From Terriglobales bacterium (GTDB lineage: Bacteria; Acidobacteriota; Terriglobia; Terriglobales; Acidobacteriaceae), in the NCBI GenBank assembly GCA_035651655.1, contig DASRFG010000030.1, positions 1 through 64,000 of the forward strand: a DNA stretch of 64,000 nucleotides, in the 5' to 3' direction. Each line of letters starts with the position of its first letter. Positions within the stretch are counted from its first letter, which is position 1. The translations under genes were made by a program, and so were the position numbers. The notes beneath the pieces were generated by a model. It had not been told where the DNA came from and did no database searches. It saw only the letters and a program-made list of their open reading frames with translations. This document shows, piece by piece, positions 1 to 64,000 of this stretch.

Positions 1-1320
1 GAAATCGAGACGCCGTTCATGACGCGGTCCACCCCGGAAGGCGCCCGCGATTACCTGGTACCGAGCCGCGTTCAGCCGGGAAATTTCTATGCTCTGCCTC
101 AATCGCCGCAGATTTTCAAGCAGCTTCTGATGGTGAGCGGATATGAGCGTTATTTCCAGATTGTGCGCTGCTTCCGCGATGAAGATTTGCGCGCTGATCG
201 CCAGCCGGAGTTCACGCAGATTGACCTGGAGATGACCTTCCCACAGCCCGACCGTGTGTTTGAAGTAGTTGAGGGATTTCTTACGGCAGCGTTCCGCGCG
301 GCAGGATCGCAGATCAAGACGCCATTTCCACGCATGACCTACGATGAAGCCATCCGGCAGTATGGCAGCGACAAGCCGGACATGCGCTTACCGGCCATGA
401 CAGATGTACGCGATTGTTTCGCGCCCGAGAACCTGCAGACGCTCAACGTCGCCGCTGATCTGCCGATGATGGCGATCCGCATCCCCAGCGTCGGTGAACT
501 GTCGCGTAAAGAACGGGACGAGATCAAGCCCCTGTTCGGTGACCGCAAAGACGCCAAGCTTTTCGAAGACATCAAGCGTCTGGAGAAGTCGTTTCCTGAA
601 GCCGTGGACAAAATCCGTGAGAAGACCGGCGCCGAGCCGGGCGATCTATTGGTGATTGTGGCCGGAAACGGGCCTCCGCCACAGCACCCATCCGAAGGCG
701 GCGTGAAGCCGGAGGTCAAACAGCACGATCATGCGGTTTACACCGCCGCCGGCGCGCTACGCGTCGCCCTGGGACAGAAATATGCTGAGAAGCACGGCGT
801 GTTCAAGCGTGACGATTTCCGCTTTCTCTGGGTCACCGATTTTCCCATGTTCGAGTGGGACGCGGAAGGCAAGCGCTGGGCGGCGGCACACCATCCGTTT
901 ACCTCGCCGCATGAGCGCGACATGGACAAACTGGAATCCGATCCCGGGGCAGTGCGCGCACTCGCCTATGACGTCGTGCTGAACGGGACGGAGCTGGGCT
1001 CAGGCTCGATCCGTATTCACCGGCAGGACATCCAGAAGAAGATCTTTCGCGCGCTAGGCATGACTGAAGAAGAGGCGCGCTCCCGCTTCGGATTTTTTCT
1101 GGAAGCGCTGGAGTATGGCACCCCGCCGCACGGCGGGATCGCGCTTGGGCTTGATCGCATTGTCATGATCCTCGCCGGTGCAGACAGCCTGCGCGAAGTG
1201 ATTCCTTTCCCCAAGACCGCGAAGGCAGTTGACCTGATGGTCGACGCGCCCACTCCGGTGAGCGAGTCGCAATTGCGGGAACTGGGAATTGCGGTGCGAA
1301 AGAAAGCGGCGCCGGAGTAA
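1..1320 (+). CDS. aspS: Aspartyl-tRNA synthetase, C-terminal part
   Basis: This is the 3' end of a class II aspartyl-tRNA synthetase, which charges tRNA-Asp in the cytoplasm. The reading frame is open from base 1, so the start lies upstream of the window; 439 residues remain of the roughly 590 usual for the bacterial enzyme. Visible are the class II motif 2 region (RCFRDEDLRADRQPEFTQID), the bacterial insertion domain in the middle, and motif 3 near the end (GIALGLDRIVM). The bacterial insertion makes this the long bacterial type rather than the short archaeal type. Whether it is discriminating or also charges tRNA-Asn cannot be judged without the N-terminus. It is followed by a palindromic repeat cluster and then mutL. 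Confidence 0.96.
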   Translation, partial: EIETPFMTRSTPEGARDYLVPSRVQPGNFYALPQSPQIFKQLLMVSGYERYFQIVRCFRDEDLRADRQPEFTQIDLEMTFPQPDRVFEVVEGFLTAAFRAAGSQIKTPFPRMTYDEAIRQYGSDKPDMRLPAMTDVRDCFAPENLQTLNVAADLPMMAIRIPSVGELSRKERDEIKPLFGDRKDAKLFEDIKRLEKSFPEAVDKIREKTGAEPGDLLVIVAGNGPPPQHPSEGGVKPEVKQHDHAVYTAAGALRVALGQKYAEKHGVFKRDDFRFLWVTDFPMFEWDAEGKRWAAAHHPFTSPHERDMDKLESDPGAVRALAYDVVLNGTELGSGSIRIHRQDIQKKIFRALGMTEEEARSRFGFFLEALEYGTPPHGGIALGLDRIVMILAGADSLREVIPFPKTAKAVDLMVDAPTPVSESQLRELGIAVRKKAAPE

Positions 1321-1404
1321 GTATTTTTGTTTGGCTTTCAATGGATTTGCCAGATGTGACAGCAGCACAAGGATTTGTGCTCAAACAAACGGTCGGCGCC
1401 ATAT

Positions 1405-1520
1405 TAACTCACGTGGGCACAGGCGCCCTCGCCTGTGCGGCTGAGCGCCAGCTCGGCACGGTCTTCAAACACAATGCTGAGCTTCGCTCAGCCGCCCAGC
1501 CGAGGGCGGCTGGGCCTACG
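1405..1520. repeat. Composite palindromic (REP-like) repeat A
   Basis: This cluster of three hairpins lies between aspS and mutL. The first is GCACAGGCG-CCCT-CGCCTGTGC (1417-1438), the second GCTGAGC-TTC-GCTCAGC (about 1476-1492), and the third GCCCAGCC/GGCTGGGC around a GAGGGC loop (about 1494-1515). The first hairpin recurs near 5650, 23425 and six times in tandem at 58716-59000, so this is one member of a dispersed intergenic family. There is no convincing coding content in the 1321-1609 gap. It may also act as a transcription terminator for aspS. Confidence 0.8.
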
Positions 1521-1609
1521 CATTTCAGGCGGGATGCACTTCCCTTTGGATTTGCTCGCTTTTGATTTAATCTTCCAGCAACAGCTTTTCATCTGCAGCG
1601 AACGAACTC

Positions 1610-3643
1610 ATGGGCAAAATTCACGTTCTCCCGGAGCACGTGGCCAACAAGATCGCGGCCGGCGAGGTGGTGGAGCGGCCTGCGTCAGTGGTCAAGGAAC
1701 TCCTCGAGAATGCATTGGATGCGGGCGCGCGGCGCATCCGGGTGAACATCGAGGCGGGTGGCAAGCGGCTGATTCAAGTGATTGATGATGGCTGCGGCAT
1801 GGTGCGTGATGACGCCATGCTGGCCTTTGAGCGTCATGCGACCTCGAAGATCAAAGATGCCGAGGATCTGCTTTATATAGCAACCCTGGGATTTCGCGGT
1901 GAGGCATTGCCCTCGATTGCATCGGTATCGCGGCTACGGTTAGAGACGCGCGCGCCCGATGATGTCGCCGGCACGCTGATCGAAATCAGTGGTGGGAAGC
2001 TTTTGCGCGTGGAAGAAATGGGGCTGCCGCCCGGCACTTCGATCGCAATCCGCGATCTTTTCTTCAACACGCCGGCGCGCAAGAAGTTTCTGAAGGCAGA
2101 GTCCACGGAGCTCTCGCACATCGCGTCTCTGGTGACGCATTACGCGCTGGCGCACCCGGACAAGCATTTCGAGCTGCACTCGGCGACCAACGCCATGCTG
2201 GTGGCGGCGCCGGTGGCAAGCCACGCGGAACGTATTTATCAGGTGTTCGGCAAGGAGACTCTCGACCAGCTCATCCCGGTTGCCGCAGCCGCGCCGCTGG
2301 CGCGCATCGGATTGCCCCAACCGCCACCCTGGGCGAAAGAGAAGATGGTTGCAGATGAGGACGATGAGCGAAGCGCTGGTCCGGGCGAGATTCGTGTGCA
2401 CGGGTTCGTTTCCAAGCCCGAGATCCAAAAGCTCAACCGCAATTCGATTTTTGTGTTCGTGAACCAGCGGCTGATTCGCGATCGTCTGGTGCAACACGCG
2501 CTCACCGAAGCCTATCGCAACATCCTGCCGCCCACAGTTTTTCCTGTGGTGCTGCTTTTCCTGGAACTGCCACACGCCGAAGTGGACGTTAATGTGCATC
2601 CCTCAAAGACTGAAGTCCGTTTTCGCCAGTCCGCAGTGATGCACGACTTCGTTCGCGACTCGGTGCGCGCGGCGTTGATGAAGGCGCGTCCGGCGCCCCA
2701 GTTTGCAACCGAGATCAGCGCGCGCCCGACGGCCACGCCGTCGCTTTCCGGCAGCAGAACCTGGGGAAGCTCCGCTGCGCCCGCGGAGGCGCCTGTCTCC
2801 GGAGCCTGGCGGGAACTCTACACGCCTCCAGCCGGCGAGTTTGCATTGCGGCCAAATGAACTGCCTCCAGAAACACAGCGGCTTGGTTTTGAGAATGGCT
2901 TCGCCGTGGAAGGCAACGCCGCATTGGCGGTAGCGCGCTTTCCGCGACAGACATTCGGTGGGCCAGTTCCCGCGATGGCTCCCGCGCCGCTGCCTGACAT
3001 GGGCAAAGACACCTGTGCCGGACCGTTACCCGAGGAAAACGTAGGGGACGAGACACTGGCCTCGCTCAGTACCCTGAAACCTCTCGGCCAAATTCGCAAT
3101 TCATTTATTTTGGCGATCAATGAGGATGGCTTGTGGATTGTTGACCAGCACGTAGCGCACGAACGCGTGCTATTCGAAAAGGTTCTGCGCCAGCGCTCCC
3201 TAGCAAAGGTTGAGAGTCAGCGGTTGCTCATGCCGTTGGTCCTCGAACTCACGGCGGGGCAGCAGGCAGTGTTCTCTGAAATCTCCGACGAGCTTACTCG
3301 TAATGGCTTTGAGGTCGAGCCATTCGGCTCGCGAAGTGTCGCAGTGAAGATTGCGCCGGCGGGGATCGATGCCGCCCAAATCGAAAGCATGCTTCACGAG
3401 TTGCTGGAGCAAATTGCGGCCGAAGAGCAGGCCTTGAACCTGGAGAAGGTCTCTCACCGCATTGCGGCATCTATTGCCTGTCATGCCGCCATCAAGGTCA
3501 ACATGCCCTTAGAGCAGAATAAAATGGAGTGGCTGCTGGCTGAACTGGCGAAGACCGATTGTCCCATGACTTGTCCCCACGGCCGCCCGGTCGTCTTGCG
3601 TTATTCTGTAAAAGATATCCAGCGGGCCTTCAAGCGGATCTGA
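1610..3643 (+). CDS. mutL: DNA mismatch repair protein MutL
   Basis: MutL couples mismatch recognition by MutS to strand incision. The N-terminal GHKL ATPase is complete: ELLENALDAG at about residues 30-39, DDGCGM at 59-64 and GFRGEAL just before residue 100. A low-complexity linker (about residues 360-480) leads to the C-terminal dimerisation domain. That domain carries an endonuclease-type metal site, DQHVAHERVLFE near residue 510, plus IACHAAIK and CPHGRP motifs. So this is the nicking form of MutL, as in bacteria without MutH. The length of 677 aa is normal. The ATG start gives a protein beginning MGKIHVLPEHV, the typical MutL start. An AlkZ-related gene follows after 7 bp, suggesting co-transcription. 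Confidence 0.97.
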   Translation: MGKIHVLPEHVANKIAAGEVVERPASVVKELLENALDAGARRIRVNIEAGGKRLIQVIDDGCGMVRDDAMLAFERHATSKIKDAEDLLYIATLGFRGEALPSIASVSRLRLETRAPDDVAGTLIEISGGKLLRVEEMGLPPGTSIAIRDLFFNTPARKKFLKAESTELSHIASLVTHYALAHPDKHFELHSATNAMLVAAPVASHAERIYQVFGKETLDQLIPVAAAAPLARIGLPQPPPWAKEKMVADEDDERSAGPGEIRVHGFVSKPEIQKLNRNSIFVFVNQRLIRDRLVQHALTEAYRNILPPTVFPVVLLFLELPHAEVDVNVHPSKTEVRFRQSAVMHDFVRDSVRAALMKARPAPQFATEISARPTATPSLSGSRTWGSSAAPAEAPVSGAWRELYTPPAGEFALRPNELPPETQRLGFENGFAVEGNAALAVARFPRQTFGGPVPAMAPAPLPDMGKDTCAGPLPEENVGDETLASLSTLKPLGQIRNSFILAINEDGLWIVDQHVAHERVLFEKVLRQRSLAKVESQRLLMPLVLELTAGQQAVFSEISDELTRNGFEVEPFGSRSVAVKIAPAGIDAAQIESMLHELLEQIAAEEQALNLEKVSHRIAASIACHAAIKVNMPLEQNKMEWLLAELAKTDCPMTCPHGRPVVLRYSVKDIQRAFKRI

Positions 3644-3650
3644 CCCAGAG

Positions 3651-4535
3651 ATGACTGACGAAGAATTACAGCAGCTTCGGCGACAAAAATGGCGGATTGC
3701 GGGCAATCCCGCTCGCACCCTTGAGGATGCTGCTCAATTTGTGGAATCGGCGGGGTTTTGCCTCATGTACCCACAGAAACCCATGCCGCTGGCGCCCACC
3801 TTCATGGGAGCATTTGTCGGGTCTGACGATCAGCTGCCCATCGCAAAGAACGCATTTTCCGATCCCCGGGCGCAAGAGGCAACAGAATTGATGGTGCGGC
3901 TGTTGCGGCAGCGCGCGGCTTATGAGGCCAATCTCTTCGGCGAAAATAATTTTCTGATCGCGGCTTCGGTGTTCCCGTATTTCTATGCATTGGTGGGGGA
4001 GCGCAATCCAAAGCTGCGGACCAAGCCGGGTACGCACTCCGAATACTCGCCGCTGGCGCGAGACGCTTTTGAGGTGATCCGGCGTGATGGCCCGATCTCA
4101 AAGCGCAAGTTGTCCCAAAAGCTCGGGGGAGAAGTCTCTCTTGCGGCCTTGGATCACGCATTGGGTGAACTATGGTCGAAGCTTCGGATCGCGCGGGTGG
4201 ACTACGACACTCGGGAGGGAGCCTCCTGGGATGCGCTCTACCGCTGGTCGCCGGAAGCAGTGCGGGAAGGCATTAATCTCTCAGTGGCAGAAGCGCTGTC
4301 CGCGCTCATCTCAAAATATTTGGATTCGGTGATTGCCGCGGAGCCGCAGGAAGTGGAAGAATTTTTTGGTAACTTTGTTCCACGCTCCAAGGTCAAAGAA
4401 TCGCTGAACGCATTGCTGGCGGCACGTGAACTGGAGTTTGTTCGCGTGGGGGACCGGTCCATGGTGCAGGTGGCGCCGCCCAGGGTGAGTGGGCAGCGAG
4501 TTACGGCTGGGGAACGAGCCCGGCACCGGGCATGA
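3651..4535 (+). CDS. AlkZ-related winged-helix protein
   Basis: The 294-residue product resembles the AlkZ/YcaQ-related group of winged-helix proteins (DNA glycosylase relatives). The resemblance lies in an N-terminal segment with GFCLMYPQKPMPL, a mid-protein segment ending FPYFYALVGERNP, and winged-helix-like modules after residue 130. It is shorter than E. coli AlkZ (about 410 aa), and I do not see the QxQ catalytic motif of that enzyme, so glycosylase activity should not be assumed. It lies 7 bp after mutL and overlaps cmk by 4 bp (ATGA), so the three are probably one operon. A DNA repair role is suggested only by family and neighbour. The family call is from recognition of sequence style, not a search. 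Confidence 0.5.
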   Translation: MTDEELQQLRRQKWRIAGNPARTLEDAAQFVESAGFCLMYPQKPMPLAPTFMGAFVGSDDQLPIAKNAFSDPRAQEATELMVRLLRQRAAYEANLFGENNFLIAASVFPYFYALVGERNPKLRTKPGTHSEYSPLARDAFEVIRRDGPISKRKLSQKLGGEVSLAALDHALGELWSKLRIARVDYDTREGASWDALYRWSPEAVREGINLSVAEALSALISKYLDSVIAAEPQEVEEFFGNFVPRSKVKESLNALLAARELEFVRVGDRSMVQVAPPRVSGQRVTAGERARHRA

Positions 4536-5248
4536 ACCGTTTCCCGAGCGGATCCGGTGCAGGCGAGAGCCGCCGCAAGCCTATTATTGCGATTGATGGT
4601 CCAGCGGGAGCAGGGAAGAGTACGATCGCCGCCCGCTTAGCCCGCAAGCTCGATCTTGTGAACTTGGAGAGCGGGGCAATGTACCGCGCCTTGGCGCTAA
4701 AGGCGATCCGCTCGGACGTATCCTTCGATGATGAAGCGGCGCTGCTTGCCCTGGCAAAGAATTCCGACATACGGCTTGAGCCGACGTCCGAGGGCAATCG
4801 TGTTCTGCTCGATGGGGTGGACGTTTCGCGGCGTATCCGGGAACAAGATGTAACCGATGCAGCCTCACGGGTCTCTGTGCATCCGGCAGTGCGGTCCTGG
4901 ATGGTAGCCCGCCAGCGGGAGATGGGCGAGGGTGGCGGGGTGGTCATGGAAGGCCGGGACATTGGCTCCAAAGTATTTCCCGATGCCGATGTTAAGATTT
5001 TTTTGGATGCGCATCCGGAGATCCGACAGAGCCGGCGCATCTTACAAGGTAGCGGCGTAACCCGTGAACAGGCTGAAAAAATGGCGGCAGAGTTGCTTGA
5101 GCGGGACCGCCGGGACCGAACGCGTGCCGCATCTCCCCTTGCGCCCGCGGCGGACGCTGTCATAATTGATTCCAGCGATCTTTCGGTAGACGAAGTAGTT
5201 TCAAGAATTGAAAGGCTGATAACAGAGAAGATGCAGATGCGGGCCTAG
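4532..5248 (+). CDS. cmk: Cytidylate kinase
   Basis: Phosphorylates CMP and dCMP with ATP in pyrimidine nucleotide metabolism. The protein has the P-loop GPAGAGKST at about residues 23-31. It also has an NMP-binding region (LESGAMYRALALKA) and the conserved GRDIG motif in VVMEGRDIGSKVFPDADVKIFLDA. A C-terminal lid region includes RDRRDRTRAASPLAPAADA, and the protein ends in a typical serine/isoleucine-rich helix. The length of 238 aa is slightly above the usual 220-230 because of an N-terminal tail before KPIIAIDGP. The start overlaps the upstream stop by 4 bp, which supports translational coupling. Confidence 0.95.
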   Translation: MNRFPSGSGAGESRRKPIIAIDGPAGAGKSTIAARLARKLDLVNLESGAMYRALALKAIRSDVSFDDEAALLALAKNSDIRLEPTSEGNRVLLDGVDVSRRIREQDVTDAASRVSVHPAVRSWMVARQREMGEGGGVVMEGRDIGSKVFPDADVKIFLDAHPEIRQSRRILQGSGVTREQAEKMAAELLERDRRDRTRAASPLAPAADAVIIDSSDLSVDEVVSRIERLITEKMQMRA

Positions 5249-5293
5249 CATGCAAGTTGGCTACGCCAATTATCAAAAGGGTTGAGGTCGGCC

Positions 5294-5584
5294 ATGCCAA
5301 GAATCATTCGTGAATGCGTGCAAGTTGTGGAACCATTGCCGGGAAACCATACCAAAGTTCTGGTTGAGTCCGACAAAGAATCAGCAGTGTCGGAAACTCA
5401 CTGGAATATTCCCACAGACGCGATTCCCGTCCATCTCCGGCCAACCGGATCACGGTTTGTAGTGGTGTTGGAAGAGCCGTCCGGTCTTCCCGCCAGCACC
5501 GTCGCTCAATTGCAGGGATCGTGGAAGCTCACGATTGTTGAGCTGCCCACCACCGAAGGCAGAGGTAAGAGAGAAGACGCCTGA
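5294..5584 (+). CDS. Small conserved hypothetical protein
   Basis: A 96-residue protein of unknown function, beginning MPRIIRECVQVVEPLPG. I chose the ATG at 5294 because a GAGG Shine-Dalgarno sits 6 bp upstream. A TTG twelve bases earlier (5282) is possible but less likely. There is no signal peptide, membrane segment or cysteine motif. The composition is that of a small soluble beta-rich protein, and valine/glutamate codon use matches the neighbours. It lies 45 bp after cmk on the same strand and could be the last gene of the mutL-cmk run. I do not recognise the family. Confidence 0.55.
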   Translation: MPRIIRECVQVVEPLPGNHTKVLVESDKESAVSETHWNIPTDAIPVHLRPTGSRFVVVLEEPSGLPASTVAQLQGSWKLTIVELPTTEGRGKREDA

Positions 5585-5635
5585 AAGTATGATTTGAAAT
5601 TGAGTGATCGGGTAATTGGAAAGTATTGCGTGAGT

Positions 5636-5716
5636 TGACTCACGTGGGCACAGGCGCCTCGCCTGTGCGGGCGAGCCAAGCTCGCCGAGGGTGGCACGGC
5701 TGCCCCTACGTGAATC
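5636..5716. repeat. Palindromic (REP-like) repeat B
   Basis: A copy of the dispersed family seen at 1405: TGGGCACAGGCG-CCT-CGCCTGTGC. It is followed by a second hairpin, GGCGAGC-CAA-GCTCGCC, and then a GGGTGGCACGGCTGCCC stretch. It fills the gap between the convergent small gene ending at 5584 and the DUF4097 gene ending at 5744. It could serve as a bidirectional terminator. Confidence 0.75.
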
Positions 5717-5743
5717 ACGAAAAGTTGACCGTATCACTTCCTG

Positions 5744-7129
5744 CTAGCCTGCTTTGCGGATTTCGATGGAACCGTAGTCGTTGACGATTTCCACGCGGAC
5801 TCCGTTCGTACCGACCGCACCTGTCGCCGTCGTCTGGTTTCCGGAGCTATTTACCTGCACCTGACTGAAATCGCTTTCAATGTCACCGCTGTGAGTCCGC
5901 GCGTCTATGCTGAAGCTGGCATTGGCCGGGAGCATCACCTGCACGTCGCCTTTAGTGTTAATGATCCGGATGTTCCCCAGAGGAAGTTTGTCGGCATGCA
6001 ATTGGACTGAACCATTGCTGTCCTCCAGGCGAATGTCGCCGGAAACATCTTCAAGGTTCACGTCTTTGGACCTGGTCATGAGCCGCAGCGGACCAGCCAC
6101 TGACTTGGCGTGCAAGTCGCCGGACTGCATGGTGAGTTCGCCATCCAGCCTGGCAAAACCCATCTCGGTGCGAGACGACTTGAAACTGACCGCTCTGGCA
6201 ATTTTCGAGAGGTTAATGTCTCCAAAGTAGTCGCCGGTCATGCTGACTGAGCCGGCAATGTCCGCAATGGTAGCGTCATCCACTCGGCCGTCTACTGTTA
6301 AATCGGCTTTAATTTTTGAGGCATTGATTGACCCTTTGTGAATGACCACCGCGGCGCGACCGCGAAGTTCGCTGATCGCAACGTCGCCATGGGTCACCGC
6401 TACTTTCAACTCCCCGTCGCGTTCGTGCACGGTTACATCTCCATGTTTACTGGCAATGTCAACCGGTGCTTTCCGGGGAATAAAGATCTCCAGGTCGGTG
6501 GAAACGGAATGCTCGCCTGCGCCGGTCGTATTGGCATTTACCGTCATTAGATTGCCGGCAACTGAAATCGTCGGCCGGGTCTGGGAATCGATCTTTTTGG
6601 AGTCCTGTTCGTTATCGGCCGATATGCGTTTGTGCACGACTACCCTGATCTTATTTTCGTCGGATGGGTTAACGGTTACCGCCCCCCGGTCTGAAACGAC
6701 GCGCAGAGTGCCGCCGGGAGGAAAAGTTTGCTCGAGTTGATCGTCGAAGTTGTAACTGTTACCGCCGGCCCAGGGGAAGTGGCTGTCCCCGATGTCCACT
6801 TCATCACCCAGCGCTCTCCAATCCACATGAGAGGCATGGGTGGCAATAAGGCCGGCGAGGATGAGGAACAGCAACAGGAATACTCCCCCAACACCGATGC
6901 CTGACGGACGGGTGGCTTGGCGCTGCGCCTGGTAGTCCTCAAGCAGTTTGATCACGCCCCATACGATGATCAGCACCGGCCAGTAACGCGCAAACCATTC
7001 TCCCAGCGAGCGCCAGGTGATGACGTGCATGTTCCCAAGTAGAAAGATCACTCCGAGCGCAATGAGCACGACCGGGCCGGCGAAAGAGCGCCGGGACCGC
7101 GGAGCCATCACGGGCGCGGGACTAGACAC
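5744..7129 (-). CDS. LiaF/DUF4097-type membrane protein
   Basis: A 461-residue protein with an N-terminal membrane region of the LiaI/LiaF type. The helices are at about residues 17-35, 45-60 and 80-100, with the phrase ARYWPVLIIVWGVIKLL typical of DUF5668-like segments. The C-terminal two thirds is a repetitive beta-helix of the DUF4097 adhesin-like kind, with many short strands of the form GDV-VSEL-GDI. The likely topology is membrane-anchored with the beta-helix on one face. It overlaps the upstream B-box gene by 8 bp and is the last gene of the ECF sigma operon. Proteins of this architecture are linked to envelope-stress sensing, but the role here is inferred from operon context only. Confidence 0.75.
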   Translation of the reverse strand: MSSPAPVMAPRSRRSFAGPVVLIALGVIFLLGNMHVITWRSLGEWFARYWPVLIIVWGVIKLLEDYQAQRQATRPSGIGVGGVFLLLFLILAGLIATHASHVDWRALGDEVDIGDSHFPWAGGNSYNFDDQLEQTFPPGGTLRVVSDRGAVTVNPSDENKIRVVVHKRISADNEQDSKKIDSQTRPTISVAGNLMTVNANTTGAGEHSVSTDLEIFIPRKAPVDIASKHGDVTVHERDGELKVAVTHGDVAISELRGRAAVVIHKGSINASKIKADLTVDGRVDDATIADIAGSVSMTGDYFGDINLSKIARAVSFKSSRTEMGFARLDGELTMQSGDLHAKSVAGPLRLMTRSKDVNLEDVSGDIRLEDSNGSVQLHADKLPLGNIRIINTKGDVQVMLPANASFSIDARTHSGDIESDFSQVQVNSSGNQTTATGAVGTNGVRVEIVNDYGSIEIRKAG

Positions 7130-8051
7130 GGTTTACCTCCTCCGAGGAGGGCTGTTGCTCTGGGGAGGCAGGCGGAGCTGAGTCCCCAGGGGGCAAGGTT
7201 GAACCGCCAGATGTGCCGGAGATGTTGCTCTGAAGAATCTTGACCAGTCCAATAACCAGCAGCAGTATGGGCCAGGTGCGGCTCAAACTTATAACGTTCA
7301 GTTCCTGGAGCAGCAGCAGCACACCGACGGTGAACAGCACGGTGGGCCTCATCAGGCCACGCATACACTGGTCTGGGGTGCTGGGACGAGATCCGCCCGC
7401 ATAGCCGAATCGACGAAGCAACTGCCATACCGCCAGTCCGATAAGAAGTATTGGGAGCCACAGGCGATTGAACAGGGCGAACTCAAACACGCCCAAATTC
7501 GCCAGCAACAAAATGACTCCTAGACCAATGAGGATCAACGCGCCGATCGGAATGTTCGAAGCCCTGATTCCCCGGCCTGAGCCGAATGTTGCGGAGAGGC
7601 CGAAAGGGTCGGGAACCGGTTGCCCGAGCTGCAGGGCTTTTGCGGTGCGATACGCGTCAATGATCTGATATACGTAGAAAAATGCGATGCCGATGCCAAA
7701 CAACCATTCTGGGTGAGCGCTGTTTGCCCCCCACACCAGAAAGGCGAAGATCAGCATTTCGGCCAGCCCTTTCATGTACTGCCCGCAATAAACGGAGGCG
7801 ACCCCAAAAGGAAAGAAACCGGCCAATACCGCGGCCAAACCAGGATTAGGTCCGCTGGAGACGACGACCACTTGTCCGGGAGTCACTGCTCCAGGAGGCG
7901 CGGCCGGCGGTTGAACGTCCTGCAGGCGCTGGGCCAGGCAGTTCTCGCAATAGATCACGCCGTGCACATCGCGCTTGCAAGTGGCGCAAAGAGCCGTTCC
8001 GCAGGTACGGCAGTACGCCACAGCCGGGGTATCGTGGAAGGCGCAGTTCAT
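7122..8051 (-). CDS. B-box zinc-finger multi-TM protein
   Basis: A 309-residue protein. The N-terminal roughly 45 residues form a Cys/His-rich B-box-like zinc site (NCAFHDTP, YCRTCG, LCATCKRDVHG, YCENC). This is followed by five or more hydrophobic segments, including two copies of a LiaF-like module (GALILIGLGVILLLANLGVF and TVLFTVGVLLLLQELNVI). The segment between them resembles the TM2/DUF5683-like segments seen in bacterial membrane proteins. It overlaps both neighbours by a few bases (8048-8051 and 7122-7129), so it is translated in one operon with the sigma/anti-sigma pair. It is probably an inner-membrane protein with the zinc site in the cytoplasm; the function is unknown. Confidence 0.7.
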   Translation of the reverse strand: MNCAFHDTPAVAYCRTCGTALCATCKRDVHGVIYCENCLAQRLQDVQPPAAPPGAVTPGQVVVVSSGPNPGLAAVLAGFFPFGVASVYCGQYMKGLAEMLIFAFLVWGANSAHPEWLFGIGIAFFYVYQIIDAYRTAKALQLGQPVPDPFGLSATFGSGRGIRASNIPIGALILIGLGVILLLANLGVFEFALFNRLWLPILLIGLAVWQLLRRFGYAGGSRPSTPDQCMRGLMRPTVLFTVGVLLLLQELNVISLSRTWPILLLVIGLVKILQSNISGTSGGSTLPPGDSAPPASPEQQPSSEEVNRV

Positions 8052-8806
8052 GCTTGCCTCCTCGATCCGATCACCGGCGCGGCCAGAGCAAGGTTCAGGT
8101 GCTCCAACGGAGAAGACGCCAGCACGGGGTGGGTATCATAAGTGCTGTAATTCTGGTTCTGGTGATGATCGGGAGTCTGAGTCGTATCGTTCTTTCGGTT
8201 TTTCTCCTTGGCAGGCTCCGAAGTTTCCTCTGGACCGGTGAGGCGCTTCAGTTCGCGGACCCGGGATTCAATCTCATAGACGAAGCGGATATTGTCGTAA
8301 TACTTCACCGCCCTGGCGGAAGTCTCGTAATAAGCGCGCCGCACTGCGCTGGGGCGCAGGTCCACGTTTCGCACGCTGCTGAGTTTCACCCCGGCGACGT
8401 TCAGGCCGATGGCAAACGAGAAGAAGACCATGGCGAACGACATCGCGAAGCGGGGCTGGCTTACCGTGCCCCAGGCCGGCCGCAGCACTGAAGTGAGCCA
8501 ACCGCGAGCTCTCTCCGCCAGCGAAGTTTCTGCCGGCCCGACGACGGAGGCGCGAGTTTCCACTCCCGTGGTTGCAGCGAGGATGTTGTGGACCAGGTTC
8601 GCGGGTGGCTCGACTTCCACTACCGACTTGAGCCAGCGCATGCCTGCCTCAGCCTCGAGGAAGAGCGGGCCGCACGCCGGGCAGGCCGTGCTGTGGACCT
8701 TAAATCTCTCTAGCGTAGCTCCACTGAGAGTGCTGTCCAAGGCCTCGGAGAGCAGGGCCTCAAACTCTGCGCAATGCATTCCGGACTGGGTTTCGCCTGC
8801 CATCAA
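8048..8806 (-). CDS. Anti-sigma factor, zinc-finger (zf-HC2) type
   Basis: This 252-residue protein is the probable antagonist of the ECF sigma factor encoded just upstream. The N-terminus has the zinc anti-sigma signature: a cysteine in MHCAEFEALLSEALD and the HxxxCxxC element HSTACPAC at about residues 37-44. A single membrane helix follows (about residues 118-138, FAMVFFSFAIGLNVAG), then a charged C-terminal tail outside the zinc domain with KEKNRKN and His/Gln/Asn-rich stretches. The start codon overlaps the sigma gene stop (ATGA), the classical arrangement for co-regulated sigma/anti-sigma pairs. The C-terminal part has no recognisable sensor fold. Confidence 0.82.
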   Translation of the reverse strand: MMAGETQSGMHCAEFEALLSEALDSTLSGATLERFKVHSTACPACGPLFLEAEAGMRWLKSVVEVEPPANLVHNILAATTGVETRASVVGPAETSLAERARGWLTSVLRPAWGTVSQPRFAMSFAMVFFSFAIGLNVAGVKLSSVRNVDLRPSAVRRAYYETSARAVKYYDNIRFVYEIESRVRELKRLTGPEETSEPAKEKNRKNDTTQTPDHHQNQNYSTYDTHPVLASSPLEHLNLALAAPVIGSRRQA

Positions 8807-9402
8807 ACCACCTGCCTATTTATACGTGAAAGCAGGCGTGCAAGTTCCGCACGCCCGCGATTGATCCTGGACTTGACAGTACCTTCGGGAACCCGCAAAA
8901 CAACGGCAATTTCTTTGTAATCCATATCTTGCAGGTCACGTAGGACAACAGCCTCGCGTAACTCCGGCGAAAGCTTCTGGAGGGCCTGATGCACCATTTG
9001 GCCCGTCTCCAGGCTTTGTATGTGGGTGTCGGGGGTTCGGCCCTTGTCCGCCAGTTCGTCGCCCAGGGTGCGGCCATCCTCCTCCTGCGAGGGCGCGGCA
9101 TCCAGCGAGTCGGTCTGGCGATCGTGTTTGCTCTTGCGGAAATGGTCCACCAGCAGGTTGCGAGTCAGGGCGGTCATCCACGTGATGAACGCACCACGAT
9201 CCACATCGTAGCTGCTCAAGGTGCGATACATTTTAATGAAAACTTCCTGCGTCAGGTCGTCGGCGTCATCGGCGGAGCCGGAAAAGCGATAGCAGATGTT
9301 GTAAATACGCCGATGGTAGCGTTGTACGATTTCTTCCCAGGCGACCGCATCGCCGCTGATGCAGCGACGTAGTAGCGAGGCCACGACCTGGGTGTCTTCC
9401 AA
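8803..9402 (-). CDS. ECF RNA polymerase sigma factor (RpoE-like)
   Basis: A sigma-70 family extracytoplasmic-function factor of 199 aa. Region 2 includes YNICYRFSGSADDADDLTQE and ITWMTALTRNLLVDHFRKSK. Region 4 carries a helix-turn-helix (MDYKEIAVVLRVPEGTVKS) near residues 155-175. The linker (about residues 95-125) is acidic. It is the first gene of an overlapping four-gene minus-strand unit with an anti-sigma factor and two membrane proteins of LiaF type, which points to an envelope-responsive regulon. Autoregulation is likely for this class; a weak candidate promoter is noted at 9477-9502. Confidence 0.92.
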   Translation of the reverse strand: MEDTQVVASLLRRCISGDAVAWEEIVQRYHRRIYNICYRFSGSADDADDLTQEVFIKMYRTLSSYDVDRGAFITWMTALTRNLLVDHFRKSKHDRQTDSLDAAPSQEEDGRTLGDELADKGRTPDTHIQSLETGQMVHQALQKLSPELREAVVLRDLQDMDYKEIAVVLRVPEGTVKSRINRGRAELARLLSRINRQVV

Positions 9403-9734
9403 CCAGCACTCCCTCGAAAAACTCCTGGTCCTCGATATCCGCTCCAGACCCGGGGAATGTTCACCACCACAGGAGCTTACGGTTTCACAGCCCTAAAAGT
9501 TCTGAGGGCAATTAAAAGAGGCATTGTAGCAAGTGAACGAGGTTTTTCTCGGAAACAGGTGGCTGGGAATCAGGTGAGTACGCCGCTGCCGTTATTTGGC
9601 AGTATTTATGAGCATGTGAGCACTATTCTAGAAACGCAAACCAGCATTTCTCTCTCACCAGAATGGCTGTCGGCGTGCAACACTGCTGGAGTAATAGAAG
9701 GTCTAAACATAACAAATACAAGGGCCCGTCACCG
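9403..9734. other. Intergenic region between divergent ECF operon and secreted protein gene
   Basis: No gene or structured RNA is apparent. It holds the 5' regions of the divergent sigma-factor operon (minus) and the secreted propeller gene (plus). On the minus strand, GAACTT (9497-9502) is followed after 15 bp by CGTAA (9477-9481), which loosely fits an ECF-type AAC...CGT promoter. On the plus strand, a sigma-54-like element is at 9664-9679. Both are weak calls. Confidence 0.4.
9664..9679 (+). promoter_or_regulatory. Possible sigma-54 (-24/-12) promoter
   Basis: TGGCTGTCGGCGTGCA has GG and GC dinucleotides exactly 10 bp apart, as required for sigma-54 promoters. It matches TGGC and TGCA of the TGGCAC-N5-TTGCA consensus. 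It lies about 56 bp before the ATG at 9735. Three sigma-54 related proteins are in this window's regulatory cluster, which makes such promoters plausible, but the match is short and could be chance. Confidence 0.3.
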
Positions 9735-11996
9735 ATGTCCTCTCTGCTGAAGATCTCCAGATTGCCATTTGTTTTCTTCTGCTTATTGTTTTTTGTATCA
9801 ACAGCTCTTGCCGGAACGGTCACAATTCAAAGTCCGGCAGACGGAACGGCGGTGAATTCTCCGGTCCACGTTCACGCGACCTATAACGGCTCGGTGACCG
9901 CGAGTTACATGAAGCTCTGGGTGGACCACGTCGCTGGCACGGTGCAGATGAACACCAATACATTCGACACGACGATCACCCTTTCGAGCGGAAAGCACCT
10001 TGTGGAAGTCCAGGCGGCAGATCCTTCTACGAGTCAGGTCTATACCACGCCTTCGAATTTCACCGTGGCCACGCTAGCGGTGAATCCGCCGGCGACCAGC
10101 TTGATAGCAGGCGCGACGCAGCAGTTCACGGCGAGTGACGCTGCTGGGTTGTCGGTTACCTGGTCAGCCACGGGCGGCACCATCTCCAACAACGGTCTAT
10201 ACACGGCCGGCGCCACTCAGGGGACGTTCAGTGTGACGGCCAAGGACTCAAGCGGCAACCCTGGGACCGCGAAGGTTGTAATCGCACCCGTCCACACCGT
10301 GACCATCGAAAATCCGGCCAACGGTTCAACGGTACCCTCCCCTGTGCTCATTCATGCCACTTACAACGGCTCTGTAGTCGCCACATACATGAAGCTGTGG
10401 GTGGACCACGTCGCGAATCTGATTCAGCGGAACACGAATGTGTTCGATACGAGTATTTATCTCGCTCCGGGGCCTCACCTCATTGAAGTGCAAGCTTCAG
10501 ATCCTTCCACCGGCCTGGTGTACACCACCGGTTCAAGCATGACCGTTTCAGGCACCATCCTCCGGAATTACACCACCTGGAGGAATGACAACATGCGGAC
10601 CGGGCAACAGCCCAATGAGACCGTACTGACGCCCGCCAACGTGAACGCCACTCATTTTGGAATCAAGTTCAGCGTTCCGGTGGACGGAAATCTTTTCGCG
10701 CAGCCACTCTACTTGTCGAAAATCTCAATCGCCGGTGGCACACATAATGTGGTGTTCGTCGCAACTGAGCACGATAGTGTTTACGCCTTCGACGCTGACA
10801 CCGCGGGCGCCCCGCTATGGAAAACGAGCTTGCTTCCTGCCGGTGCAACTACGGTTTCGCAAGCTTTTGTAAATGGAACCATCTACCCGGAGAACGGCAT
10901 CACCGGCACTCCAGTGATTGATTCAGCCGCGGGCACTATCTACGTTGTCGCGGAAACGCTGGAAAGTGGAAATGTGGTCTTCCGGCTGCACGCGCTGAGC
11001 GTCACCACAGGCAGCGAGCGAGCGGGCAGTCCGGTAGTGATCACTACATCCGGATGGCAGCCGAAAGAGCAGATGCAACGCCCCGGCCTGTTGCTGGCGA
11101 ACCGAAACGTCTACATCGCGTTCGGATCCCAGGGAGATACCCCACCCTACCGCGGTTATATTTTCGCCTACAGCGCCAACACGCTGGCGCAGGTTGCGGT
11201 GTGGAACGTCACCCCTACCGGGAACGAAGGCGCTATCTGGATGAGCGGCTCCGGCATATCGGCTGACGCGAACGGTGATCTGTTTGTCTCTACCTCGAAT
11301 GGCACTTGGGATGGAGTGAAGAACTACGCTGACAGCTTCGTTCACTTGAGCCCGAATCTGACCGTATTGGATTACTTCACTCCTTACAACCAGGCTACGC
11401 TTTCAGCACAGGACAAGGATCTCGGCTCCGGTGGTTTGTTGCTGGTTCCAACTCAATCGGGTAGCCATCCCCACGAGCTGATCGGTTGTGGCAAAGGGCC
11501 GGCGATTTACCTTGTAGACCGCGACGTTATGGGTCACCACCAGACCACCTCTGACAGCCAGATTATTCAAACCGTAAATAATGCGATCGGAGGCACAACG
11601 GGTCAGCAGGCGGACGATCACTGCTTCACGACGCCTGCCTATTGGCAGGGAAATTTGTATTTCGTGGGAAACAACGACGTGATGAAGGCGTTCAAGCTCG
11701 ATCCCGCAACCGGAATGATGTCCACCACTCCATGGTCAAAAAGCACATTCGTGTTTAATTTCCCGGGTGCTCACCCAGTGGTGTCGTCAAATGGTTCCAG
11801 CAATGGGATTGTCTGGGTGATGGATCGTCCTACCGCGAATGGGACGTTGCACGCTTACAGCGCGACCAACCTGGCGACCGAGCTGTATCGTAGCCCGAGC
11901 CTGGGGACGCCAACCAAGTGGGCTGTGCCTACCGTAGTCAATGGCAAGGTCTATGTGGGCACTGAAACCAAGCTGTATGTGTTCGCTCCGATGTAA
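9735..11996 (+). CDS. Secreted Ig-like / beta-propeller protein
   Basis: I start this at the ATG at 9735 because it begins a clear signal peptide (MSSLLKISRLPFVFFCLLFFVSTALAG); the reading frame stays open to 9663. The mature protein (about 725 aa) has two near-identical Ig-like modules of about 85 residues (VTIQSPADGTAV... and VTIENPANGSTV..., both with YMKLWVDHVA). They flank a different Ig-like domain of the Ser/Thr-rich bacterial type (VTWSATGGTISNNGLYTAG). From about residue 290 a PQQ-dehydrogenase-like beta-propeller follows (VVFVATEHDSVYAFDADT, VYVGTETKLYVFAPM). I see no dehydrogenase catalytic residues, so this is probably a secreted binding or adhesive protein rather than an enzyme. 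Confidence 0.75.
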   Translation: MSSLLKISRLPFVFFCLLFFVSTALAGTVTIQSPADGTAVNSPVHVHATYNGSVTASYMKLWVDHVAGTVQMNTNTFDTTITLSSGKHLVEVQAADPSTSQVYTTPSNFTVATLAVNPPATSLIAGATQQFTASDAAGLSVTWSATGGTISNNGLYTAGATQGTFSVTAKDSSGNPGTAKVVIAPVHTVTIENPANGSTVPSPVLIHATYNGSVVATYMKLWVDHVANLIQRNTNVFDTSIYLAPGPHLIEVQASDPSTGLVYTTGSSMTVSGTILRNYTTWRNDNMRTGQQPNETVLTPANVNATHFGIKFSVPVDGNLFAQPLYLSKISIAGGTHNVVFVATEHDSVYAFDADTAGAPLWKTSLLPAGATTVSQAFVNGTIYPENGITGTPVIDSAAGTIYVVAETLESGNVVFRLHALSVTTGSERAGSPVVITTSGWQPKEQMQRPGLLLANRNVYIAFGSQGDTPPYRGYIFAYSANTLAQVAVWNVTPTGNEGAIWMSGSGISADANGDLFVSTSNGTWDGVKNYADSFVHLSPNLTVLDYFTPYNQATLSAQDKDLGSGGLLLVPTQSGSHPHELIGCGKGPAIYLVDRDVMGHHQTTSDSQIIQTVNNAIGGTTGQQADDHCFTTPAYWQGNLYFVGNNDVMKAFKLDPATGMMSTTPWSKSTFVFNFPGAHPVVSSNGSSNGIVWVMDRPTANGTLHAYSATNLATELYRSPSLGTPTKWAVPTVVNGKVYVGTETKLYVFAPM

Positions 11997-12032
11997 CCCG
12001 GAAAACACCGTGAGTGTGCAGGTAGAACCGTA

Positions 12033-13337
12033 CTATCTGCGCACCACGATCTCGCCTACCATGCCGTTGTCTTCGTGCTGGGAGCAAAAATACTTGTAGG
12101 TGCCGGGCGCGGTGAAGCTCTGTCGGAAGGTCCCACCGCTTGGAATGATGCCTGAGTCAAACGGCTTGGCATCTTTCGGAAGCTGGGCATCGCCGGGATT
12201 AACTGCGCGCTCCGGAAGCAGCGTCACCGTGTGGGTTCCGCCGGTCGTGTTCTTCCACAAAACAGTCTGTCCGGCAGCGATGGTGAGCCTGGCAGGCGTG
12301 AACTCGTTCTCACCCATCCTCACAACCACAGTCGCCCGTCCCCGCGTGCCCTCCGCACTGCCTGATCCATGGCCTGCAGTCGTGGGTACGAAGTGAGCCA
12401 CGACTCCCAACCCGGTGGCGCGCTGCCCCTCCCATGGCTGCCCGTTAGCGACGCAGGTTTCAGCCAGTCCATCCGCAGAGTATTTGACGCTGCCGCTCTG
12501 ATCAGCACACAGCGCAGGCTTACCGGCCTGGAGAGGAACCGCGGTGATCTCGAATGAAGTAACCGGCGGACTACCGCAACCGCCGATGGCGAATTTATAG
12601 CCGTCCTTGGTACCACTCGCGAGCGCCCGGTCAAGGACAAGAGCGCTGCTATTTCCATGGCCAAAGCGCACAATGGCCAAATCCTGCAGAGAGCAAGTAA
12701 AGCCATGCTCGGGGTGTAGTGCCCTATATTTCACCTCCGCATTCTGTAGAATGCCGAGATCGTTGGCCACCAGCATCCCCGAAGTAGCGGACTCCTGTTT
12801 TTGAAACGTTTGAGTCAGTGCCTTGAGAAATTCGGGATCGTCCAGAGGCAGGCGCAGGCCCAGCCCGATCTCCTTCAGCTTCCAGACTCCACCCTGGAGG
12901 GCCATTTTAAGATTCACTTTGGGATAGAAAGTGGTCATTGCATCTTCCACTTCGCCCTTGAAGGTGTGAAATGACAGGGCCAACTCAGCCTGATCGCCCA
13001 TCAGGTCATCTGTGTCAATGTTCACCTGGAATTTCTCTCCCGTGCGTGGGTCGCGGCTCCAAGCCAGGATGGGACCGGCTTCAACAATTTGCAATCCCCC
13101 AACTTGCCCGTTGCCGTGGAACCCGAGACTGCCGAGCATAGGGACTCCAAATCGCATCGCACCTGCCTTTACCAAAGCGAGCTTTGTAGCGTCCGGCAGA
13201 TGCGTCTCGAAGGCTGCCTGGCCGCCGCTGAAGAACATTTCAATCAGCGCCTGCCGCGGCGATTGTTGGATTTTGGCTTGCTGCGCGTAAAGTGAGGAAG
13301 TAAATACCAGAAGCAGAACAAGGCGGGACCGGAACAT
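12033..13337 (-). CDS. Secreted pilin-like domain fused to a C-terminal cupredoxin
   Basis: The start at 13337 is chosen for an AGGAGG Shine-Dalgarno 4 bp upstream and a following signal peptide (MFRSRLVLLLVFTSSLYAQ). The middle of the 434-residue product (about residues 190-310) resembles the globular part of type IV pilin-like proteins common in Acidobacteria (LQNAEVKYRALHPEHGFTC, then ALCADQSGSVKYSADG), but without the hydrophobic pilin helix. The C-terminal 95 residues are a plastocyanin-like cupredoxin: ENEFTPARLTIAAGQTVLW, a His ligand in GGTHTV, and the Cys/His/Met set in YFCSQHEDNGMVG. That makes a complete type 1 copper site. It is likely an exported copper electron-carrier or copper-binding protein. 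The N-terminal roughly 170 residues are unassigned. Confidence 0.72.
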   Translation of the reverse strand: MFRSRLVLLLVFTSSLYAQQAKIQQSPRQALIEMFFSGGQAAFETHLPDATKLALVKAGAMRFGVPMLGSLGFHGNGQVGGLQIVEAGPILAWSRDPRTGEKFQVNIDTDDLMGDQAELALSFHTFKGEVEDAMTTFYPKVNLKMALQGGVWKLKEIGLGLRLPLDDPEFLKALTQTFQKQESATSGMLVANDLGILQNAEVKYRALHPEHGFTCSLQDLAIVRFGHGNSSALVLDRALASGTKDGYKFAIGGCGSPPVTSFEITAVPLQAGKPALCADQSGSVKYSADGLAETCVANGQPWEGQRATGLGVVAHFVPTTAGHGSGSAEGTRGRATVVVRMGENEFTPARLTIAAGQTVLWKNTTGGTHTVTLLPERAVNPGDAQLPKDAKPFDSGIIPSGGTFRQSFTAPGTYKYFCSQHEDNGMVGEIVVRR

Positions 13338-13408
13338 ACGTCCTCCTGCTGTAGCGAACTTACACTTAGTTCCCAGCGGATGCAAAGTATCGCGGAGGCT
13401 GCAGCAGT

Positions 13409-14659
13409 CTATTCGGAGGTGAAGTAGTCCACCGTCACCGGATTTTCAAACAAAGAGTAATCGCGGGTCACCACGGTGATGCCGCTGTCGGTAACGAAGA
13501 AGCGCTGGCGATCAGCTTCGGTGTCATAGCCGATTACCGTGCCTTCAGGGATGTGCACATCGCGATCAAGAATGGCACGCCGAACGCGGCAATGCCGACC
13601 GATGTTCACATGGGAGAACAGGATGCTTGCGTCCACTTCGCTATAGGAATTGACCCGCACGTCGGGGGACAAAATGCTGTTGCGGACCACGCCTCCCGAG
13701 ACGATGCAGCCGGCAGAAACAATGGAATCGAGCGCAATGCCGGTGCGCCCCGGCTCGGCGAAGACGAATTTTGCAGGCGGATACTGCCGCTGGTGAGTGC
13801 GGATCGGCCAGTGCTCGTCGTAAAGATTGAAGACCGGCGAGACTGAGACCACATCCATGTTGGCCTCGTAGTAGGCCTCGAGCGTGCCCACATCCCGCCA
13901 GTAGAGTGCTTCCTTCTGGTTCTCATCAATAAAGTTGAAAGAGTAAACCTTGTAGTCCTCAACCATTTTGGGCAGGACGTCGTGCCCAAAGTCGTGAGAA
14001 GAGTTGGGGTCTTCAGCGTCCTTCAGCAGGACCGGAATGAGCACGTCGGTGTTGAACAGATAAATGCCCATGGAGGCGGAGACCATGCGCGGATTGTAGG
14101 GAGAGCGGATATCGGTACGTTCGGGTTTCTCCTGGAAGCCAACGATGTGACCGGTGCGATCAATGTCCACCACTCCGAAGCGATAAGTCTCACTGGGATC
14201 AACCAGGATGGTAGCCACGGTGACGTCGGCGCCGGAGTCAAGGTGTTGCTGCAGCATGAGGCCGTAGTTCATCTTGTAGATGTGGTCGCCGGAAAGAATG
14301 AGCACGTGCTTGGGCTGCTCGGAACCGATGGAATAGATGTTCTGGTAAACCGCGTCCGCCGTCCCCATGTACCAGTTTTCGCTCACCCTCTTCATAGGTG
14401 GCAATATCTCGATGAATTCGCCCATTTCGCGGGCGACGATGTTCCAACCCTCACGGATGTGGCGATTCAGGGACAGCGCTTTGTACTGGGTGAGAATGTA
14501 AACCCGGCGCAGGTCAGAGTTGACGCAGTTGGAAAGTGTCACATCAATAATGCGGTAGATACCGCCAAAAGTGACCGCGGGCTTGGCCCGGTCGCGGGTG
14601 AGCGGATAAAGGCGCTCCCCTGCGCCGCCGGCCAACAGTACTCCGAGAGTGTCTTTCAT
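13409..14659 (-). CDS. glgC: Glucose-1-phosphate adenylyltransferase
   Basis: Makes ADP-glucose from ATP and glucose 1-phosphate, the committed step of glycogen synthesis. The N-terminal nucleotidyltransferase signature GGAGERLYPLTRDRAKPAV follows directly after the chosen start (MKDTLGVLLAGG), so I prefer the ATG at 14659 over the longer frame to 14683. Sugar and nucleotide sites such as HVLILSGDHIYKMNYG and the C-terminal left-handed beta-helix (VRVNSYSEVDASILFSHVNIG) are intact. The length of 416 aa is typical. No other glg genes lie nearby. Confidence 0.94.
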   Translation of the reverse strand: MKDTLGVLLAGGAGERLYPLTRDRAKPAVTFGGIYRIIDVTLSNCVNSDLRRVYILTQYKALSLNRHIREGWNIVAREMGEFIEILPPMKRVSENWYMGTADAVYQNIYSIGSEQPKHVLILSGDHIYKMNYGLMLQQHLDSGADVTVATILVDPSETYRFGVVDIDRTGHIVGFQEKPERTDIRSPYNPRMVSASMGIYLFNTDVLIPVLLKDAEDPNSSHDFGHDVLPKMVEDYKVYSFNFIDENQKEALYWRDVGTLEAYYEANMDVVSVSPVFNLYDEHWPIRTHQRQYPPAKFVFAEPGRTGIALDSIVSAGCIVSGGVVRNSILSPDVRVNSYSEVDASILFSHVNIGRHCRVRRAILDRDVHIPEGTVIGYDTEADRQRFFVTDSGITVVTRDYSLFENPVTVDYFTSE

Positions 14660-14833
14660 CGCGGGTCCATGGAGTCCGTGCACGAGTGACTGGCGACGAA
14701 CCTGCGCACAGGAACGGCGCTCACAGCGCTTGTTCCCGCACCGGGAACGTTAGATGCTAGCACAATGGGTGCGAGAAGACTGCAAACCTCGCGCGCGGTG
14801 CTGGGGACTTTCGGAAGGCGCGCGAAAAGCACG

Positions 14834-15118
14834 CTAGGCGGCGTCTTCGGAGCTGATCTTAAGCGCCTTGAGGAACTTCAAATCGTGGGTGTTGAGTTTA
14901 AATTCGGGTACCCGGGTTCGGGTGGTGACCAGCGGGCGCTTGCGGGCTGGCTGTTCGTCAGGGCGATTGAATCCTATAGTCGCCTCAAGAACGAGAAAAA
15001 TGTCATAGCCGTCGGCTTTGATGCGGGAGATGACTTCAGCGATCTGCTCCGAATCAGTCAGCGATTCGCTGATGGCGTCACCCAGTTCCTTTATAAGTTT
15101 CTTTAGTTTCTGGTCCAC
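14834..15118 (-). CDS. Small conserved hypothetical protein
   Basis: A 94-residue soluble protein beginning VDQKLKKLIKELGDAISESL, with a GTG start preceded by a GAGGG Shine-Dalgarno. The N-terminal half is a predicted amphipathic helix with SDSEQIAEVISRIKADGYDIFLVLEATI; the C-terminal part is basic then mixed. I recall similar short proteins in Acidobacteriota but cannot assign a function. It lies alone between glgC and the small membrane protein gene. Confidence 0.6.
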   Translation of the reverse strand: MDQKLKKLIKELGDAISESLTDSEQIAEVISRIKADGYDIFLVLEATIGFNRPDEQPARKRPLVTTRTRVPEFKLNTHDLKFLKALKISSEDAA

Positions 15119-15238
15119 ATTGCCCTCTGCGGGGTATTAAAGGGTCCGTTTGCGACCCTCTAAACACTTTGATGCCCGTGGAGGCCCGAGAGTTTCGCAG
15201 AGACCCTCAGCATTACGCAGCACTGCTAAAATGCGGGT

Positions 15239-15586
15239 GTGGCGGGGATCTCGACAGCCCGAAAAATTGGCGTGGTGGCCCGAGTTGCCTCCCGAGTAGC
15301 TGCCCAACAGGCGGGACGGAATCGCACCCTGGGGGCGGCAGTCAAGGCTGGGCGCGTCACTCTGGCCTCATTCGGGCGAGTGCTGCATCTGCTTTGGCTG
15401 GAAGTAGTGGGATTCTTTTTCCTGTCGTTTGCCGTCATCGGCTGCGTCGCCCTGGTGCGTGAATACCCTAAGTATCAGGCAGGTAAAGTGGGAGCTGCGA
15501 AGATTATCGCCCCAGCTTGCTTTATGGTGCTGTTCGCCTATTTCGGCGTGAGTTCGTTCTTGCGGACGAGAAAAAAGAGGCCCTGA
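15239..15586 (+). CDS. Small two-TM membrane protein
   Basis: A 115-residue protein with a GTG start. A basic N-terminal segment (residues 1-45, rich in Ala/Arg) precedes two membrane helices at about residues 52-73 ([22 protein letters not shown]) and 85-105 ([20 protein letters not shown]), then a KKR tail. It runs into the start of the methylmalonyl-CoA mutase gene, so the two are probably co-transcribed. The function is unknown; nothing ties it to mutase chemistry. Confidence 0.6.
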
Positions 15587-15594
15587 TCAGGGCT

Positions 15595-17274
15595 ATGGTA
15601 GAGAAAGTCAAACCCGGCTCTGATCTGCAACCACCAGCCGCGGAGCAGGCCGTGGGTACAGGCACACCGGCAGCCGCTCCGGGTCCTTCCCTGGCAGATA
15701 CTCAGGAAACCTCCTCTCACATAAACGTGCACCCGCTGTACACGCCCGCCGATCTCGCGGACTGGAACCAGGAGCGGGATGTCGGCTATCCCGGGGTGCC
15801 GCCCTTTACCCGTGGCGTGCAGCCCACCATGTATCGCGGCCGTTTGTGGACCATGCGCCAGTACGCCGGAATGGGCGATGCCGAGGAGTCCAACAAACGT
15901 TACAAGTATCTATTGGCCCACGGGACCACGGGACTTTCCGTCGCTTTCGATCTCCCCACGCAAATTGGTCTTGATTCTGATCATCCCCTGGCGGAAGGCG
16001 AGGTGGGCAAAGTAGGCGTGGCCATTGATTCCATCGAGGACATGGAGCGGCTCTTCGACGGCATTGATTTGACCAGGATTTCCACGTCCATGACCATCAA
16101 CGCCACCGCAGCCATCTTGCTGGCGCTGTATATCGCCGTGGCAAAAAGAAAAGGTGCGGATTTGCGGAAGATTTCCGGCACGGTACAGAACGACGTGCTG
16201 AAGGAATACATTGCCCGTGGGACGTACATATATCCAGTGGCATCGGCAATGCGCATCATTACGGACCTGTTTGCATTTTGTAACCAGCAGGTGCCGGAAT
16301 GGAACACCATTTCAATTTCCGGTTATCACATGCGCGAGGCCGGATGCACAGCCGTGCAGGAAGTGGCGTTCACGCTTGCCAACGGCATCACCTATGTGAC
16401 TGCCGCCAGGAACGCTGGCCTCGATGTTGACCAGTTCGCGCCGCGACTCTCGTTCTTCTTCGCTTCCCACAACAATTTCCTGGAAGAGGTAGCCAAGTTC
16501 CGGGCCGCGCGGCGAATGTGGGCGGAGATCATGCGCGAGCGCTTTGAGGCGAGCAATCCGCGCGCATGGATGCTGCGCTTCCATACCCAGACGGCAGGTT
16601 CCACGCTCACCGCGCAACAGCCGGAAAACAATATCGTTCGCACCGCGCTGCAGGCCATGGCTGCCGTGCTGGGCGGAACGCAATCGCTGCATACCAATTC
16701 GTATGATGAGGCGCTGGCTTTGCCGACGGAGCAAGCGGCGCGTGTGGCGCTGCGCACGCAGCAAGTCATCGCCTACGAATCGGGCGCGGCGCAAACCGTT
16801 GATCCCGTCGCCGGTTCTTACTACCTGGAAGCTCTCACCAATGACATTGAGGCGCGCGCCAATGCCTACATTGAGAAGATCGATGCCCTTGGCGGTATGC
16901 TGCGGGCTATTGAGCGCGGCTACGTGCAGCAGGAGATCCAAAACGCGGCCTACGAATTTCAACAGGCGGTTGATGGGCTCGAGGCCGTTGTCGTGGGCGT
17001 GAACCGTTTCACCGTGGAGGAGGATAGTTCGGTCCCGCTGCAGCGCATCGAGGAAGGACTGGAGCGAAAGCAGATAGGACGCCTACGCGCATTGCGAGCC
17101 AAGCGAGACACCGCCTGGAAACAAGCCATCGTCCAGGTCGAGGACGCAGCGCGCTCGGGCAATAACTTGATGCCGCATATCATTCATGCCGTAGAGTCCT
17201 ATGCAACCGTGGGCGAAATCTCTGATGCGCTGCGGCGAGTGTTTGGGGAATACAAAGAGACAGTAGTGATCTGA
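15595..17274 (+). CDS. Methylmalonyl-CoA mutase, catalytic (large) subunit
   Basis: The catalytic subunit of a B12-dependent acyl-CoA mutase that interconverts methylmalonyl-CoA and succinyl-CoA (propionate and odd-chain fat catabolism). The (beta/alpha)8 barrel is complete: [49 protein letters not shown] and [21 protein letters not shown]. It ends after about 559 residues without a cobalamin-binding domain, so it is the large subunit of the split type; the B12 subunit is not in this window. I chose ATG 15595; an in-frame TTG at 15517 would overlap the upstream gene and add 26 residues. An isobutyryl- or ethylmalonyl-CoA mutase specificity cannot be excluded from sequence reading alone. Confidence 0.88.
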
Positions 17275-17302
17275 AGAAAGTTTCGAGTTTCAGATTTCAA
17301 AG

Positions 17303-17482
17303 CTAATTTTGCGCTTCGAAATCGCAGGCTTCGCGGCAGTTCCGGCAGTAGAAGCAGCCATCCTGGCACAGACGGACATTATCTTCGCCATAGCAGATTG
17401 AACAATACCGGTCACATTGGCAGTGTTTTTCTTCCTGCTCGCAAATACCACAGCGAAATTTCGCGTCCGTGGGCATCGCCAT
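17303..17482 (-). CDS. Cysteine-rich small protein (11 Cys in about 58 residues)
   Basis: This is a short reading frame read on the minus strand. It starts at ATG 17482 (GGAG 11 bp upstream) or the in-frame ATG at 17476 and ends at TAG 17303-17305. Numbered from the shorter start, the 57-residue product has cysteines at 9, 12, 19, 21, 25, 28, 37, 41, 44, 47 and 51, arranged as CGIC, CQC, CSIC and CFYCRNCREAC. There is no signal peptide. The regular CxxC spacing and acidic rest make a multi-zinc or Fe-S binding protein likely, and make a chance frame unlikely. I do not recognise a named family. It lies just after the mutase gene but on the opposite strand. Confidence 0.65.
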   Translation of the reverse strand: MAMPTDAKFRCGICEQEEKHCQCDRYCSICYGEDNVRLCQDGCFYCRNCREACDFEAQN

Positions 17483-17572
17483 ACTTTAGCGCGCTCCAGC
17501 ATGGGTCCGAAGTTACCGAGGTACTCGCAGAGGCTGTACGAAGCCCGTTTATGCAATGCCAGCGGTAGTGGG

Positions 17573-17776
17573 TCAATTTGGATTTCTCTCGCTAATCGAA
17601 CGTCGAGCCATGCGGAAACTGAAGTAGGCGATCAAAAGCGCGACCAGCGTTACAGTGATCGTGTACTTTGCCGACCAATATGTGTGCGTTATTAGAAGGC
17701 TGATCCCTGTGCCAGCACCAGCGGCAAAGAGAACCCCGCCAAGAATGCCAGTTATGGCTAATATTGCGCGTTTCAA
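17573..17776 (-). CDS. Small two-TM membrane protein
   Basis: A 67-residue protein with two hydrophobic segments (ILAITGILGGVLFAAGAG and TITVTLVALLIAYFSFRMA) and a basic C-terminus. I prefer the TTG at 17776 because GGAGGGAG stands about 7 bp upstream; the frame can be extended to an ATG at 17824 (83 aa). No function is evident. Confidence 0.5.
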   Translation of the reverse strand: MKRAILAITGILGGVLFAAGAGTGISLLITHTYWSAKYTITVTLVALLIAYFSFRMARRSISERNPN

Positions 17777-18019
17777 GCCGTAACTCCCTCCGACTTGAGT
17801 CTCCAATAGTACCCGTGCGGTCATCTTGAGTGCAAAGCTACTGAACTCCTGCCACAGGGTAGGTCGGTCCGTCGGTCATCGCAGCACGCAAGCAGCAGCA
17901 GAACGAGAAATAGTCGGTAGTGGCTCAGTTTGCTGCCAGCGGCACAATTGACCATCTGAAAATGCGCGTGTTACCGTAAAAAGTTCAAACATTTCCGCTC
18001 GACGAGACCAGGAACCGTA

Positions 18020-19165
<1,146 letters not shown>

Positions 19166-19199
19166 AAAGTGCAGCTCCCCCGGAGGGGCAACAGAACGC

Positions 19200-19586
19200 A
19201 TGGCCTACCCCAAAGATCGCAAATACACCAAAGAGCACGAGTGGATCAAAGTTGAGGGTGACACCGCGACCGTAGGTATTACGGCTCACGCACAGGAATC
19301 ACTGGGCGATATCGTTTTTGTCGAGCTGCCCAAGCCCGGCGCGGAGCTGACGGCCGGCAAGAGCTTCGGAACGGTCGAGTCAGTGAAGGCTGTCTCAGAC
19401 CTGTACGCGCCCGCCTCGGGCACGGTGGCCGAAGTCAATCAAGAGCTGGCCACTCATCCAGAGAAGATCAACGCCGATGCGCACGGCATGTGGATGATTA
19501 AGCTCAAATTGAAAAACAAGAAAGAGCTCGACGGGTTACTTTCCGGCGACGATTATGAAAAGTTTGTGAAAGAGGAGAAAGGCTAG
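19200..19586 (+). CDS. gcvH: Glycine cleavage system H protein
   Basis: The lipoyl carrier protein of the glycine cleavage complex. It has the lipoylation motif GTVESVKAVSDLYAP with the target Lys at residue 63. The length of 128 aa is standard. It lies 34 bp after gcvT with a GGAGGGGC ribosome-binding stretch (19179 onward). It is followed by an inverted AT-rich repeat before gcvPA. Confidence 0.97.
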   Translation: MAYPKDRKYTKEHEWIKVEGDTATVGITAHAQESLGDIVFVELPKPGAELTAGKSFGTVESVKAVSDLYAPASGTVAEVNQELATHPEKINADAHGMWMIKLKLKNKKELDGLLSGDDYEKFVKEEKG

Positions 19587-19589
19587 AAG

Positions 19590-19716
19590 AATCGGGTAAT
19601 TGCGAATCGGGTAATTGGGTAATTTGTAATCGACGGATCGAACCGGTCGCTCGGGATTGATCCTGAGATTTAGCAATTAACGCACTTCAAATTACCCGAT
19701 TACAAATTACCCGACC
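19590..19716. repeat. Inverted TCGGGTAATT repeat between gcvH and gcvPA
   Basis: The left arm (about 19590-19631) has repeated ATCGGGTAATT units. The right arm (about 19687-19714) reads ATTACCCGATTACAAATTACCC, the reverse complement of the left theme. A related single copy (GATCGGGTAATTGGAAA) is at 5606-5622. The arms could pair in the mRNA between gcvH and gcvPA. Confidence 0.7.
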
Positions 19717-19729
19717 ACTCAATGTTCTG

Positions 19730-21106
19730 ATGCGTTATCTTCCCAAATCCGAGGCCGACCGCAAAGAGATGCTGCGCGCCATCGGCGCGCGTTCCATTGA
19801 CGATCTCTTCTCGCCGATTCCGGCCGAGTACCGCCTGCAGCGTGATCTCAAGGTGCCGCGGCAGATGGCGGAATCGGAGATCATCGATTGGTTCCGGCAG
19901 CGCGCGAAAGAAAACGGCGACGGATATGCGATATTCCTCGGCGCTGGGGCGTACCACCATTACCGGCCTGTCCTGATCGACACGGTTGTTTCTCGCGGCG
20001 AATTCCTCACCTCTTACACTCCGTATCAGGCAGAAATTTCGCAAGGGACACTGCAGTCAATCTTCGAGTTCCAGACCATGATCTGCGAGCTGACGGGCAT
20101 GGAGGTCGCCAATGCCTCCATGTATGACGGTTCCACCGGCGCTGCGGAAGCGGCGATGATGGCGATGCGCATTACCGGGCGTCACCACGTCGCGCTGGCG
20201 CGCACTGTGCACCCAGAGTATCGCGAGGTGCTGGCGACCTATGCTCAGCATCAGGGCGTGAAGCTGACCACGGTGGGATTTGGCGAAGATGGGCGAGTTG
20301 ATCTCGCGCAGCTGGAGAAGGCAGCGGGTGAAGACTGCGCCTGCGTGCTGATCCAGTCGCCAAATTTCTTCGGTACCGTCGAGGAAATTTCAGCGGCCGC
20401 CGAAATTGCGCACCGCAAAGGCGCGCTGCTGGTGGTCGCTATCTCCGAGGCAATCTCGCTGGGAGTTGTTAAACCTCCAGTCGAAGCTGACATTGTCGCC
20501 ATGGAGGCGCAATCGTTCGGCGTGCCGCTTGGCTTTGGCGGCCCGTATGCCGGCGTGATCGCCACCAAGGAAAAATTCGTCCGGCAGATGCCCGGCCGCC
20601 TGGTCGGCGAGACCCGCGACCGCAATGGCAAACGCGGATACGTGCTCACCCTGGCGACGCGCGAGCAGCACATCCGAAGGGAGAAGGCGACTTCCAACAT
20701 CTGCACCAACCAGGCGCTCATCGCGCTCATGGCTACGGTGTTTATGACAGTTTACGGTCGCGAAGGGCTGAAGGAACTGGCACGCCAGAACCTTGCCAAG
20801 ACTGTATATGCTATCGAGCAGTTCAGCCAAAGCGGACGCGTGCTCTTCGCCGGATGCCGACGATTTAACGAGTTCGTCTTACAAACCGACGAAGATTCCT
20901 ACGCCATCAATAATCGGCTGCTCGGGCAAAATATCGTGGGAGGATTTCCGCTAAAGAAGTTCTATCCCGAGCTCGGCAATGCAGCCCTGTGGTGCTGCAC
21001 TGAAACTACGTCACGCAAAGCGATCGACGCGGTCAGCGCTGCGTTAAGCAGCCTGGAGCACAAGCCCAGCAGCAAACGGGAACGGGTCCCAGAGGTCGTG
21101 CGATGA
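19730..21106 (+). CDS. gcvPA: Glycine dehydrogenase (decarboxylating) subunit 1
   Basis: The N-terminal half of split P-protein (458 aa), which with GcvPB decarboxylates glycine and loads GcvH. Recognisable segments are [56 protein letters not shown] and [18 protein letters not shown]. The PLP lysine is on the other subunit, as expected. The stop overlaps the gcvPB start by 4 bp (ATGA). Confidence 0.96.
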
Positions 21107-22587
21107 GCAAAATAAGAAAGGCCTCGCGCCACGTCAGCCAGAATGAGGGACTGATTTTTGAAAAGTCTTCTGCTGGCAAGGCGGCGTGGAAGCTGCCGCC
21201 GCTGGATGTTCCCGATGTGGATACGACCGAACTGCTGGGTGATGCAGCTCGTGAAGACTTGGGCAATATGCCCGAGGTGAGCGAGATCGAAATCATCCGC
21301 CACTTCACTCGGCTCTCCACCTGGAATTACGCCATTGATCTCGGGATGTATCCGCTGGGCTCCTGCACCATGAAGTACAACCCGCGCGTGAACGAAGCGG
21401 TGGCGCGCTTCGAGGGGCTTGCCAACGGACATCCCTACCAGCCGGAGAAAATTTCTCAGGGGGCGCTGCGCATCCTAAAGACCCTGAGTGATTGCCTGCT
21501 CGATATAACCGGCATGGAGGCGATCACGCTGCAGCCGGCCGCAGGCGCTCACGGTGAGCTCACCGGCATTCTGCTGATCCGCGCTTACCTGGAAAAGCAG
21601 GGAAATCCCCGCAAGAAGATCCTGATTCCTGACTCAGCCCATGGCACCAACCCTGCCACGGCTGCGATCTGTGGCTACGCGGTGGAAAACCTCAAATCCA
21701 ACTCGCGCGGCATGGTGGATGTTCCCTCGCTTGTCGCGCAGATGAATGAGGATGTGGCAGCACTGATGCTCACCAACCCCAACACCTTGGGCATCTTCGA
21801 GCAGGAGATCCACAAGATCGCCGACGTGCTGCACGATAAAGGCGGCCTGCTTTACATGGACGGCGCCAACATGAATGCATTGGTTGGCAAGGTCCGCCCC
21901 GGCGATTTCGGCGTGGACGTCATGCACCTGAACCTGCACAAGACCTTTTCTACCCCGCATGGCGGCGGGGGCCCGGGCTCCGGGCCGGTGGCGTGCAAGA
22001 ATTTTCTGGAGCCATTCCTGCCGGTGCCAGTTGTGATCACAAAGTCTGACGGCACCCTCGGCTTCGATTACCAGCGGCCGCAATCCATCGGAAGAGTGCG
22101 GGCATTCTATGGCAACTTTGGGATGCACATCCGCGCACTGGCTTACATCATGGCTAACGGCCCGGATGGCTTGCGGCAGACAACCGAAGATGCCGTGCTC
22201 AATGCCAATTACATTCGCAAGGGCCTCGAAGGCACCTACGACCTCCCCTACTCAACCCCAAGCATGCACGAAGTTGTGTTCAGCGATCGTCTGCAGGCTA
22301 AAAACGGCGTAAAAACGGGCGATGTTGCCAAGCGGCTGATCGACTACGGCTTCCATCCCTACACCACCTCTTTTCCGCTGATTGTGCCCGGAGCGCTGAT
22401 GATCGAGCCGACCGAGAGCGAATCCAAAGAAGAGCTGGATTTGTTTGTCGATGCTATGAAGTCCATCGCCGAGGAATGCGAAACTACGCCCGAGGTAGTA
22501 CTGGAAGCGCCGCACCATACACGAGTGTCGCGCCTGGATGAAGTTGGGGCAGCCAGGAAACCGGTGCTGCGCTGGAAACCCGCTTAA
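21103..22587 (+). CDS. gcvPB: Glycine dehydrogenase (decarboxylating) subunit 2
   Basis: The PLP-binding half of split P-protein (494 aa). The Schiff-base lysine lies in [17 protein letters not shown] near residue 280, and [15 protein letters not shown] and [18 protein letters not shown] are conserved P-protein segments. It is translationally coupled to gcvPA. Only lpd is missing for a full glycine cleavage system; it is commonly elsewhere because it is shared with other complexes. A CACAGAGG inverted-repeat element begins 4 bp after the stop. Confidence 0.96.
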
Positions 22588-22590
22588 GCT

Positions 22591-22714
22591 TTTAACCACA
22601 GAGGGCACAGAGGACTTCTTTCAAAAAAGCCTGATCTTCGAAACCCGCCGTTAACGAAGCTCGACGTTAACTTAGAATTCCTCTGTGACCTCTGTGTCCT
22701 CTGTAGTTATAAAA
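22591..22714. repeat. Solo CACAGAGG inverted-repeat element (MITE-like)
   Basis: The left arm TTAACCACAGAGGGCACAGAGG (22592-22613) and the right arm CCTCTGTGACCTCTGTGTCCTCTGT (22680-22704) are imperfect inverted repeats. They enclose about 60 bp of non-coding sequence between gcvPB and the convergent DUF2911 gene. The same arms flank the GxxExxY gene at 25273-25808, and one arm recurs at 26997-27035. Confidence 0.8.
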
Positions 22715-22717
22715 CGC

Positions 22718-23266
22718 CTACTTCTCTGAAATATCCACGTACGCGCGCGTGGTCTCCCATTCCAGCTTCATGCGGCAAGATTTTGGACCCGTCTTGTCGA
22801 ACGAAATGGTGAAGTTTTCGACGGGCTTCGAAAGAGTTTCCTTCTTCATGTCAACCCGCGCCAGATCGTCTTTCTCGCCAGGGTAGGGAATTCCCCACTC
22901 GCCGGTCTTCTTGCTGATGATCAGCTTCCAAGTCCCTTCTGAAGGGACCGTAAACAGCGTGTAACTGCCCGCGGGAACATTGGCGCCGTTGACGGTCACG
23001 TCCGCTGTTGTAACAAAAGTCGTGGCTTCGTTGGCTCCCGTGCGCCATTCTTTGTCGTAGGGGACGAGGCCGCCAAAAATTTTGCGCGGCTGACCGGTCT
23101 TGGGGTCCTTCATCCGCGGGCTGCTGTAGTCCACATGAATGGTTTTTCCGTCGCCGAATGCGCAATGCGCGCTGGCAGGCGGGCTGGGGCGTTTGCTCTT
23201 GTCCTGGGCCGAAGCGATACAGGCCAGTGTGACAACTATCAGGGCGGCGAATGCTAATTTGCGCAT
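22718..23266 (-). CDS. Secreted DUF2911 protein
   Basis: A 182-residue exported protein with a signal peptide (MRKLAFAALIVVTLACIASAQ). The DUF2911 domain has the typical phrases VDYSSPRMK, IFGGLVPYDKEWRTGANEAT and PAGSYTLFTVPSEGTW. The family's function is not established. It is convergent with gcvPB across the CACAGAGG element. The gene upstream on the same strand (fadE) is separated by a palindromic repeat and about 200 bp, so it is probably its own unit. Confidence 0.85.
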   Translation of the reverse strand: MRKLAFAALIVVTLACIASAQDKSKRPSPPASAHCAFGDGKTIHVDYSSPRMKDPKTGQPRKIFGGLVPYDKEWRTGANEATTFVTTADVTVNGANVPAGSYTLFTVPSEGTWKLIISKKTGEWGIPYPGEKDDLARVDMKKETLSKPVENFTISFDKTGPKSCRMKLEWETTRAYVDISEK

Positions 23267-23370
23267 AGTTTCTCCTGGTTACAAGATTGGCGGAACATTA
23301 TGGCTGATAGGTAGGTGGCGGCACAAATTTGTAAAATTTGTAAACAAGCAGAATGTTACCGAACAGCAAG

Positions 23371-23460
23371 AGCCACGTGGGCACAGGCCTTGTCGCCGCT
23401 CGAATCACGTGGGCACAGGCGCCCTCGCCTGTGCGGGCGCGCAACAGCGCGCCTAGGTCA
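23371..23460. repeat. Palindromic (REP-like) repeat C
   Basis: Two partial copies of the dispersed family in direct order, each beginning CACGTGGGCACAGGC. The second is a full hairpin GCACAGGCG-CCCT-CGCCTGTGC followed by GGCGCGC-AACA-GCGCGCC. It ends 5 bp before the fadE stop codon and probably serves as, or lies at, the operon's 3' terminus. Confidence 0.75.
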
Positions 23461-23465
23461 TGAAA

Positions 23466-25265
23466 CTACGCGCTCACGTACTTTCCCGCTTCCAGCACGC
23501 GGGCTGCAATCTGCTGGCGCAGAGCAATGGTGTTGAAGGGTTCGTATTTACCCAACCGCCGCAGGATTGCCAGCTGAGTGCGGAGCATGTCGCCCTCGGC
23601 AACCGCAGCGATCACTTTCTTTGCCGTGGCTTCGATCTTCTCCATCCCCTTGGTCAGATAAACTTGTGCCATAGCGATCGCCAGTGCGGAGGCCTTCTCG
23701 CCATTGCGGTCGGTCATTTTTTGCGCACGTAGCACCACCGATTCCATGGCATAAGTCTCAATAATGATATCGGCCAGCGCGCCGAGGATTTCCTGCTGCT
23801 CCTGCAAAGCTTGCATGTACTTTTGTGAGGCGGCGCCGGCTGCGAAGAGCGCCAGCTTCTTGGCATGGGCAACCATGGTGCGCTCAGCCACCAGCAGGCC
23901 TTCCAGCGGTTCGCCCATGCTGGGGCCGGCAAGCACTTCGTCCATCAGCCGCTTGATTGCGGGCATCAGCGGTAATTGCCCGGACATGGCGCGCTTCAGC
24001 AGCCAACCGGTAATGATCATGCGATTAATTTCGTTGGTACCCTCGAAGATGCGATTCACACGCGAGTCGCGATAGGCGCGCTCCGCCGGGTACTCCTCCA
24101 CAAATCCGTACCCCGCATAGATCTGCACCACTTCATCAACTACGCGGTCGAGCATCTCCGATCCCCAGACCTTAAGAACGGAACACTCGACGGCGTACTC
24201 TTCGATGGCTTTGCGGATCTCGCGGCTGGCATCGGCGCTGCCCTTATCAATATCGGAGAGCGCCACATCCATCATGCCGACCGTGCGATAGACCATGGCT
24301 TCGCCAGTGAAAATCCCAACTGCCATGTCCGCCAATTTCTCCTGGATTAGGCCGAAGTCGGCGATGGTCTTATTGAACGCCTTGCGCTGCTTGGCATAAC
24401 CGATGGCATGCCCCAAAGAGGTGCGAGCGCCGCCCACGCACATGGCCCCCAGCTTGAAGCGGCCCACGTTCAAAATATTGAAAGCGATGACATGTCCCTT
24501 GCCGATTTCGCCCAGCAAATTTTCCGCCGGAACTTTGCAGTCATTAAGGATCAGCGGGCAAGTGGAGGAGCCGCGGATGCCCATTTTGTGCTCTTCGGCG
24601 CCGATCGAAAGGCCGGGCGATGAACGCTCAACCAGGAATGCAGTAAATTTCTCGCCATCTACTTTCGCAAAGACGGTGAACAGGTCCGCGAAGCCAGCAT
24701 TGGTGATCCACATCTTCTCGCCGTTCAAGATGTAATGCTTGCCATCGGGCGAAAGCGTGGCGCGAGCGCGACAGTTCAGCGCGTCTGACCCGGAAGAAGA
24801 TTCCGACAGCGCGTAAGCGCCGATCATTTCTCCTGTGGCCAGCTTGGGCAGATATTTCTGCTTCTGCTGTTCGGTGCCAAAAAATACGATGGGGAGCGTA
24901 CCGATGCCGGTATGGCCGCCCCAGCCCACGGCGAAACCTGCGTATTTGGAAATGTGATCGGCCAGTATGCAGGACGAGACTTTATCCATCTCCGCGCCGC
25001 CGTACTGCTCAGGAATATCAACCGAGGTCAGGCCGAGGTCGCTGGCTTTCTTCAGCAGTTCCCGTGCGAGCGCCCAATCTTTGTGCTCCAGTTTGTCGGC
25101 GGCGGGCAGAATTTCGTTATTGGCGAAGTCTTCCGCGGTCTGCGCGATCAGTTGGTGCTGCTCGTTGAAGTCTTCGGGCGTAAACACATCTTCCGGGCGA
25201 CGCTCCTCCAGGAGAAAGCTGCCACCGGGAATTTTGGTCTTGGGTACCGCCGAGGTTGTCGCCAT
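23466..25265 (-). CDS. fadE: Acyl-CoA dehydrogenase (FadE type, long form)
   Basis: A flavoprotein that introduces the first double bond in fatty acyl-CoA beta-oxidation. The long 599-residue form has the acyl-CoA dehydrogenase core (AYALSESSSGSDALNC, MWITNAGFADLFTVFAKV, the IFEGTNEINR segment near residue 410 with the candidate catalytic Glu) plus a C-terminal extra helical domain as in Bacillus FadE and VLCAD. It is the last gene of fadN-fadA-(GxxExxY)-fadE on the minus strand. Its AAGGACG ribosome-binding site sits directly next to one arm of the CACAGAGG element. Symbol by analogy with the B. subtilis fadNAE operon. Confidence 0.9.
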   Translation of the reverse strand: MATTSAVPKTKIPGGSFLLEERRPEDVFTPEDFNEQHQLIAQTAEDFANNEILPAADKLEHKDWALARELLKKASDLGLTSVDIPEQYGGAEMDKVSSCILADHISKYAGFAVGWGGHTGIGTLPIVFFGTEQQKQKYLPKLATGEMIGAYALSESSSGSDALNCRARATLSPDGKHYILNGEKMWITNAGFADLFTVFAKVDGEKFTAFLVERSSPGLSIGAEEHKMGIRGSSTCPLILNDCKVPAENLLGEIGKGHVIAFNILNVGRFKLGAMCVGGARTSLGHAIGYAKQRKAFNKTIADFGLIQEKLADMAVGIFTGEAMVYRTVGMMDVALSDIDKGSADASREIRKAIEEYAVECSVLKVWGSEMLDRVVDEVVQIYAGYGFVEEYPAERAYRDSRVNRIFEGTNEINRMIITGWLLKRAMSGQLPLMPAIKRLMDEVLAGPSMGEPLEGLLVAERTMVAHAKKLALFAAGAASQKYMQALQEQQEILGALADIIIETYAMESVVLRAQKMTDRNGEKASALAIAMAQVYLTKGMEKIEATAKKVIAAVAEGDMLRTQLAILRRLGKYEPFNTIALRQQIAARVLEAGKYVSA

Positions 25266-25272
25266 ACGTCCT

Positions 25273-25808
25273 TATCTAACCACAGAGGACACGGAGGAGC
25301 ACAGAGGAGTTACCAAAGATTTTTAGGGGCTCCAGTTGCGTCCATGTACCAGCCGTTTGATGCCACTTCTAAGGTGCTTAACGTTGAAATTAATCAGCAG
25401 GCCGACACTCTTGCCTGAGAGCTTCAAATAGGACAGGAGTTGTGCTTCGTGCACTGGCGTGAACGCTTCAATGCTCTTCAATTCGACAATGACGGAATCT
25501 TCCACAAGCAAGTCCAAACGATAGCCTACATCTATAGTTATGCCGTCATAGATCACCGGGACGGGGACTTGGGCTTGCGCTTTTAGTCCTGATCTATGCA
25601 ACTCAAACAATAAACAAGTCTGGTATGCGCTTTCCAGAAGTCCAGGTCCAAGTGCTGAATGTACCTTGATTGCTGCTGCGATGATCGCGCGCGTAATTTC
25701 ATTAACGCCAGTAACAGGCTTCCGGATTACAGATGGTGCAGCCACCCTCGCACCCTACCACAAAATAAACAACTTCCTCTGTGATCTCTGTGTCCTCTGT
25801 GGTTAATT
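25273..25808. mobile_element. GxxExxY gene flanked by inverted CACAGAGG repeats
   Basis: The left arm (25276-25312, TAACCACAGAGGACACGGAGG then GCACAGAGGAGTT) and the right arm (25771-25807) are inverted copies of about 37 bp. They bracket a single gene of the GxxExxY/PD-(D/E)XK family. The whole unit, about 535 bp, exactly fills the gap between fadA and fadE, and the fadA stop codon TAA lies inside the right arm. Solo copies of the same arms occur at 22591-22714 and 26997-27035. This looks like a mobile or repeat-associated element. Movement is inferred, not shown, and target-site duplication is not obvious. Confidence 0.55.
25323..25745 (-). CDS. GxxExxY family protein (PD-(D/E)XK nuclease fold)
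   Basis: A 140-residue protein with the defining motif GLLESAY (GxxExxY) and an N-terminal helix ITRAIIAAAIKVHSALGPG. It also has a nuclease-like core: an Asp in GYRLDLLVED followed by the ExK element VELKSIEAF. These match the PD-(D/E)XK_3 arrangement, so metal-dependent nuclease activity is possible, but no member known to me has a proven role. GTG start at 25745. Its genomic setting, wedged inside a beta-oxidation operon between inverted repeats, is unlike that of a metabolic gene. Confidence 0.85.
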   Translation of the reverse strand: MAAPSVIRKPVTGVNEITRAIIAAAIKVHSALGPGLLESAYQTCLLFELHRSGLKAQAQVPVPVIYDGITIDVGYRLDLLVEDSVIVELKSIEAFTPVHEAQLLSYLKLSGKSVGLLINFNVKHLRSGIKRLVHGRNWSP

Positions 25809-26981
25809 GAGATTTTCGAAAATCCCCGCTGCTCCCATGCCGCCGCCTACGCACATCGTCACCATGCCGTAGCGAGCATTCCGCCGCTTCATTTCGCGGA
25901 TGACGCTGGCCGTCAGCTTGGCGCCGGTGCAGCCCAGCGGGTGCCCGAGCGCAATGGCGCCACCGTTCGGATTCACGCGTTCTTCATCCAGGCCAGCCTC
26001 TTTGATAACCGCGAGCGACTGCGCGGCAAAGGCCTCGTTGAGTTCGATCACGGAGATGTCAGAAAGTTTGAGCCCGGCCATCTTCAGCGCCTTGGGAATG
26101 GCGTACACCGGGCCGACTCCCATTTCTTCGGGCTTGTATCCGGCGGTCGCGAACGAAACGTAGCGGGCCAGCGGCTTGATTCCCAGAGCGCGAGCGCGCT
26201 CGGCGGACATGACTACCGCGGCGGCGGCGCCGTCTGACATTTGCGAAGAATTGCCCGCGGTGACGATCCCTTTCGCGTGAAACGCTGGCCGAAGCGCAGC
26301 GAGGGCTTCGATGGAAGTGTCAGCACGTGGACCCTCATCAACTTTGAAGCGAATTTCCACGCGCTTGGGTTTGGAGCCGTTCGGCGTGGTGAAACTGACC
26401 GGCACGGGCACGGTTTCGTCATCGAACTTGCCCGCCTGAATGGCCGCCAGTGCCCGCAAATGGCTGCGCAGCGAGAACAGGTCAGCTTGCTCGCGGGTGA
26501 TTCCATAGCGCTTGGCCAGTCGCTCGGCCGTGAGACCCATCGACAGATAAGAATCCGGATAGTGCTCCACCAGCCAGGGGTTAGGCGAAACTTTATGGCC
26601 GCCCATTGGGATCATGGTCATGGATTCGGTCCCGCCCGCGACGATGACCTCAGCACCTCCGGCCATGATTCGCTCGGCCGCCATCGCGATGGCCTGCAGC
26701 CCGGAAGAGCAAAAGCGATTGATGGTCATGGCCGAGACTTCAACCGGCAAGCCAGCGCGCAGCGAAGCGATGCGCGCGACGTTCATCCCCTGCTCGGCCT
26801 CGGGCATGGCGCAGCCGAGGATGACGTCTTCGATTTCTTTTTTGTCGAGCTGCGGAATGCGATCGAGCGCACCGCTAATGGCGACGGCGCCTAGCTCATC
26901 AGGGCGGGTAGCGCGCAGGGTTCCGCGAAAGGCTTTGCCCACGGCAGTGCGCACGGAACTGGCGATGACGACTTCACGCAT
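25803..26981 (-). CDS. fadA: Acetyl-CoA C-acyltransferase (3-ketoacyl-CoA thiolase)
   Basis: Cleaves 3-ketoacyl-CoA to acetyl-CoA and a shortened acyl-CoA in beta-oxidation. Catalytic Cys91 is in [14 protein letters not shown]. The C-terminal active-site segments [13 protein letters not shown] (His) and [10 protein letters not shown] (Cys) are intact. The length of 392 aa is standard. It lies between fadN upstream and the GxxExxY element and fadE downstream, matching the FadN-FadA-FadE order of Bacillus. Its TAA stop is provided by the repeat arm TTAACCACAG. Confidence 0.94.
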
Positions 26982-26996
26982 AAGACCTCACTTCCT

Positions 26997-27035
26997 CTTT
27001 AACCACAGAGGCACAGATTACACAGAGCATTAGAT
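26997..27035. repeat. Single CACAGAGG repeat arm upstream of fadA
   Basis: CTTTAACCACAGAGGCACAG, then ATTACACAGAG, in the fadN-fadA gap. It matches the arms at 22591 and 25273-25808. No inverted partner is visible within the gap. Downstream of it (27091-27110) GGCGGGCA-AGAG-TGTCCGCC forms a hairpin before the fadN stop. Confidence 0.7.
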
Positions 27036-27123
27036 GTTCAAAGCTACGTATTGGAACCGTTTAGTGCGAACGCTCCTGCACGCGAACCTATGGCGGGCAA
27101 GAGTGTCCGCCCTACACCTGCAC

Positions 27124-29586
27124 TCAATTTCTTAGCGTCTTTCCTGTCTTCAGCGTGTATTGAATTCGTTCCTGTGTCTTGCGTTCGCCGCAAAGCGATT
27201 TGAACGCCTCGCGCTCCAGGTCCAGAACATATTGCTCGCTGATCGGAGTGCCCGGAGAGACGTTCCCACCGCACAGCACTTCCGCAATCTTGTTGGCAAT
27301 TTTCACCTCGTGATCGCTGATGTATTCGCCCTGCCGCATGAGGTGTACGCCCAGCTTGAGCGTAGCCAGAATATTCTCGCCGGGAGCTGGAACATCGCTG
27401 CGCGGCTGGGGCGGCTTGTAACCGGAGCGGGCGAGGTCGAGGGCGCGCTCTTTGGCATCGGCGAGAACGCGTTCTCGATTCATAGTGACCTGGTCGGCGT
27501 CGCCCAAGAATCCGATGTTGCGGGCTTCCGCTGCCGAGGTTGAAACCTTCGCCATGGCAATGGTTTCAAAAGCGCGCTTCATGGCCTCGATCAGCTCAAC
27601 CGACTCGCCGCGGTTCTCTTTCGCTGAGGGGCCGCTCCCCGGCCGCACGGCTTCAGCACTCGCCAGGGCGCGGAGCATCATCTCTTTGCAGCCACCGCCG
27701 CCCGGAAGTAGTCCGACTCCGACCTCCACCAACCCCATGTAAAGCTCTGCATGCGGCTGGCGCACGGGCGCGTGCAGCGAAATTTCGCAGCCGCCGCCCA
27801 AGGTCATTCCGAAGGGCGCGACCACCACCGGCTTGGGCGAAAATTTGATCGCCTGAGTCATTCCCTGGAAGGCACGGATGGCGAGGTCAACATCGTCCCA
27901 TTCTTCGTCCTGAATGGACATCAGCAGGAGCATGATGTTCGCGCCTACCGAGAAGTTCTGCGCGTCATTGGTGATCACGAAAGCCTCGAAGGCGTCGCCC
28001 GGTCCACCCGACCGCAGCGTCTGAGTGATCAGTTGCACGATGTCGCTACCCACCGCATTCATCTTGGAGTGAAATTCAATGCAGCCGACGCCGTCGCCGA
28101 TATCAATCAGCGAAGCTCCGGCATTTTTCTTCACCACGCCGCGAGACTTCTTGGCGGCATCGAGGCGCACCACCCCTGAGGGCAGCGGCTCCGGCTCATA
28201 ACAGGTGCAGGAGAGATCGAAGAACGCACGTCCTGACGGCGCCGAGCTTGCGTCGCTGTACCAGGAAGTCTTGCCGGAGGCGAGCAGCCGTTCGACATTC
28301 TGCGCTACAGGCCTCCCCTCCTGCTTCATTCGGGAAACAGTCGGGCCCACGCCGGCCGCGTCCCACAATTCGAACGGCCCCAGCTCCCAGTTGAAGCCCA
28401 GGCGCATGGCGCGATCGATCGCGACCACGGAGTCGGCGATCTCGCCCAGCCGGTTGGCAGAATAGGTCCAAAGATCGGTCAGGGCATTCCACAGGAACTG
28501 GCCAGCCTTGTCGTTCTTCTGTGCATCGGCCTTCTGCGGTGCCGCGCCCTCGGTTCCAAGCAGCATACGAAGCCGTTGGCCGGTGTCTTCCACATTGCGC
28601 GCCATCTCGAGCGCCGGAAAGCTCACTTTCTTGCGCGGCCGATATTCGAGGGTGTGCCAATCGATCGCCAGGCGGTCGCCTTCATTGCTGTCGGCCGACT
28701 TGGATTTTTTATAGAAGCCCCCGCCAGTCTTATCGCCGAGCCACTTGCGCTCCTGCATTTTTGAGAAAAATTCCGGCAGGCGCAGATCAGACCGCTCATC
28801 ACGCACGTTCTGCGTCAGGTTATTCACCACGTGACCCAGAACATCCAGCCCGACCAGGTCCATAGTGCGGAACGTCGCAGAGCGTGGCCACCCGACTGCC
28901 GTTCCGGTGAGTGCGTCAACTTCTTCGATGGAGAGGTCCATCTCCTGCATCAGCCGCATGACATTGAGCACCGAAAAAGTGCCGATCCGATTGGCGATGA
29001 AGTTAGGCGTGTCTTTGGCGAAAACTACGCCTTTACCCAGCCGCACATCGCAGAAATGACCGATCGCCTCCACCAGCGCTGGATCGCACTCGGGCGTAGG
29101 AATGATTTCCAGCAGGCGCATGTAGCGCGGCGGGTTAAAGAAATGAGTTCCAAACCAGCTGCGACGAAAATCTTCAGAAAAGCCTTGCGCGATGCTGGCA
29201 ACCGGCAGACCGCTGGTATTGGTGGTCACGATGGTGCCCGCGCGGCGCACCGCTTCAACTTTCTGCAACAGCGCGCGCTTAACGTTGAGGTCTTCGAGGA
29301 CGGCCTCAATGATCCAGTCGGCGTTCGCCAACATCTTCAGATCGTCTTCGAAATTTCCCACCGTAACCAGCTTCGCCAGCGCCGGGTCAAAGAAGGCGGC
29401 AGGCTTCGACTTGCGCGCCGCTTCCAGTCCAGCCGCTGCGATGCGGTTGCGCTCTTCCTTTTGCGCGCCGGGCGGCACAATGTCGAGCAGGGACGTGGGC
29501 ACGCCAGCATTGGCTAGATGGGCGGCGATGCGGGCGCCCATGGTCCCGGCGCCAAGCACGGCGACTCTTTGAATATTTTTTGTCAT
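27124..29586 (-). CDS. fadN: 3-hydroxyacyl-CoA dehydrogenase / enoyl-CoA hydratase fusion (FadN type)
   Basis: A bifunctional beta-oxidation enzyme (820 aa) carrying out hydration and NAD-dependent dehydrogenation. The NAD-binding Rossmann fold is N-terminal (VAVLGAGTMGARIAAHLANAG) followed by the dehydrogenase C-domain (FVAKDTPNFIANRIG-like FAKDTPNFIANRIG). The enoyl-CoA hydratase/isomerase domain is C-terminal (GMTLGGGCEISLHA, GLVEVGVGLLPGGGG with the second catalytic Glu). This HAD-then-ECH order is that of Bacillus FadN, not of E. coli FadB. It is the first gene of the fadN-fadA-fadE set. A substrate-binding insert between the domains has low similarity to anything I know. Confidence 0.92.
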   Translation of the reverse strand: MTKNIQRVAVLGAGTMGARIAAHLANAGVPTSLLDIVPPGAQKEERNRIAAAGLEAARKSKPAAFFDPALAKLVTVGNFEDDLKMLANADWIIEAVLEDLNVKRALLQKVEAVRRAGTIVTTNTSGLPVASIAQGFSEDFRRSWFGTHFFNPPRYMRLLEIIPTPECDPALVEAIGHFCDVRLGKGVVFAKDTPNFIANRIGTFSVLNVMRLMQEMDLSIEEVDALTGTAVGWPRSATFRTMDLVGLDVLGHVVNNLTQNVRDERSDLRLPEFFSKMQERKWLGDKTGGGFYKKSKSADSNEGDRLAIDWHTLEYRPRKKVSFPALEMARNVEDTGQRLRMLLGTEGAAPQKADAQKNDKAGQFLWNALTDLWTYSANRLGEIADSVVAIDRAMRLGFNWELGPFELWDAAGVGPTVSRMKQEGRPVAQNVERLLASGKTSWYSDASSAPSGRAFFDLSCTCYEPEPLPSGVVRLDAAKKSRGVVKKNAGASLIDIGDGVGCIEFHSKMNAVGSDIVQLITQTLRSGGPGDAFEAFVITNDAQNFSVGANIMLLLMSIQDEEWDDVDLAIRAFQGMTQAIKFSPKPVVVAPFGMTLGGGCEISLHAPVRQPHAELYMGLVEVGVGLLPGGGGCKEMMLRALASAEAVRPGSGPSAKENRGESVELIEAMKRAFETIAMAKVSTSAAEARNIGFLGDADQVTMNRERVLADAKERALDLARSGYKPPQPRSDVPAPGENILATLKLGVHLMRQGEYISDHEVKIANKIAEVLCGGNVSPGTPISEQYVLDLEREAFKSLCGERKTQERIQYTLKTGKTLRN

Positions 29587-29652
29587 TTGCTTCGGTTGCT
29601 AGAGGATAACCCGGCCGAGCAGATCGCGAAAGCGTCCCATTCTCCACCGGTC

Positions 29653-30348
29653 TTACGAGATCGCCTTGGCCAGAAGAAATGCAGCCGTGGCGGCAATTCC
29701 GCCAATGATCACCGTCTGCGCCGCGCTGCGAAAAGGATGCGTACCCGTAAAACGTCCCTTGATATAGCCGAACACTGCAAGGGCGACTAGCGTCACCATC
29801 ACGGAAAAGTCGAATCCGGTGCGGCTGTTGGAGAACACCATGTAGGGCGCCAACGGAATAAAGCCTCCCGCCACATACGACCCTGCTATGGTCAGCGCGC
29901 TGTTCAGCGCCCGGCGCGGGTTGGGCTCTTCCAGACCCAGCTCGAAGCGCATCATAAAATCAATCCAGGCCTCGGGGCGTTTGCTAAGGGCTTCAACTAC
30001 GGGCCGGCTCTCGTCAGCCGTCATCCCATAAGCCTGGAAGACCTCGCTCACCTCGGCCTTCTCTTCTTCCGGGATCTGCTCAACTTCTCGCTGCTCGCGT
30101 AAACGTTCTTGCTCGTAGTGCTCGGCGTCGCTATGCGCAGCCAGGTAGCCGCCTAATCCCATGGCGATGGAACCCGCCGCAATTTCGGCCAGACCTCCGA
30201 TCACCACCACGTGGGTAGAATTCACCGCCCCCGCCAGACCTGCCGCGAGCGCGAAGGGAACCGTCAGCCCGTCGGACATGCCGATCACCACATCGCGGAC
30301 CACTGCACCAGCGGTGAAGTGTTTTTCAACGTGGGTTGCGTGCAGCAT
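29653..30348 (-). CDS. VIT1/CCC1 family metal transporter
   Basis: A 231-residue protein of the vacuolar iron transporter family, which move Fe(II) or Mn(II) across membranes. It has the family N-terminus GAVVRDVVIGMSDGLTVPFALAAGLAGA, the SIAMGLGGYLAAHSDAEHYEQERLREQREVE metal-binding loop rich in Glu, and three further helices in the C-terminal half. The ATG at 30348 has a GGAGGAAC site 8-9 bp upstream, inside the 3' end of the Nudix gene, so the two are translated together. The metal specificity is not readable from the sequence. Confidence 0.85.
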   Translation of the reverse strand: MLHATHVEKHFTAGAVVRDVVIGMSDGLTVPFALAAGLAGAVNSTHVVVIGGLAEIAAGSIAMGLGGYLAAHSDAEHYEQERLREQREVEQIPEEEKAEVSEVFQAYGMTADESRPVVEALSKRPEAWIDFMMRFELGLEEPNPRRALNSALTIAGSYVAGGFIPLAPYMVFSNSRTGFDFSVMVTLVALAVFGYIKGRFTGTHPFRSAAQTVIIGGIAATAAFLLAKAIS

Positions 30349-30835
30349 CGTTCAGTTCCTCCGGGTGTAATTCCAGATATGCTAGCGCCAATTTCACGGG
30401 CTCCCGCTCACCGCGGTAGGTGAGCTGTTGCGCGGCCTCGTCCAAGGGCAGCCAGAATGCGCGCTTCACTTCGTGCCGCATGTTCTCAGGAATGTTTCCA
30501 ATGCGACCTGATCGGTAGAGCAGCAGATAAAAGCTGACGATCTTGAACACGCGTTGCTTATCGCTCCAGGTGCGGACGTAAACATATCGGATATCGGTAA
30601 GTTTGGCGACCAGTGTGGCTTCGACCCCGGTCTCCTCCCGCACCTCGCGTACAGCAGTTTGCTCAGGGGTTTCGCCGGGATCCACCAAGCCTTTGGGGAG
30701 GGCCAAGACGGCCTTTTTCGACTGGGAGTGCGACTTTTTGTCATCATCCTCGCGGCGGGGCTCAATAACTGCTATCCACCACTGACCCTTGGTGCGGCGC
30801 ACCACCACCCCGCCCGCAGAGATTTCCCGAGGCAT
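30326..30835 (-). CDS. Nudix hydrolase
   Basis: A 169-residue Nudix protein with a perfect Nudix box (GLVDPGETPEQTAVREVREETGV, residues 49-71) following a basic Lys/Ser-rich loop. The N-terminal strand SAGGVVVRRTKGQWW is the usual first strand of the fold. The substrate (ADP-ribose, diadenosine polyphosphate, oxidised nucleotides or other) is unclear. It overlaps the downstream iron/manganese transporter gene by 23 bp, so the pair is one transcription unit. Confidence 0.9.
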   Translation of the reverse strand: MPREISAGGVVVRRTKGQWWIAVIEPRREDDDKKSHSQSKKAVLALPKGLVDPGETPEQTAVREVREETGVEATLVAKLTDIRYVYVRTWSDKQRVFKIVSFYLLLYRSGRIGNIPENMRHEVKRAFWLPLDEAAQQLTYRGEREPVKLALAYLELHPEELNDAARNPR

Positions 30836-31011
30836 GCTCCTAAGTTATCAGGAACAAGGCAGTTAGTCACCGCAACCCTAACCTGGGTGCGGGGTTTGAA
30901 AGACCTAGCGGTACATATTCAGGTGCATCACAGCTGATCAGAGTGGCATCTCATTTGCTGGTATGTAGTTTGTAGGTTTCGGCTGAGCTGGGTTGTTGTG
31001 GGGGTCTGAAC

Positions 31012-31953
31012 TTGGGTCCATTTAATAAGCTGCGGCGTTCGGTTGAAGCTTTCACCCGCGAATTGACGCGGGCTTCGTCGAGAACCTCGCCGGTCGCTGA
31101 AGCCGGTCACCCCCGAATCGGACTGGCGCTGGGCGGAGGATTCGCCCGCGGCCTGGCGCATATCGGAGTCCTGAAAGTCTTCGAAGAAGAAAAAATCCCT
31201 ATCAGTTTTATCGCAGGAACGAGTGTGGGTGCAGTGATCGGTGCCGCCTACTGTAGCGGCGTTTCCGCTAAAGAACTGGAGGAAGTGGCGGGATTGGTGC
31301 GCTTCCGCGATTTCGCCCGCTGGACCATTTCCCGCTGCGGCTTTGCCAGCAACGAAAAAATGGTCGGATTCTTGAAGCGCGTTCTGAAAGTGAAAACTTT
31401 CGAGGAGCTGCAGGTGCCACTCGCCGTCACCGCGACCGACTTCCTCACCGGGGACGGAGTGGTTTTCCGTTCCGGGCCGCTGGTAGAGCCAGTGCGCGCT
31501 AGTTGCGCTTATCCCGGTATGTTCCTTCCGGTACAAATCAACGGCCGGCTGCTGGTGGATGGCATGCTTGCGCATAGCGTCCCGTGCATGCCGGTGCGCG
31601 AAATGGGGGCCAACAAGGTGGTCGCCGTTTACTTGCGCGCCCATTGGTGTTCACCCTCCGGTCCGCGCCACATTTTCGAAGTGATCGGGCAGTGTTTCTC
31701 GATCGCGCAGTCCAGGATGAACAGTGTGTGGCAAGCGGCGGCCGATCTGGTAGTTGAGCCGAATGTGGCGCCGTTTGCCTACGATGCCTTTCAGCGCGCG
31801 CCGGAGTTGATCCGTGCTGGTGAGCTGGCCGCTCGCGAGTCGCTGCCTAAAGTCCGCGCCTGGCTGGAAAGCAATGCCCAGGAGCCACTCTCCGAGCGCC
31901 TGGTGCCGGGTCCGGCCTCGACTACTCAAGCATCTCCGCTGGGCGCCAACTGA
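31012..31953 (+). CDS. Patatin-like phospholipase (RssA type)
   Basis: A 313-residue patatin-family serine esterase. The oxyanion loop is GGGFARG (41-47). The nucleophile is Ser71 in GTSVG, and the dyad Asp is in LLVDGMLAHSVP near residue 183. A basic N-terminal tail of about 35 residues precedes the domain. The TTG start at 31012 has GGGGG 8 bp upstream. RssA-type proteins are linked to lipid or cell-envelope turnover, but the substrate here is unknown. A GAF-domain gene follows after about 80 bp on the same strand. Confidence 0.85.
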   Translation: MGPFNKLRRSVEAFTRELTRASSRTSPVAEAGHPRIGLALGGGFARGLAHIGVLKVFEEEKIPISFIAGTSVGAVIGAAYCSGVSAKELEEVAGLVRFRDFARWTISRCGFASNEKMVGFLKRVLKVKTFEELQVPLAVTATDFLTGDGVVFRSGPLVEPVRASCAYPGMFLPVQINGRLLVDGMLAHSVPCMPVREMGANKVVAVYLRAHWCSPSGPRHIFEVIGQCFSIAQSRMNSVWQAAADLVVEPNVAPFAYDAFQRAPELIRAGELAARESLPKVRAWLESNAQEPLSERLVPGPASTTQASPLGAN

Positions 31954-32036
31954 AACCCGGCGTGCTCTTCCGTTGACCGCTCCAGTACCGCCAGTTACAC
32001 TAGCCACCTATCAAGGGATTCCAAAGGATCAGAGAA

Positions 32037-32642
32037 TTGAAAACCTATCGTTCACGCCGGGACCTTCTCTCCAAGATTGATCAAGTGCTTTCCAGCAATG
32101 TTCCAACCCGACGCCGTTCTCCCTTGCAACAAGTAGTCGAGGTGTTGCACGAAGGCCGTCATTATTTCTGGATTGGCATTTATTTTTTGGTGGGGAATCA
32201 GGTGGTGCGGCAGGTATTCCGCGGTCCGATGCCGCCCTGTCACAGCTTTGCGTTGGGGGTAGGCAATGTCGGCACAACCGGCCGCAACGGCGTGATGAAA
32301 GTCGTGCCGGACGTGTCCCAAGACCCGACCTACAGCATGTGTTTCTTCGATACCAAGTCTGAAATTGTGGTTCCCATCAAGCTAGTCCAGCGGATTTTCG
32401 GCGTGATTGACGTGGAAAGCGATCGGCTGAATGCTTTTCCCCCTGGAGAGCGTGTGCTCCTGAAGCAAGTAGCCGAGCGGCTGGCCAGATTTCTAGCGGT
32501 GCGTGGCAAATATCTGCTGCGCCGGGCACGCGAGCAGGCAGAGGAGAAAACCGCCGATGCTGTTCAACGCGGGCATCAGCCTGCATCGGAGAAAATTATG
32601 GAAGCCAGACGTGCCGCCGCAGGCGAAAGGTCCCGCCGCTAG
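32037..32642 (+). CDS. GAF-domain protein, free methionine-(R)-sulfoxide reductase-like
   Basis: A 201-residue protein with one GAF domain (about residues 25-155) resembling fRMsr/MsrC: WIGIYFL, SEIVVPIKLVQRIFGVIDVESD. Aligned by eye to E. coli MsrC, cysteines at the positions of Cys84 (PPCHSF) and Cys118 (MCFFDTKSEI) are kept, but that of Cys94 is Val. So reductase activity is possible but not assured; a ligand-sensing role is the alternative. The C-terminal 45 residues are charged and probably helical (LRRAREQAEEKTADA). TTG start with AAGGA 9 bp upstream. It follows the patatin gene. Confidence 0.65.
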   Translation: MKTYRSRRDLLSKIDQVLSSNVPTRRRSPLQQVVEVLHEGRHYFWIGIYFLVGNQVVRQVFRGPMPPCHSFALGVGNVGTTGRNGVMKVVPDVSQDPTYSMCFFDTKSEIVVPIKLVQRIFGVIDVESDRLNAFPPGERVLLKQVAERLARFLAVRGKYLLRRAREQAEEKTADAVQRGHQPASEKIMEARRAAAGERSRR

Positions 32643-32680
32643 CCCCGCTTTTAGCAGACTTCAGCTCTCACGACTTAATC

Positions 32681-35293
32681 CTATTGTCCTCCCGCGGTGG
32701 CTCCAGCGGACTGCTGTTTCAGCCACGAAGCCAGATTCTCCTGCTGTTGCTGGCGCAGAACAATGCAGTTGTTGATGGATTCCACGGTCTGCTTCAATGC
32801 CCGCTCAGCCGAAGGAATCGGGTGCTGGGTAAAGAATTCCTGGACTTGATCTCTGGCTCCGGCGTCACAGAAATGGGAAGCCATATAAACGATCGAGCCG
32901 GTGCTGTAGTTACTGAGTTTGGCTTCGACCTGCGGCCAATGCTCGCGGATGAAATTCCACGCCTGATTGCGCGCCGCCGGATTACGCATCAGCCTTCCTA
33001 AAAGGAATGGCGCATCCTGAGAGCGCACCTGGTCAGACACCGCGTACTCCAGACTGCGCTGAATCAAGGCCGGGTCCTCGAAATATCCGAGTGTCCGCAG
33101 CATGCGTGTGTAATCTTCCGGTGATTGGGGTTTGTGGGTGCGCTCCAAAATTCTGTCGTAGAGCGCAGCGTCACCGTTGTGCGCAGCAATAGTGAGCGCA
33201 GGGTAAATAAGCGTGTTGTCCACGGTCTCGCCCCGCAAGCTCTTTTGCACAAGCTCACGTGCAATGGGGATTAGCTTTGGGTCCCGCCCCACGTCGCCCA
33301 CCAGCGCAAAAAGATCGGCGCGGCGTGCTCGCGCTTCTTCGCTGTCGTTGGCTCCCGGTGTCCAGCCTAATTTTTCGCCGACTGGACCGAAAGTATTGCG
33401 TACCCAGGCCTCATACTGCGCTCGATCGCTATCGGTAGCCAGATAAAGATGTATATGGCGCAGTGGGTCCATAAGATTGTCAATCACCGCGCGACTCGGG
33501 TCATTCTTCAGGCCTTCGGCCAGCGCCAGAAAATCCCCTACCTTGAGGCCACCGACCTGGGTTTGCGCCCAAATGTCTCCTACGAGCTGAATGCGCTCCA
33601 CCGGCGAAAGAATTTGTTCGGCGCTAACTGCGAGTTGGTGCAGGTTCTCGGCGTCGTAACTTGAGCGGTAATAACCTCGGGCTCCGGCATTCGCATAAAC
33701 CGGGCCGCAGCCGGAGAGTTCGATTTCCTGCGATTTCTTGGTCAGCAACTCGCATTTTTCGCCGGCTCCCGCTTTGAGACAGACGGGAATCTGCCACTGC
33801 TCCGGACTCCCATTGTTGAAGAGTTCACGATTTTCGAAGTATCGTTTTTGAGAAAGTACGACCTTCTTTGCGCCATTCCGGCAAGAGGACGTCGCTGAAA
33901 CCACCGGGACACCGGGCTGGACCACAAAGGTGGCCATGATCTTGTCAATAGGCTTGTGCGAGACCTGCGCAATTGAGGTCCAGAAGTCCTCCGAAGTGGC
34001 ATTGTCATAAGAATATTTAGAGAGATAGGCGTTCACGCCCTTGCGGAATATCTCCGGGCCCACATAGCCCTCGATCATCCGCAGGGTGGCTGCCGCCTTG
34101 TTGTATGAAATCGCGTCGAACAGTTCCTGGATTTCAGCGGGCGTCTCGGCGTGCTGGCGGATCGGATGGGTCGAATTCAAGGCGTCGGTTTCCATAGCAC
34201 CCGCCGCTGATTGGACTTCGTCCTCTTGCAGGTTCCATTCCGGTTTGTAGGCTTCGATAGGCTTAAATGACATCCAGGTTGCGAAGCCTTCGTTCAGCCA
34301 AATGTCGTCCCACCACTTCATGGTGACCAAATCACCGAACCACTGGTGGGCCATTTCATGGGCCGCCACCTGTGCGACCTCTTTCTTGACGAGATAAGAG
34401 GAACTCTTTGGATCCACGAATAGGATGGCGTCCCGCGCGACAATGCAGGCAGTGTTTTCCATCGCGCCGGCTGCGTAATCTGGCAGGCCGATGAAATCCA
34501 GCTTGGCATAAGGGTACTTAACGCCAAAGTACCGATTGTAGAAATGCATGGTGTACTCGGCTGCCTTCAAGGCAAACTGTCCCATCCCTTTTCGTTCGGG
34601 CGTACCGCACACGCGAATGGGAATGCCGTCCGCTTGGCCCGACTCACACTCAAAGTCACCTACCAGCAGAGCGACCAGATACGAAGACATCTTGGGCGTC
34701 GTAGAAAATTTAACGGTGTGCTTTTCGGCGCTCGGGCCGGGAGTGTCCGAAACCACCTTGCCGTTGGAAATCGCGATGTCGCCCTTATCAATTACAGCAC
34801 TCACGTCGAAAGTCGCCTTCATGTCCGGTTGGTCAAAGCTGGGAAAGGCGCGGCGGGCGTCGGTGTTCTCGAACTGAGTCGCGGCGTATTTGCGCTTCTC
34901 AGTTTTGCTGAGATAAAAGCCGCGCATCTGGTTGTTGAGAATGCCGGTATATCGGATATGAATGCTGGCCTCGCCCGGGGAAAGCGGCTTCTCAACCGTC
35001 AGGACAGCGGACTCCAACTTGGGATCGGGGGTCACCTTGGCCGTCTGGGTTGACCCCGCTTGGGTGATAGTAGCGTCACCGTAGGTAATCTCAGCGGAAT
35101 TCAAGGTGATGCTCGAAGTAGGCTTGAGCACCCGGATGCGCAGGGTTTCTTCGCCCCTGAAGTTGTCCTTCTGAAAATCGGGAGCCAGCGTTATCTGATA
35201 ATGCTGGGGGAGCGCAATATCCGCTGGCAGGCGCTGTCCGCTGGCGTCAAGGGCCAGCAACATGAGGGCAAAGAAGAAAGACATTTTTCTCAT
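32681..35293 (-). CDS. Secreted M1 family aminopeptidase
   Basis: A zinc metallopeptidase releasing N-terminal residues from peptides. The start at 35293 has GGAG 5 bp upstream and opens a signal peptide (MRKMSFFFALMLLALDASGQ); the longer frame to 35431 lacks one. The GAMEN substrate motif (about residues 272-276) is followed by HEMAHQWFGDL and NEGFA (about 308-337), giving the HExxHx18E zinc site. The C-terminal half is the helical ERAP/aminopeptidase N domain. The length is 870 aa. It is convergent with the GAF gene and probably acts in the periplasm on peptides. Confidence 0.92.
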   Translation of the reverse strand: MRKMSFFFALMLLALDASGQRLPADIALPQHYQITLAPDFQKDNFRGEETLRIRVLKPTSSITLNSAEITYGDATITQAGSTQTAKVTPDPKLESAVLTVEKPLSPGEASIHIRYTGILNNQMRGFYLSKTEKRKYAATQFENTDARRAFPSFDQPDMKATFDVSAVIDKGDIAISNGKVVSDTPGPSAEKHTVKFSTTPKMSSYLVALLVGDFECESGQADGIPIRVCGTPERKGMGQFALKAAEYTMHFYNRYFGVKYPYAKLDFIGLPDYAAGAMENTACIVARDAILFVDPKSSSYLVKKEVAQVAAHEMAHQWFGDLVTMKWWDDIWLNEGFATWMSFKPIEAYKPEWNLQEDEVQSAAGAMETDALNSTHPIRQHAETPAEIQELFDAISYNKAAATLRMIEGYVGPEIFRKGVNAYLSKYSYDNATSEDFWTSIAQVSHKPIDKIMATFVVQPGVPVVSATSSCRNGAKKVVLSQKRYFENRELFNNGSPEQWQIPVCLKAGAGEKCELLTKKSQEIELSGCGPVYANAGARGYYRSSYDAENLHQLAVSAEQILSPVERIQLVGDIWAQTQVGGLKVGDFLALAEGLKNDPSRAVIDNLMDPLRHIHLYLATDSDRAQYEAWVRNTFGPVGEKLGWTPGANDSEEARARRADLFALVGDVGRDPKLIPIARELVQKSLRGETVDNTLIYPALTIAAHNGDAALYDRILERTHKPQSPEDYTRMLRTLGYFEDPALIQRSLEYAVSDQVRSQDAPFLLGRLMRNPAARNQAWNFIREHWPQVEAKLSNYSTGSIVYMASHFCDAGARDQVQEFFTQHPIPSAERALKQTVESINNCIVLRQQQQENLASWLKQQSAGATAGGQ

Positions 35294-35370
35294 ATAATCT
35301 CCGACGCGAAAAAATAGAAAACGTGAGCAAGTCTCAGGTTGGATACGCAAATGCCTGGGAATTGGTTTCA

Positions 35371-36987
35371 TCAACTCACCGGGAGCTGGCAGACCACGAT
35401 ATTTTTGCCAAAGGAATGCACCGCCGGGCACCCAAGCTCTTTAAGTTTTGGCCACAGTAATGGCTGGGTATCAACGTTCCAGCCCGTCTGAAATATCCAG
35501 ATGCTTGACCCGGGTTTCAGTCCATAAGCCGCTGTCGCATGCTGAATAGCAGCGCTTAAGTTTTCGGGCGTAAACATCCACATGCGGGGACCAGTGGCCG
35601 AGACGCGGTACCTACCACAACCGAAGTCGGCAAATGGCCTTGCAGACATACTAAATTCAGCAACGCTCCCGCGGCAAAAGTAGTAGCGAAAAGGAAAGCT
35701 GGTTTGGTTATCCAGAATAACTACTGCACCGGGCGCAGCGGATTCTCCTAGAAACTTCACCGCCCCAGCCATAAAACTTTGTTTCTGGTTGGGCGGTTTG
35801 AAAGACGCTCCCAGCGGCACGGGTGCCAGGTAACACACCGCCATAGCGGACGCGGCAAGCAAAGGTTTTTTCCAATTGCTCGACGCAGGCCAGCGTGCCA
35901 GCCCCAGGCTTGCACCTGCGATTACAAACGCCGCAAGAAATACGCTGTGGCGCGTGCCGTCAAAAGGGTAGGTGCGAAACAGCTGCGCCGTCCAACTAAC
36001 GAGGAAGGGAAATGCCAGCAGGAAGGCGAGATGCCTGGGATTGGGCCGCGAGTGCTCAGGCACTGTTTGCTGGCGCAATAGACCTATCAGGCCCAGCACA
36101 TAGAGCAGGAGCATCAGCCCCCCAATCACCGGCTGGCTGAACAAATAATGAAATAGGCGGAAGGTTTCCCTTAGCAGGACGTTTAGCGCATTTTGTCCGC
36201 TCCCTTGGAAGAATCCCGTGACTTCCGCGATGCGTTTCAGCCGCAGCAAGTGACTTCTGTAGAGAAAAGCAAAAACCGCCGCGGCCACGGCCTGCCCAAT
36301 GACCCACGGTGCAATAACTCTCACAGTGGCACGAGAGTCGTAGAGCCGAATTATGGCGTAGGCCCCTACAACACAAGCAAACAGTAGGGCAGAGTAATGA
36401 GTGAGGATTGCGAAGCACAGCGAGAGCGAAAAGACCAACATCATGCCGGCCGAACTTTCCTGAACCGCTCGCTCCAGGGCGTAAAAGGAAAGAGCGATAA
36501 AAAACAGCAAGAGCGCGTACTGCCTGATCTCCGCACTCAAAGAAATGAGGGCGGGAGAAAAGGAGAAGAATATGAGCCCGACGAGCGCAGCCGTACGGTT
36601 GGTGATTCTGCCCAGCCATTTGAATCCTATCCAGCAAAAGAGCGTGCCCGCCAGTACTGACGGCAAGCGAAGCACAAGCTCCGAGTTGCCAAGGAAGCGC
36701 CAGTAGTAGAGCAGCGCTGCAAATAGCGGCGGATGAGCGGTAGTCAGATTCGCCTGATAAACCGACGCCAGAGATGCTTGGTTCGAGAGAAAATAGATCT
36801 GCGCCTCATCCGGGTTCAAATAGGTAGTCGCCGCCAGATAAAGGCGCGCGAAGAATCCTATCGCTACCATGCCGAGGGCCACGCCTGTGAAGTGAGAACG
36901 CGAACTCGCAGAGGGATAACTCTGCGGAACCCGCGTCATTTCAGCGATGGAACGCGAATTCTCCCTGCTTGATTGGAGACCATTCAT
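35371..36987 (-). CDS. GT39/ArnT-like membrane glycosyltransferase
   Basis: A polytopic membrane protein of about 538 aa with ten or more helices and the dolichyl-phosphate-mannose-protein mannosyltransferase-like N-terminal loop (YLNPDEAQIYFLSNQAS, with Asp-Glu at 60-61, then TTAHPPLFAALLYYW). This is the signature of GT-C family 39/83 enzymes that use polyprenyl-phosphate sugars. The acceptor is unknown. I take the ATG at 36987, which overlaps the ferredoxin stop as ATGA, rather than the upstream codons to 37086. It is co-transcribed with the [2Fe-2S] ferredoxin and probably DpsL. Confidence 0.78.
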   Translation of the reverse strand: MNGLQSSRENSRSIAEMTRVPQSYPSASSRSHFTGVALGMVAIGFFARLYLAATTYLNPDEAQIYFLSNQASLASVYQANLTTAHPPLFAALLYYWRFLGNSELVLRLPSVLAGTLFCWIGFKWLGRITNRTAALVGLIFFSFSPALISLSAEIRQYALLLFFIALSFYALERAVQESSAGMMLVFSLSLCFAILTHYSALLFACVVGAYAIIRLYDSRATVRVIAPWVIGQAVAAAVFAFLYRSHLLRLKRIAEVTGFFQGSGQNALNVLLRETFRLFHYLFSQPVIGGLMLLLYVLGLIGLLRQQTVPEHSRPNPRHLAFLLAFPFLVSWTAQLFRTYPFDGTRHSVFLAAFVIAGASLGLARWPASSNWKKPLLAASAMAVCYLAPVPLGASFKPPNQKQSFMAGAVKFLGESAAPGAVVILDNQTSFPFRYYFCRGSVAEFSMSARPFADFGCGRYRVSATGPRMWMFTPENLSAAIQHATAAYGLKPGSSIWIFQTGWNVDTQPLLWPKLKELGCPAVHSFGKNIVVCQLPVS

Positions 36988-37340
36988 GAGTAAGGCGCGG
37001 GAAGATTTTTCCTGCGCCGGAATTCCCGCATTTCCGCCTGCTGGTGGGTGCGGATTCGCAAGTCCGACCGCGGCTTCGCGGTGCATAGCAACACAAAACC
37101 AGACTGGCGGTCCTCTGGAAAATAACTGACGGAGTCAGACTGGTCCACCTCGCCCCCGTCCTCCAGGCGGCCGGCACAGGTCAGGCATCGCCCCTGGTGG
37201 CAGAGGGCAGGCAACTTGATACCTACGGCGTTCGCCGCATCCCAGATGTGCTCTTCGGACCCAACCGTGATGGTGCGCTCGCCCTCCGGCGTGATGAGCG
37301 TTACCTTGAAGAATGACTCGGTCGGCGATTCAGCTCCCAC
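36984..37340 (-). CDS. [2Fe-2S] ferredoxin, plant-type fold
   Basis: A 118-residue protein with a plant/cyanobacterial-type ferredoxin cluster motif: Cys47, Cys52, Cys55 and Cys86 (CX4CX2CX30C, in ALCHQGRCLTCAGRL and GFVLLCTAKP). The length and spacing match the family, with a basic C-terminal extension (MREFRRRKNLPAPYS). It overlaps the glycosyltransferase gene by 4 bp and lies 64 bp after the DpsL gene, with a strong 11-bp hairpin in that gap. The electron partner cannot be inferred. Confidence 0.9.
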   Translation of the reverse strand: MGAESPTESFFKVTLITPEGERTITVGSEEHIWDAANAVGIKLPALCHQGRCLTCAGRLEDGGEVDQSDSVSYFPEDRQSGFVLLCTAKPRSDLRIRTHQQAEMREFRRRKNLPAPYS

Positions 37341-37366
37341 CCATCAATTGTAACGGCAGGCGAAGT

Positions 37367-37393
37367 CCTGCCTGGTCACGGGGACCAGGCAGG
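37367..37393. terminator. 11-bp perfect hairpin between DpsL and ferredoxin genes
   Basis: CCTGCCTGGTC-ACGGG-GACCAGGCAGG folds into an 11-bp uninterrupted stem with a 5-base loop in the 64-bp gap. It has no T-run on either strand, so it is an atypical terminator, an mRNA stabiliser or a repeat palindrome. Confidence 0.55.
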
Positions 37394-37404
37394 CACAGAG
37401 TCGA

Positions 37405-38025
37405 CTAGGAACCGATGTAGAAGGGCCGGTTCTTGCTGTAAGGCGCGTCGCCAGGTTCGCCACGACGGAAATGCCCTGAAGGAATGCTCTTCTTGTCGCG
37501 TTCCCACGCGAGCAGTTCGATAAACCAGGCTTCGTGCTCGACTTCTTCGTTAAGAATGCGAGAAGCCATGTCGTAGGTCCGCGGGTCCTTGCCAAAGGTT
37601 ACATCGCACACGGCCTGCCAGCTGCGGATGGCGCAACGTTCCGACTCCAGCAGCAGAGTCAAAATATTGGTGGCCGTTGGGGGATCGGGTAACTTGGCTG
37701 CGGCACAGCCAGCCTGATTGTGAAAAGCCGGCAGGTCGTTCGGCAGTTCTCCACCGAGCTCATAGATACGGGGAACGATTAACTCCCAGTGGGCCCGGTC
37801 TTCCAGACGCGCGTCCTCGCAGATTTCCTTGTAATCTTCGTGTCCGGCCAAATGCATTCTGAGAATGGTGTAGTAGTAATACGTGCTGGCGAACTCAGCC
37901 GCCGCGTTGGCGACAAGCATTTTGATAAGTTTCTCCACGTCAACACCACGCGCGCGAATTACCTCCACACCTACGCGCTGCGTGACATCGCCCGCTTTCA
38001 CAACATTGTCTTGCTTAGCTGGCAT
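37405..38025 (-). CDS. DpsL-type thioferritin (Dps-like ferritin)
   Basis: A 206-residue ferritin-like four-helix protein. The ATG at 38025 is preceded by AGGAGGAAAC. Di-iron ligands are suggested by EDRAHWE (76-82) and NEEVEHEAW (159-167). The cysteines (107, 131, 140 in [20 protein letters not shown]) match the paired cysteines that set DpsL thioferritins apart from ordinary Dps. DpsL uses peroxide to oxidise and store iron, protecting DNA. It diverges from oxyR across a 99-bp region holding an OxyR-type operator, so induction by peroxide is likely. Family assignment rests on these motifs from memory. Confidence 0.78.
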
Positions 38026-38071
38026 GTTTCCTCCTGCTGGGAGTGTAGCGCGCAGGCCTGACATCGGTCTA

Positions 38072-38108
38072 AGATATGGATTCTATACATGCGATAGTTT
38101 TTGCCTCT
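38072..38108. promoter_or_regulatory. OxyR-type operator between dpsL and oxyR
   Basis: Four tetranucleotides at exactly 7-bp spacing: AGAT (38072), CTAT (38083), ATAG (38094), CTCT (38105). Against the E. coli OxyR consensus ATAG-N7-CTAT-N7-ATAG-N7-CTAT, 13 of 16 bases agree, including two perfect inner half-sites that also form a T-N11-A LysR box. It lies in the 99-bp divergent promoter region. Confidence 0.7.
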
Positions 38109-38124
38109 AGGCGAAGGGTCTGGG

Positions 38125-39027
38125 ATGCAAGTTCATCAGCTTCGATATTTTTGTGCGGTGGCGCGCAGCGGAAACTTTACTCGCGCTGCGGAACAGGAGC
38201 ACATCGCTCAGCCTTCGCTCTCCGCGCAGATTTTGAAACTGGAAGACGAACTTGGGGCCCGACTGTTCGATCGCCTCGGCCGTACCGCGCGCCTGACCCA
38301 TTTTGGACGGACTTTCTTGCCGCGGGCAGAAGCCATCTTGCGGCAGCTGGGAGCGGCCAAGCTCGAAATCCAGGAGATGGCAGGCGGCGACAATGGTCGC
38401 GTGGTGATTGGAGCTATCCCTACAATCGCTCCGTATTTTCTTCCCGGCCCGCTTACCAGTTTCGCCATCAAATACCCGCACATAAAGGTAAGCATTGTAG
38501 AAGAGATCACCTCGGTGCTGCTGCAGGGGCTTCACGAGGCGCGGCTTGATCTCGCGCTGGCTGCGCTCCCGGTGAGCGGAGAAGGGCTAATTTGCGAAGA
38601 ATTGTTGCGGGAGCGGCTCTACGTTGTGCTGCCGGCCAGGCACCATTTAGCATCACAGAAGCAGATTTCACTGAAACAGATCGAAGAAGAGAATTTTCTT
38701 CTGCTCAAAGAGGGCCACTGCTTCCGGGATAATGCGATCGCCGCTTGCCGGCGTGCGCGCCTGCAGCCCAATGTGGTTTTTGAAAGTGGACAGTTCGCTA
38801 CCATTGTTGCCATGGTTGCGGCCGGCATGGGAGTTTCGCTGGTGCCGACTATGGCGGTTGAACCGCGAAAGGGGTGTAGATTCGTGCCCCTGGCTGATGA
38901 AGCCAGTCATCGCAGGGTCGGAATCGTGCAACTCAAGCAGCATTTCCCGACGCGCGCACATCGCGCCCTGGTTGAGCACCTGCGCGAGAATGTGCGGCAG
39001 GAAAAGCAATTTGTGGCGGCGAGCTGA
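38125..39027 (+). CDS. oxyR: Hydrogen peroxide sensor OxyR (LysR family)
   Basis: A LysR-type regulator of 300 aa. The start is the ATG at 38125; an earlier codon at 38101 would add 8 residues. The winged helix occupies residues 1-60 (LRYFCAVARSGNFTRAAEQ, AQPSLSAQILKLEDELG). The effector domain carries the OxyR redox pair Cys199 and Cys208 in KEGHCFRDNAIAAC, at exactly the E. coli positions. Divergent DpsL, the adjoining operator and a following peroxiredoxin gene all fit an OxyR regulon. Repressor or activator mode cannot be told from the sequence. Confidence 0.92.
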   Translation: MQVHQLRYFCAVARSGNFTRAAEQEHIAQPSLSAQILKLEDELGARLFDRLGRTARLTHFGRTFLPRAEAILRQLGAAKLEIQEMAGGDNGRVVIGAIPTIAPYFLPGPLTSFAIKYPHIKVSIVEEITSVLLQGLHEARLDLALAALPVSGEGLICEELLRERLYVVLPARHHLASQKQISLKQIEEENFLLLKEGHCFRDNAIAACRRARLQPNVVFESGQFATIVAMVAAGMGVSLVPTMAVEPRKGCRFVPLADEASHRRVGIVQLKQHFPTRAHRALVEHLRENVRQEKQFVAAS

Positions 39028-39075
39028 CCAAGGGCGGTAAATCGCCAGCGACAGTTCTAAACACACGGAGTGGCA

Positions 39076-39561
39076 ATGGCACTGAAAGTAGGGGACACCG
39101 CACCGGACTTTGAGCTTCCCGCCCTGATCGGCGGTGTCAAAAAGAAGTTGCGGCTGCGCGATTATCTGGGAAAGAAGAACGTGGTGCTTGCGTTCCATCC
39201 GCTGAATTGGACGCCGGTGTGCACTACGCAATTTGCGGAGTACAACACGGCACTGTCGAAGTTAAGCGAGTACGACGCCCAAATCGTAGGCATCAGCGTG
39301 GATTCCATCTACAGCGATGGCGCCTGGGAAAAAGAGATTGGGCCCCTTGACTATCCACTCGTCAGCGATTACTACCCGCATGGCGAGGTCGCGATGAAAT
39401 ATGGAGTCTTCCGCGACCGTGAACCGTTCTCTGGCGTCAGCGAGCGCGCCATATTTGTGATCGATAAAAAAGGTAAGGTAGCGTTCAGCAGGATTTATCC
39501 CATGGACCATCTTCCTGAGACCAAAGAAGTTCTGATGGCGCTGCAGCAACTCAATCAATGA
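39076..39561 (+). CDS. 1-Cys peroxiredoxin (AhpC/TSA family)
   Basis: Reduces hydrogen peroxide and organic peroxides. The peroxidatic site is PLNWTPVC with Pro42, Thr46 and Cys49. No second cysteine exists in the 161-residue protein, so it is a 1-Cys (AhpE-like) type needing an external thiol. A distal Arg ([10 protein letters not shown]) completes the family signature. The start is the ATG at 39076 with GGAG 5 bp upstream; a GTG at 39070 is in frame. It follows oxyR by 48 bp and is probably under OxyR control. Confidence 0.92.
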
Positions 39562-39626
39562 GCGGCAAGTCAGTTAGTGTAAGCTTTTTAATTCTTTGAG
39601 AGCTGCGCACTGGCGCAGGAGCGTGC

Positions 39627-41849
39627 ATGAGACTTTTGATTACCGGTGTGCTGATTCTCTTGGTTGCCATTCCTTCTTCCAGTGTTGGGCAAAATGCGAA
39701 TCCGTCCGAGCCTCCAACCAAGAGTAGAACTGCCATTTCAGGAGCCATCACCGGGTTTCGCGATCCCGAGCAAGAGCAGAAATGGGAAAAGATTTTTCTC
39801 GCGGTGCCTGATCCCAAGCTCGCGGAGGCGCACTTACGCCGCCTGACCGCTGCGCCTCACATTGCCGGGTCACCAGAAGACAAGCAAACCGCGGAATATG
39901 TAGCGCAAAAATTCCGCGACGCCGGGCTAGACACTCAGATTGTGGAATACAAAGTCTGGCTCAACTATCCCAAGGAAATCAGTGTCGATTTGATCGCTCC
40001 TGCTGGCGCGAAGCTGCATGCTCCCAGCCGCGAGCATGTGGAAGGCGATCCCTACCAGGACGATCCGCGGGTGGTGACGCCAGTGAATGGTTATTCCCCG
40101 TCCGGAGACGTCGAGGCCGAAGTGGTATACGCAAACTACGGCAGCCCGGATGATTTTAAAAAGCTTGAAGAGTTGGGCATTGATGTGCACGGCAAAATTG
40201 TACTCACCCGTTATGGGCAGAACTTTCGCGGCGTTAAGGTGCTGGTTGCGCAACAACACGGTGCCGCGGGGGTGATCATCTATTCCGATCCCATTGACGA
40301 TGGATATTTCAAAGGCGACGCTTATCCCCAAGGGCCTTGGCGGCCAGCCACCTCCGTACAGCGCGGATCAGTCGGCTTTATGTTCGAATTTCCCGGGGAT
40401 GCTACGACGCCGGGCATCGCTGCACTGCCATCGCTGCCGGATTCCCAGCGCACTCCGCCGGAACGGTCGGCCGCACTGCCCAGGATTCCCTCAACCCCGC
40501 TTTCCTATGGCGATGCTGAGCCGATTCTCGCCAACCTGAGCGGGCCGCAAACGCCCCGCGATTGGCAAGGCGCATTGCCCTTCACCTACCACTTGGGCCC
40601 CGGTCCGGCGCGGATCAGGATGCACCTTAAGCAGGATTACCAGTACCGCACGATTTGGGACGTCATTGGCCGTGTTCCCGGCACCGAATTGCCGGCTGAG
40701 TGGGTGGTTGCGGGGAACCATCGCGACGCGTGGGTCTATGGCGCCGTTGACCCGAACAGCGGTACTACCGCCATGCTGGAGGCGGTACACGGATTGGGAG
40801 AACTATTGAAAAATGGGTGGAAGCCGAAGCGCACCCTTGTATTTGGCAGTTGGGACGCCGAAGAGCAGGGCCTGATCGGATCTACCGAATGGGGCGAACA
40901 ACATGCTTCGGAGCTGCGCAACGCGGTTGCATACTTGAATGTGGACGTAGCGGTCTCCGGGCCGAAGTTCGGGGCTTCCGCGGTGCCCAGCCTGAAGCAG
41001 TTCATCCGTGACCTCACCAAAGCGGTACCCAGCCCGGCCGGAGGCAATGTTTACGATGTGTGGCGCACGACTGCGGAGAAGCCCGCCAAGGGTCCCCAGG
41101 TTTCACCCGACGTGACCGGCAGTTTAGGCCGCCAGCCCGTGGCCTCCGCCGGCACGGATGTACCTGTAGGCGACCTGGGAAGCGGTTCAGACTACACGGT
41201 GTTCCTGCAGCATCTAGGGGTTCCCTCGCTGGATATCGGTTCCACTGGGGATTACGGGGTATATCACTCAGTTTTCGACAATTTCCAATGGTTTACGAAG
41301 TTTGGGGACCCCAATTTCCTGTACGAGCAGGAAATGGCTCGGGTGTACGGTCTGGGAGCGCTGCGCCTGGCCAATGCTGATGTCCTGCCGTTTGACTACG
41401 AAACGTATGGCAAGGAGGTCGGTTCCTACATCGAGGCGGCCCGCAAAAAGGCTGATGAGAGGTTTGGCAATAAAACCCCCAGCTTTGCCACGGCCGCAGA
41501 TGCCGCCAAACGGTTGGCAACTGCTGGCCTGGCAATGGCCAAGGCGCAGCAAAATCCCCATGTAGACCTGAAGCAGCTAAATGCCGCGTTGAGCCAGGCC
41601 GAACGGGGGCTGTTGTTGGCCAATGGTTTACCAAACCGTCCCTGGTACCGCCATGCGATCTACGCGCCCGGGGAATACACCGGCTATGCTGCGGTGGTCA
41701 TTCCAGGGGTAAACGAGGCCATTGACGCGGGCGACCTGACGCGCGCCACGCAACAGATTTCCGCCCTTACCGACGCCCTGAACGCGGCCGCCAGGACCCT
41801 CGAGCAGTATCCCCAAAACAGCGGACCTGTCGGGAGAAATCCCAGGTAG
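39627..41849 (+). CDS. Secreted M28 peptidase, glutamate carboxypeptidase II-like
   Basis: A 740-residue exported metallopeptidase with signal peptide MRLLITGVLILLVAIPSSSVGQ. A protease-associated domain (about residues 140-300, with GKIVLTRYGQNFRGVKVLVAQQHGAAGVIIYSDP) is inserted in the usual way. The co-catalytic zinc M28 core follows (GNHRDAWVYGAVDPNSGTT, WDAEEQGLIGSTEW, GDYGVYHSVFDNF). A C-terminal transferrin-receptor-like dimerisation domain completes the PSMA/NAALADase architecture. It probably trims peptides outside the cytoplasm. Confidence 0.92.
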   Translation: MRLLITGVLILLVAIPSSSVGQNANPSEPPTKSRTAISGAITGFRDPEQEQKWEKIFLAVPDPKLAEAHLRRLTAAPHIAGSPEDKQTAEYVAQKFRDAGLDTQIVEYKVWLNYPKEISVDLIAPAGAKLHAPSREHVEGDPYQDDPRVVTPVNGYSPSGDVEAEVVYANYGSPDDFKKLEELGIDVHGKIVLTRYGQNFRGVKVLVAQQHGAAGVIIYSDPIDDGYFKGDAYPQGPWRPATSVQRGSVGFMFEFPGDATTPGIAALPSLPDSQRTPPERSAALPRIPSTPLSYGDAEPILANLSGPQTPRDWQGALPFTYHLGPGPARIRMHLKQDYQYRTIWDVIGRVPGTELPAEWVVAGNHRDAWVYGAVDPNSGTTAMLEAVHGLGELLKNGWKPKRTLVFGSWDAEEQGLIGSTEWGEQHASELRNAVAYLNVDVAVSGPKFGASAVPSLKQFIRDLTKAVPSPAGGNVYDVWRTTAEKPAKGPQVSPDVTGSLGRQPVASAGTDVPVGDLGSGSDYTVFLQHLGVPSLDIGSTGDYGVYHSVFDNFQWFTKFGDPNFLYEQEMARVYGLGALRLANADVLPFDYETYGKEVGSYIEAARKKADERFGNKTPSFATAADAAKRLATAGLAMAKAQQNPHVDLKQLNAALSQAERGLLLANGLPNRPWYRHAIYAPGEYTGYAAVVIPGVNEAIDAGDLTRATQQISALTDALNAAARTLEQYPQNSGPVGRNPR

Positions 41850-41956
41850 GGGCACACCTTACAGCGATTTCAGCACAGGTCTGGGCAGCTTTAGGAGCTC
41901 TCTTTGCGTCTAAGCCAATGCTTGTTAAGTCCGCTTGGACATCGGAGAGGTTCGAG

Positions 41957-43390
41957 ATGCCAGTTGCTCGCATTATCTCTTCCAGCTTCGAAGATGCGCT
42001 TAGATTATCCGAGGAACTTCGTCCCCTCTTTGACACCATAGAAATTGCGGCGCCTGGTCGCGCCGGCGACACGGTCGCGGATCTCGAAGTCACCGTCGAA
42101 AACTGCACGGTGGAACAGGCATTGGCAGAAATTGGAAAAATTTCCCAACACCAGGAAGTAAGCGTGTTCGTCGCTCCCGGGTCGATTGTCCCCGCCGAAC
42201 TGGAGACCGCAGCACCGCTTGAGCCTGAGGAGCTCGCGCCCCTTTCCGTGGCGAGCGAGCTGAAAGTTGAGGCCACGCCCCAGCAGCCACTCCAGATGCT
42301 GGAGGAACCACCCCAGGCGTTTGTAGCAGACGCGGCGTTGCCATCCGAAAGCTTTGAGCCCGCGAACGAGGAAACACCAGCCACCTCCGCGAGTGAACCA
42401 TCTCCAATGGTGGAAATTGCGCCCCCAAAGAAACCTTGGCTGACCTCACTCGGAGAAACGCTGCAGCAGTGGCAGGCACAGTACGCGCAATTGCGTGAGC
42501 AGCGTGCCGTAGAACGCTTACAAAGAGCGGCAGCGCGCCACCAGCAATCTGAAGAACAAGAGAAGCAGCGCCGGTTTGCCAGAGAACAGGAGGCGCAGCG
42601 GCGCCAGGAAGCGGCCCGAAGAGCGACCCTTCTACGTACCGAGAGACAACACGCGGCGCGGGAAAAAGCGGAGCAGAAGCGACGGGCATTCGAGGCAGAA
42701 CGGGCACGTGCGGCAGAGATGGCTGTACACCAACGCCGTGAAGCGGCGTTGCAACGTGAAGCGCAGGAACAGCAAGAGTTGGCAAAGCAGGCAGAAGCGA
42801 TCCGCAGAAGCTATGCAGACGAAGCGCGCCTGCGCTTGCGAGAAGACCAGTTAGCGGTGCTCGTGACTGCTTCGACGGATTCGGCCCTTGGTAATGAAGA
42901 GTTGCAGCCGCATGTGAGCTTGAGCTCAGAAGATCGTCGCATGCGAGTGGCAGCCATGTGTGCAGGAGTTGCGGCTATGCTGATGACGGCGGGTTGGATT
43001 GGCTACAGCAACCGTCGTCCGGCTTCCCCGCTGCCAATTTCAACGGTGCAGCAATCGAATAGCATAGAAGAGACAGTACCCTTTGGTCCCGCGAAATTGG
43101 TTCCAGCCGTCGGCGTGGCTCCCTCGCGACCGCTCCCTCCAACAACCGCGGCCAAGCCCCCTGCGGCTCGCCCGCGAACTCCGGCGCATAAAGCGAAGCG
43201 GCGCCAGCAGCTCACTGAAGTCGAAGTAGATGAGGTTGCGGAAGATGTCACCGTCCGGCACTTCAAACCGAAAGCTCCGGTTCAAGTCACTCGACCCCGC
43301 AACATCAGCTCAAGTCTACAGCCTGCTCTTGCCGACTCAGTACGCGCCAGCAACAAGTCTGATGTGAAACAGATTTCCGATTTGCATTGA
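41957..43390 (+). CDS. Coiled-coil single-TM protein of unknown function
   Basis: A 477-residue protein. The ATG at 41957 has GGAGAGG 6 bp upstream; the frame is open to 41918. The N-terminal roughly 80 residues form a small alpha/beta module (RIISSSFEDALRLSEELRPLFDTIEI...). Then an acidic linker, a long Gln/Glu/Arg/Ala coiled coil (about residues 180-310), one membrane helix (CAGVAAMLMTAGWIGY, about residue 345) and a Pro/Lys/Arg-rich outer tail follow. It could be a scaffold or tether. A bidirectional terminator separates it from thiC. I do not recognise a family. Confidence 0.6.
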   Translation: MPVARIISSSFEDALRLSEELRPLFDTIEIAAPGRAGDTVADLEVTVENCTVEQALAEIGKISQHQEVSVFVAPGSIVPAELETAAPLEPEELAPLSVASELKVEATPQQPLQMLEEPPQAFVADAALPSESFEPANEETPATSASEPSPMVEIAPPKKPWLTSLGETLQQWQAQYAQLREQRAVERLQRAAARHQQSEEQEKQRRFAREQEAQRRQEAARRATLLRTERQHAAREKAEQKRRAFEAERARAAEMAVHQRREAALQREAQEQQELAKQAEAIRRSYADEARLRLREDQLAVLVTASTDSALGNEELQPHVSLSSEDRRMRVAAMCAGVAAMLMTAGWIGYSNRRPASPLPISTVQQSNSIEETVPFGPAKLVPAVGVAPSRPLPPTTAAKPPAARPRTPAHKAKRRQQLTEVEVDEVAEDVTVRHFKPKAPVQVTRPRNISSSLQPALADSVRASNKSDVKQISDLH

Positions 43391-43414
43391 GTCTTACAGC
43401 ACGTCTGCACAATG

Positions 43415-43443
43415 AAAAAGCCGCGCCCGCTGCGCGGCTTTTT
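43415..43443. terminator. Bidirectional rho-independent terminator
   Basis: AAAAAGCCGCGC-CCGCT-GCGCGGCTTTTT: a 12-bp stem flanked by A and T runs, so it can terminate both the coiled-coil gene (plus) and thiC (minus). Confidence 0.9.
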
Positions 43444-43459
43444 GGCTGTTACGATCCAG

Positions 43460-44944
<1,485 letters not shown>

Positions 44945-45069
44945 CTAAGCATTAGCGTAGATGGGATGACTGTAAATTATACGCCGCACAAAATTCCGGG
45001 TCGCGCTGCGCCAGGTGACCTTGACCCCCAGAGACCAACGGATTAGAGTTTGTGATTAAGGCCCCTATA

Positions 45070-45624
45070 ATGTCGGCTCAAAGCAAACGATACGTGAAGT
45101 TTGGCGGCGCCACGGCGATCATTCTTCTCTCGCTGGGATATCTCGCGTATACCGGTGTACAGCAGAGCAAAAGCTACTACGTAACCATTAAAGAGCTGCG
45201 CGCCATGGACAACACGGTTTACAGCAAACGGCTGCGCGTGGCCGGCAATGTTGCGCCAGGATCCATCAGGCGTACCGGCACCCGGGTGGAATTTACGCTT
45301 ATAGAGCAGGGCACTACCTTGCCCGTCGTGTACAACGGAACTGAAGCCCCACCCGATACCTTCAAAGATGATTCGCAAGCCTTGGCCGAGGGGCAAATGG
45401 GGCGGGACGGCGTTTTCCGGGCCAACCAGTTGCAAGCCAAGTGCGCCTCCAAATACGCTCCCCAACAAACTCCCGCATCGCAGCCTGGCGCAAAACCGAA
45501 CAATGCTCCGCTGAACAATGCCCCGCTGAACAATGCTCCGCCGAACAATGCTCCGCCGAACAATGCCCCGCTGAAGTCCATGACCAAGGTGGAGCCGAAT
45601 GCCTCTCCCGGTCTTTCTGAGTGA
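45070..45624 (+). CDS. ccmE: Cytochrome c maturation heme chaperone CcmE, Cys type
   Basis: A periplasmic heme chaperone anchored by one N-terminal helix (about residues 10-30). The OB-fold core is present (YSKRLRVAGNVAPGSI, GTRVEFTLIEQGTTLPVVYNG, GVFRANQLQAKC). The heme-binding motif is CASKY (Cys125, Tyr129), the CxxxY form found in archaeal/deltaproteobacterial System I variants, instead of the HxxxY form of E. coli. The C-terminal tail has five NNAP(L/P) repeats encoded by 15-bp units. The ATG at 45070 has AAGG 8 bp upstream; a GTG at 45052 is also in frame. It overlaps ccmA by 4 bp. Confidence 0.88.
   Translation: MSAQSKRYVKFGGATAIILLSLGYLAYTGVQQSKSYYVTIKELRAMDNTVYSKRLRVAGNVAPGSIRRTGTRVEFTLIEQGTTLPVVYNGTEAPPDTFKDDSQALAEGQMGRDGVFRANQLQAKCASKYAPQQTPASQPGAKPNNAPLNNAPLNNAPPNNAPPNNAPLKSMTKVEPNASPGLSE
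45496..45570 (+). repeat. Five 15-bp tandem repeats in ccmE
   Basis: Units CCGAACAATGCTCCG or CTGAACAATGCCCCG encode Pro/Leu-Asn-Asn-Ala-Pro. They occur in frame in the C-terminal tail, after the heme-binding Cys. The copy number is likely to vary among strains. Confidence 0.9.
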
Positions 45625-46352
45625 ATGTTTCTGGACCGCACCTGAGCGCCTCCGCTGCATCAACCACTCGCGCCGAAAGCACTGCCGTTACGCTGGAAAA
45701 TCTCGGCAAGCACTTTGGACGATTCGCAGCCTTGCGCAGCCTGACGGCAGAATTTCGCGCTGGTCAGATGTATGCCATTTTAGGGGACAATGGAGCAGGG
45801 AAGACCACCCTGCTGCGCACCATCGCCGGACTCTCGCGTCCCAGTCGCGGCACTATCAGGGTTCTGGGAGCAACGGATTTGCGCTCCGTCACCGGGCAGA
45901 TCGGCTACATGGCGCATCCCTCGCTGCTCTACGACGAATTGAGTGGCCTCGAAAATCTCCGTTATTTCGCAGCACTCTACGGAATCCGTGACGACCAGCG
46001 TTGCCAATCTGCGATTCTTGCCGTGGGGCTGGATTCGGCGCTGACGCGACGCGTTGATCAATACTCCCAAGGCATGCGCCAAAGACTGTCACTGGCGCGA
46101 GCCATCGTGCACAGTCCCAGAATTCTTTTGCTCGACGAGCCGTTCTCGAACGTGGATTTAGCATCGGCGCGGGAAATCGTAAGCGTGCTGGTCAAGATGC
46201 GTGCAGAAGGAAAGACGATCTTCATCGTTACTCATCAGGCCGCCCTGCTTGAACGCGTGGCCGACGAGTTCGTCTGGATGGCGGCAGGGCAGATCTCGAA
46301 GCGGAGCCGCGAGCTCACAACGCCGGCGGCGGAATCCAAGGGCGCGCAATGA
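45621..46352 (+). CDS. ccmA: Heme exporter ATP-binding protein CcmA
   Basis: The ATPase of the CcmABC(D) complex that releases heme-loaded CcmE. Walker A is GDNGAGKTT, the signature YSQGMRQRLS, and Walker B ILLLDEP. The length of 243 aa is slightly long because of an N-terminal tail. The GTG start overlaps the ccmE stop (GTGA). Genes ccmE-A-B-C-D run with 4-bp overlaps. Confidence 0.94.
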   Translation: MNVSGPHLSASAASTTRAESTAVTLENLGKHFGRFAALRSLTAEFRAGQMYAILGDNGAGKTTLLRTIAGLSRPSRGTIRVLGATDLRSVTGQIGYMAHPSLLYDELSGLENLRYFAALYGIRDDQRCQSAILAVGLDSALTRRVDQYSQGMRQRLSLARAIVHSPRILLLDEPFSNVDLASAREIVSVLVKMRAEGKTIFIVTHQAALLERVADEFVWMAAGQISKRSRELTTPAAESKGAQ

Positions 46353-47023
46353 GTGCCCTCCAGAACACCCGCGACACGCTCACCAAAGATCTGCGTCTGG
46401 AGTGGCGATCCAAAGATGCCATAAACTCGATGTTGTTTTTCGCGCTTCTTGTGGTCGTGATCTTCAGTTTTTCGTTTGATCCCACGGCAGAAGAATCGCG
46501 CCATATCACGGGAGGCCTGGTCTGGGTGGCCTTTCTGTTCGCCGCGGTGGTAGCGCTGAATCAGACCTGGGCCCGCGAATTGCGCAATCAGGTGCTGGAT
46601 GCTTACCGCGTATCTCCCGCCTCGGCAAATTCCCTGTTTTTGGCCAAGGCGCTTGGGAACTTCGTTTTTGTGGGTGTCCTGGAAGCCTTGATGGCGCCTC
46701 TATTCATGATTTTTTTCAACCTGCGGCCTCTGGGGCCATCTTATGAGCTGGTGATCGTGGCGGCGCTGGCTACGTGGGCGCTGGTGGTTAATGGCACATT
46801 TTTCGCGGCCATGTCACTGCGGACGCGCAGCCGCGAGGTTATGCTGCCGCTGATTCTGTTTCCCATTTCGATTCCGGCGCTGCTGGCCATGGTACAGGCG
46901 ACGACGACCATTCTGATGGGAGAGGGGTCACCAGAGTTCTGGGTGGTATTGCTCGCGGTCTATGATGTGGTGTTTACTACTGTGTGCCTGCTTCTTTTTG
47001 AAACGGTGTTACACGCGGAATGA
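46349..47023 (+). CDS. ccmB: Heme exporter membrane subunit CcmB
   Basis: A 224-residue CcmB protein with six membrane helices and an N-terminal cytoplasmic segment (TLTKDLRLEWRSKDAINSMLFFAL). It pairs with CcmA as the transmembrane subunit of the heme-handling ABC complex. It overlaps ccmA and ccmC by 4 bp each. Confidence 0.9.
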   Translation: MSALQNTRDTLTKDLRLEWRSKDAINSMLFFALLVVVIFSFSFDPTAEESRHITGGLVWVAFLFAAVVALNQTWARELRNQVLDAYRVSPASANSLFLAKALGNFVFVGVLEALMAPLFMIFFNLRPLGPSYELVIVAALATWALVVNGTFFAAMSLRTRSREVMLPLILFPISIPALLAMVQATTTILMGEGSPEFWVVLLAVYDVVFTTVCLLLFETVLHAE

Positions 47024-47721
47024 GACGTAGCTTCTTCGTATTCGCGATCTTCACTCTGGTGCTGCTGGCTGTTGCCTTGTATGAAGCGCTGGTAGCCGCG
47101 CCCACGGAACAGACTATGGGCGACGTGCAGCGTATTTTCTATTATCATGTCCCCTCGGCTGCGACTGCTTTCCTGCTATTTGCCGTGAATTTTGTTGCTT
47201 CCATCGTCTATCTGGCTCGCCGTAGTGCACGCACCGACGCTCTGGCCGTGACCACCGCCGAAGTTGGCGTCGTTTTCTGCACTGTAGTTTTGGTGACCGG
47301 GCCGCTGTGGGCGCGTCCGGTGTGGGGCATCTGGTGGACTTGGGATGCCCGCCTCACCAGTACGCTGTTGCTGTGGCTGATCTACGTGAGCTACTTAATC
47401 TTGCGGCGTTACTCCACTAGCGGGCAAACGCCGGTGCTCGCGGCAGCCCTCGCCGTATTCGGTTTTCTTGACGTGCCCTTCGTGTATCTGGCGAACCGCC
47501 TATTCCGCACTCAGCATCCGCAGCCAGTTTTGTTGGGAGGGCCAGGTTCGGGTATCGCCCCCAAGATGTTGTCCACGTTATTGCTAAACATGGCAGCCTT
47601 CTTCGCCTTTGCCACACTGGTGTGCTGGGTGCGCTATCGCCTGGAACGGACCCGCCAGGATTTCGAAGAGACCCAGGCTCTCGAGGCGCTCCTGGAGCCC
47701 GGAATGAAGTCATCACGATGA
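47020..47721 (+). CDS. ccmC: Heme handling protein CcmC
   Basis: A 233-residue, six-helix protein with the tryptophan-rich WWD heme-handling segment (VWGIWWTWDARLTS, near residues 103-116) and flanking periplasmic His residues (FYYHVPSA; RTQHPQPV). It delivers heme to CcmE. It overlaps ccmB and ccmD by 4 bp. Confidence 0.94.
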   Translation: MRRSFFVFAIFTLVLLAVALYEALVAAPTEQTMGDVQRIFYYHVPSAATAFLLFAVNFVASIVYLARRSARTDALAVTTAEVGVVFCTVVLVTGPLWARPVWGIWWTWDARLTSTLLLWLIYVSYLILRRYSTSGQTPVLAAALAVFGFLDVPFVYLANRLFRTQHPQPVLLGGPGSGIAPKMLSTLLLNMAAFFAFATLVCWVRYRLERTRQDFEETQALEALLEPGMKSSR

Positions 47722-47837
47722 AATTTCTCTTTGCTGCTTACGCCGCCACCTGGATCATTCACCTTTCCTATTTGGCCCTGCTGGGCCGCCGCTATCGGCG
47801 ATTGCGGGATGAAATGCAGGAATTTCGACGGAAGTAA
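47718..47837 (+). CDS. ccmD: Small membrane protein CcmD
   Basis: A 39-residue protein starting at the ATG that overlaps the ccmC stop (ATGA). It has one helix (FAAYAATWIIHLSYLALLG) followed by a basic tail with RRYRRLRDEMQEFRRK. The position, size and topology are those of CcmD, which helps assemble CcmABC. Downstream genes ccmF, ccmG and ccmH are absent here. Confidence 0.85.
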   Translation: MKFLFAAYAATWIIHLSYLALLGRRYRRLRDEMQEFRRK

Positions 47838-47861
47838 ACGGACGGACCCAGCAGCAGACTT

Positions 47862-48077
47862 TTACTGGCTGAAAAAGTCTCGGAACATGTTCACCACGGA
47901 CGTGGCGTCCACTCCGTCAGAGCGCATAAAAAGCCAGCACAACCAGCCAATGAAGCCAACCATGCCCAAGGCGCCTGTCCATTCCAGGGCCACGGAGTTC
48001 TTACGAGGATGAGAGGCGATAGAAATAGCGGCCATGGCGGAAAAGAAAATCAGCACCGCAATGTCCAAGGGCTGCAT
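47862..48077 (-). CDS. Small two-TM membrane protein
   Basis: A 71-residue protein with helices at about residues 4-22 and 36-52. It begins at the ATG that overlaps the stop of the upstream PilZ gene (TAATG) and so is translated with it. The function is unknown. It is convergent with ccmD. Confidence 0.55.
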   Translation of the reverse strand: MQPLDIAVLIFFSAMAAISIASHPRKNSVALEWTGALGMVGFIGWLCWLFMRSDGVDATSVVNMFRDFFSQ

Positions 48078-48514
48078 TAACCGACACCCCAGTCCACGCT
48101 ATCTGCATCAGGCGGTTCTTCCGGATAATTGCGAAGGAATTCATACTCCTCTATGCCTACAGCTATTCCCACCCGCTCCGGCCCAGGCCCCGCTTCCACC
48201 CGAAGCACACGGGCGGTGAACCGAACCCGCACACTCTCGGTAAGCGTGACATGCGGAGGGAAAGTCAGTGTGATCTCGATGGGAGCGCCCGCTGGCAACT
48301 TGCGATCTAAGTAAAAGAAAGCGCCACGCGCGCTCACGTTCTGGGTCTCAGTCAAATGTTCTGATGGGTTGCTGCCGGGAACATGAACCGTCGCGGGTAG
48401 GCGCATATCGAAGCGGCGCATGGCGCGGCGTTCTTCGACAGGGGTTTCCGTAGTTGCTGGACGTCCCAAAAGCATCTCCGCCGGTTGCCCGGCTTTCTCC
48501 TGTTGAACTGCCAT
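48077..48514 (-). CDS. PilZ-domain protein (c-di-GMP effector candidate)
   Basis: A 145-residue protein with a PilZ-like domain: an arginine-rich entry motif RRAMRRFDMRLPATVHV (RxxxR) and a second site around NVSARGAFFYLDRKLPAG, close to the DxSxxG pattern though with Asn for Asp. A c-di-GMP-binding role is likely but not certain. The N-terminal 25 residues are unstructured. A second, shorter PilZ gene lies at 51816. Confidence 0.78.
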   Translation of the reverse strand: MAVQQEKAGQPAEMLLGRPATTETPVEERRAMRRFDMRLPATVHVPGSNPSEHLTETQNVSARGAFFYLDRKLPAGAPIEITLTFPPHVTLTESVRVRFTARVLRVEAGPGPERVGIAVGIEEYEFLRNYPEEPPDADSVDWGVG

Positions 48515-48663
48515 GGATTAAAACGGGAGCGAATAAACGTGACTACTGCAGACAGAATAGGTTTTCAACGCGCCCGTTGTTTACAGACTTGCCTAGCTCG
48601 GAACCATTTGCAATAGCAAAGGTGCTGCCGGAACTGATCTTATTAACCGGTAACTTCCTGGGT

Positions 48664-48915
48664 TCAAGCCCCCTCGGCTACGAGTTCGAGCCGTCGCCGC
48701 CCTTTATTGGCCAAAGCAGACTTGGGACGCCGATGGGACTTGCAGTCCGACTCCATCCGCCCCAGTACCTGCGACAGGCTGATCAACGACGGGCTTTGAC
48801 ACGCAACACACCGTCCGTTCCGGCTCTCGCTCACCACATCGCAATTGGCGCACAAAAATGCGTGGTCAAGCGGGATCAGGTTCAGAGGAAGTAAAGCACC
48901 TACAGACGAGCTCAT
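48664..48915 (-). CDS. Small zinc-ribbon protein
   Basis: An 83-residue protein with a CxxC...CxxC zinc ribbon (LCANCDVVSESRNGRCVACQS, about residues 22-40). A downstream helix (SLISLSQVLGRM) and a basic C-terminus follow. The ATG at 48915 has GGAG 5 bp upstream. The family is unknown; the spacing suggests a structural or nucleic-acid-binding zinc finger. Confidence 0.65.
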   Translation of the reverse strand: MSSSVGALLPLNLIPLDHAFLCANCDVVSESRNGRCVACQSPSLISLSQVLGRMESDCKSHRRPKSALANKGRRRLELVAEGA

Positions 48916-49112
48916 GGCGCGCTCCTACAACTTACTCCTCGGGAAAGCAATTGGGTTACCACACGGCGAGACTTCCGGTGCTCACGTAACTTCAATGTTG
49001 GCGTGGAATCAGAGACTTGGCGGGTGGATGCGGCGTCACGAAGGTGAAACTTCTTGCGATAACGCCTGAAAAAAATCGGTCCGGGGCGCGCCTGTTCGAC
49101 GTCGGTCTTTTA

Positions 49113-50531
49113 TTAGGTGCCGGCTGAAAGGCGATGATGTCCGTTGCCGTTGGGCTCGGCGATTCCATACTGCCGGATCTTATATAGCAGGGCCTTGTAG
49201 CTGATCTTCAACAGCGCTGCAGCCTGTTTACGGTTCCAATTGGTCTCTTCCAAAGCACGAGTGATGGCCTCAGCCTCGGCTTCATCTTTAGCGCTACGCG
49301 CCAGAGACTTCAACCCGCGCGATTGCTCTCCGGCGCCGCGGCCGGCGGAAGCCACCGAAGTGTTGATGTCGGAATTGGGTTGCAACTCATGAATGGCAGT
49401 AGCTTCGTCACCCAGAATCAGGTAGCGTTTGACGAAATTGCTTAGCTCACGCAGATTGCCCGGCCAGGGATAATCCAGGCATTTTTGCTGAAGCGCTGCC
49501 GAGAGCGGCAGCGGAGGACGAGCATAGTGCTCGGCCAGACGCGACATAAAGTGTTTCAACAGCAGTGGAATTTCTTCCTTCCGTTCGCGCAGCGGCGGAA
49601 GCTGTAGCGTGAATGCATTCAACCGGTAATACAAGTCTTCGCGCAGGCGCTTGTTCGCAATCGCCTCCGGAATATTGATGTTCGTGGCGGCCAGAATGCG
49701 CACGTCTACCTTGACCACCGAACGGCTGCCCAGTCGGGAGAACTGCTGGTCCTGCAAAACGTGCAACAGCTTGGCTTGCAGCATAGGGGGCATTTCGCCA
49801 ATCTCATCCAGCAAGATCGTACCCTTGTTGCACAGCTCAAATTTGCCGGGCTTGGAATGGGTGGCCCCGGTGAACGCTCCCGCCTCGTACCCGAACAATT
49901 CGCTCTCCAGCAAATCGGCGGGGACTGCCGCGCAGTTAACCTTCAAGAAGGTGCGGTGCGCGCGCGGCGATAGTTTATGGATCAGGCGCGCCAGCACTTC
50001 CTTGCCGGTCCCGCTCTCACCTAGCAAAAGTACTGGGATGTCCACTCCCGCCACCAAAGCGGCCTGGGAGCGGATTTTCTTCATCGCCGGACTGCCGGCA
50101 ACGAAAAACACGTCGTCGCAAAGCTCCTCTACTTCGCCGGCATAGGGTTGCGACTCTGAACGCAAGCATTGCTTAATGACCGCATCCAGTTCCGCTTTCT
50201 GAAAAGGCTTGGTGAGGTAATCCTGCGCTCCCAGCCGGATCGCCTGCACAACCTTGCGGGTGTCGCTTACGCAGGAAAGCATCACCACTTTCATGCTGGG
50301 CTGCAGTTGGCGCAGCTGCTCCAGGGTTTGGAGACCGTCAATGCCGGGCATCAGCAGGTCGAGCAGCACCAGGTCAGGGCTGAGCCCGCTCTGCACCCGC
50401 TGCAGCGCGTGTTCGCCGTTGCTGGCGGTCTCCACCTTGTATGAGTCCACCTCGAGCAAGGTGCGGATGTAACGCAACATGCCGGGTTCATCATCAACCA
50501 GAAGGATGCTCGGATTTGGGGCGGTGCTCAT
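49113..50531 (-). CDS. NtrC-family sigma-54 response regulator
   Basis: A 472-residue protein. The N-terminal receiver ([15 protein letters not shown], phospho-acceptor Asp in [21 protein letters not shown]) is followed by a sigma-54 AAA+ module ([26 protein letters not shown]) and a Fis-type HTH ([22 protein letters not shown]). The sensor kinase gene lies immediately upstream and overlaps by 4 bp, so this is a two-component system. The HTH is nearly the same as in the receiver-less activator at 52378, so the two may share DNA sites. Confidence 0.93.
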
Positions 50532-51430
50532 CGCGCCCCCCCAGAAACCATCGGACGTAGCGGCATCAGGAATGAGAATTTGCTGCCCGAACCCAATTCG
50601 CTCTCCACCCAGATTTTTCCTCCGAAGGCCTGCACCAGGCGGCGGGCAATGGCAAGTCCAAGCCCCATGCCATCAGACTGAGTGCCGCCTTGAGGCAGTC
50701 GGAAAAAATCGTCAAAAATCTCTTGATGAAATTCCGGACCGATTCCCGGCCCGGTGTCTGAAACGCTTACTTTCACAGAATTTAGTACCTCAGCTTTTTG
50801 CCGGCGGCGATCGTGCGGCAGATCGGGGGTGTAGATCGTCCGCCGCTCCCACATGTACGGCTCGGCGTGCAGCCAGACGGTGCCGCCTTGAGGAGTAAAC
50901 TTCACCGCGTTTTCAAGCAAATTGGAAACCACCCGTTGCACCTTTGCACCGTCGAACATGAAGCGCTGTAGCTTTTCGTTAGGCAGGAAATAAAGGGCCA
51001 CACCCTTTTCCTGAAAACGGGTTGACCAGAACGTGCACACTTCGGAGAGGCAGCCATTCATATCTGCCATCTCAAATCTCATTTTCAGTTCGCCGGTTTC
51101 GAGCACACTGAACGTCAGGAAATCCTGAATGAAGTGCTCGAGGCGGACGCTGCTGCTTTGCATGTCCTTCAATACGTTGCGCTGACGCTCGCTAAGATCT
51201 CCCAACTTCTCGCTTTGCAGCAATTCGATGTAGCCGGCGAGAATAGCAAGCGGGGTTTTCAGGTCGTGCGCTGCGGCAGCTAACGCATCGGTGCAGCGAC
51301 GATAGCGTTCCTGGAGCTGCATGTAGGCTTGCAGCAGCTCCTGTTGGCTCCCCGAACTGGCGCGAAGATCGGGGTTCTCGGCAACCGGGCTCATTGCCAC
51401 GGCGCGGCTGGATGCATTAGACACACTCAT
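50528..51430 (-). CDS. Soluble sensor histidine kinase
   Basis: A 300-residue kinase with a HisKA dimerisation domain ([20 protein letters not shown], phospho-His near residue 59) and an HATPase_c domain ([37 protein letters not shown]). There is no membrane segment and only about 35 residues before the dimerisation helix. So it lacks a sensor domain and must get its signal from a partner or the cytoplasm. A GTG six bases inside the frame is an alternative start, with a better-spaced GGGAG. It forms an operon with the response regulator. Confidence 0.9.
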
Positions 51431-51815
51431 CTCCCGGGCCTGTGCTTACCGTCCACTTAGGCTTCGCAACAAGAGGGGAGGGTCGGCTTTCGTTCTAGCC
51501 ACTTCAGCGAGCTAACCTTGTGCTGAGATGCTATCCGCACAGTTACCACCTGTCAATCGTGAAATGCACCCCTTTAGTCATAAGTGAGAAGAACATTACC
51601 GCGGGTTACAACCATGTACATATCGCACTGGTTAACACTTGGAATTACGGCCATGCCGACGATCTTGAAGAAGTGGGTGAATCTGCGAACTTACGAGGGC
51701 CATCACCTTCCCAACCGGGATGCGCCAAATTGAGATTAGACAGGTTCGTAAGTCGTAGAGATGTGGCCCTTTAGATGCGAGGAATAACAATTGACTTTGG
51801 TCTAGGGGCATAACC
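51431..51815. other. Intergenic region between kinase and PilZ gene
   Basis: About 385 bp between the divergent kinase operon and the PilZ gene. I find no supported gene, riboswitch or repeat. Promoters for both directions are expected here but I cannot identify a convincing -35/-10 or -24/-12 pair. Confidence 0.4.
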
Positions 51816-52178
51816 TTGGCGCGGAAAGCATCTTCAAAAGAGCGGCGGGAATGGGAAAGACTGCCGTTAGCGGTCCCCATGTTCGTGCGAGGACGCGACC
51901 AGCGGGGTCACGAATTCCTGGAATTTGGTACCGCTCTAAACGTCAGCGCCGGGGGCGTTCTGTTGGCCGTGGGACGCCATGTTCCAGTGCCCTCCAGAGT
52001 GTCACTGGAGGTGCCGTGCGCGCCCCAAACTAAACCAGCTGGCCTGCCTCGAACGGTTCGGCGGTTGTTCGCTCGGCTGGTTCATCGCGGCGCCTCCGTG
52101 AACTCTCAGTTGCTGGGTCTGAAGTTCTCCAAACCTCTTCTCACCCCTAAAATGCGGAAGAATAGTTCCTCAGTGTGA
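51816..52178 (+). CDS. PilZ-domain protein
   Basis: A 120-residue protein with the PilZ signatures RREWERLPLAVPMFV (RxxxR) and NVSAGGVLLAVG (N/DxSxxG), followed by a beta barrel (VPSRVSLEVPCAPQT, LLGLKFSKPL). The TTG start at 51816 has AGGGG 8 bp upstream. It stands between the two-component system and the sigma-54 activator and may couple c-di-GMP level to their output; this is inference from context. Confidence 0.78.
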   Translation: MARKASSKERREWERLPLAVPMFVRGRDQRGHEFLEFGTALNVSAGGVLLAVGRHVPVPSRVSLEVPCAPQTKPAGLPRTVRRLFARLVHRGASVNSQLLGLKFSKPLLTPKMRKNSSSV

Positions 52179-52315
52179 AAACCTTTTCCCTGTCATATGC
52201 AGTTCTGTGGTCGTGAGTCACAGGCGGCGGTTAGAGCACGAAAATGGTCTCTAACTGACACATTCGCAGCGAGTTAGGTGCAATTTAGTGGGGTATTAAG
52301 GGCTGTGTCTCACTT

Positions 52316-52332
52316 TGGCGCTCGAGGTGCAA
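52316..52332 (+). promoter_or_regulatory. Possible sigma-54 (-24/-12) promoter of the Fis-type activator
   Basis: TTGGCGCTCGAGGTGCA has the invariant GG (52317-52318) and GC (52329-52330) exactly 10 bp apart, with TGGC and TGCA matching the consensus. The start of transcription would fall near 52342, about 36 bp before the ATG at 52378. An activator of its own sigma-54 promoter would be a simple loop. It is a two-mismatch match. Confidence 0.45.
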
Positions 52333-52377
52333 TTACAGGGGCAGGTAAGTTAGACGTTTCAAGTGAGAGTGCAACAT

Positions 52378-53442
52378 ATGGCTTCAACAACGATGGGCGC
52401 GCTAGTGCAGGCCTTAGGCGATATCCCTCCGCAAGAGATAGTTTTTGGGCGCACTGACGCGATGCGGGCCTTGCGCGAGCGCCTGGACAAGGTCGCCTGT
52501 GCCAATGTTCCCGTGCTGATCCAGGGTGAGAGCGGCACCGGTAAAGACATTATTGCCCGCATGATTCATTCCCTCTCGCCATGGAAAGCCGGCCCGCTGG
52601 TGAAAGTGAATTGTCCGGCGATTCCCGGCACTCTGCTGGAGAGCGAACTTTTCGGTTACGAACGCGGGGCCTTCACCGGCGCCTACGGTTCGAAACCCGG
52701 GCGGGTAGAGATGGCTCACCGCGGGACGCTGTTTCTCGACGAAATTTCAGAGCTCGATCCCTCCCTGCAATCCAAGCTGTTGCAGTTGCTGCAAGACGGC
52801 CAGTTCTGCCGCATCGGCGCGCAGGAAGATAAAAAAGTGGAAGTGCGGGTAGTGTGCGCCACGAACCGGCAACTGGAGCAGGAAATCGCTACCGGCAATT
52901 TCCGCCAGGACCTTTTCTACCGCATCAACGTAGTGAATCTGCAGATGCCGCCGCTGCGCGATCGCGCCTCCGACATTCCCGACCTGATCGCCTACTTCCT
53001 CGAGTTCTACAATCGCAAATATAACTGTCGCGCCAAGACACTCTCCAATGAGCTGATGGGCATGCTGCAGAAATATCACTGGCCGGGCAACATTCGCGAA
53101 CTCGAAAACCTGATCAAGCGCTATGTGATTCTGGGGTCGGAAGAAGCGATCACCAGCGACCTGGTGAGCCAGACCAAAGACTTCTTTAACGCCGACATTC
53201 CGGTGGACGGGCCGATCTCGCTCAAGAAGATCACCCGCCAGGCAGTGCGCGAGCTGGAACGCAAGGTAATACTGAAAGTCCTGCAGGCGAACCACTGGAA
53301 CCGCAAGCAATCGGCGCGGGCACTGAGCATCAGCTATCGCGCGCTGCTGTATAAGATTCGCGAAACTGGATTGCCCTCCAACCGTCAGCGCATTAACGCC
53401 GCGAACGGCACGAACGGTGCCCAGAGCGTCGCCGCCGACTAA
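52378..53442 (+). CDS. Sigma-54 activator without receiver domain
   Basis: A 354-residue PspF-like protein. It has only about 20 residues before the AAA+ module (QGESGTGKDIIARMI, ELFGYERGAFTGA, DEISELDPSLQSKLLQ, YRINVVNLQMPPLRDR) and a C-terminal Fis-type HTH (NHWNRKQSARALSISYRALLYKI). The ATG at 52378 is used; a GTG at 52363 is also in frame. Without a receiver it is either constitutive or held by a partner. Its HTH closely matches that of the response regulator at 49113-50531, so it is probably a paralog. A terminator follows. Confidence 0.9.
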   Translation: MASTTMGALVQALGDIPPQEIVFGRTDAMRALRERLDKVACANVPVLIQGESGTGKDIIARMIHSLSPWKAGPLVKVNCPAIPGTLLESELFGYERGAFTGAYGSKPGRVEMAHRGTLFLDEISELDPSLQSKLLQLLQDGQFCRIGAQEDKKVEVRVVCATNRQLEQEIATGNFRQDLFYRINVVNLQMPPLRDRASDIPDLIAYFLEFYNRKYNCRAKTLSNELMGMLQKYHWPGNIRELENLIKRYVILGSEEAITSDLVSQTKDFFNADIPVDGPISLKKITRQAVRELERKVILKVLQANHWNRKQSARALSISYRALLYKIRETGLPSNRQRINAANGTNGAQSVAAD

Positions 53443-53468
53443 AACTGTTGTTGTCCTCGACTCCGAAA

Positions 53469-53500
53469 AGGGCGGGCCTGAATGGTCCGCCCTATTTTTT
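53469..53500 (+). terminator. Rho-independent terminator
   Basis: AGGGCGGGCC-TGAAT-GGTCCGCCCT followed by ATTTTTT, 27 bp after the activator stop. The stem is 10 bp with one G-T pair. Confidence 0.85.
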
Positions 53501-53636
53501 GCCTGCGCGGATTCACAATGCCCGTGGGTGGGATACCCACTCCCCCTCGCCACTGTGGGATCAAAGATTTAGTCAAACCCAAGCGTTTAGGTTATGTCCG
53601 TCGCACGATGCGATCTGAATGTCAGTGATAGCCTTA

Positions 53637-54554
53637 CTACATCATCTCTTCGACTAACTCCTGAAAGAGGGTTCTGTCCACGTGCAGCGGCTGTTTGGCG
53701 AGGGGGCCTCGTTTGAAGGCGGGCTCGCTGTCTTCGTAGGTGGGCTGGTCGTCTTGGTAGAAGAGGCCGATGGGGATACGGTCTCCCCACTCAAATGATT
53801 TTTCGAGCGCCGCCTGGACGTTGCTGGGATCGTGGGCGGGATGGCCGTTTCCGGGCACGTCTTTTCCGTTCATGCCTGCATCATCCAGTTTGTAAACGCG
53901 TTTCTTGAACCAGGGATAAGTGTTCAACTTGTTGTAGGTCACGCAGGGACTGAAAACGTCAATCAGGGCGAAGCCTTTGTGGCGGATCCCGCCGGCGATG
54001 AGTTCGGCCATGTGGTTGGGCTCGCCGGAGAAGGCGCGCGCCACATAAGTCGCGCCGGAGATGAGCGCCAGCGCAATAGGGTTGATGGGCAGCTCGACGT
54101 TGCCGCGCGGCGTGGACTTGGTGCGCATGTCTTTCATTGTCGTGGGCGATGCCTGGCCGGTGGTGAGGCCGTAAATCTGGTTGTCCATCACGACATACGT
54201 GAGGTCGAGATTGCGGCGCATCGCGTGGATAAAGTGGCCGATGCCGATGCCGTAACCATCGCCGTCGCCACCGGTGATGACGACTTTGAGGTCGTGATTG
54301 GCCAGCTTGATGCCGGTGGCCACCGCGAGCGCGCGTCCGTGAAGCGAGTGAACTCCGTAGGCATGCACGTAGCCGGGCAAATTGGAGGAGCAGCCGATAC
54401 CGGAGACGACCACCAGATCCTTGGAGGCGACGTGGGCGTCGCCGGCGGCCATCTTCACGGCCTTGAGGACGCCGAAGTCGCCGCAGCCCGGGCACCAGTC
54501 GGGATCAACCGGGCCTGCGTAAGTTTCGATGGGCAGTTCGACGACGGTGGCCAT
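53637..54554 (-). CDS. korB: 2-oxoacid:ferredoxin oxidoreductase, beta subunit
   Basis: The thiamine-diphosphate subunit (305 aa) of a 2-oxoacid:ferredoxin oxidoreductase, most likely 2-oxoglutarate. TPP and 4Fe-4S motifs are clear: DWCPGCGDFGVL, GIGCSSNLPGY, GGDGDGYGIGIGHFIHAMRRN and DNQIYGLTTGQASPT. Ser/Thr-rich loops after TGQASPTT agree with the KorB group. Start ATG 54554 with GGAGGAAAC. It follows korA but is split from it by 36-bp tandem repeats. Confidence 0.9.
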   Translation of the reverse strand: MATVVELPIETYAGPVDPDWCPGCGDFGVLKAVKMAAGDAHVASKDLVVVSGIGCSSNLPGYVHAYGVHSLHGRALAVATGIKLANHDLKVVITGGDGDGYGIGIGHFIHAMRRNLDLTYVVMDNQIYGLTTGQASPTTMKDMRTKSTPRGNVELPINPIALALISGATYVARAFSGEPNHMAELIAGGIRHKGFALIDVFSPCVTYNKLNTYPWFKKRVYKLDDAGMNGKDVPGNGHPAHDPSNVQAALEKSFEWGDRIPIGLFYQDDQPTYEDSEPAFKRGPLAKQPLHVDRTLFQELVEEMM

Positions 54555-54590
54555 GTTTCCTCCAGTGTTCGTTCCTTCTTCAGAACCTAG

Positions 54591-54775
54591 TTCTCTCGCT
54601 GCGCTCGGGATGACAATCGAGAGCAGTTCTCTCGCTGCGCTCGGGATGACAATCGAGAGCAGTTCTCTCGCTGCGCTCGGGATGACAATCGAGAGCAGTT
54701 CCCTCGCTGCGCTCGGGATGACAATCGAGAGCAGTTCCCTCGCTGCGCTCGGGATGACAAATCAAAAGCAGGGCA
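54591..54775. repeat. 36-bp tandem repeat array between korA and korB
   Basis: Five copies at exactly 36-bp steps (unit starts near 54595, 54631, 54667, 54703, 54739) of a CTCGCTGCGCTCGGGATGAC core plus an ATCGAGAGCA tail. Read on the minus strand the core gives the familiar CHPERSEGTALD phrase. There are no unique spacers, so it is not CRISPR. A related degraded pair is at 61553-61636. Confidence 0.9.
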
Positions 54776-54788
54776 AATCCAAAGCGCG

Positions 54789-56765
54789 TTAAGCGGCTCG
54801 CCACGAATGCGTGGAGCCGGTTTCAATGCCGACGTGCAAGTCGCCGCGCCTTTGCCCGGAATCGCGAGAAACGATCTCAATCTGCCATGTAGGCTCGCGG
54901 TAACCGTTGGTGGCAGCGCGTTCGATGCGGCCGGGGCGCACGTCCTCCCCGAGGTGCACGCGGATGTAGTGATATGCGATCTCGCGGGCCTCATCTGCGG
55001 TAACCGCGAGCGAGCGCTGGCTACCTTCAAGTATGGCCTGCACCTGCTCGACAATGTGGTGCGGCTCGAACGGCTCGCCGTCATATTTAAGGATGTGGTC
55101 GTGAACGGTGTAGCCGGTTTCGGCGCGCAGGTGGCGGGCAAATTGTCCAGTGGCGTTCAGCTCCACACAGATAGTGCGCTTGCAATTACGCAAAATGGCA
55201 GCGGCCTCGCGACTGTGGAAAGGCAGCAGATATTTGAAGTGCAGCTGATTCGCGATGACGCCGAGTGCCGCGAGTTGCGGGATGGCTTCGCGAATCACGC
55301 CCTTGCAAGAGCCCCAACCGATCAGAGTAACGTCGGCATTGCTCGGGCCTTCCAGCTGAGGCGCGGGCAAGTCACGCAGCGCGAGGTCCATCTTCTTCAT
55401 GCGCTTTTCTGCGATCTTGCGGCGGATAGCTGCGTTGGTGAAAACGTCGGATATCAGAATGCCTTCTTCGTCGTGCTCATCGCTGGCAGCGATGTAATGG
55501 GCGTTTGCCGTGCCGGGAAGCGCGCGAGGTGAAACGCCGGACGAAGTGAAAGCATAGCGCTTGTATTTGCCGCCGGGCCAGTCCGCGACCAGTTCGCCGC
55601 GATCGATCGGCACAGTGGCGGGCAACTCCTCGGGCTCGATCGTCTCCGGATGTTCCGAAACCAGCAGGTCGGAAATAATAATGACGGGAAGCTGGTATTT
55701 TTCCGCGAGATTGAAGGCTTCGACAGTGGAGTGGAAGCAGTCAGCGGTATCGGTGGGTGCAATAATCACACGGGGAAAATCCCCCTGCGATGCGCCGTAA
55801 ACCTGGTTGAGGTCGGCCTGCTCCGTCTTCGTGGGAATACCGGTGGACGGACCGCCGCGCTGCACCTCGACGATGACGACCGGAACCTCGATCATGCTCG
55901 CCATTCCAATAGCTTCAGTCATGAGCGCGAAGCCGCCGCCGGAGGTGCCGCACATGGCGCGCACGCCCGCGAAACCGGCGCCGACAGCCGTGTTAACTAC
56001 TGCGAGTTCGTCCTCGCACTGCTTGACGGCGATGCCGCAGCGCTCGCCGTGATTTGCCATCCAGTGCAGGATGGCGGATGCCGGCGTCATGGGATAAGCC
56101 GAGTAAAACTTGCAGCCGGCTGCGAACGCGCCCAGGCTGATGGCTTCGTTCCCGGTAATGAAGGGGCGGCGCTTGCGTGAAAAATTCCATTTGCAGCCGA
56201 GAGGCGCGAAATGCTCGCGAGCGTAGTCGTAACCGGCGCGCGCGAGCTTTACGTTCTGGTCGATGACGGCCTGGCCCTTGTGGCCGAACGTATCGGCGAA
56301 AACACCGGCAGTGACGTCGAACTCCAGTCCGATCAGGAAGAGCAGCGCGCCTAGCGCGACCGTGTTCTGCATGATCGGCTGCACCGGGCCGAGCGGCTTG
56401 GTGAGCTGGCCGACAGGAATGGGGGCTGAGACAACGTTGTCGCGCAATGCGATGTTGCAGCGTAGCTTGTCGGAATTAAAGATGACGATGCCGCCCGACT
56501 CAACCTCGGGCGCATGACGTTCGATGGAGTCCTGGTTCAGCGCAATCAGCGCGTGCAGGTGGTCGCCGTGCGAGCCGAGCCTTTCCTGCCCCAGCCGGAC
56601 GCGCAGCCAGATGTGGCCGCCGCGGATCACCGACTGATAGCTGTTGTAGGCGTACGCGTAAAGGCCCAGGCGCGCGGCGGTCTTGGCAAGGGTGTCGCCA
56701 GTTTTGTCGAGGCCATCGCCGGCGGCGCCTGCGATTCCGATCGTGATGCTGGAAAATTCAGCCAT
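54789..56765 (-). CDS. korA: 2-oxoacid:acceptor oxidoreductase, gamma-alpha fused subunit
   Basis: A 658-residue fusion of the gamma domain (residues 1-185, GIAGAAGDGLDKTGDTLAKTAARLGLYAYAYNSYQSVIRGGH) and the alpha pyruvate/2-oxoacid binding domain (TGNEAISLGAFAAGCKFYSAYPMTPASAILHWM, GTSGGGFALMTEAIGMASMIEVPVVIVEVQRGGPSTG). With KorB it forms the two-subunit (alpha-gamma/beta) enzyme that oxidises 2-oxoglutarate to succinyl-CoA with ferredoxin as acceptor. The substrate is inferred from family resemblance. Confidence 0.9.
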   Translation of the reverse strand: MAEFSSITIGIAGAAGDGLDKTGDTLAKTAARLGLYAYAYNSYQSVIRGGHIWLRVRLGQERLGSHGDHLHALIALNQDSIERHAPEVESGGIVIFNSDKLRCNIALRDNVVSAPIPVGQLTKPLGPVQPIMQNTVALGALLFLIGLEFDVTAGVFADTFGHKGQAVIDQNVKLARAGYDYAREHFAPLGCKWNFSRKRRPFITGNEAISLGAFAAGCKFYSAYPMTPASAILHWMANHGERCGIAVKQCEDELAVVNTAVGAGFAGVRAMCGTSGGGFALMTEAIGMASMIEVPVVIVEVQRGGPSTGIPTKTEQADLNQVYGASQGDFPRVIIAPTDTADCFHSTVEAFNLAEKYQLPVIIISDLLVSEHPETIEPEELPATVPIDRGELVADWPGGKYKRYAFTSSGVSPRALPGTANAHYIAASDEHDEEGILISDVFTNAAIRRKIAEKRMKKMDLALRDLPAPQLEGPSNADVTLIGWGSCKGVIREAIPQLAALGVIANQLHFKYLLPFHSREAAAILRNCKRTICVELNATGQFARHLRAETGYTVHDHILKYDGEPFEPHHIVEQVQAILEGSQRSLAVTADEAREIAYHYIRVHLGEDVRPGRIERAATNGYREPTWQIEIVSRDSGQRRGDLHVGIETGSTHSWRAA

Positions 56766-57137
56766 GGCACGTCCCCTGAGTGAGTCAGAACTTCCCGTCC
56801 GACCAGGAGGTCAGGGAAGTGGGGGCGTGCGATTAGGTTAAAGAGTCCCAGGATCGTCCCCCAAAACTTGGCTTGGCTTGTCCCTTGCGCCTAGGTCGAT
56901 TTCCCGAGATGCGAGCGATTAGACAACCGTTGAAAACGCCTGTCAAGGATTTCCGCTAAGCAATAGTGCGACAATTGAAGGAAAGCCCAAATTCAAGCCG
57001 CCGGGTCACGGCACTCACCGGTGGCGGCATTTCAGGTAAAATCAATTGCGCAATACTATTTACGCTTCCGCGTCGAATTCCCAACAATTGCGACTAATGC
57101 GCGCCAGGCGCGGGGACTGCGTCCCAGGAGTGAATTG
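56766..57137. other. Intergenic region upstream of korA and the zinc-ribbon gene
   Basis: About 370 bp with no gene I can support. It contains a hairpin ACTTCCC...GGGAAGT with an inner GACC-AGGA-GGTC (about 56791-56821). It must hold the divergent promoters; no clear -10/-35 is assigned. Confidence 0.4.
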
Positions 57138-57317
57138 ATGGCAAAGATTGCAAAGACGGCCGACCGCAAGAAGGTCATGGACACCACCAAAAGCACCGAC
57201 TGCCCCAAGTGCGGGAAACCCACCCGCATCGTGAAGCGGGTGAAGGACCGTGAACGCGGTATCCCAGGCGGTGTCTTCATATCCTGCTCGGGATGTGAGT
57301 TCTACGAAAAGCTTTAA
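57138..57317 (+). CDS. Small zinc-ribbon protein
   Basis: A 59-residue protein starting at ATG 57138 (AGGAG 7 bp upstream). A basic N-terminus (MAKIAKTADRKKVMD) precedes CPKCGK and, after a basic spacer, CSGCEFYEKL: a four-cysteine zinc ribbon resembling topoisomerase C4 fingers. It is probably a nucleic-acid-binding protein; the partner is unknown. Confidence 0.75.
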   Translation: MAKIAKTADRKKVMDTTKSTDCPKCGKPTRIVKRVKDRERGIPGGVFISCSGCEFYEKL

Positions 57318-57416
57318 TTGGTTCGCCGGTTGGAGTTAAAAAGACTGGCTTCGGCGACGTGTTCTATCGAATAGCCGCCTTCTCACCTAGAATCCATCCA
57401 CGGGTCCACCAGAAAC

Positions 57417-58718
57417 ATGGCATTTTCGGTTGCCCTCGCGAGTTATTGGCGGCTGGTGCGCGGAAACAAGAATTTCCGCCGGCTGTGGTTTGCCCAAATC
57501 ATCAGCGAGATCGGTGACTGGTTCTATGCCGTTGCTATTTACAGCCTTTTGCTGGAGCTGACCGGCAAAGCTTCTTCGGTGGCGGGAGCGCTCGTCCTCC
57601 AGGTGCTCCCCCAAACTTTCGTGGGGCCGATGGCGGGTGTGATCAACGACCGCATCAGCCGCAAGAAAGTGATGATCGCCGCCGACCTATTGCGTGCCGT
57701 CATCGTCGCTTCCATGCTGCTGGTGCGCTCGCGTTCGATGGTGTGGCTGATTTATCCGTTGTTATTTCTTGAAACCATCATGTGGGCGTTTTTCGAGCCC
57801 GCGCGCACCGCAGTTTTGCCGAATATCACCGCAGAAGAAGATCTGATCACCGCCAATACCCTGGGATCTACGACGTGGTCGGCAAATTTTGCCATTGGCG
57901 CCCTGCTAGGCGGACTGGTGGCCGCGTTCCTGGGCCGGGACGCGGTGTTCATTATCAATTCGGCTTCCTTCCTGCTGTCGGCGGCGCTGCTCAGAAGAAT
58001 GAACTTCCGCGAGGCGCATACCGAGTTGCACGGTCCGCTGCGGCTCCGCGATCTGGTGGACTACTCTCCTATAGCCGATGGCATTCGTTACATTCGCAGT
58101 GATGCCCGGCTGCTGGCCACCATGTTCGTGAAATGCGGAATCGGAATCATGGGCGTGAACTGGGTTCTTTTCCCGGTGATGGGAGAGAAAGTATTTCCCC
58201 TCACCGGCGATGGCATGTCGGCCAGCCGCGGCGGCATGTTCAGCATGAGTCTGTTAATGGCGGCACGCGGCTTCGGCTCGTTGGTTGGGCCGTTACTCTC
58301 GGCAAGCTGGGCAGCGCAGAATCAGTCGCGTTTGCGCGCGCTTATTTTGTTCGGACTGGTCGGAGGCGGAGTCGGCTATGTGCTGCTGGGTGGCGCGCCG
58401 AACCTGGCGCTTGCCTGTACAGCTATTGTTTTCGCCCATATGGCTGCGTCCAATATTTGGGTTTCCTCAAACACGCTCCTACAGCTCAACACAGAAGACC
58501 GGTTTCGCGGGCGTGTGTTCTCCGCCGACCTGGGCTTTGCCATGCTGACCATGGCCATGAGTGCCTGGATCGGGGGATTGCTGATTGACCGCGGAGTTTC
58601 AGTGCGCACCGTAGCCGCGCTTGCCGGATGCGTCATGATTATTCCGGCTGCAGTCTGGTTCCGCGCGCTCAGCTTATGGCGGCGGCCCGTGCCGGAAAAA
58701 GCTCAGTCACCCACCTAG
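57417..58718 (+). CDS. MFS transporter
   Basis: A 433-residue protein with about twelve helices and the major facilitator segment DRISRKKVMIAADLLRAV between helices 2 and 3. N-terminal residues WFAQIISEIGDWFYAVAIYSLL match the MFS_3/enterobactin-exporter-like group. The substrate is unknown. It is convergent with the S9 peptidase gene across the repeat array. Confidence 0.88.
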   Translation: MAFSVALASYWRLVRGNKNFRRLWFAQIISEIGDWFYAVAIYSLLLELTGKASSVAGALVLQVLPQTFVGPMAGVINDRISRKKVMIAADLLRAVIVASMLLVRSRSMVWLIYPLLFLETIMWAFFEPARTAVLPNITAEEDLITANTLGSTTWSANFAIGALLGGLVAAFLGRDAVFIINSASFLLSAALLRRMNFREAHTELHGPLRLRDLVDYSPIADGIRYIRSDARLLATMFVKCGIGIMGVNWVLFPVMGEKVFPLTGDGMSASRGGMFSMSLLMAARGFGSLVGPLLSASWAAQNQSRLRALILFGLVGGGVGYVLLGGAPNLALACTAIVFAHMAASNIWVSSNTLLQLNTEDRFRGRVFSADLGFAMLTMAMSAWIGGLLIDRGVSVRTVAALAGCVMIIPAAVWFRALSLWRRPVPEKAQSPT

Positions 58719-59000
58719 GCACAGGCGCCCTCGCCTGTATAGGTTGGAGTCTAACGAACTCGCGTAGGCACAGGCGCCCTCGCCTGTACAGGTGGAGTCT
58801 AACCAACTCGCGTAGGCACAGGCGCCCTTGCCGGTGCAGGTTGGAGTCTAACCAACTCGCGTAGGCACAGGCGCCCTCGCCTGTGCAGGTGGAGTCTAAC
58901 GAACTCGCGTAGGCACAGGCGCCCTCGCCGGTGCAGGTTGGAGTCTAACCAACTCGCGTGGGCACAGGCGCCCTCGCCGGTGCAGGCGAGCGCAGCTCGC
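58716..59000. repeat. 48/49-bp tandem array of palindromic repeats
   Basis: Six tandem units beginning at about 58716, 58765, 58813, 58862, 58910 and 58959. The unit length alternates 49, 48, 49, 48, 49. Each has the hairpin GGCACAGGCG-CCCT-CGCC(T/G)GTGC, then GGAGTCTAAC(C/G)AACTCGCG. The array ends with GGCGAGC-GCA-GCTCGCC. This is the expanded form of the dispersed family (1405, 5636, 23371). It fills the convergent gap between the MFS and S9 genes. Confidence 0.9.
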
Positions 59001-59015
59001 CCGGCCTTCATCGGC

Positions 59016-60980
59016 TCACTTCTTTCCTTTCAAATACCGATCAAACCACTCCACTGTTCTCTTCATGGCATCAATCTGATTTTCTCGTTTTTCGAAGCCG
59101 TGCCCCTCATCAGGATAGTAGTGCGCGTCCACCACCGTGCCCTGCTTCTTCAGGATCGCCACCACCTGCTCGGCTTCTTCCTTGGGATCGGTAATGTCAT
59201 TCTCGCCTTGCAACACCAGCAACGGCGCTTTCGCGTTTTGAAAGTATTTTGTCGGCGAGGCGTTCTCATAAACCGCTCGGTCCTTCACCGGATCGCCGAG
59301 AATGGACTGATCGTACTGTTGCAGGATGGGATCTTCATTCGCCTGCTCTGTCAGCCAATCCGTGATGCCGTACAGCTCCACGGCGGCGGCCCAGACCTCC
59401 GGCGTTTTGCCGATCGCGATCATTGCCATATAGCCGCCATAGGAACCGCCGGTAATCCCGATCTTCTTGGCGTCAACATAGCCAGTTTCAGCCAGAAATT
59501 GTGCCGCATAAACCTCGTCCTGAAGATCGCCGCCGCCCAGGTCTTGATAGTTCGCCTTCTGAAACGCCATCCCGTATCCAGTGGAGCCGCGCACGTTCGG
59601 GGCGATGCAAACGTAACCGCGAGAGGCCAGGGCCGCGGCCGTCTTGTCGAAATAATCAGTGGTCTGGCCGGTCGGACCACCGTGCGGAAGGACGATTCCG
59701 GGATTGCTTCCGTCCCGTTGCAAGTTGAATGGCATCCACAGGAACGCACTAATCACCTTGCCATCGAATGTTTTGTAGTGAACCAATTGCGACGCCGGGA
59801 GCTGCGCCGGGTTCAAGCTAGCGATGGCTGAATGCGTAAGCTGCGTCGCGCGCCGGGTAGCCATCTGATATACCCATAAATCCGATGGCTGAGTTGACCC
59901 CTGGTGCAGCACCAGCAGCCGTGTGCCATCCGGCGAGAATGCTTTCGGCTTGCCGGATGCTTCGGTGATTCCAACCGGAAAATTCAATTTCTCGGCGCGC
60001 CCGGATTGGCGATCAACTATGTAGCTATGAATGCGCCCGTCTTCATTGACGCCGTAGGTGAAACTTCTGCCATCAGGAGCAAAATCACCAGGCTCCGCAT
60101 CCCACTTCAGGTCGGTCACCCACGAGAGTTTTTTGCTCTGGACATCGAGCAAGGCGACATTGGAATATCCAGCTTTTTCGTTCGATGAAATCAACAAGGC
60201 GCGTCCATCGGGCGCCAGCGACGACGCTTGGTAAATGATCTGTCCCTGATGTGGCGTAAGGTTCTCAGTCGTGCCTGTGGCGACATCCACCCGATAGACG
60301 TCCGAATCGGTGTGGCCCACATTTGCCCGGTTGGCATAAATCGTCTTACCGTCGCCCGACCAGGCCACAGCGGACCAGACGTGGTCTTTGGTCTTCTCGT
60401 TCGTCAGCTTATGGACCTGCCGCGTTTTCCAATCCAACAGCGCAATATCCACCTGCGACTCGGTCCGCAGTTTGTAATCGAGTGAAAGCCTGCTGCCGTC
60501 CGGCGACCACAACGGGCTGGTTTCAGAGATAGCTGGAGTGTGCGTCAGGTTTACCGCCCCTCCACCCCCACTAGGAATCGCAAAGAGATCGAAGACTGCG
60601 CCGCCGCCGAAGTCCTGCTCATAGACGATCCACTTCCCGTCTGGCGACCATACCGCGCTCGATTGACGGTCGTCAGATTGCGAGAGCTGAATGGGCCAAC
60701 CGCCGGCCGCGGAAACTTTCCACAGATTCAGCCGCCCAGTCAGATTGGTGGTCAATACCACCTCGCGGCCGTCAGGTGACCACGATGGGCTAAAAACTGT
60801 GCGCGTGTAATACAGGTCGTCTATAGGAACTGCTCCTGCCCCAGGATTGCTGGCAGAAGTGATGGCCTTAGGGTCGGTAGGCTGGCGCTCATCCGGCGAA
60901 CTAGCCGCAGTTGCCAAAGCGTTTGCCGTTAAAAAAAGAGTGGATAGAAGAAAAACGAATGCGCCACGCCGATTGCTCAA
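59016..60980 (-). CDS. Secreted S9 family prolyl-oligopeptidase-like peptidase
   Basis: A serine peptidase of about 654 aa. The TTG at 60980 is preferred, with GAGGAG 6-7 bp upstream and a following signal peptide (FVFLLSTLFLTANALATAAS); the frame is open to 61064. A WD/TolB-like beta-propeller (repeated SWSPDGREVV, WSPDGKWIVY) precedes the alpha/beta-hydrolase domain with GGSYGGYMAMIA (nucleophile Ser) and a C-terminal His in DEGHGFEKREN. It is likely a periplasmic dipeptidyl- or oligopeptidase. Confidence 0.88.
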   Translation of the reverse strand: MSNRRGAFVFLLSTLFLTANALATAASSPDERQPTDPKAITSASNPGAGAVPIDDLYYTRTVFSPSWSPDGREVVLTTNLTGRLNLWKVSAAGGWPIQLSQSDDRQSSAVWSPDGKWIVYEQDFGGGAVFDLFAIPSGGGGAVNLTHTPAISETSPLWSPDGSRLSLDYKLRTESQVDIALLDWKTRQVHKLTNEKTKDHVWSAVAWSGDGKTIYANRANVGHTDSDVYRVDVATGTTENLTPHQGQIIYQASSLAPDGRALLISSNEKAGYSNVALLDVQSKKLSWVTDLKWDAEPGDFAPDGRSFTYGVNEDGRIHSYIVDRQSGRAEKLNFPVGITEASGKPKAFSPDGTRLLVLHQGSTQPSDLWVYQMATRRATQLTHSAIASLNPAQLPASQLVHYKTFDGKVISAFLWMPFNLQRDGSNPGIVLPHGGPTGQTTDYFDKTAAALASRGYVCIAPNVRGSTGYGMAFQKANYQDLGGGDLQDEVYAAQFLAETGYVDAKKIGITGGSYGGYMAMIAIGKTPEVWAAAVELYGITDWLTEQANEDPILQQYDQSILGDPVKDRAVYENASPTKYFQNAKAPLLVLQGENDITDPKEEAEQVVAILKKQGTVVDAHYYPDEGHGFEKRENQIDAMKRTVEWFDRYLKGKK

Positions 60981-61099
60981 GGTCTTCTCCTCGGTGCTCA
61001 ACAACCAACAGTCTGGGATTGAGTAGCCGCAAAGTTTACCGCAACCGCCCTGGTTTTCAGCCAATGTAAGATTGTCGGGTGGTGGGCTGTTTTGAAATT

Positions 61100-61315
61100 C
61101 TAGCTTGTGAATCGCTTAAAAATCAGGCGTGACAGGTATTGGCACATTAAAAGGACGCTGAGTGCAGCGACCCCAGAATGCCAACCGATTGGTTGAGAGC
61201 CGTCAGGATAAGTTACTTCCCAAAGTGGAACGGGAGAGTACAGCCACGCCCAAAGAATAGTAAGGCAGAGAAGGAATCCAAACGCGATTTGCATGGCTAG
61301 GATGCCTTTTTTCAT
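61100..61315 (-). CDS. Small two-TM membrane protein
   Basis: A 71-residue protein (MKKGILAMQIAFGFLLCLTILWAWLY..., ending FKRFTS) with two hydrophobic segments. Its ATG overlaps the stop of the transposase remnant (ATGA). It may depend on read-through of that remnant for translation. The function is unknown. Confidence 0.5.
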   Translation of the reverse strand: MKKGILAMQIAFGFLLCLTILWAWLYSPVPLWEVTYPDGSQPIGWHSGVAALSVLLMCQYLSRLIFKRFTS

Positions 61316-61494
61316 GCTGCCGCTCCCTGCACCTTATGCTCCAATAATCCCACCAATTCTTCCAAACTCCAAACATGATCCGCGAAGCCCGCTTCCATGG
61401 CGGGAGTAATACGCAGAGTTTGGTACGACGCCGCTACCATCAATGCCTTAAAACGCGAACGCGAGGAAAATGACGACGTGAATGAGGACATCAT
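61312..61494 (-). pseudogene. Transposase C-terminal remnant
   Basis: The segment QTLRITPAMEAGFADHVWSLEELVGLLE reads like the C-terminus of an IS-type transposase (typical TPAM-AG-DHVW-EEL). Upstream coding is short and degenerate (about 22 residues), so only the tail of the gene survives. Its stop codon overlaps the start of the following small membrane-protein gene. The IS family is not certain. Confidence 0.6.
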
Positions 61495-61552
61495 GCCACA
61501 GGAGGCTTGCCATTGACAGGTGAGTTAAATTCAAAACAGCCCACTACCGATT

Positions 61553-61636
61553 CTCGTCCCGAGTGAAGCGAGGAATGCCTACGGCGCGTGGGCGGATAGG
61601 AGTGCATAGGGATCCTCCCTGTGCTCGGGATGACAT
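61553..61636. repeat. Degraded HPERSEG-type repeat pair
   Basis: TCCCGAGTGAAGCGAGGAAT (inverted) and GATCCTCCCTGTGCTCGGGATGAC (direct) are diverged relatives of the 36-bp units at 54591-54775. They lie between the transposase remnant and the monooxygenase gene. Confidence 0.5.
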
Positions 61637-61671
61637 CTAAGAAAAGCGACGCCGTCCGCAAGGATTCATTC

Positions 61672-62004
61672 ATGACCAGGTCCGAAAAGAGCGGTGAAGG
61701 AGTTTTCGTTCGGATTTTCGAGTTCCACGCCAAGCCCGGTCGCGAAAGGGAATTTGAAAAGATTTACGGTCCGGAAGGAGATTGGGCCCAGCTATTCCGG
61801 CGCAGCGAAGCCTTCATTCGCACCGAGCTGCATTGCGATAGGGAGACCAAAGGACGCTACGTCACCGTGGACTACTTTGCATCGCTCCCGGAGTTCGAGA
61901 AGTTGCTGGCAGAGCATCGCGCCGACTACGAGGCGCTGGACCATCGTTGCGCGGCAGTGCGTGCCTCAGAGAAATGTATAGGCTCTTTCCTCAACCGCGA
62001 GTAA
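61672..62004 (+). CDS. Antibiotic biosynthesis monooxygenase (ABM) domain protein
   Basis: A 110-residue protein with the ABM fold: VRIFEFHAKPGREREFEKIYG, then YVTVDYFASLPEFEKLLAEHRADYEALD. The ATG at 61672 has AAGG 8 bp upstream; the frame is open to 61621. The substrate is unknown; many members act in quinone or heme chemistry. It is convergent with pyrF. Confidence 0.75.
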   Translation: MTRSEKSGEGVFVRIFEFHAKPGREREFEKIYGPEGDWAQLFRRSEAFIRTELHCDRETKGRYVTVDYFASLPEFEKLLAEHRADYEALDHRCAAVRASEKCIGSFLNRE

Positions 62005-62018
62005 GAAAGGGGCCGGGG

Positions 62019-62735
62019 TTATGCGCTGATGGGCACGCCTGCCGAAACCATCTCTTCCACTATCTTTCGGGCTGCCAGGCCGGGATCTTTCGCTGCGGTC
62101 ACTGGCCGGCCGACCACCAGGTGGGTAGCTCCGGCCGCAATAGCCTCGGCCGGGGTGGTCACGCGGGCCTGGTCGCCTGGGTCGCCGCCGGCCGGACGTA
62201 CACCCGGAGTCACGATGGCGAAGCCCGTGCCCAATTCGCGTCGCACCTCGCGCGCTTCCAATGGCGAGGCCACGATTCCGCCGCACCCGGAAACCCGGGC
62301 CAGGTTAGCCAGTCGCAGGACCTGGTCCACCACCCGTCCGCTGATACCGACCTCGTCCAGGTCCTGATCGCTCAGGCTGGTGAGAACCGTCACTGCTAAC
62401 ACCAGCGGACCCGTCGGCCCCGCTGCCTCGGCGGCCGCCTGCAGCATCTTGCCGCCGCCGCTGGCGTGGACGGTCAGCATGCTGACCTTCAGCCTGGTCG
62501 CTTCTGCCACCGCCCCGGACACGGTATTGGGAATGTCATGGAATTTCAGGTCGAGGAAGACTTTGCGGCCAGAGCCAATAAGCTCGCGGACGATCTGCGG
62601 GCCTTCTGCCGTAAACAGTTGTTTGCCGACCTTAAAGGTTGAAGCCGACTCCCCGACCGCTGCGACAATCTTTCGTGCCGCAGCAGCCGTGGAAACGTCG
62701 AGAGCGATGATGAGTCGGTCGCGCGCTTCGGTCAC
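62019..62735 (-). CDS. pyrF: Orotidine 5'-phosphate decarboxylase
   Basis: Makes UMP from OMP, the last step of de novo pyrimidine synthesis. The catalytic Asp-x-Lys-x-x-x-Asp segment is VFLDLKFHDIPNTV. Other phosphate-loop features are TPGVRPAGGD and VVGRPVTAAKDP. The length of 238 aa is standard for the bacterial type. It follows rlpA by 19 bp on the same strand. Confidence 0.95.
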   Translation of the reverse strand: MTEARDRLIIALDVSTAAAARKIVAAVGESASTFKVGKQLFTAEGPQIVRELIGSGRKVFLDLKFHDIPNTVSGAVAEATRLKVSMLTVHASGGGKMLQAAAEAAGPTGPLVLAVTVLTSLSDQDLDEVGISGRVVDQVLRLANLARVSGCGGIVASPLEAREVRRELGTGFAIVTPGVRPAGGDPGDQARVTTPAEAIAAGATHLVVGRPVTAAKDPGLAARKIVEEMVSAGVPISA

Positions 62736-62754
62736 GCGCTCAGTTTATAGGGAA

Positions 62755-63246
62755 CTAGTCCAAGTTCGCTACAGTTTGGGAAGTGGCCACTTCCGGCTGG
62801 ACGATGTCCACCCGCACCTGCGTCAGACCGCGGCTCTTAAAGTCGAGCATGCGGGCGGCGCCGTAGGAGACATCAATGATACGGCCGGCCACGTAGGGTC
62901 CGCGGTCGTTTACCCGCAAGATTGCCCAGTTTCCGTTCCGCAGGTTGGTGACCCGCACCCAAGTGCCCAGAGGCAGCTTAAGGTGGGCAGCGGTGAATTG
63001 ATGCATATCGTACGGTTCGCCGCTGGCAGTCGGTTTACCCTCGAAATAGCTTCCGTACCAGGAGGCAACACCCACCTGGTAAGGTTTCGGGGCCTTCACT
63101 TTTTCGGGACGTACGCCGTGGCTAGCGTTATTTTTGGGACCTGTAGTAGTGGTGCTTACTGACTCGGAGCTGTTTGGCCCTGGCGCCGCCCCAAGGCTGG
63201 TGACGTAAAACAAAGCCACCAGGATCGGGATAATGCTTCGTCGCAT
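62755..63246 (-). CDS. rlpA: RlpA-like septal ring lytic transglycosylase domain protein
   Basis: A 163-residue exported protein with signal peptide MRRSIIPILVALFYVTSLG. The double-psi beta barrel of RlpA is complete: VGVASWYGSYFEGKPTASGE, HLKLPLGTWVRVTNL and NDRGPYVAGRIIDVSYGAARML. It lacks the SPOR domain of E. coli RlpA. It probably acts on peptidoglycan strands. It is the first gene of a unit with pyrF. Confidence 0.85.
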   Translation of the reverse strand: MRRSIIPILVALFYVTSLGAAPGPNSSESVSTTTTGPKNNASHGVRPEKVKAPKPYQVGVASWYGSYFEGKPTASGEPYDMHQFTAAHLKLPLGTWVRVTNLRNGNWAILRVNDRGPYVAGRIIDVSYGAARMLDFKSRGLTQVRVDIVQPEVATSQTVANLD

Positions 63247-63688
63247 TCAGTCACCTCGCATCTCTAAAGTCGCCTCCCCTACCAGTGCTGGGTATTCCTC
63301 AAATGTCCGCCAATGGTAGAAGGCGCGGGGGTCAGTGTCAAAGGGTCAGTGGTACTCACTTTGGGGTAACCTGTTGAAGCCAAAACTAGTTACTTAAACC
63401 ATTACTTTAGTTCGTGGGGCTTAGTGACTAGTAGCACCCGCTTTCCAAGCGGCGGATTTGAGATGACTGCACTAGGGGAAGTGTTGTCGTGGCAGACTGG
63501 TAAATCTAGGGTGTGTACCTTATATGCACCATGCAGTGGGCAGCTCGGAATCTTCCCGCGTGCGGGGTCATTCAGCTAATGCGCCCATGGTGAAACGAAA
63601 GCTTGAGCAGGAACCTTGGTGTTACGTCTGTTCAGAAATCGGCCAGAAAGCCCTTTTGCTGTACGCTCGGTTCCGTTAGATTTTGAGT
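63247..63688. other. Long intergenic region upstream of rlpA and thiD
   Basis: About 440 bp without a supported gene. It contains a CCGCTT-TCC-AAGCGG hairpin (about 63439-63453) and several T/A-rich stretches. No TPP riboswitch consensus is visible before thiD, and no tRNA fold can be drawn. Confidence 0.4.
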
Positions 63689-64000
63689 ATGGGCCAAGCG
63701 CCGCCCGTCGTGCTCAGCATCGCTGGCTTTGATCCTTCTGCGGGAGCGGGCATCACGGCAGACATCAAGACCATAGCCGCCCACGGCTGCTATGGAGTCT
63801 CCTGTATAACTGCGCTCACCGTGCAGTCCACCGCTGGAGTTCGCAGGGTGGAGCCCCTGCCTGCAGGCCTGGTGACCAGTACTCTGAACGAGTTGGCTGC
63901 CGACTTCGAGATTGCCGCGGTCAAGATTGGAATGTTGGGCTCGGCGGAAGTGGTAATAGCGACGGCCGAGTTTCTGGAAAAATACCGGCCGCCAAGCGTG
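63689..64000 (+). CDS. thiD: Hydroxymethylpyrimidine (phospho)kinase, N-terminal part
   Basis: The first 104 residues of a ThiD kinase, cut by the window end. MGQAPPVVLSIAGFDPSAGAGITADIKTIAAHGCYGVSCITALTVQST is the family start, with the GFDPSAGAG substrate loop. Phosphorylates HMP and HMP-P in thiamine synthesis, downstream of ThiC. It is far from thiC in this window. Confidence 0.93.
   Translation, partial: MGQAPPVVLSIAGFDPSAGAGITADIKTIAAHGCYGVSCITALTVQSTAGVRRVEPLPAGLVTSTLNELAADFEIAAVKIGMLGSAEVVIATAEFLEKYRPPSV

Follow-up and report, generated by a model that had tools for sequence, protein, structure and literature searches.

A conserved block at positions 38063–38108 of the window (the whole stretch of DNA analysed, 64,000 nucleotides) is, judged from sequence comparison, most probably an operator shared by the two arms of a divergent module for peroxide defence, in which an OxyR-like regulator would switch dpsL. 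The presence of a real operator between the OxyR-like gene and dpsL is very probable in view of its conservation and its co-occurrence with the regulator. Control of dpsL by this operator appears well supported, and sensing of peroxide by the regulator is likely. The features are as follows.

36984–37340, minus strand: plant-type [2Fe-2S] ferredoxin gene behind dpsL (TIGR02008 82.4 bits, cut-off 81.15; C47-x4-C52-x2-C55...C86)
37405–38025, minus strand: dpsL, 206 aa, DpsL/thioferritin with Cys107 and Cys131 (NF040955, solved relatives, cysteine alignment)
38042–38047, minus strand: candidate dpsL −10, TACACT (conserved distance of TAnnnT from the block)
38062–38109, plus strand: putative operator as delimited by the phylogenetic footprint, 48 columns (profile match 38062–38108, E 1.9e-9 in its own genome)
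38063–38077, no strand assigned: left element, ATCG-N7-ATAT (consensus ATAG-N7-ATAT; conserved columns, exact consensus in 14/26)
38066–38071, minus strand: candidate dpsL −35, TAGACC, tentative (direct reading; 18 bp from the −10)
38083–38097, no strand assigned: core inverted repeat CTAT-N7-ATAG, T-N11-A form (CTAT 22/26, ATAG 26/26; T84..A96 22/26)
38105–38108, no strand assigned: fourth quarter-site CTCT, weakly conserved (CTCT 9/26, CTTT 6/26)
38125–39027, plus strand: OxyR-like LysR-type regulator, 300 aa, Cys199/Cys208 (HMM families, sequence reading, orthologue alignment)
39070–39561, plus strand: AhpC/TSA-type peroxiredoxin, start GTG 39070 or ATG 39076, 42–48 bp behind the regulator gene (HMM)

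The block between dpsL and the regulator gene

The first-pass annotation had described a four-part OxyR operator at 38072–38108. The tetranucleotides that it named were present, AGAT at 38072–38075, CTAT at 38083–38086, ATAG at 38094–38097 and CTCT at 38105–38108, separated by three 7-bp spacers. Direct reading and a scan both returned its count of 13 of 16 bases in agreement, at exact 7-bp spacing, with the consensus ATAG-N7-CTAT-N7-ATAG-N7-CTAT, a pattern that the accessible text of PMC5720770 applies to OxyR of E. coli and of P. aeruginosa. The AGAT quarter-site matched the consensus at two of four bases. In the 64-kb window this was the one place with three or fewer mismatches (0.01 expected from dinucleotide shuffles), and 13 or more matches arose in 2 of 5200 base-shuffled dpsL-lysR intergenics. 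The 4.07-Mb genome held three such places versus two in the reversed control; the consensus match alone was thus not significant genome-wide, and it is position and conservation that carry the weight.

Conservation was assessed in 26 distinct dpsL-lysR intergenics, identical upstream sequences having been collapsed before counting. It had been proposed that relatives with the same gene order should keep the pattern, and all 26 did so at the homologous place, the register 38072–38108 scoring 13/16 in 17 of them, 14/16 in three, 12/16 in five and 10/16 in one. The intergenics aligned without gaps across 38063–38108, a block comprising the left element ATAGGTCTAAnATAT, CTAT and ATAG. The majority base was present in at least 24 of the 26 at columns 38063, 38065, 38067–38069, 38071–38072, 38074–38075, 38077, 38083, 38085–38086, 38094–38097 and 38108, with the window sequence itself deviating from the majority at 38065. 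Information content was 1.15–2.0 bits in the CTAT and ATAG columns and 0.01–0.52 bits in the spacer columns 38087–38092. The T-N11-A form was kept by the core in 22 of the 26 sequences and by the left element in 18.

The four-part description stood in so far as the pattern is real and the inner quarter-sites are kept, but the box had been drawn too short, the block starting at 38063, and quarter-sites 1 and 4 were poorly conserved. A strict four-quarter-site reading was rejected because the outer sites drift: the first was AGAT in 14 sequences, ATAT in nine and ATAG once, and the fourth was CTCT in nine. This drift indicates that the real unit is CTAT-N7-ATAG together with the left element ATAG-N7-ATAT. 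LysR regulators use a recognition site and an activation site, which the T-N11-A core and the left element resemble. The core CTAT-N7-ATAG would be the primary recognition site and the left element an activation site over the dpsL −35.

In 25 of 26 loci a −10-like TAnnnT box lay on the dpsL side, 13–14 nt past the block (5% in shuffles); the 26th locus (L117) has Ns at that place. In the katG-partnered loci TAnnnT was found within 11–16 nt in two of five. The shuffled controls for this box, for the register scores and for the dpsL upstream scoring preserved base composition only. Counted from the inferred start, this fixed distance would place the core near −55 and the left element over the dpsL −35. 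The candidate −10 TACACT would leave a very short leader of only about 10 nt, and a scan of 37900–38200 for sigma-70 promoters and terminators returned no site.

The regulator and its divergent partners

The redox cysteines had been assigned to residues 199 and 208, which is correct with the start ATG 38125. The LysR HTH and substrate domains were present (PF00126 78.2 bits, PF03466 183.7 bits). Residues T100, Y104, T129, H198, C199, C208, F219 and R266 (E. coli numbering) were found in all 42 distinct orthologues (at least 47% identity) and in E. coli OxyR; among eight other LTTRs, C199 occurred in none and C208 in CynR only. Apart from the two cysteines these are OxyR pocket residues, T100 and R266 lying around Cys199. 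In P. aeruginosa OxyR, Thr129 and His198 lie near Cys199, and His198 is critical for Cys199 reactivity (PMC8289212, in its accessible part).

Searches of the PDB returned OxyR chains first (P. aeruginosa and C. glutamicum), and the regulator at 38125–39027 scored higher with the NCBIfam OxyR equivalog model NF008361 than the other three LTTRs that a search of its genome detected (170.5 bits; the others 87.8, 86.8 and 103.7), a score below the model's cut-off of 329. The NCBIfam models for GltC, CidR and CynR outscored the OxyR model, none reaching its own cut-off. Whole-protein identity was 30.5% to E. coli OxyR, 30.5% to CynR and 31.7% to HcaR. A tree with few references and long branches placed the regulator group beside E. 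coli OxyR and the regulators of L201 and L139 with support of 80/84; an earlier tree, whose OxyR-like rows were E. coli OxyR and L139, gave no clear placement. Fold comparison with VIA-align gave C. glutamicum OxyR (Z 23.9) and BenM (Z 24.1) nearly equal scores, with many further LTTRs close to them, and so could not tell OxyR from the rest of the family. The original identification as OxyR is supported by the two cysteines, the pocket residues and the PDB ranking and weakened by the NCBIfam score; falling below that cut-off despite its tree placement beside OxyR, the protein is named OxyR-like and not OxyR.

The genes divergent from the regulator group were dpsL, katG, catalase, an Hfq-like gene (six loci) and a UvrB-like gene (one locus, L063), named mostly by reading or tblastn; HMMs were applied to two katG sequences, one catalase sequence and one Hfq sequence. 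The earlier tree nested L051–L055, whose partner is katG, among the dpsL-partnered regulators, a position that points to at least one partner swap. The Hfq-like gene was found at L056, L057, L058, L060, L061 and L062, whose regulators form a clade (L060 protein, TIGR02383 69.2 bits, cut-off 61.7), and the palindrome TCCAATATATAATTGGA was present in three of these six (L056, L058 and L061). The Hfq-partnered loci are reminiscent of the OxyR-OxyS-Hfq link of E. coli.

Many LysR regulators sense small ligands, and the operator could be real and control dpsL while its regulator responds to such a ligand instead of peroxide. We consider this unlikely: the better scores of the GltC, CidR and CynR models and the lack of any excess in whole-protein identity to OxyR lean towards it, but C199, C208 and the pocket residues are invariant in 42 of 42 orthologues, the partner genes include katG, catalase and dpsL, and OxyR chains lead the PDB searches. 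The peroxide control of dpsL predicted by the first-pass annotation gains support from the invariant redox and pocket residues and from the katG and catalase partners of related regulators, and likewise from operator copies that stand upstream of dpsL or katG at a distance from the regulator gene.

Co-occurrence of operator and regulator

Scoring with a weight matrix from the 26 sites covered 85 distinct dpsL upstreams: in 26 of them the regulator gene is adjacent, in 59 it is not. L126, whose dpsL begins at the edge of a contig, was excluded; it comes from G334, the genome in which the L117 locus, one of the 26, is also found. All 26 dpsL genes with an adjacent regulator carried the site (27–70 bits, leave-one-out). 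Among the 59 without, two carried it (scores of 48.9 and 49.4) and 57 scored −0.8 or lower, the maximum in 725 shuffles being 8.4. Both exceptions (L083 and L114) have an unlinked regulator orthologue in the genome (65% and 61% identity), so that all 28 block-bearing dpsL upstreams sit in genomes encoding a regulator orthologue. The Acidobacteriota supplied 40 of the upstreams without an adjacent regulator and other phyla 19; among the 40 the site was absent in 38. The genome-wide regulator search covered these 38 site-less Acidobacteriota genomes and found an orthologue of at least 55% identity in G311 only, where the orthologue (57%) is divergent from a catalase gene and dpsL has no site; three more of the 38 had relatives of 43–46%. 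Several genomes are incomplete MAGs, and a regulator not found in them may simply lie in sequence that the assembly lacks.

R1, a sequence-only profile built from 31 operators (26 dpsL, five katG), found one place in the genome of the window, the dpsL site, even at E ≤ 10. At E ≤ 0.01 it gave 33 matches, spread over 30 of the 298 genomes searched within the order, with about three expected by chance and with stricter filters under which weak sites can be missed. All 33 adjoined a related regulator (44–100% identity), dpsL or katG. Seventeen were training sites, and the other 16 comprised 11 at the regulator gene, one at a broken dpsL copy (L196) and four at katG. At these four katG operator copies (L173, L186, L192 and L195), among which L186 (E 1.5e-4) and L192 (0.005) are weak matches, no regulator was present within 1.5 kb, and they suggest a wider regulon. 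G104 and G146 each carry a dpsL-regulator unit plus a katG site. The broken dpsL at L196 (G232:C41) is a second copy, accompanied by a regulator remnant and the operator; it may be an assembly artefact or a pseudogene.

In a phylum-wide search at E ≤ 0.001, R1 matched in six of 396 genomes, two of them outside the order. One of these matches (L200), by a transporter gene, looks like chance. The other (L201, another Acidobacteriota family) lies between katG (68.7%) and an OxyR-family regulator at 1501–2484, whose best family was NF008361 (258 bits, below the cut-off of 329) and which is 40.5% identical to E. coli OxyR. On these scores the L201 regulator is a clearer OxyR, with the same operator core toward katG.

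Binding of a LysR regulator to its own promoter is common, and the block might serve the LysR gene alone, for autoregulation, dpsL being a mere divergent neighbour outside its control. The G110 regulator, which keeps the site with no dpsL found in 1.5 kb upstream, fits such an arrangement. Against it stand the sites at dpsL in two genomes with an unlinked regulator, the sites at katG in four genomes with the regulator absent within 1.5 kb, and the fixed distance from operator to dpsL −10-like box; the operators away from the regulator gene led to its rejection as quite improbable. A chance consensus match in the intergenic region, for which the genome count of three places against two in the reversed control might speak, was rejected as having next to no probability given the 26/26 conservation and the co-occurrence with the regulator.

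The module, its proposed switch and known systems

The dpsL product exceeded the cut-off of the DpsL family model NF040955 (281.7 bits, cut-off 250). Its best solved relatives were 2clb (219 bits) and 7stw (218 bits), and Cys107 and Cys131, the paired thioferritin cysteines, aligned with cysteines of 2clb, 7stw and 2vzb. A second ferritin-family gene in the genome was nearest to canonical Dps models, below their cut-offs. The expectation that the target is a DpsL rather than a canonical Dps agreed with the NF040955 score and with the single R1 site in the genome, at dpsL. No match to PF00141 (KatG) or PF00199 (catalase) was found in this genome.

Of the 80 loci L068–L147, 71 carried a ferredoxin gene like that of the window no more than 300 bp behind dpsL, seven had none and two had too little sequence; the pair occurred in 18 of 19 loci from records labelled as other phyla. 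The plant-type ferredoxin is a possible DpsL-specific electron donor. The second cluster cysteine was Asp in five of 73 aligned ferredoxins (L130, L138, L144, L145 and L147). A stretch of no more than 3 kb in a Bacteroidota MAG (L139, 3001–5659) combined a DpsL gene (70%) with genes for a ferredoxin, an OxyR-like regulator that has both cysteines, and a peroxiredoxin, and some regulator-less dpsL genes (L011, L069) had a divergent peroxiredoxin gene instead.

As proposed, the OxyR-like regulator would bind the block as a tetramer spanning about four helical turns, anchored on CTAT-N7-ATAG. Peroxide would oxidise Cys199, giving a C199-C208 disulfide, and the oxidised tetramer would engage the left element ATAG-N7-ATAT at the putative dpsL −35 region and switch on dpsL together with the [2Fe-2S] ferredoxin gene that follows, presumably as an operon. 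The same binding, just upstream of the regulator gene, would probably repress the regulator (and the peroxiredoxin behind it) or set the regulator's level.

This arrangement resembles E. coli oxyR-oxyS, in which a LysR regulator with C199 and C208 is likewise divergent from its target, with 7-bp-spaced tetranucleotides. The accessible text of PMC5002191 gives for oxyR-oxyS a footprint over 45 bp and predicted repeat centres at −66/−44/−35 from the oxyS start, compared with about −55 and −35 inferred at dpsL. Unlike in E. coli, the target here would be dpsL and the ferredoxin gene rather than the OxyS RNA, the outer quarter-sites are degenerate, an extra left element is present, and R1 failed to match the operator of E. 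coli oxyS-oxyR at E ≤ 1. In other OxyR-like units of Acidobacteriota the regulator is related and has both cysteines, and the operator core is the same, but the divergent partner is katG or catalase and not dpsL.

The pairing of a DpsL gene with a ferredoxin gene is also seen in the dpsl-arf genes of Sulfolobus solfataricus (SSO2079-SSO2080), induced 42- and 37-fold by H2O2 according to the accessible part of PMC2739297. That system differs in being archaeal and in having a Rieske-type rather than a plant-type ferredoxin, and OxyR control is not described in the same part of that paper. Among Dps-like proteins of bacteria, those of Bacteroides fragilis (DpsL, 2vzb) and P. aeruginosa (PA4880, DpsL/BrnD) are linked with oxidative stress or peroxide in the accessible parts of PMC12532284, PMC6158253, PMC13104616 and PMC11150526; 2vzb scored 56 bits to the window DpsL versus 219 for SsDpsL, which puts it on another branch. 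By analogy with the bacterioferritin-Bfd pair (PMC11150526, accessible part), the DpsL-linked ferredoxin may have a Bfd-like role. In the literature searched on DpsL/thioferritin, OxyR, ferredoxin and Acidobacteria, mostly abstracts and open papers, no report of this operator or of a plant-type ferredoxin as DpsL partner was found, nor, among the accessible literature on Acidobacteria with OxyR and LysR, a paper devoted to OxyR in Acidobacteria.

A broader reading is offered tentatively, at slightly less than even confidence: a separate Acidobacteriota OxyR-like lineage may aim its peroxide response at the DpsL-ferredoxin pair in a genome such as this one, where no catalase or KatG match is found, DpsL oxidising and storing iron with peroxide and the plant-type ferredoxin reducing the core for release in the manner of Bfd. 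On this broader reading the pair would be conserved across many bacterial phyla, while the regulator lineage would have swapped partners among dpsL, katG, catalase and hfq. Together, the operator, the regulator and the candidate regulon defined here, which concern peroxide stress in one of the major phyla of soil, would link a bacterial DpsL of archaeal type to an OxyR-like switch, and they make the DpsL-ferredoxin partnership directly testable.
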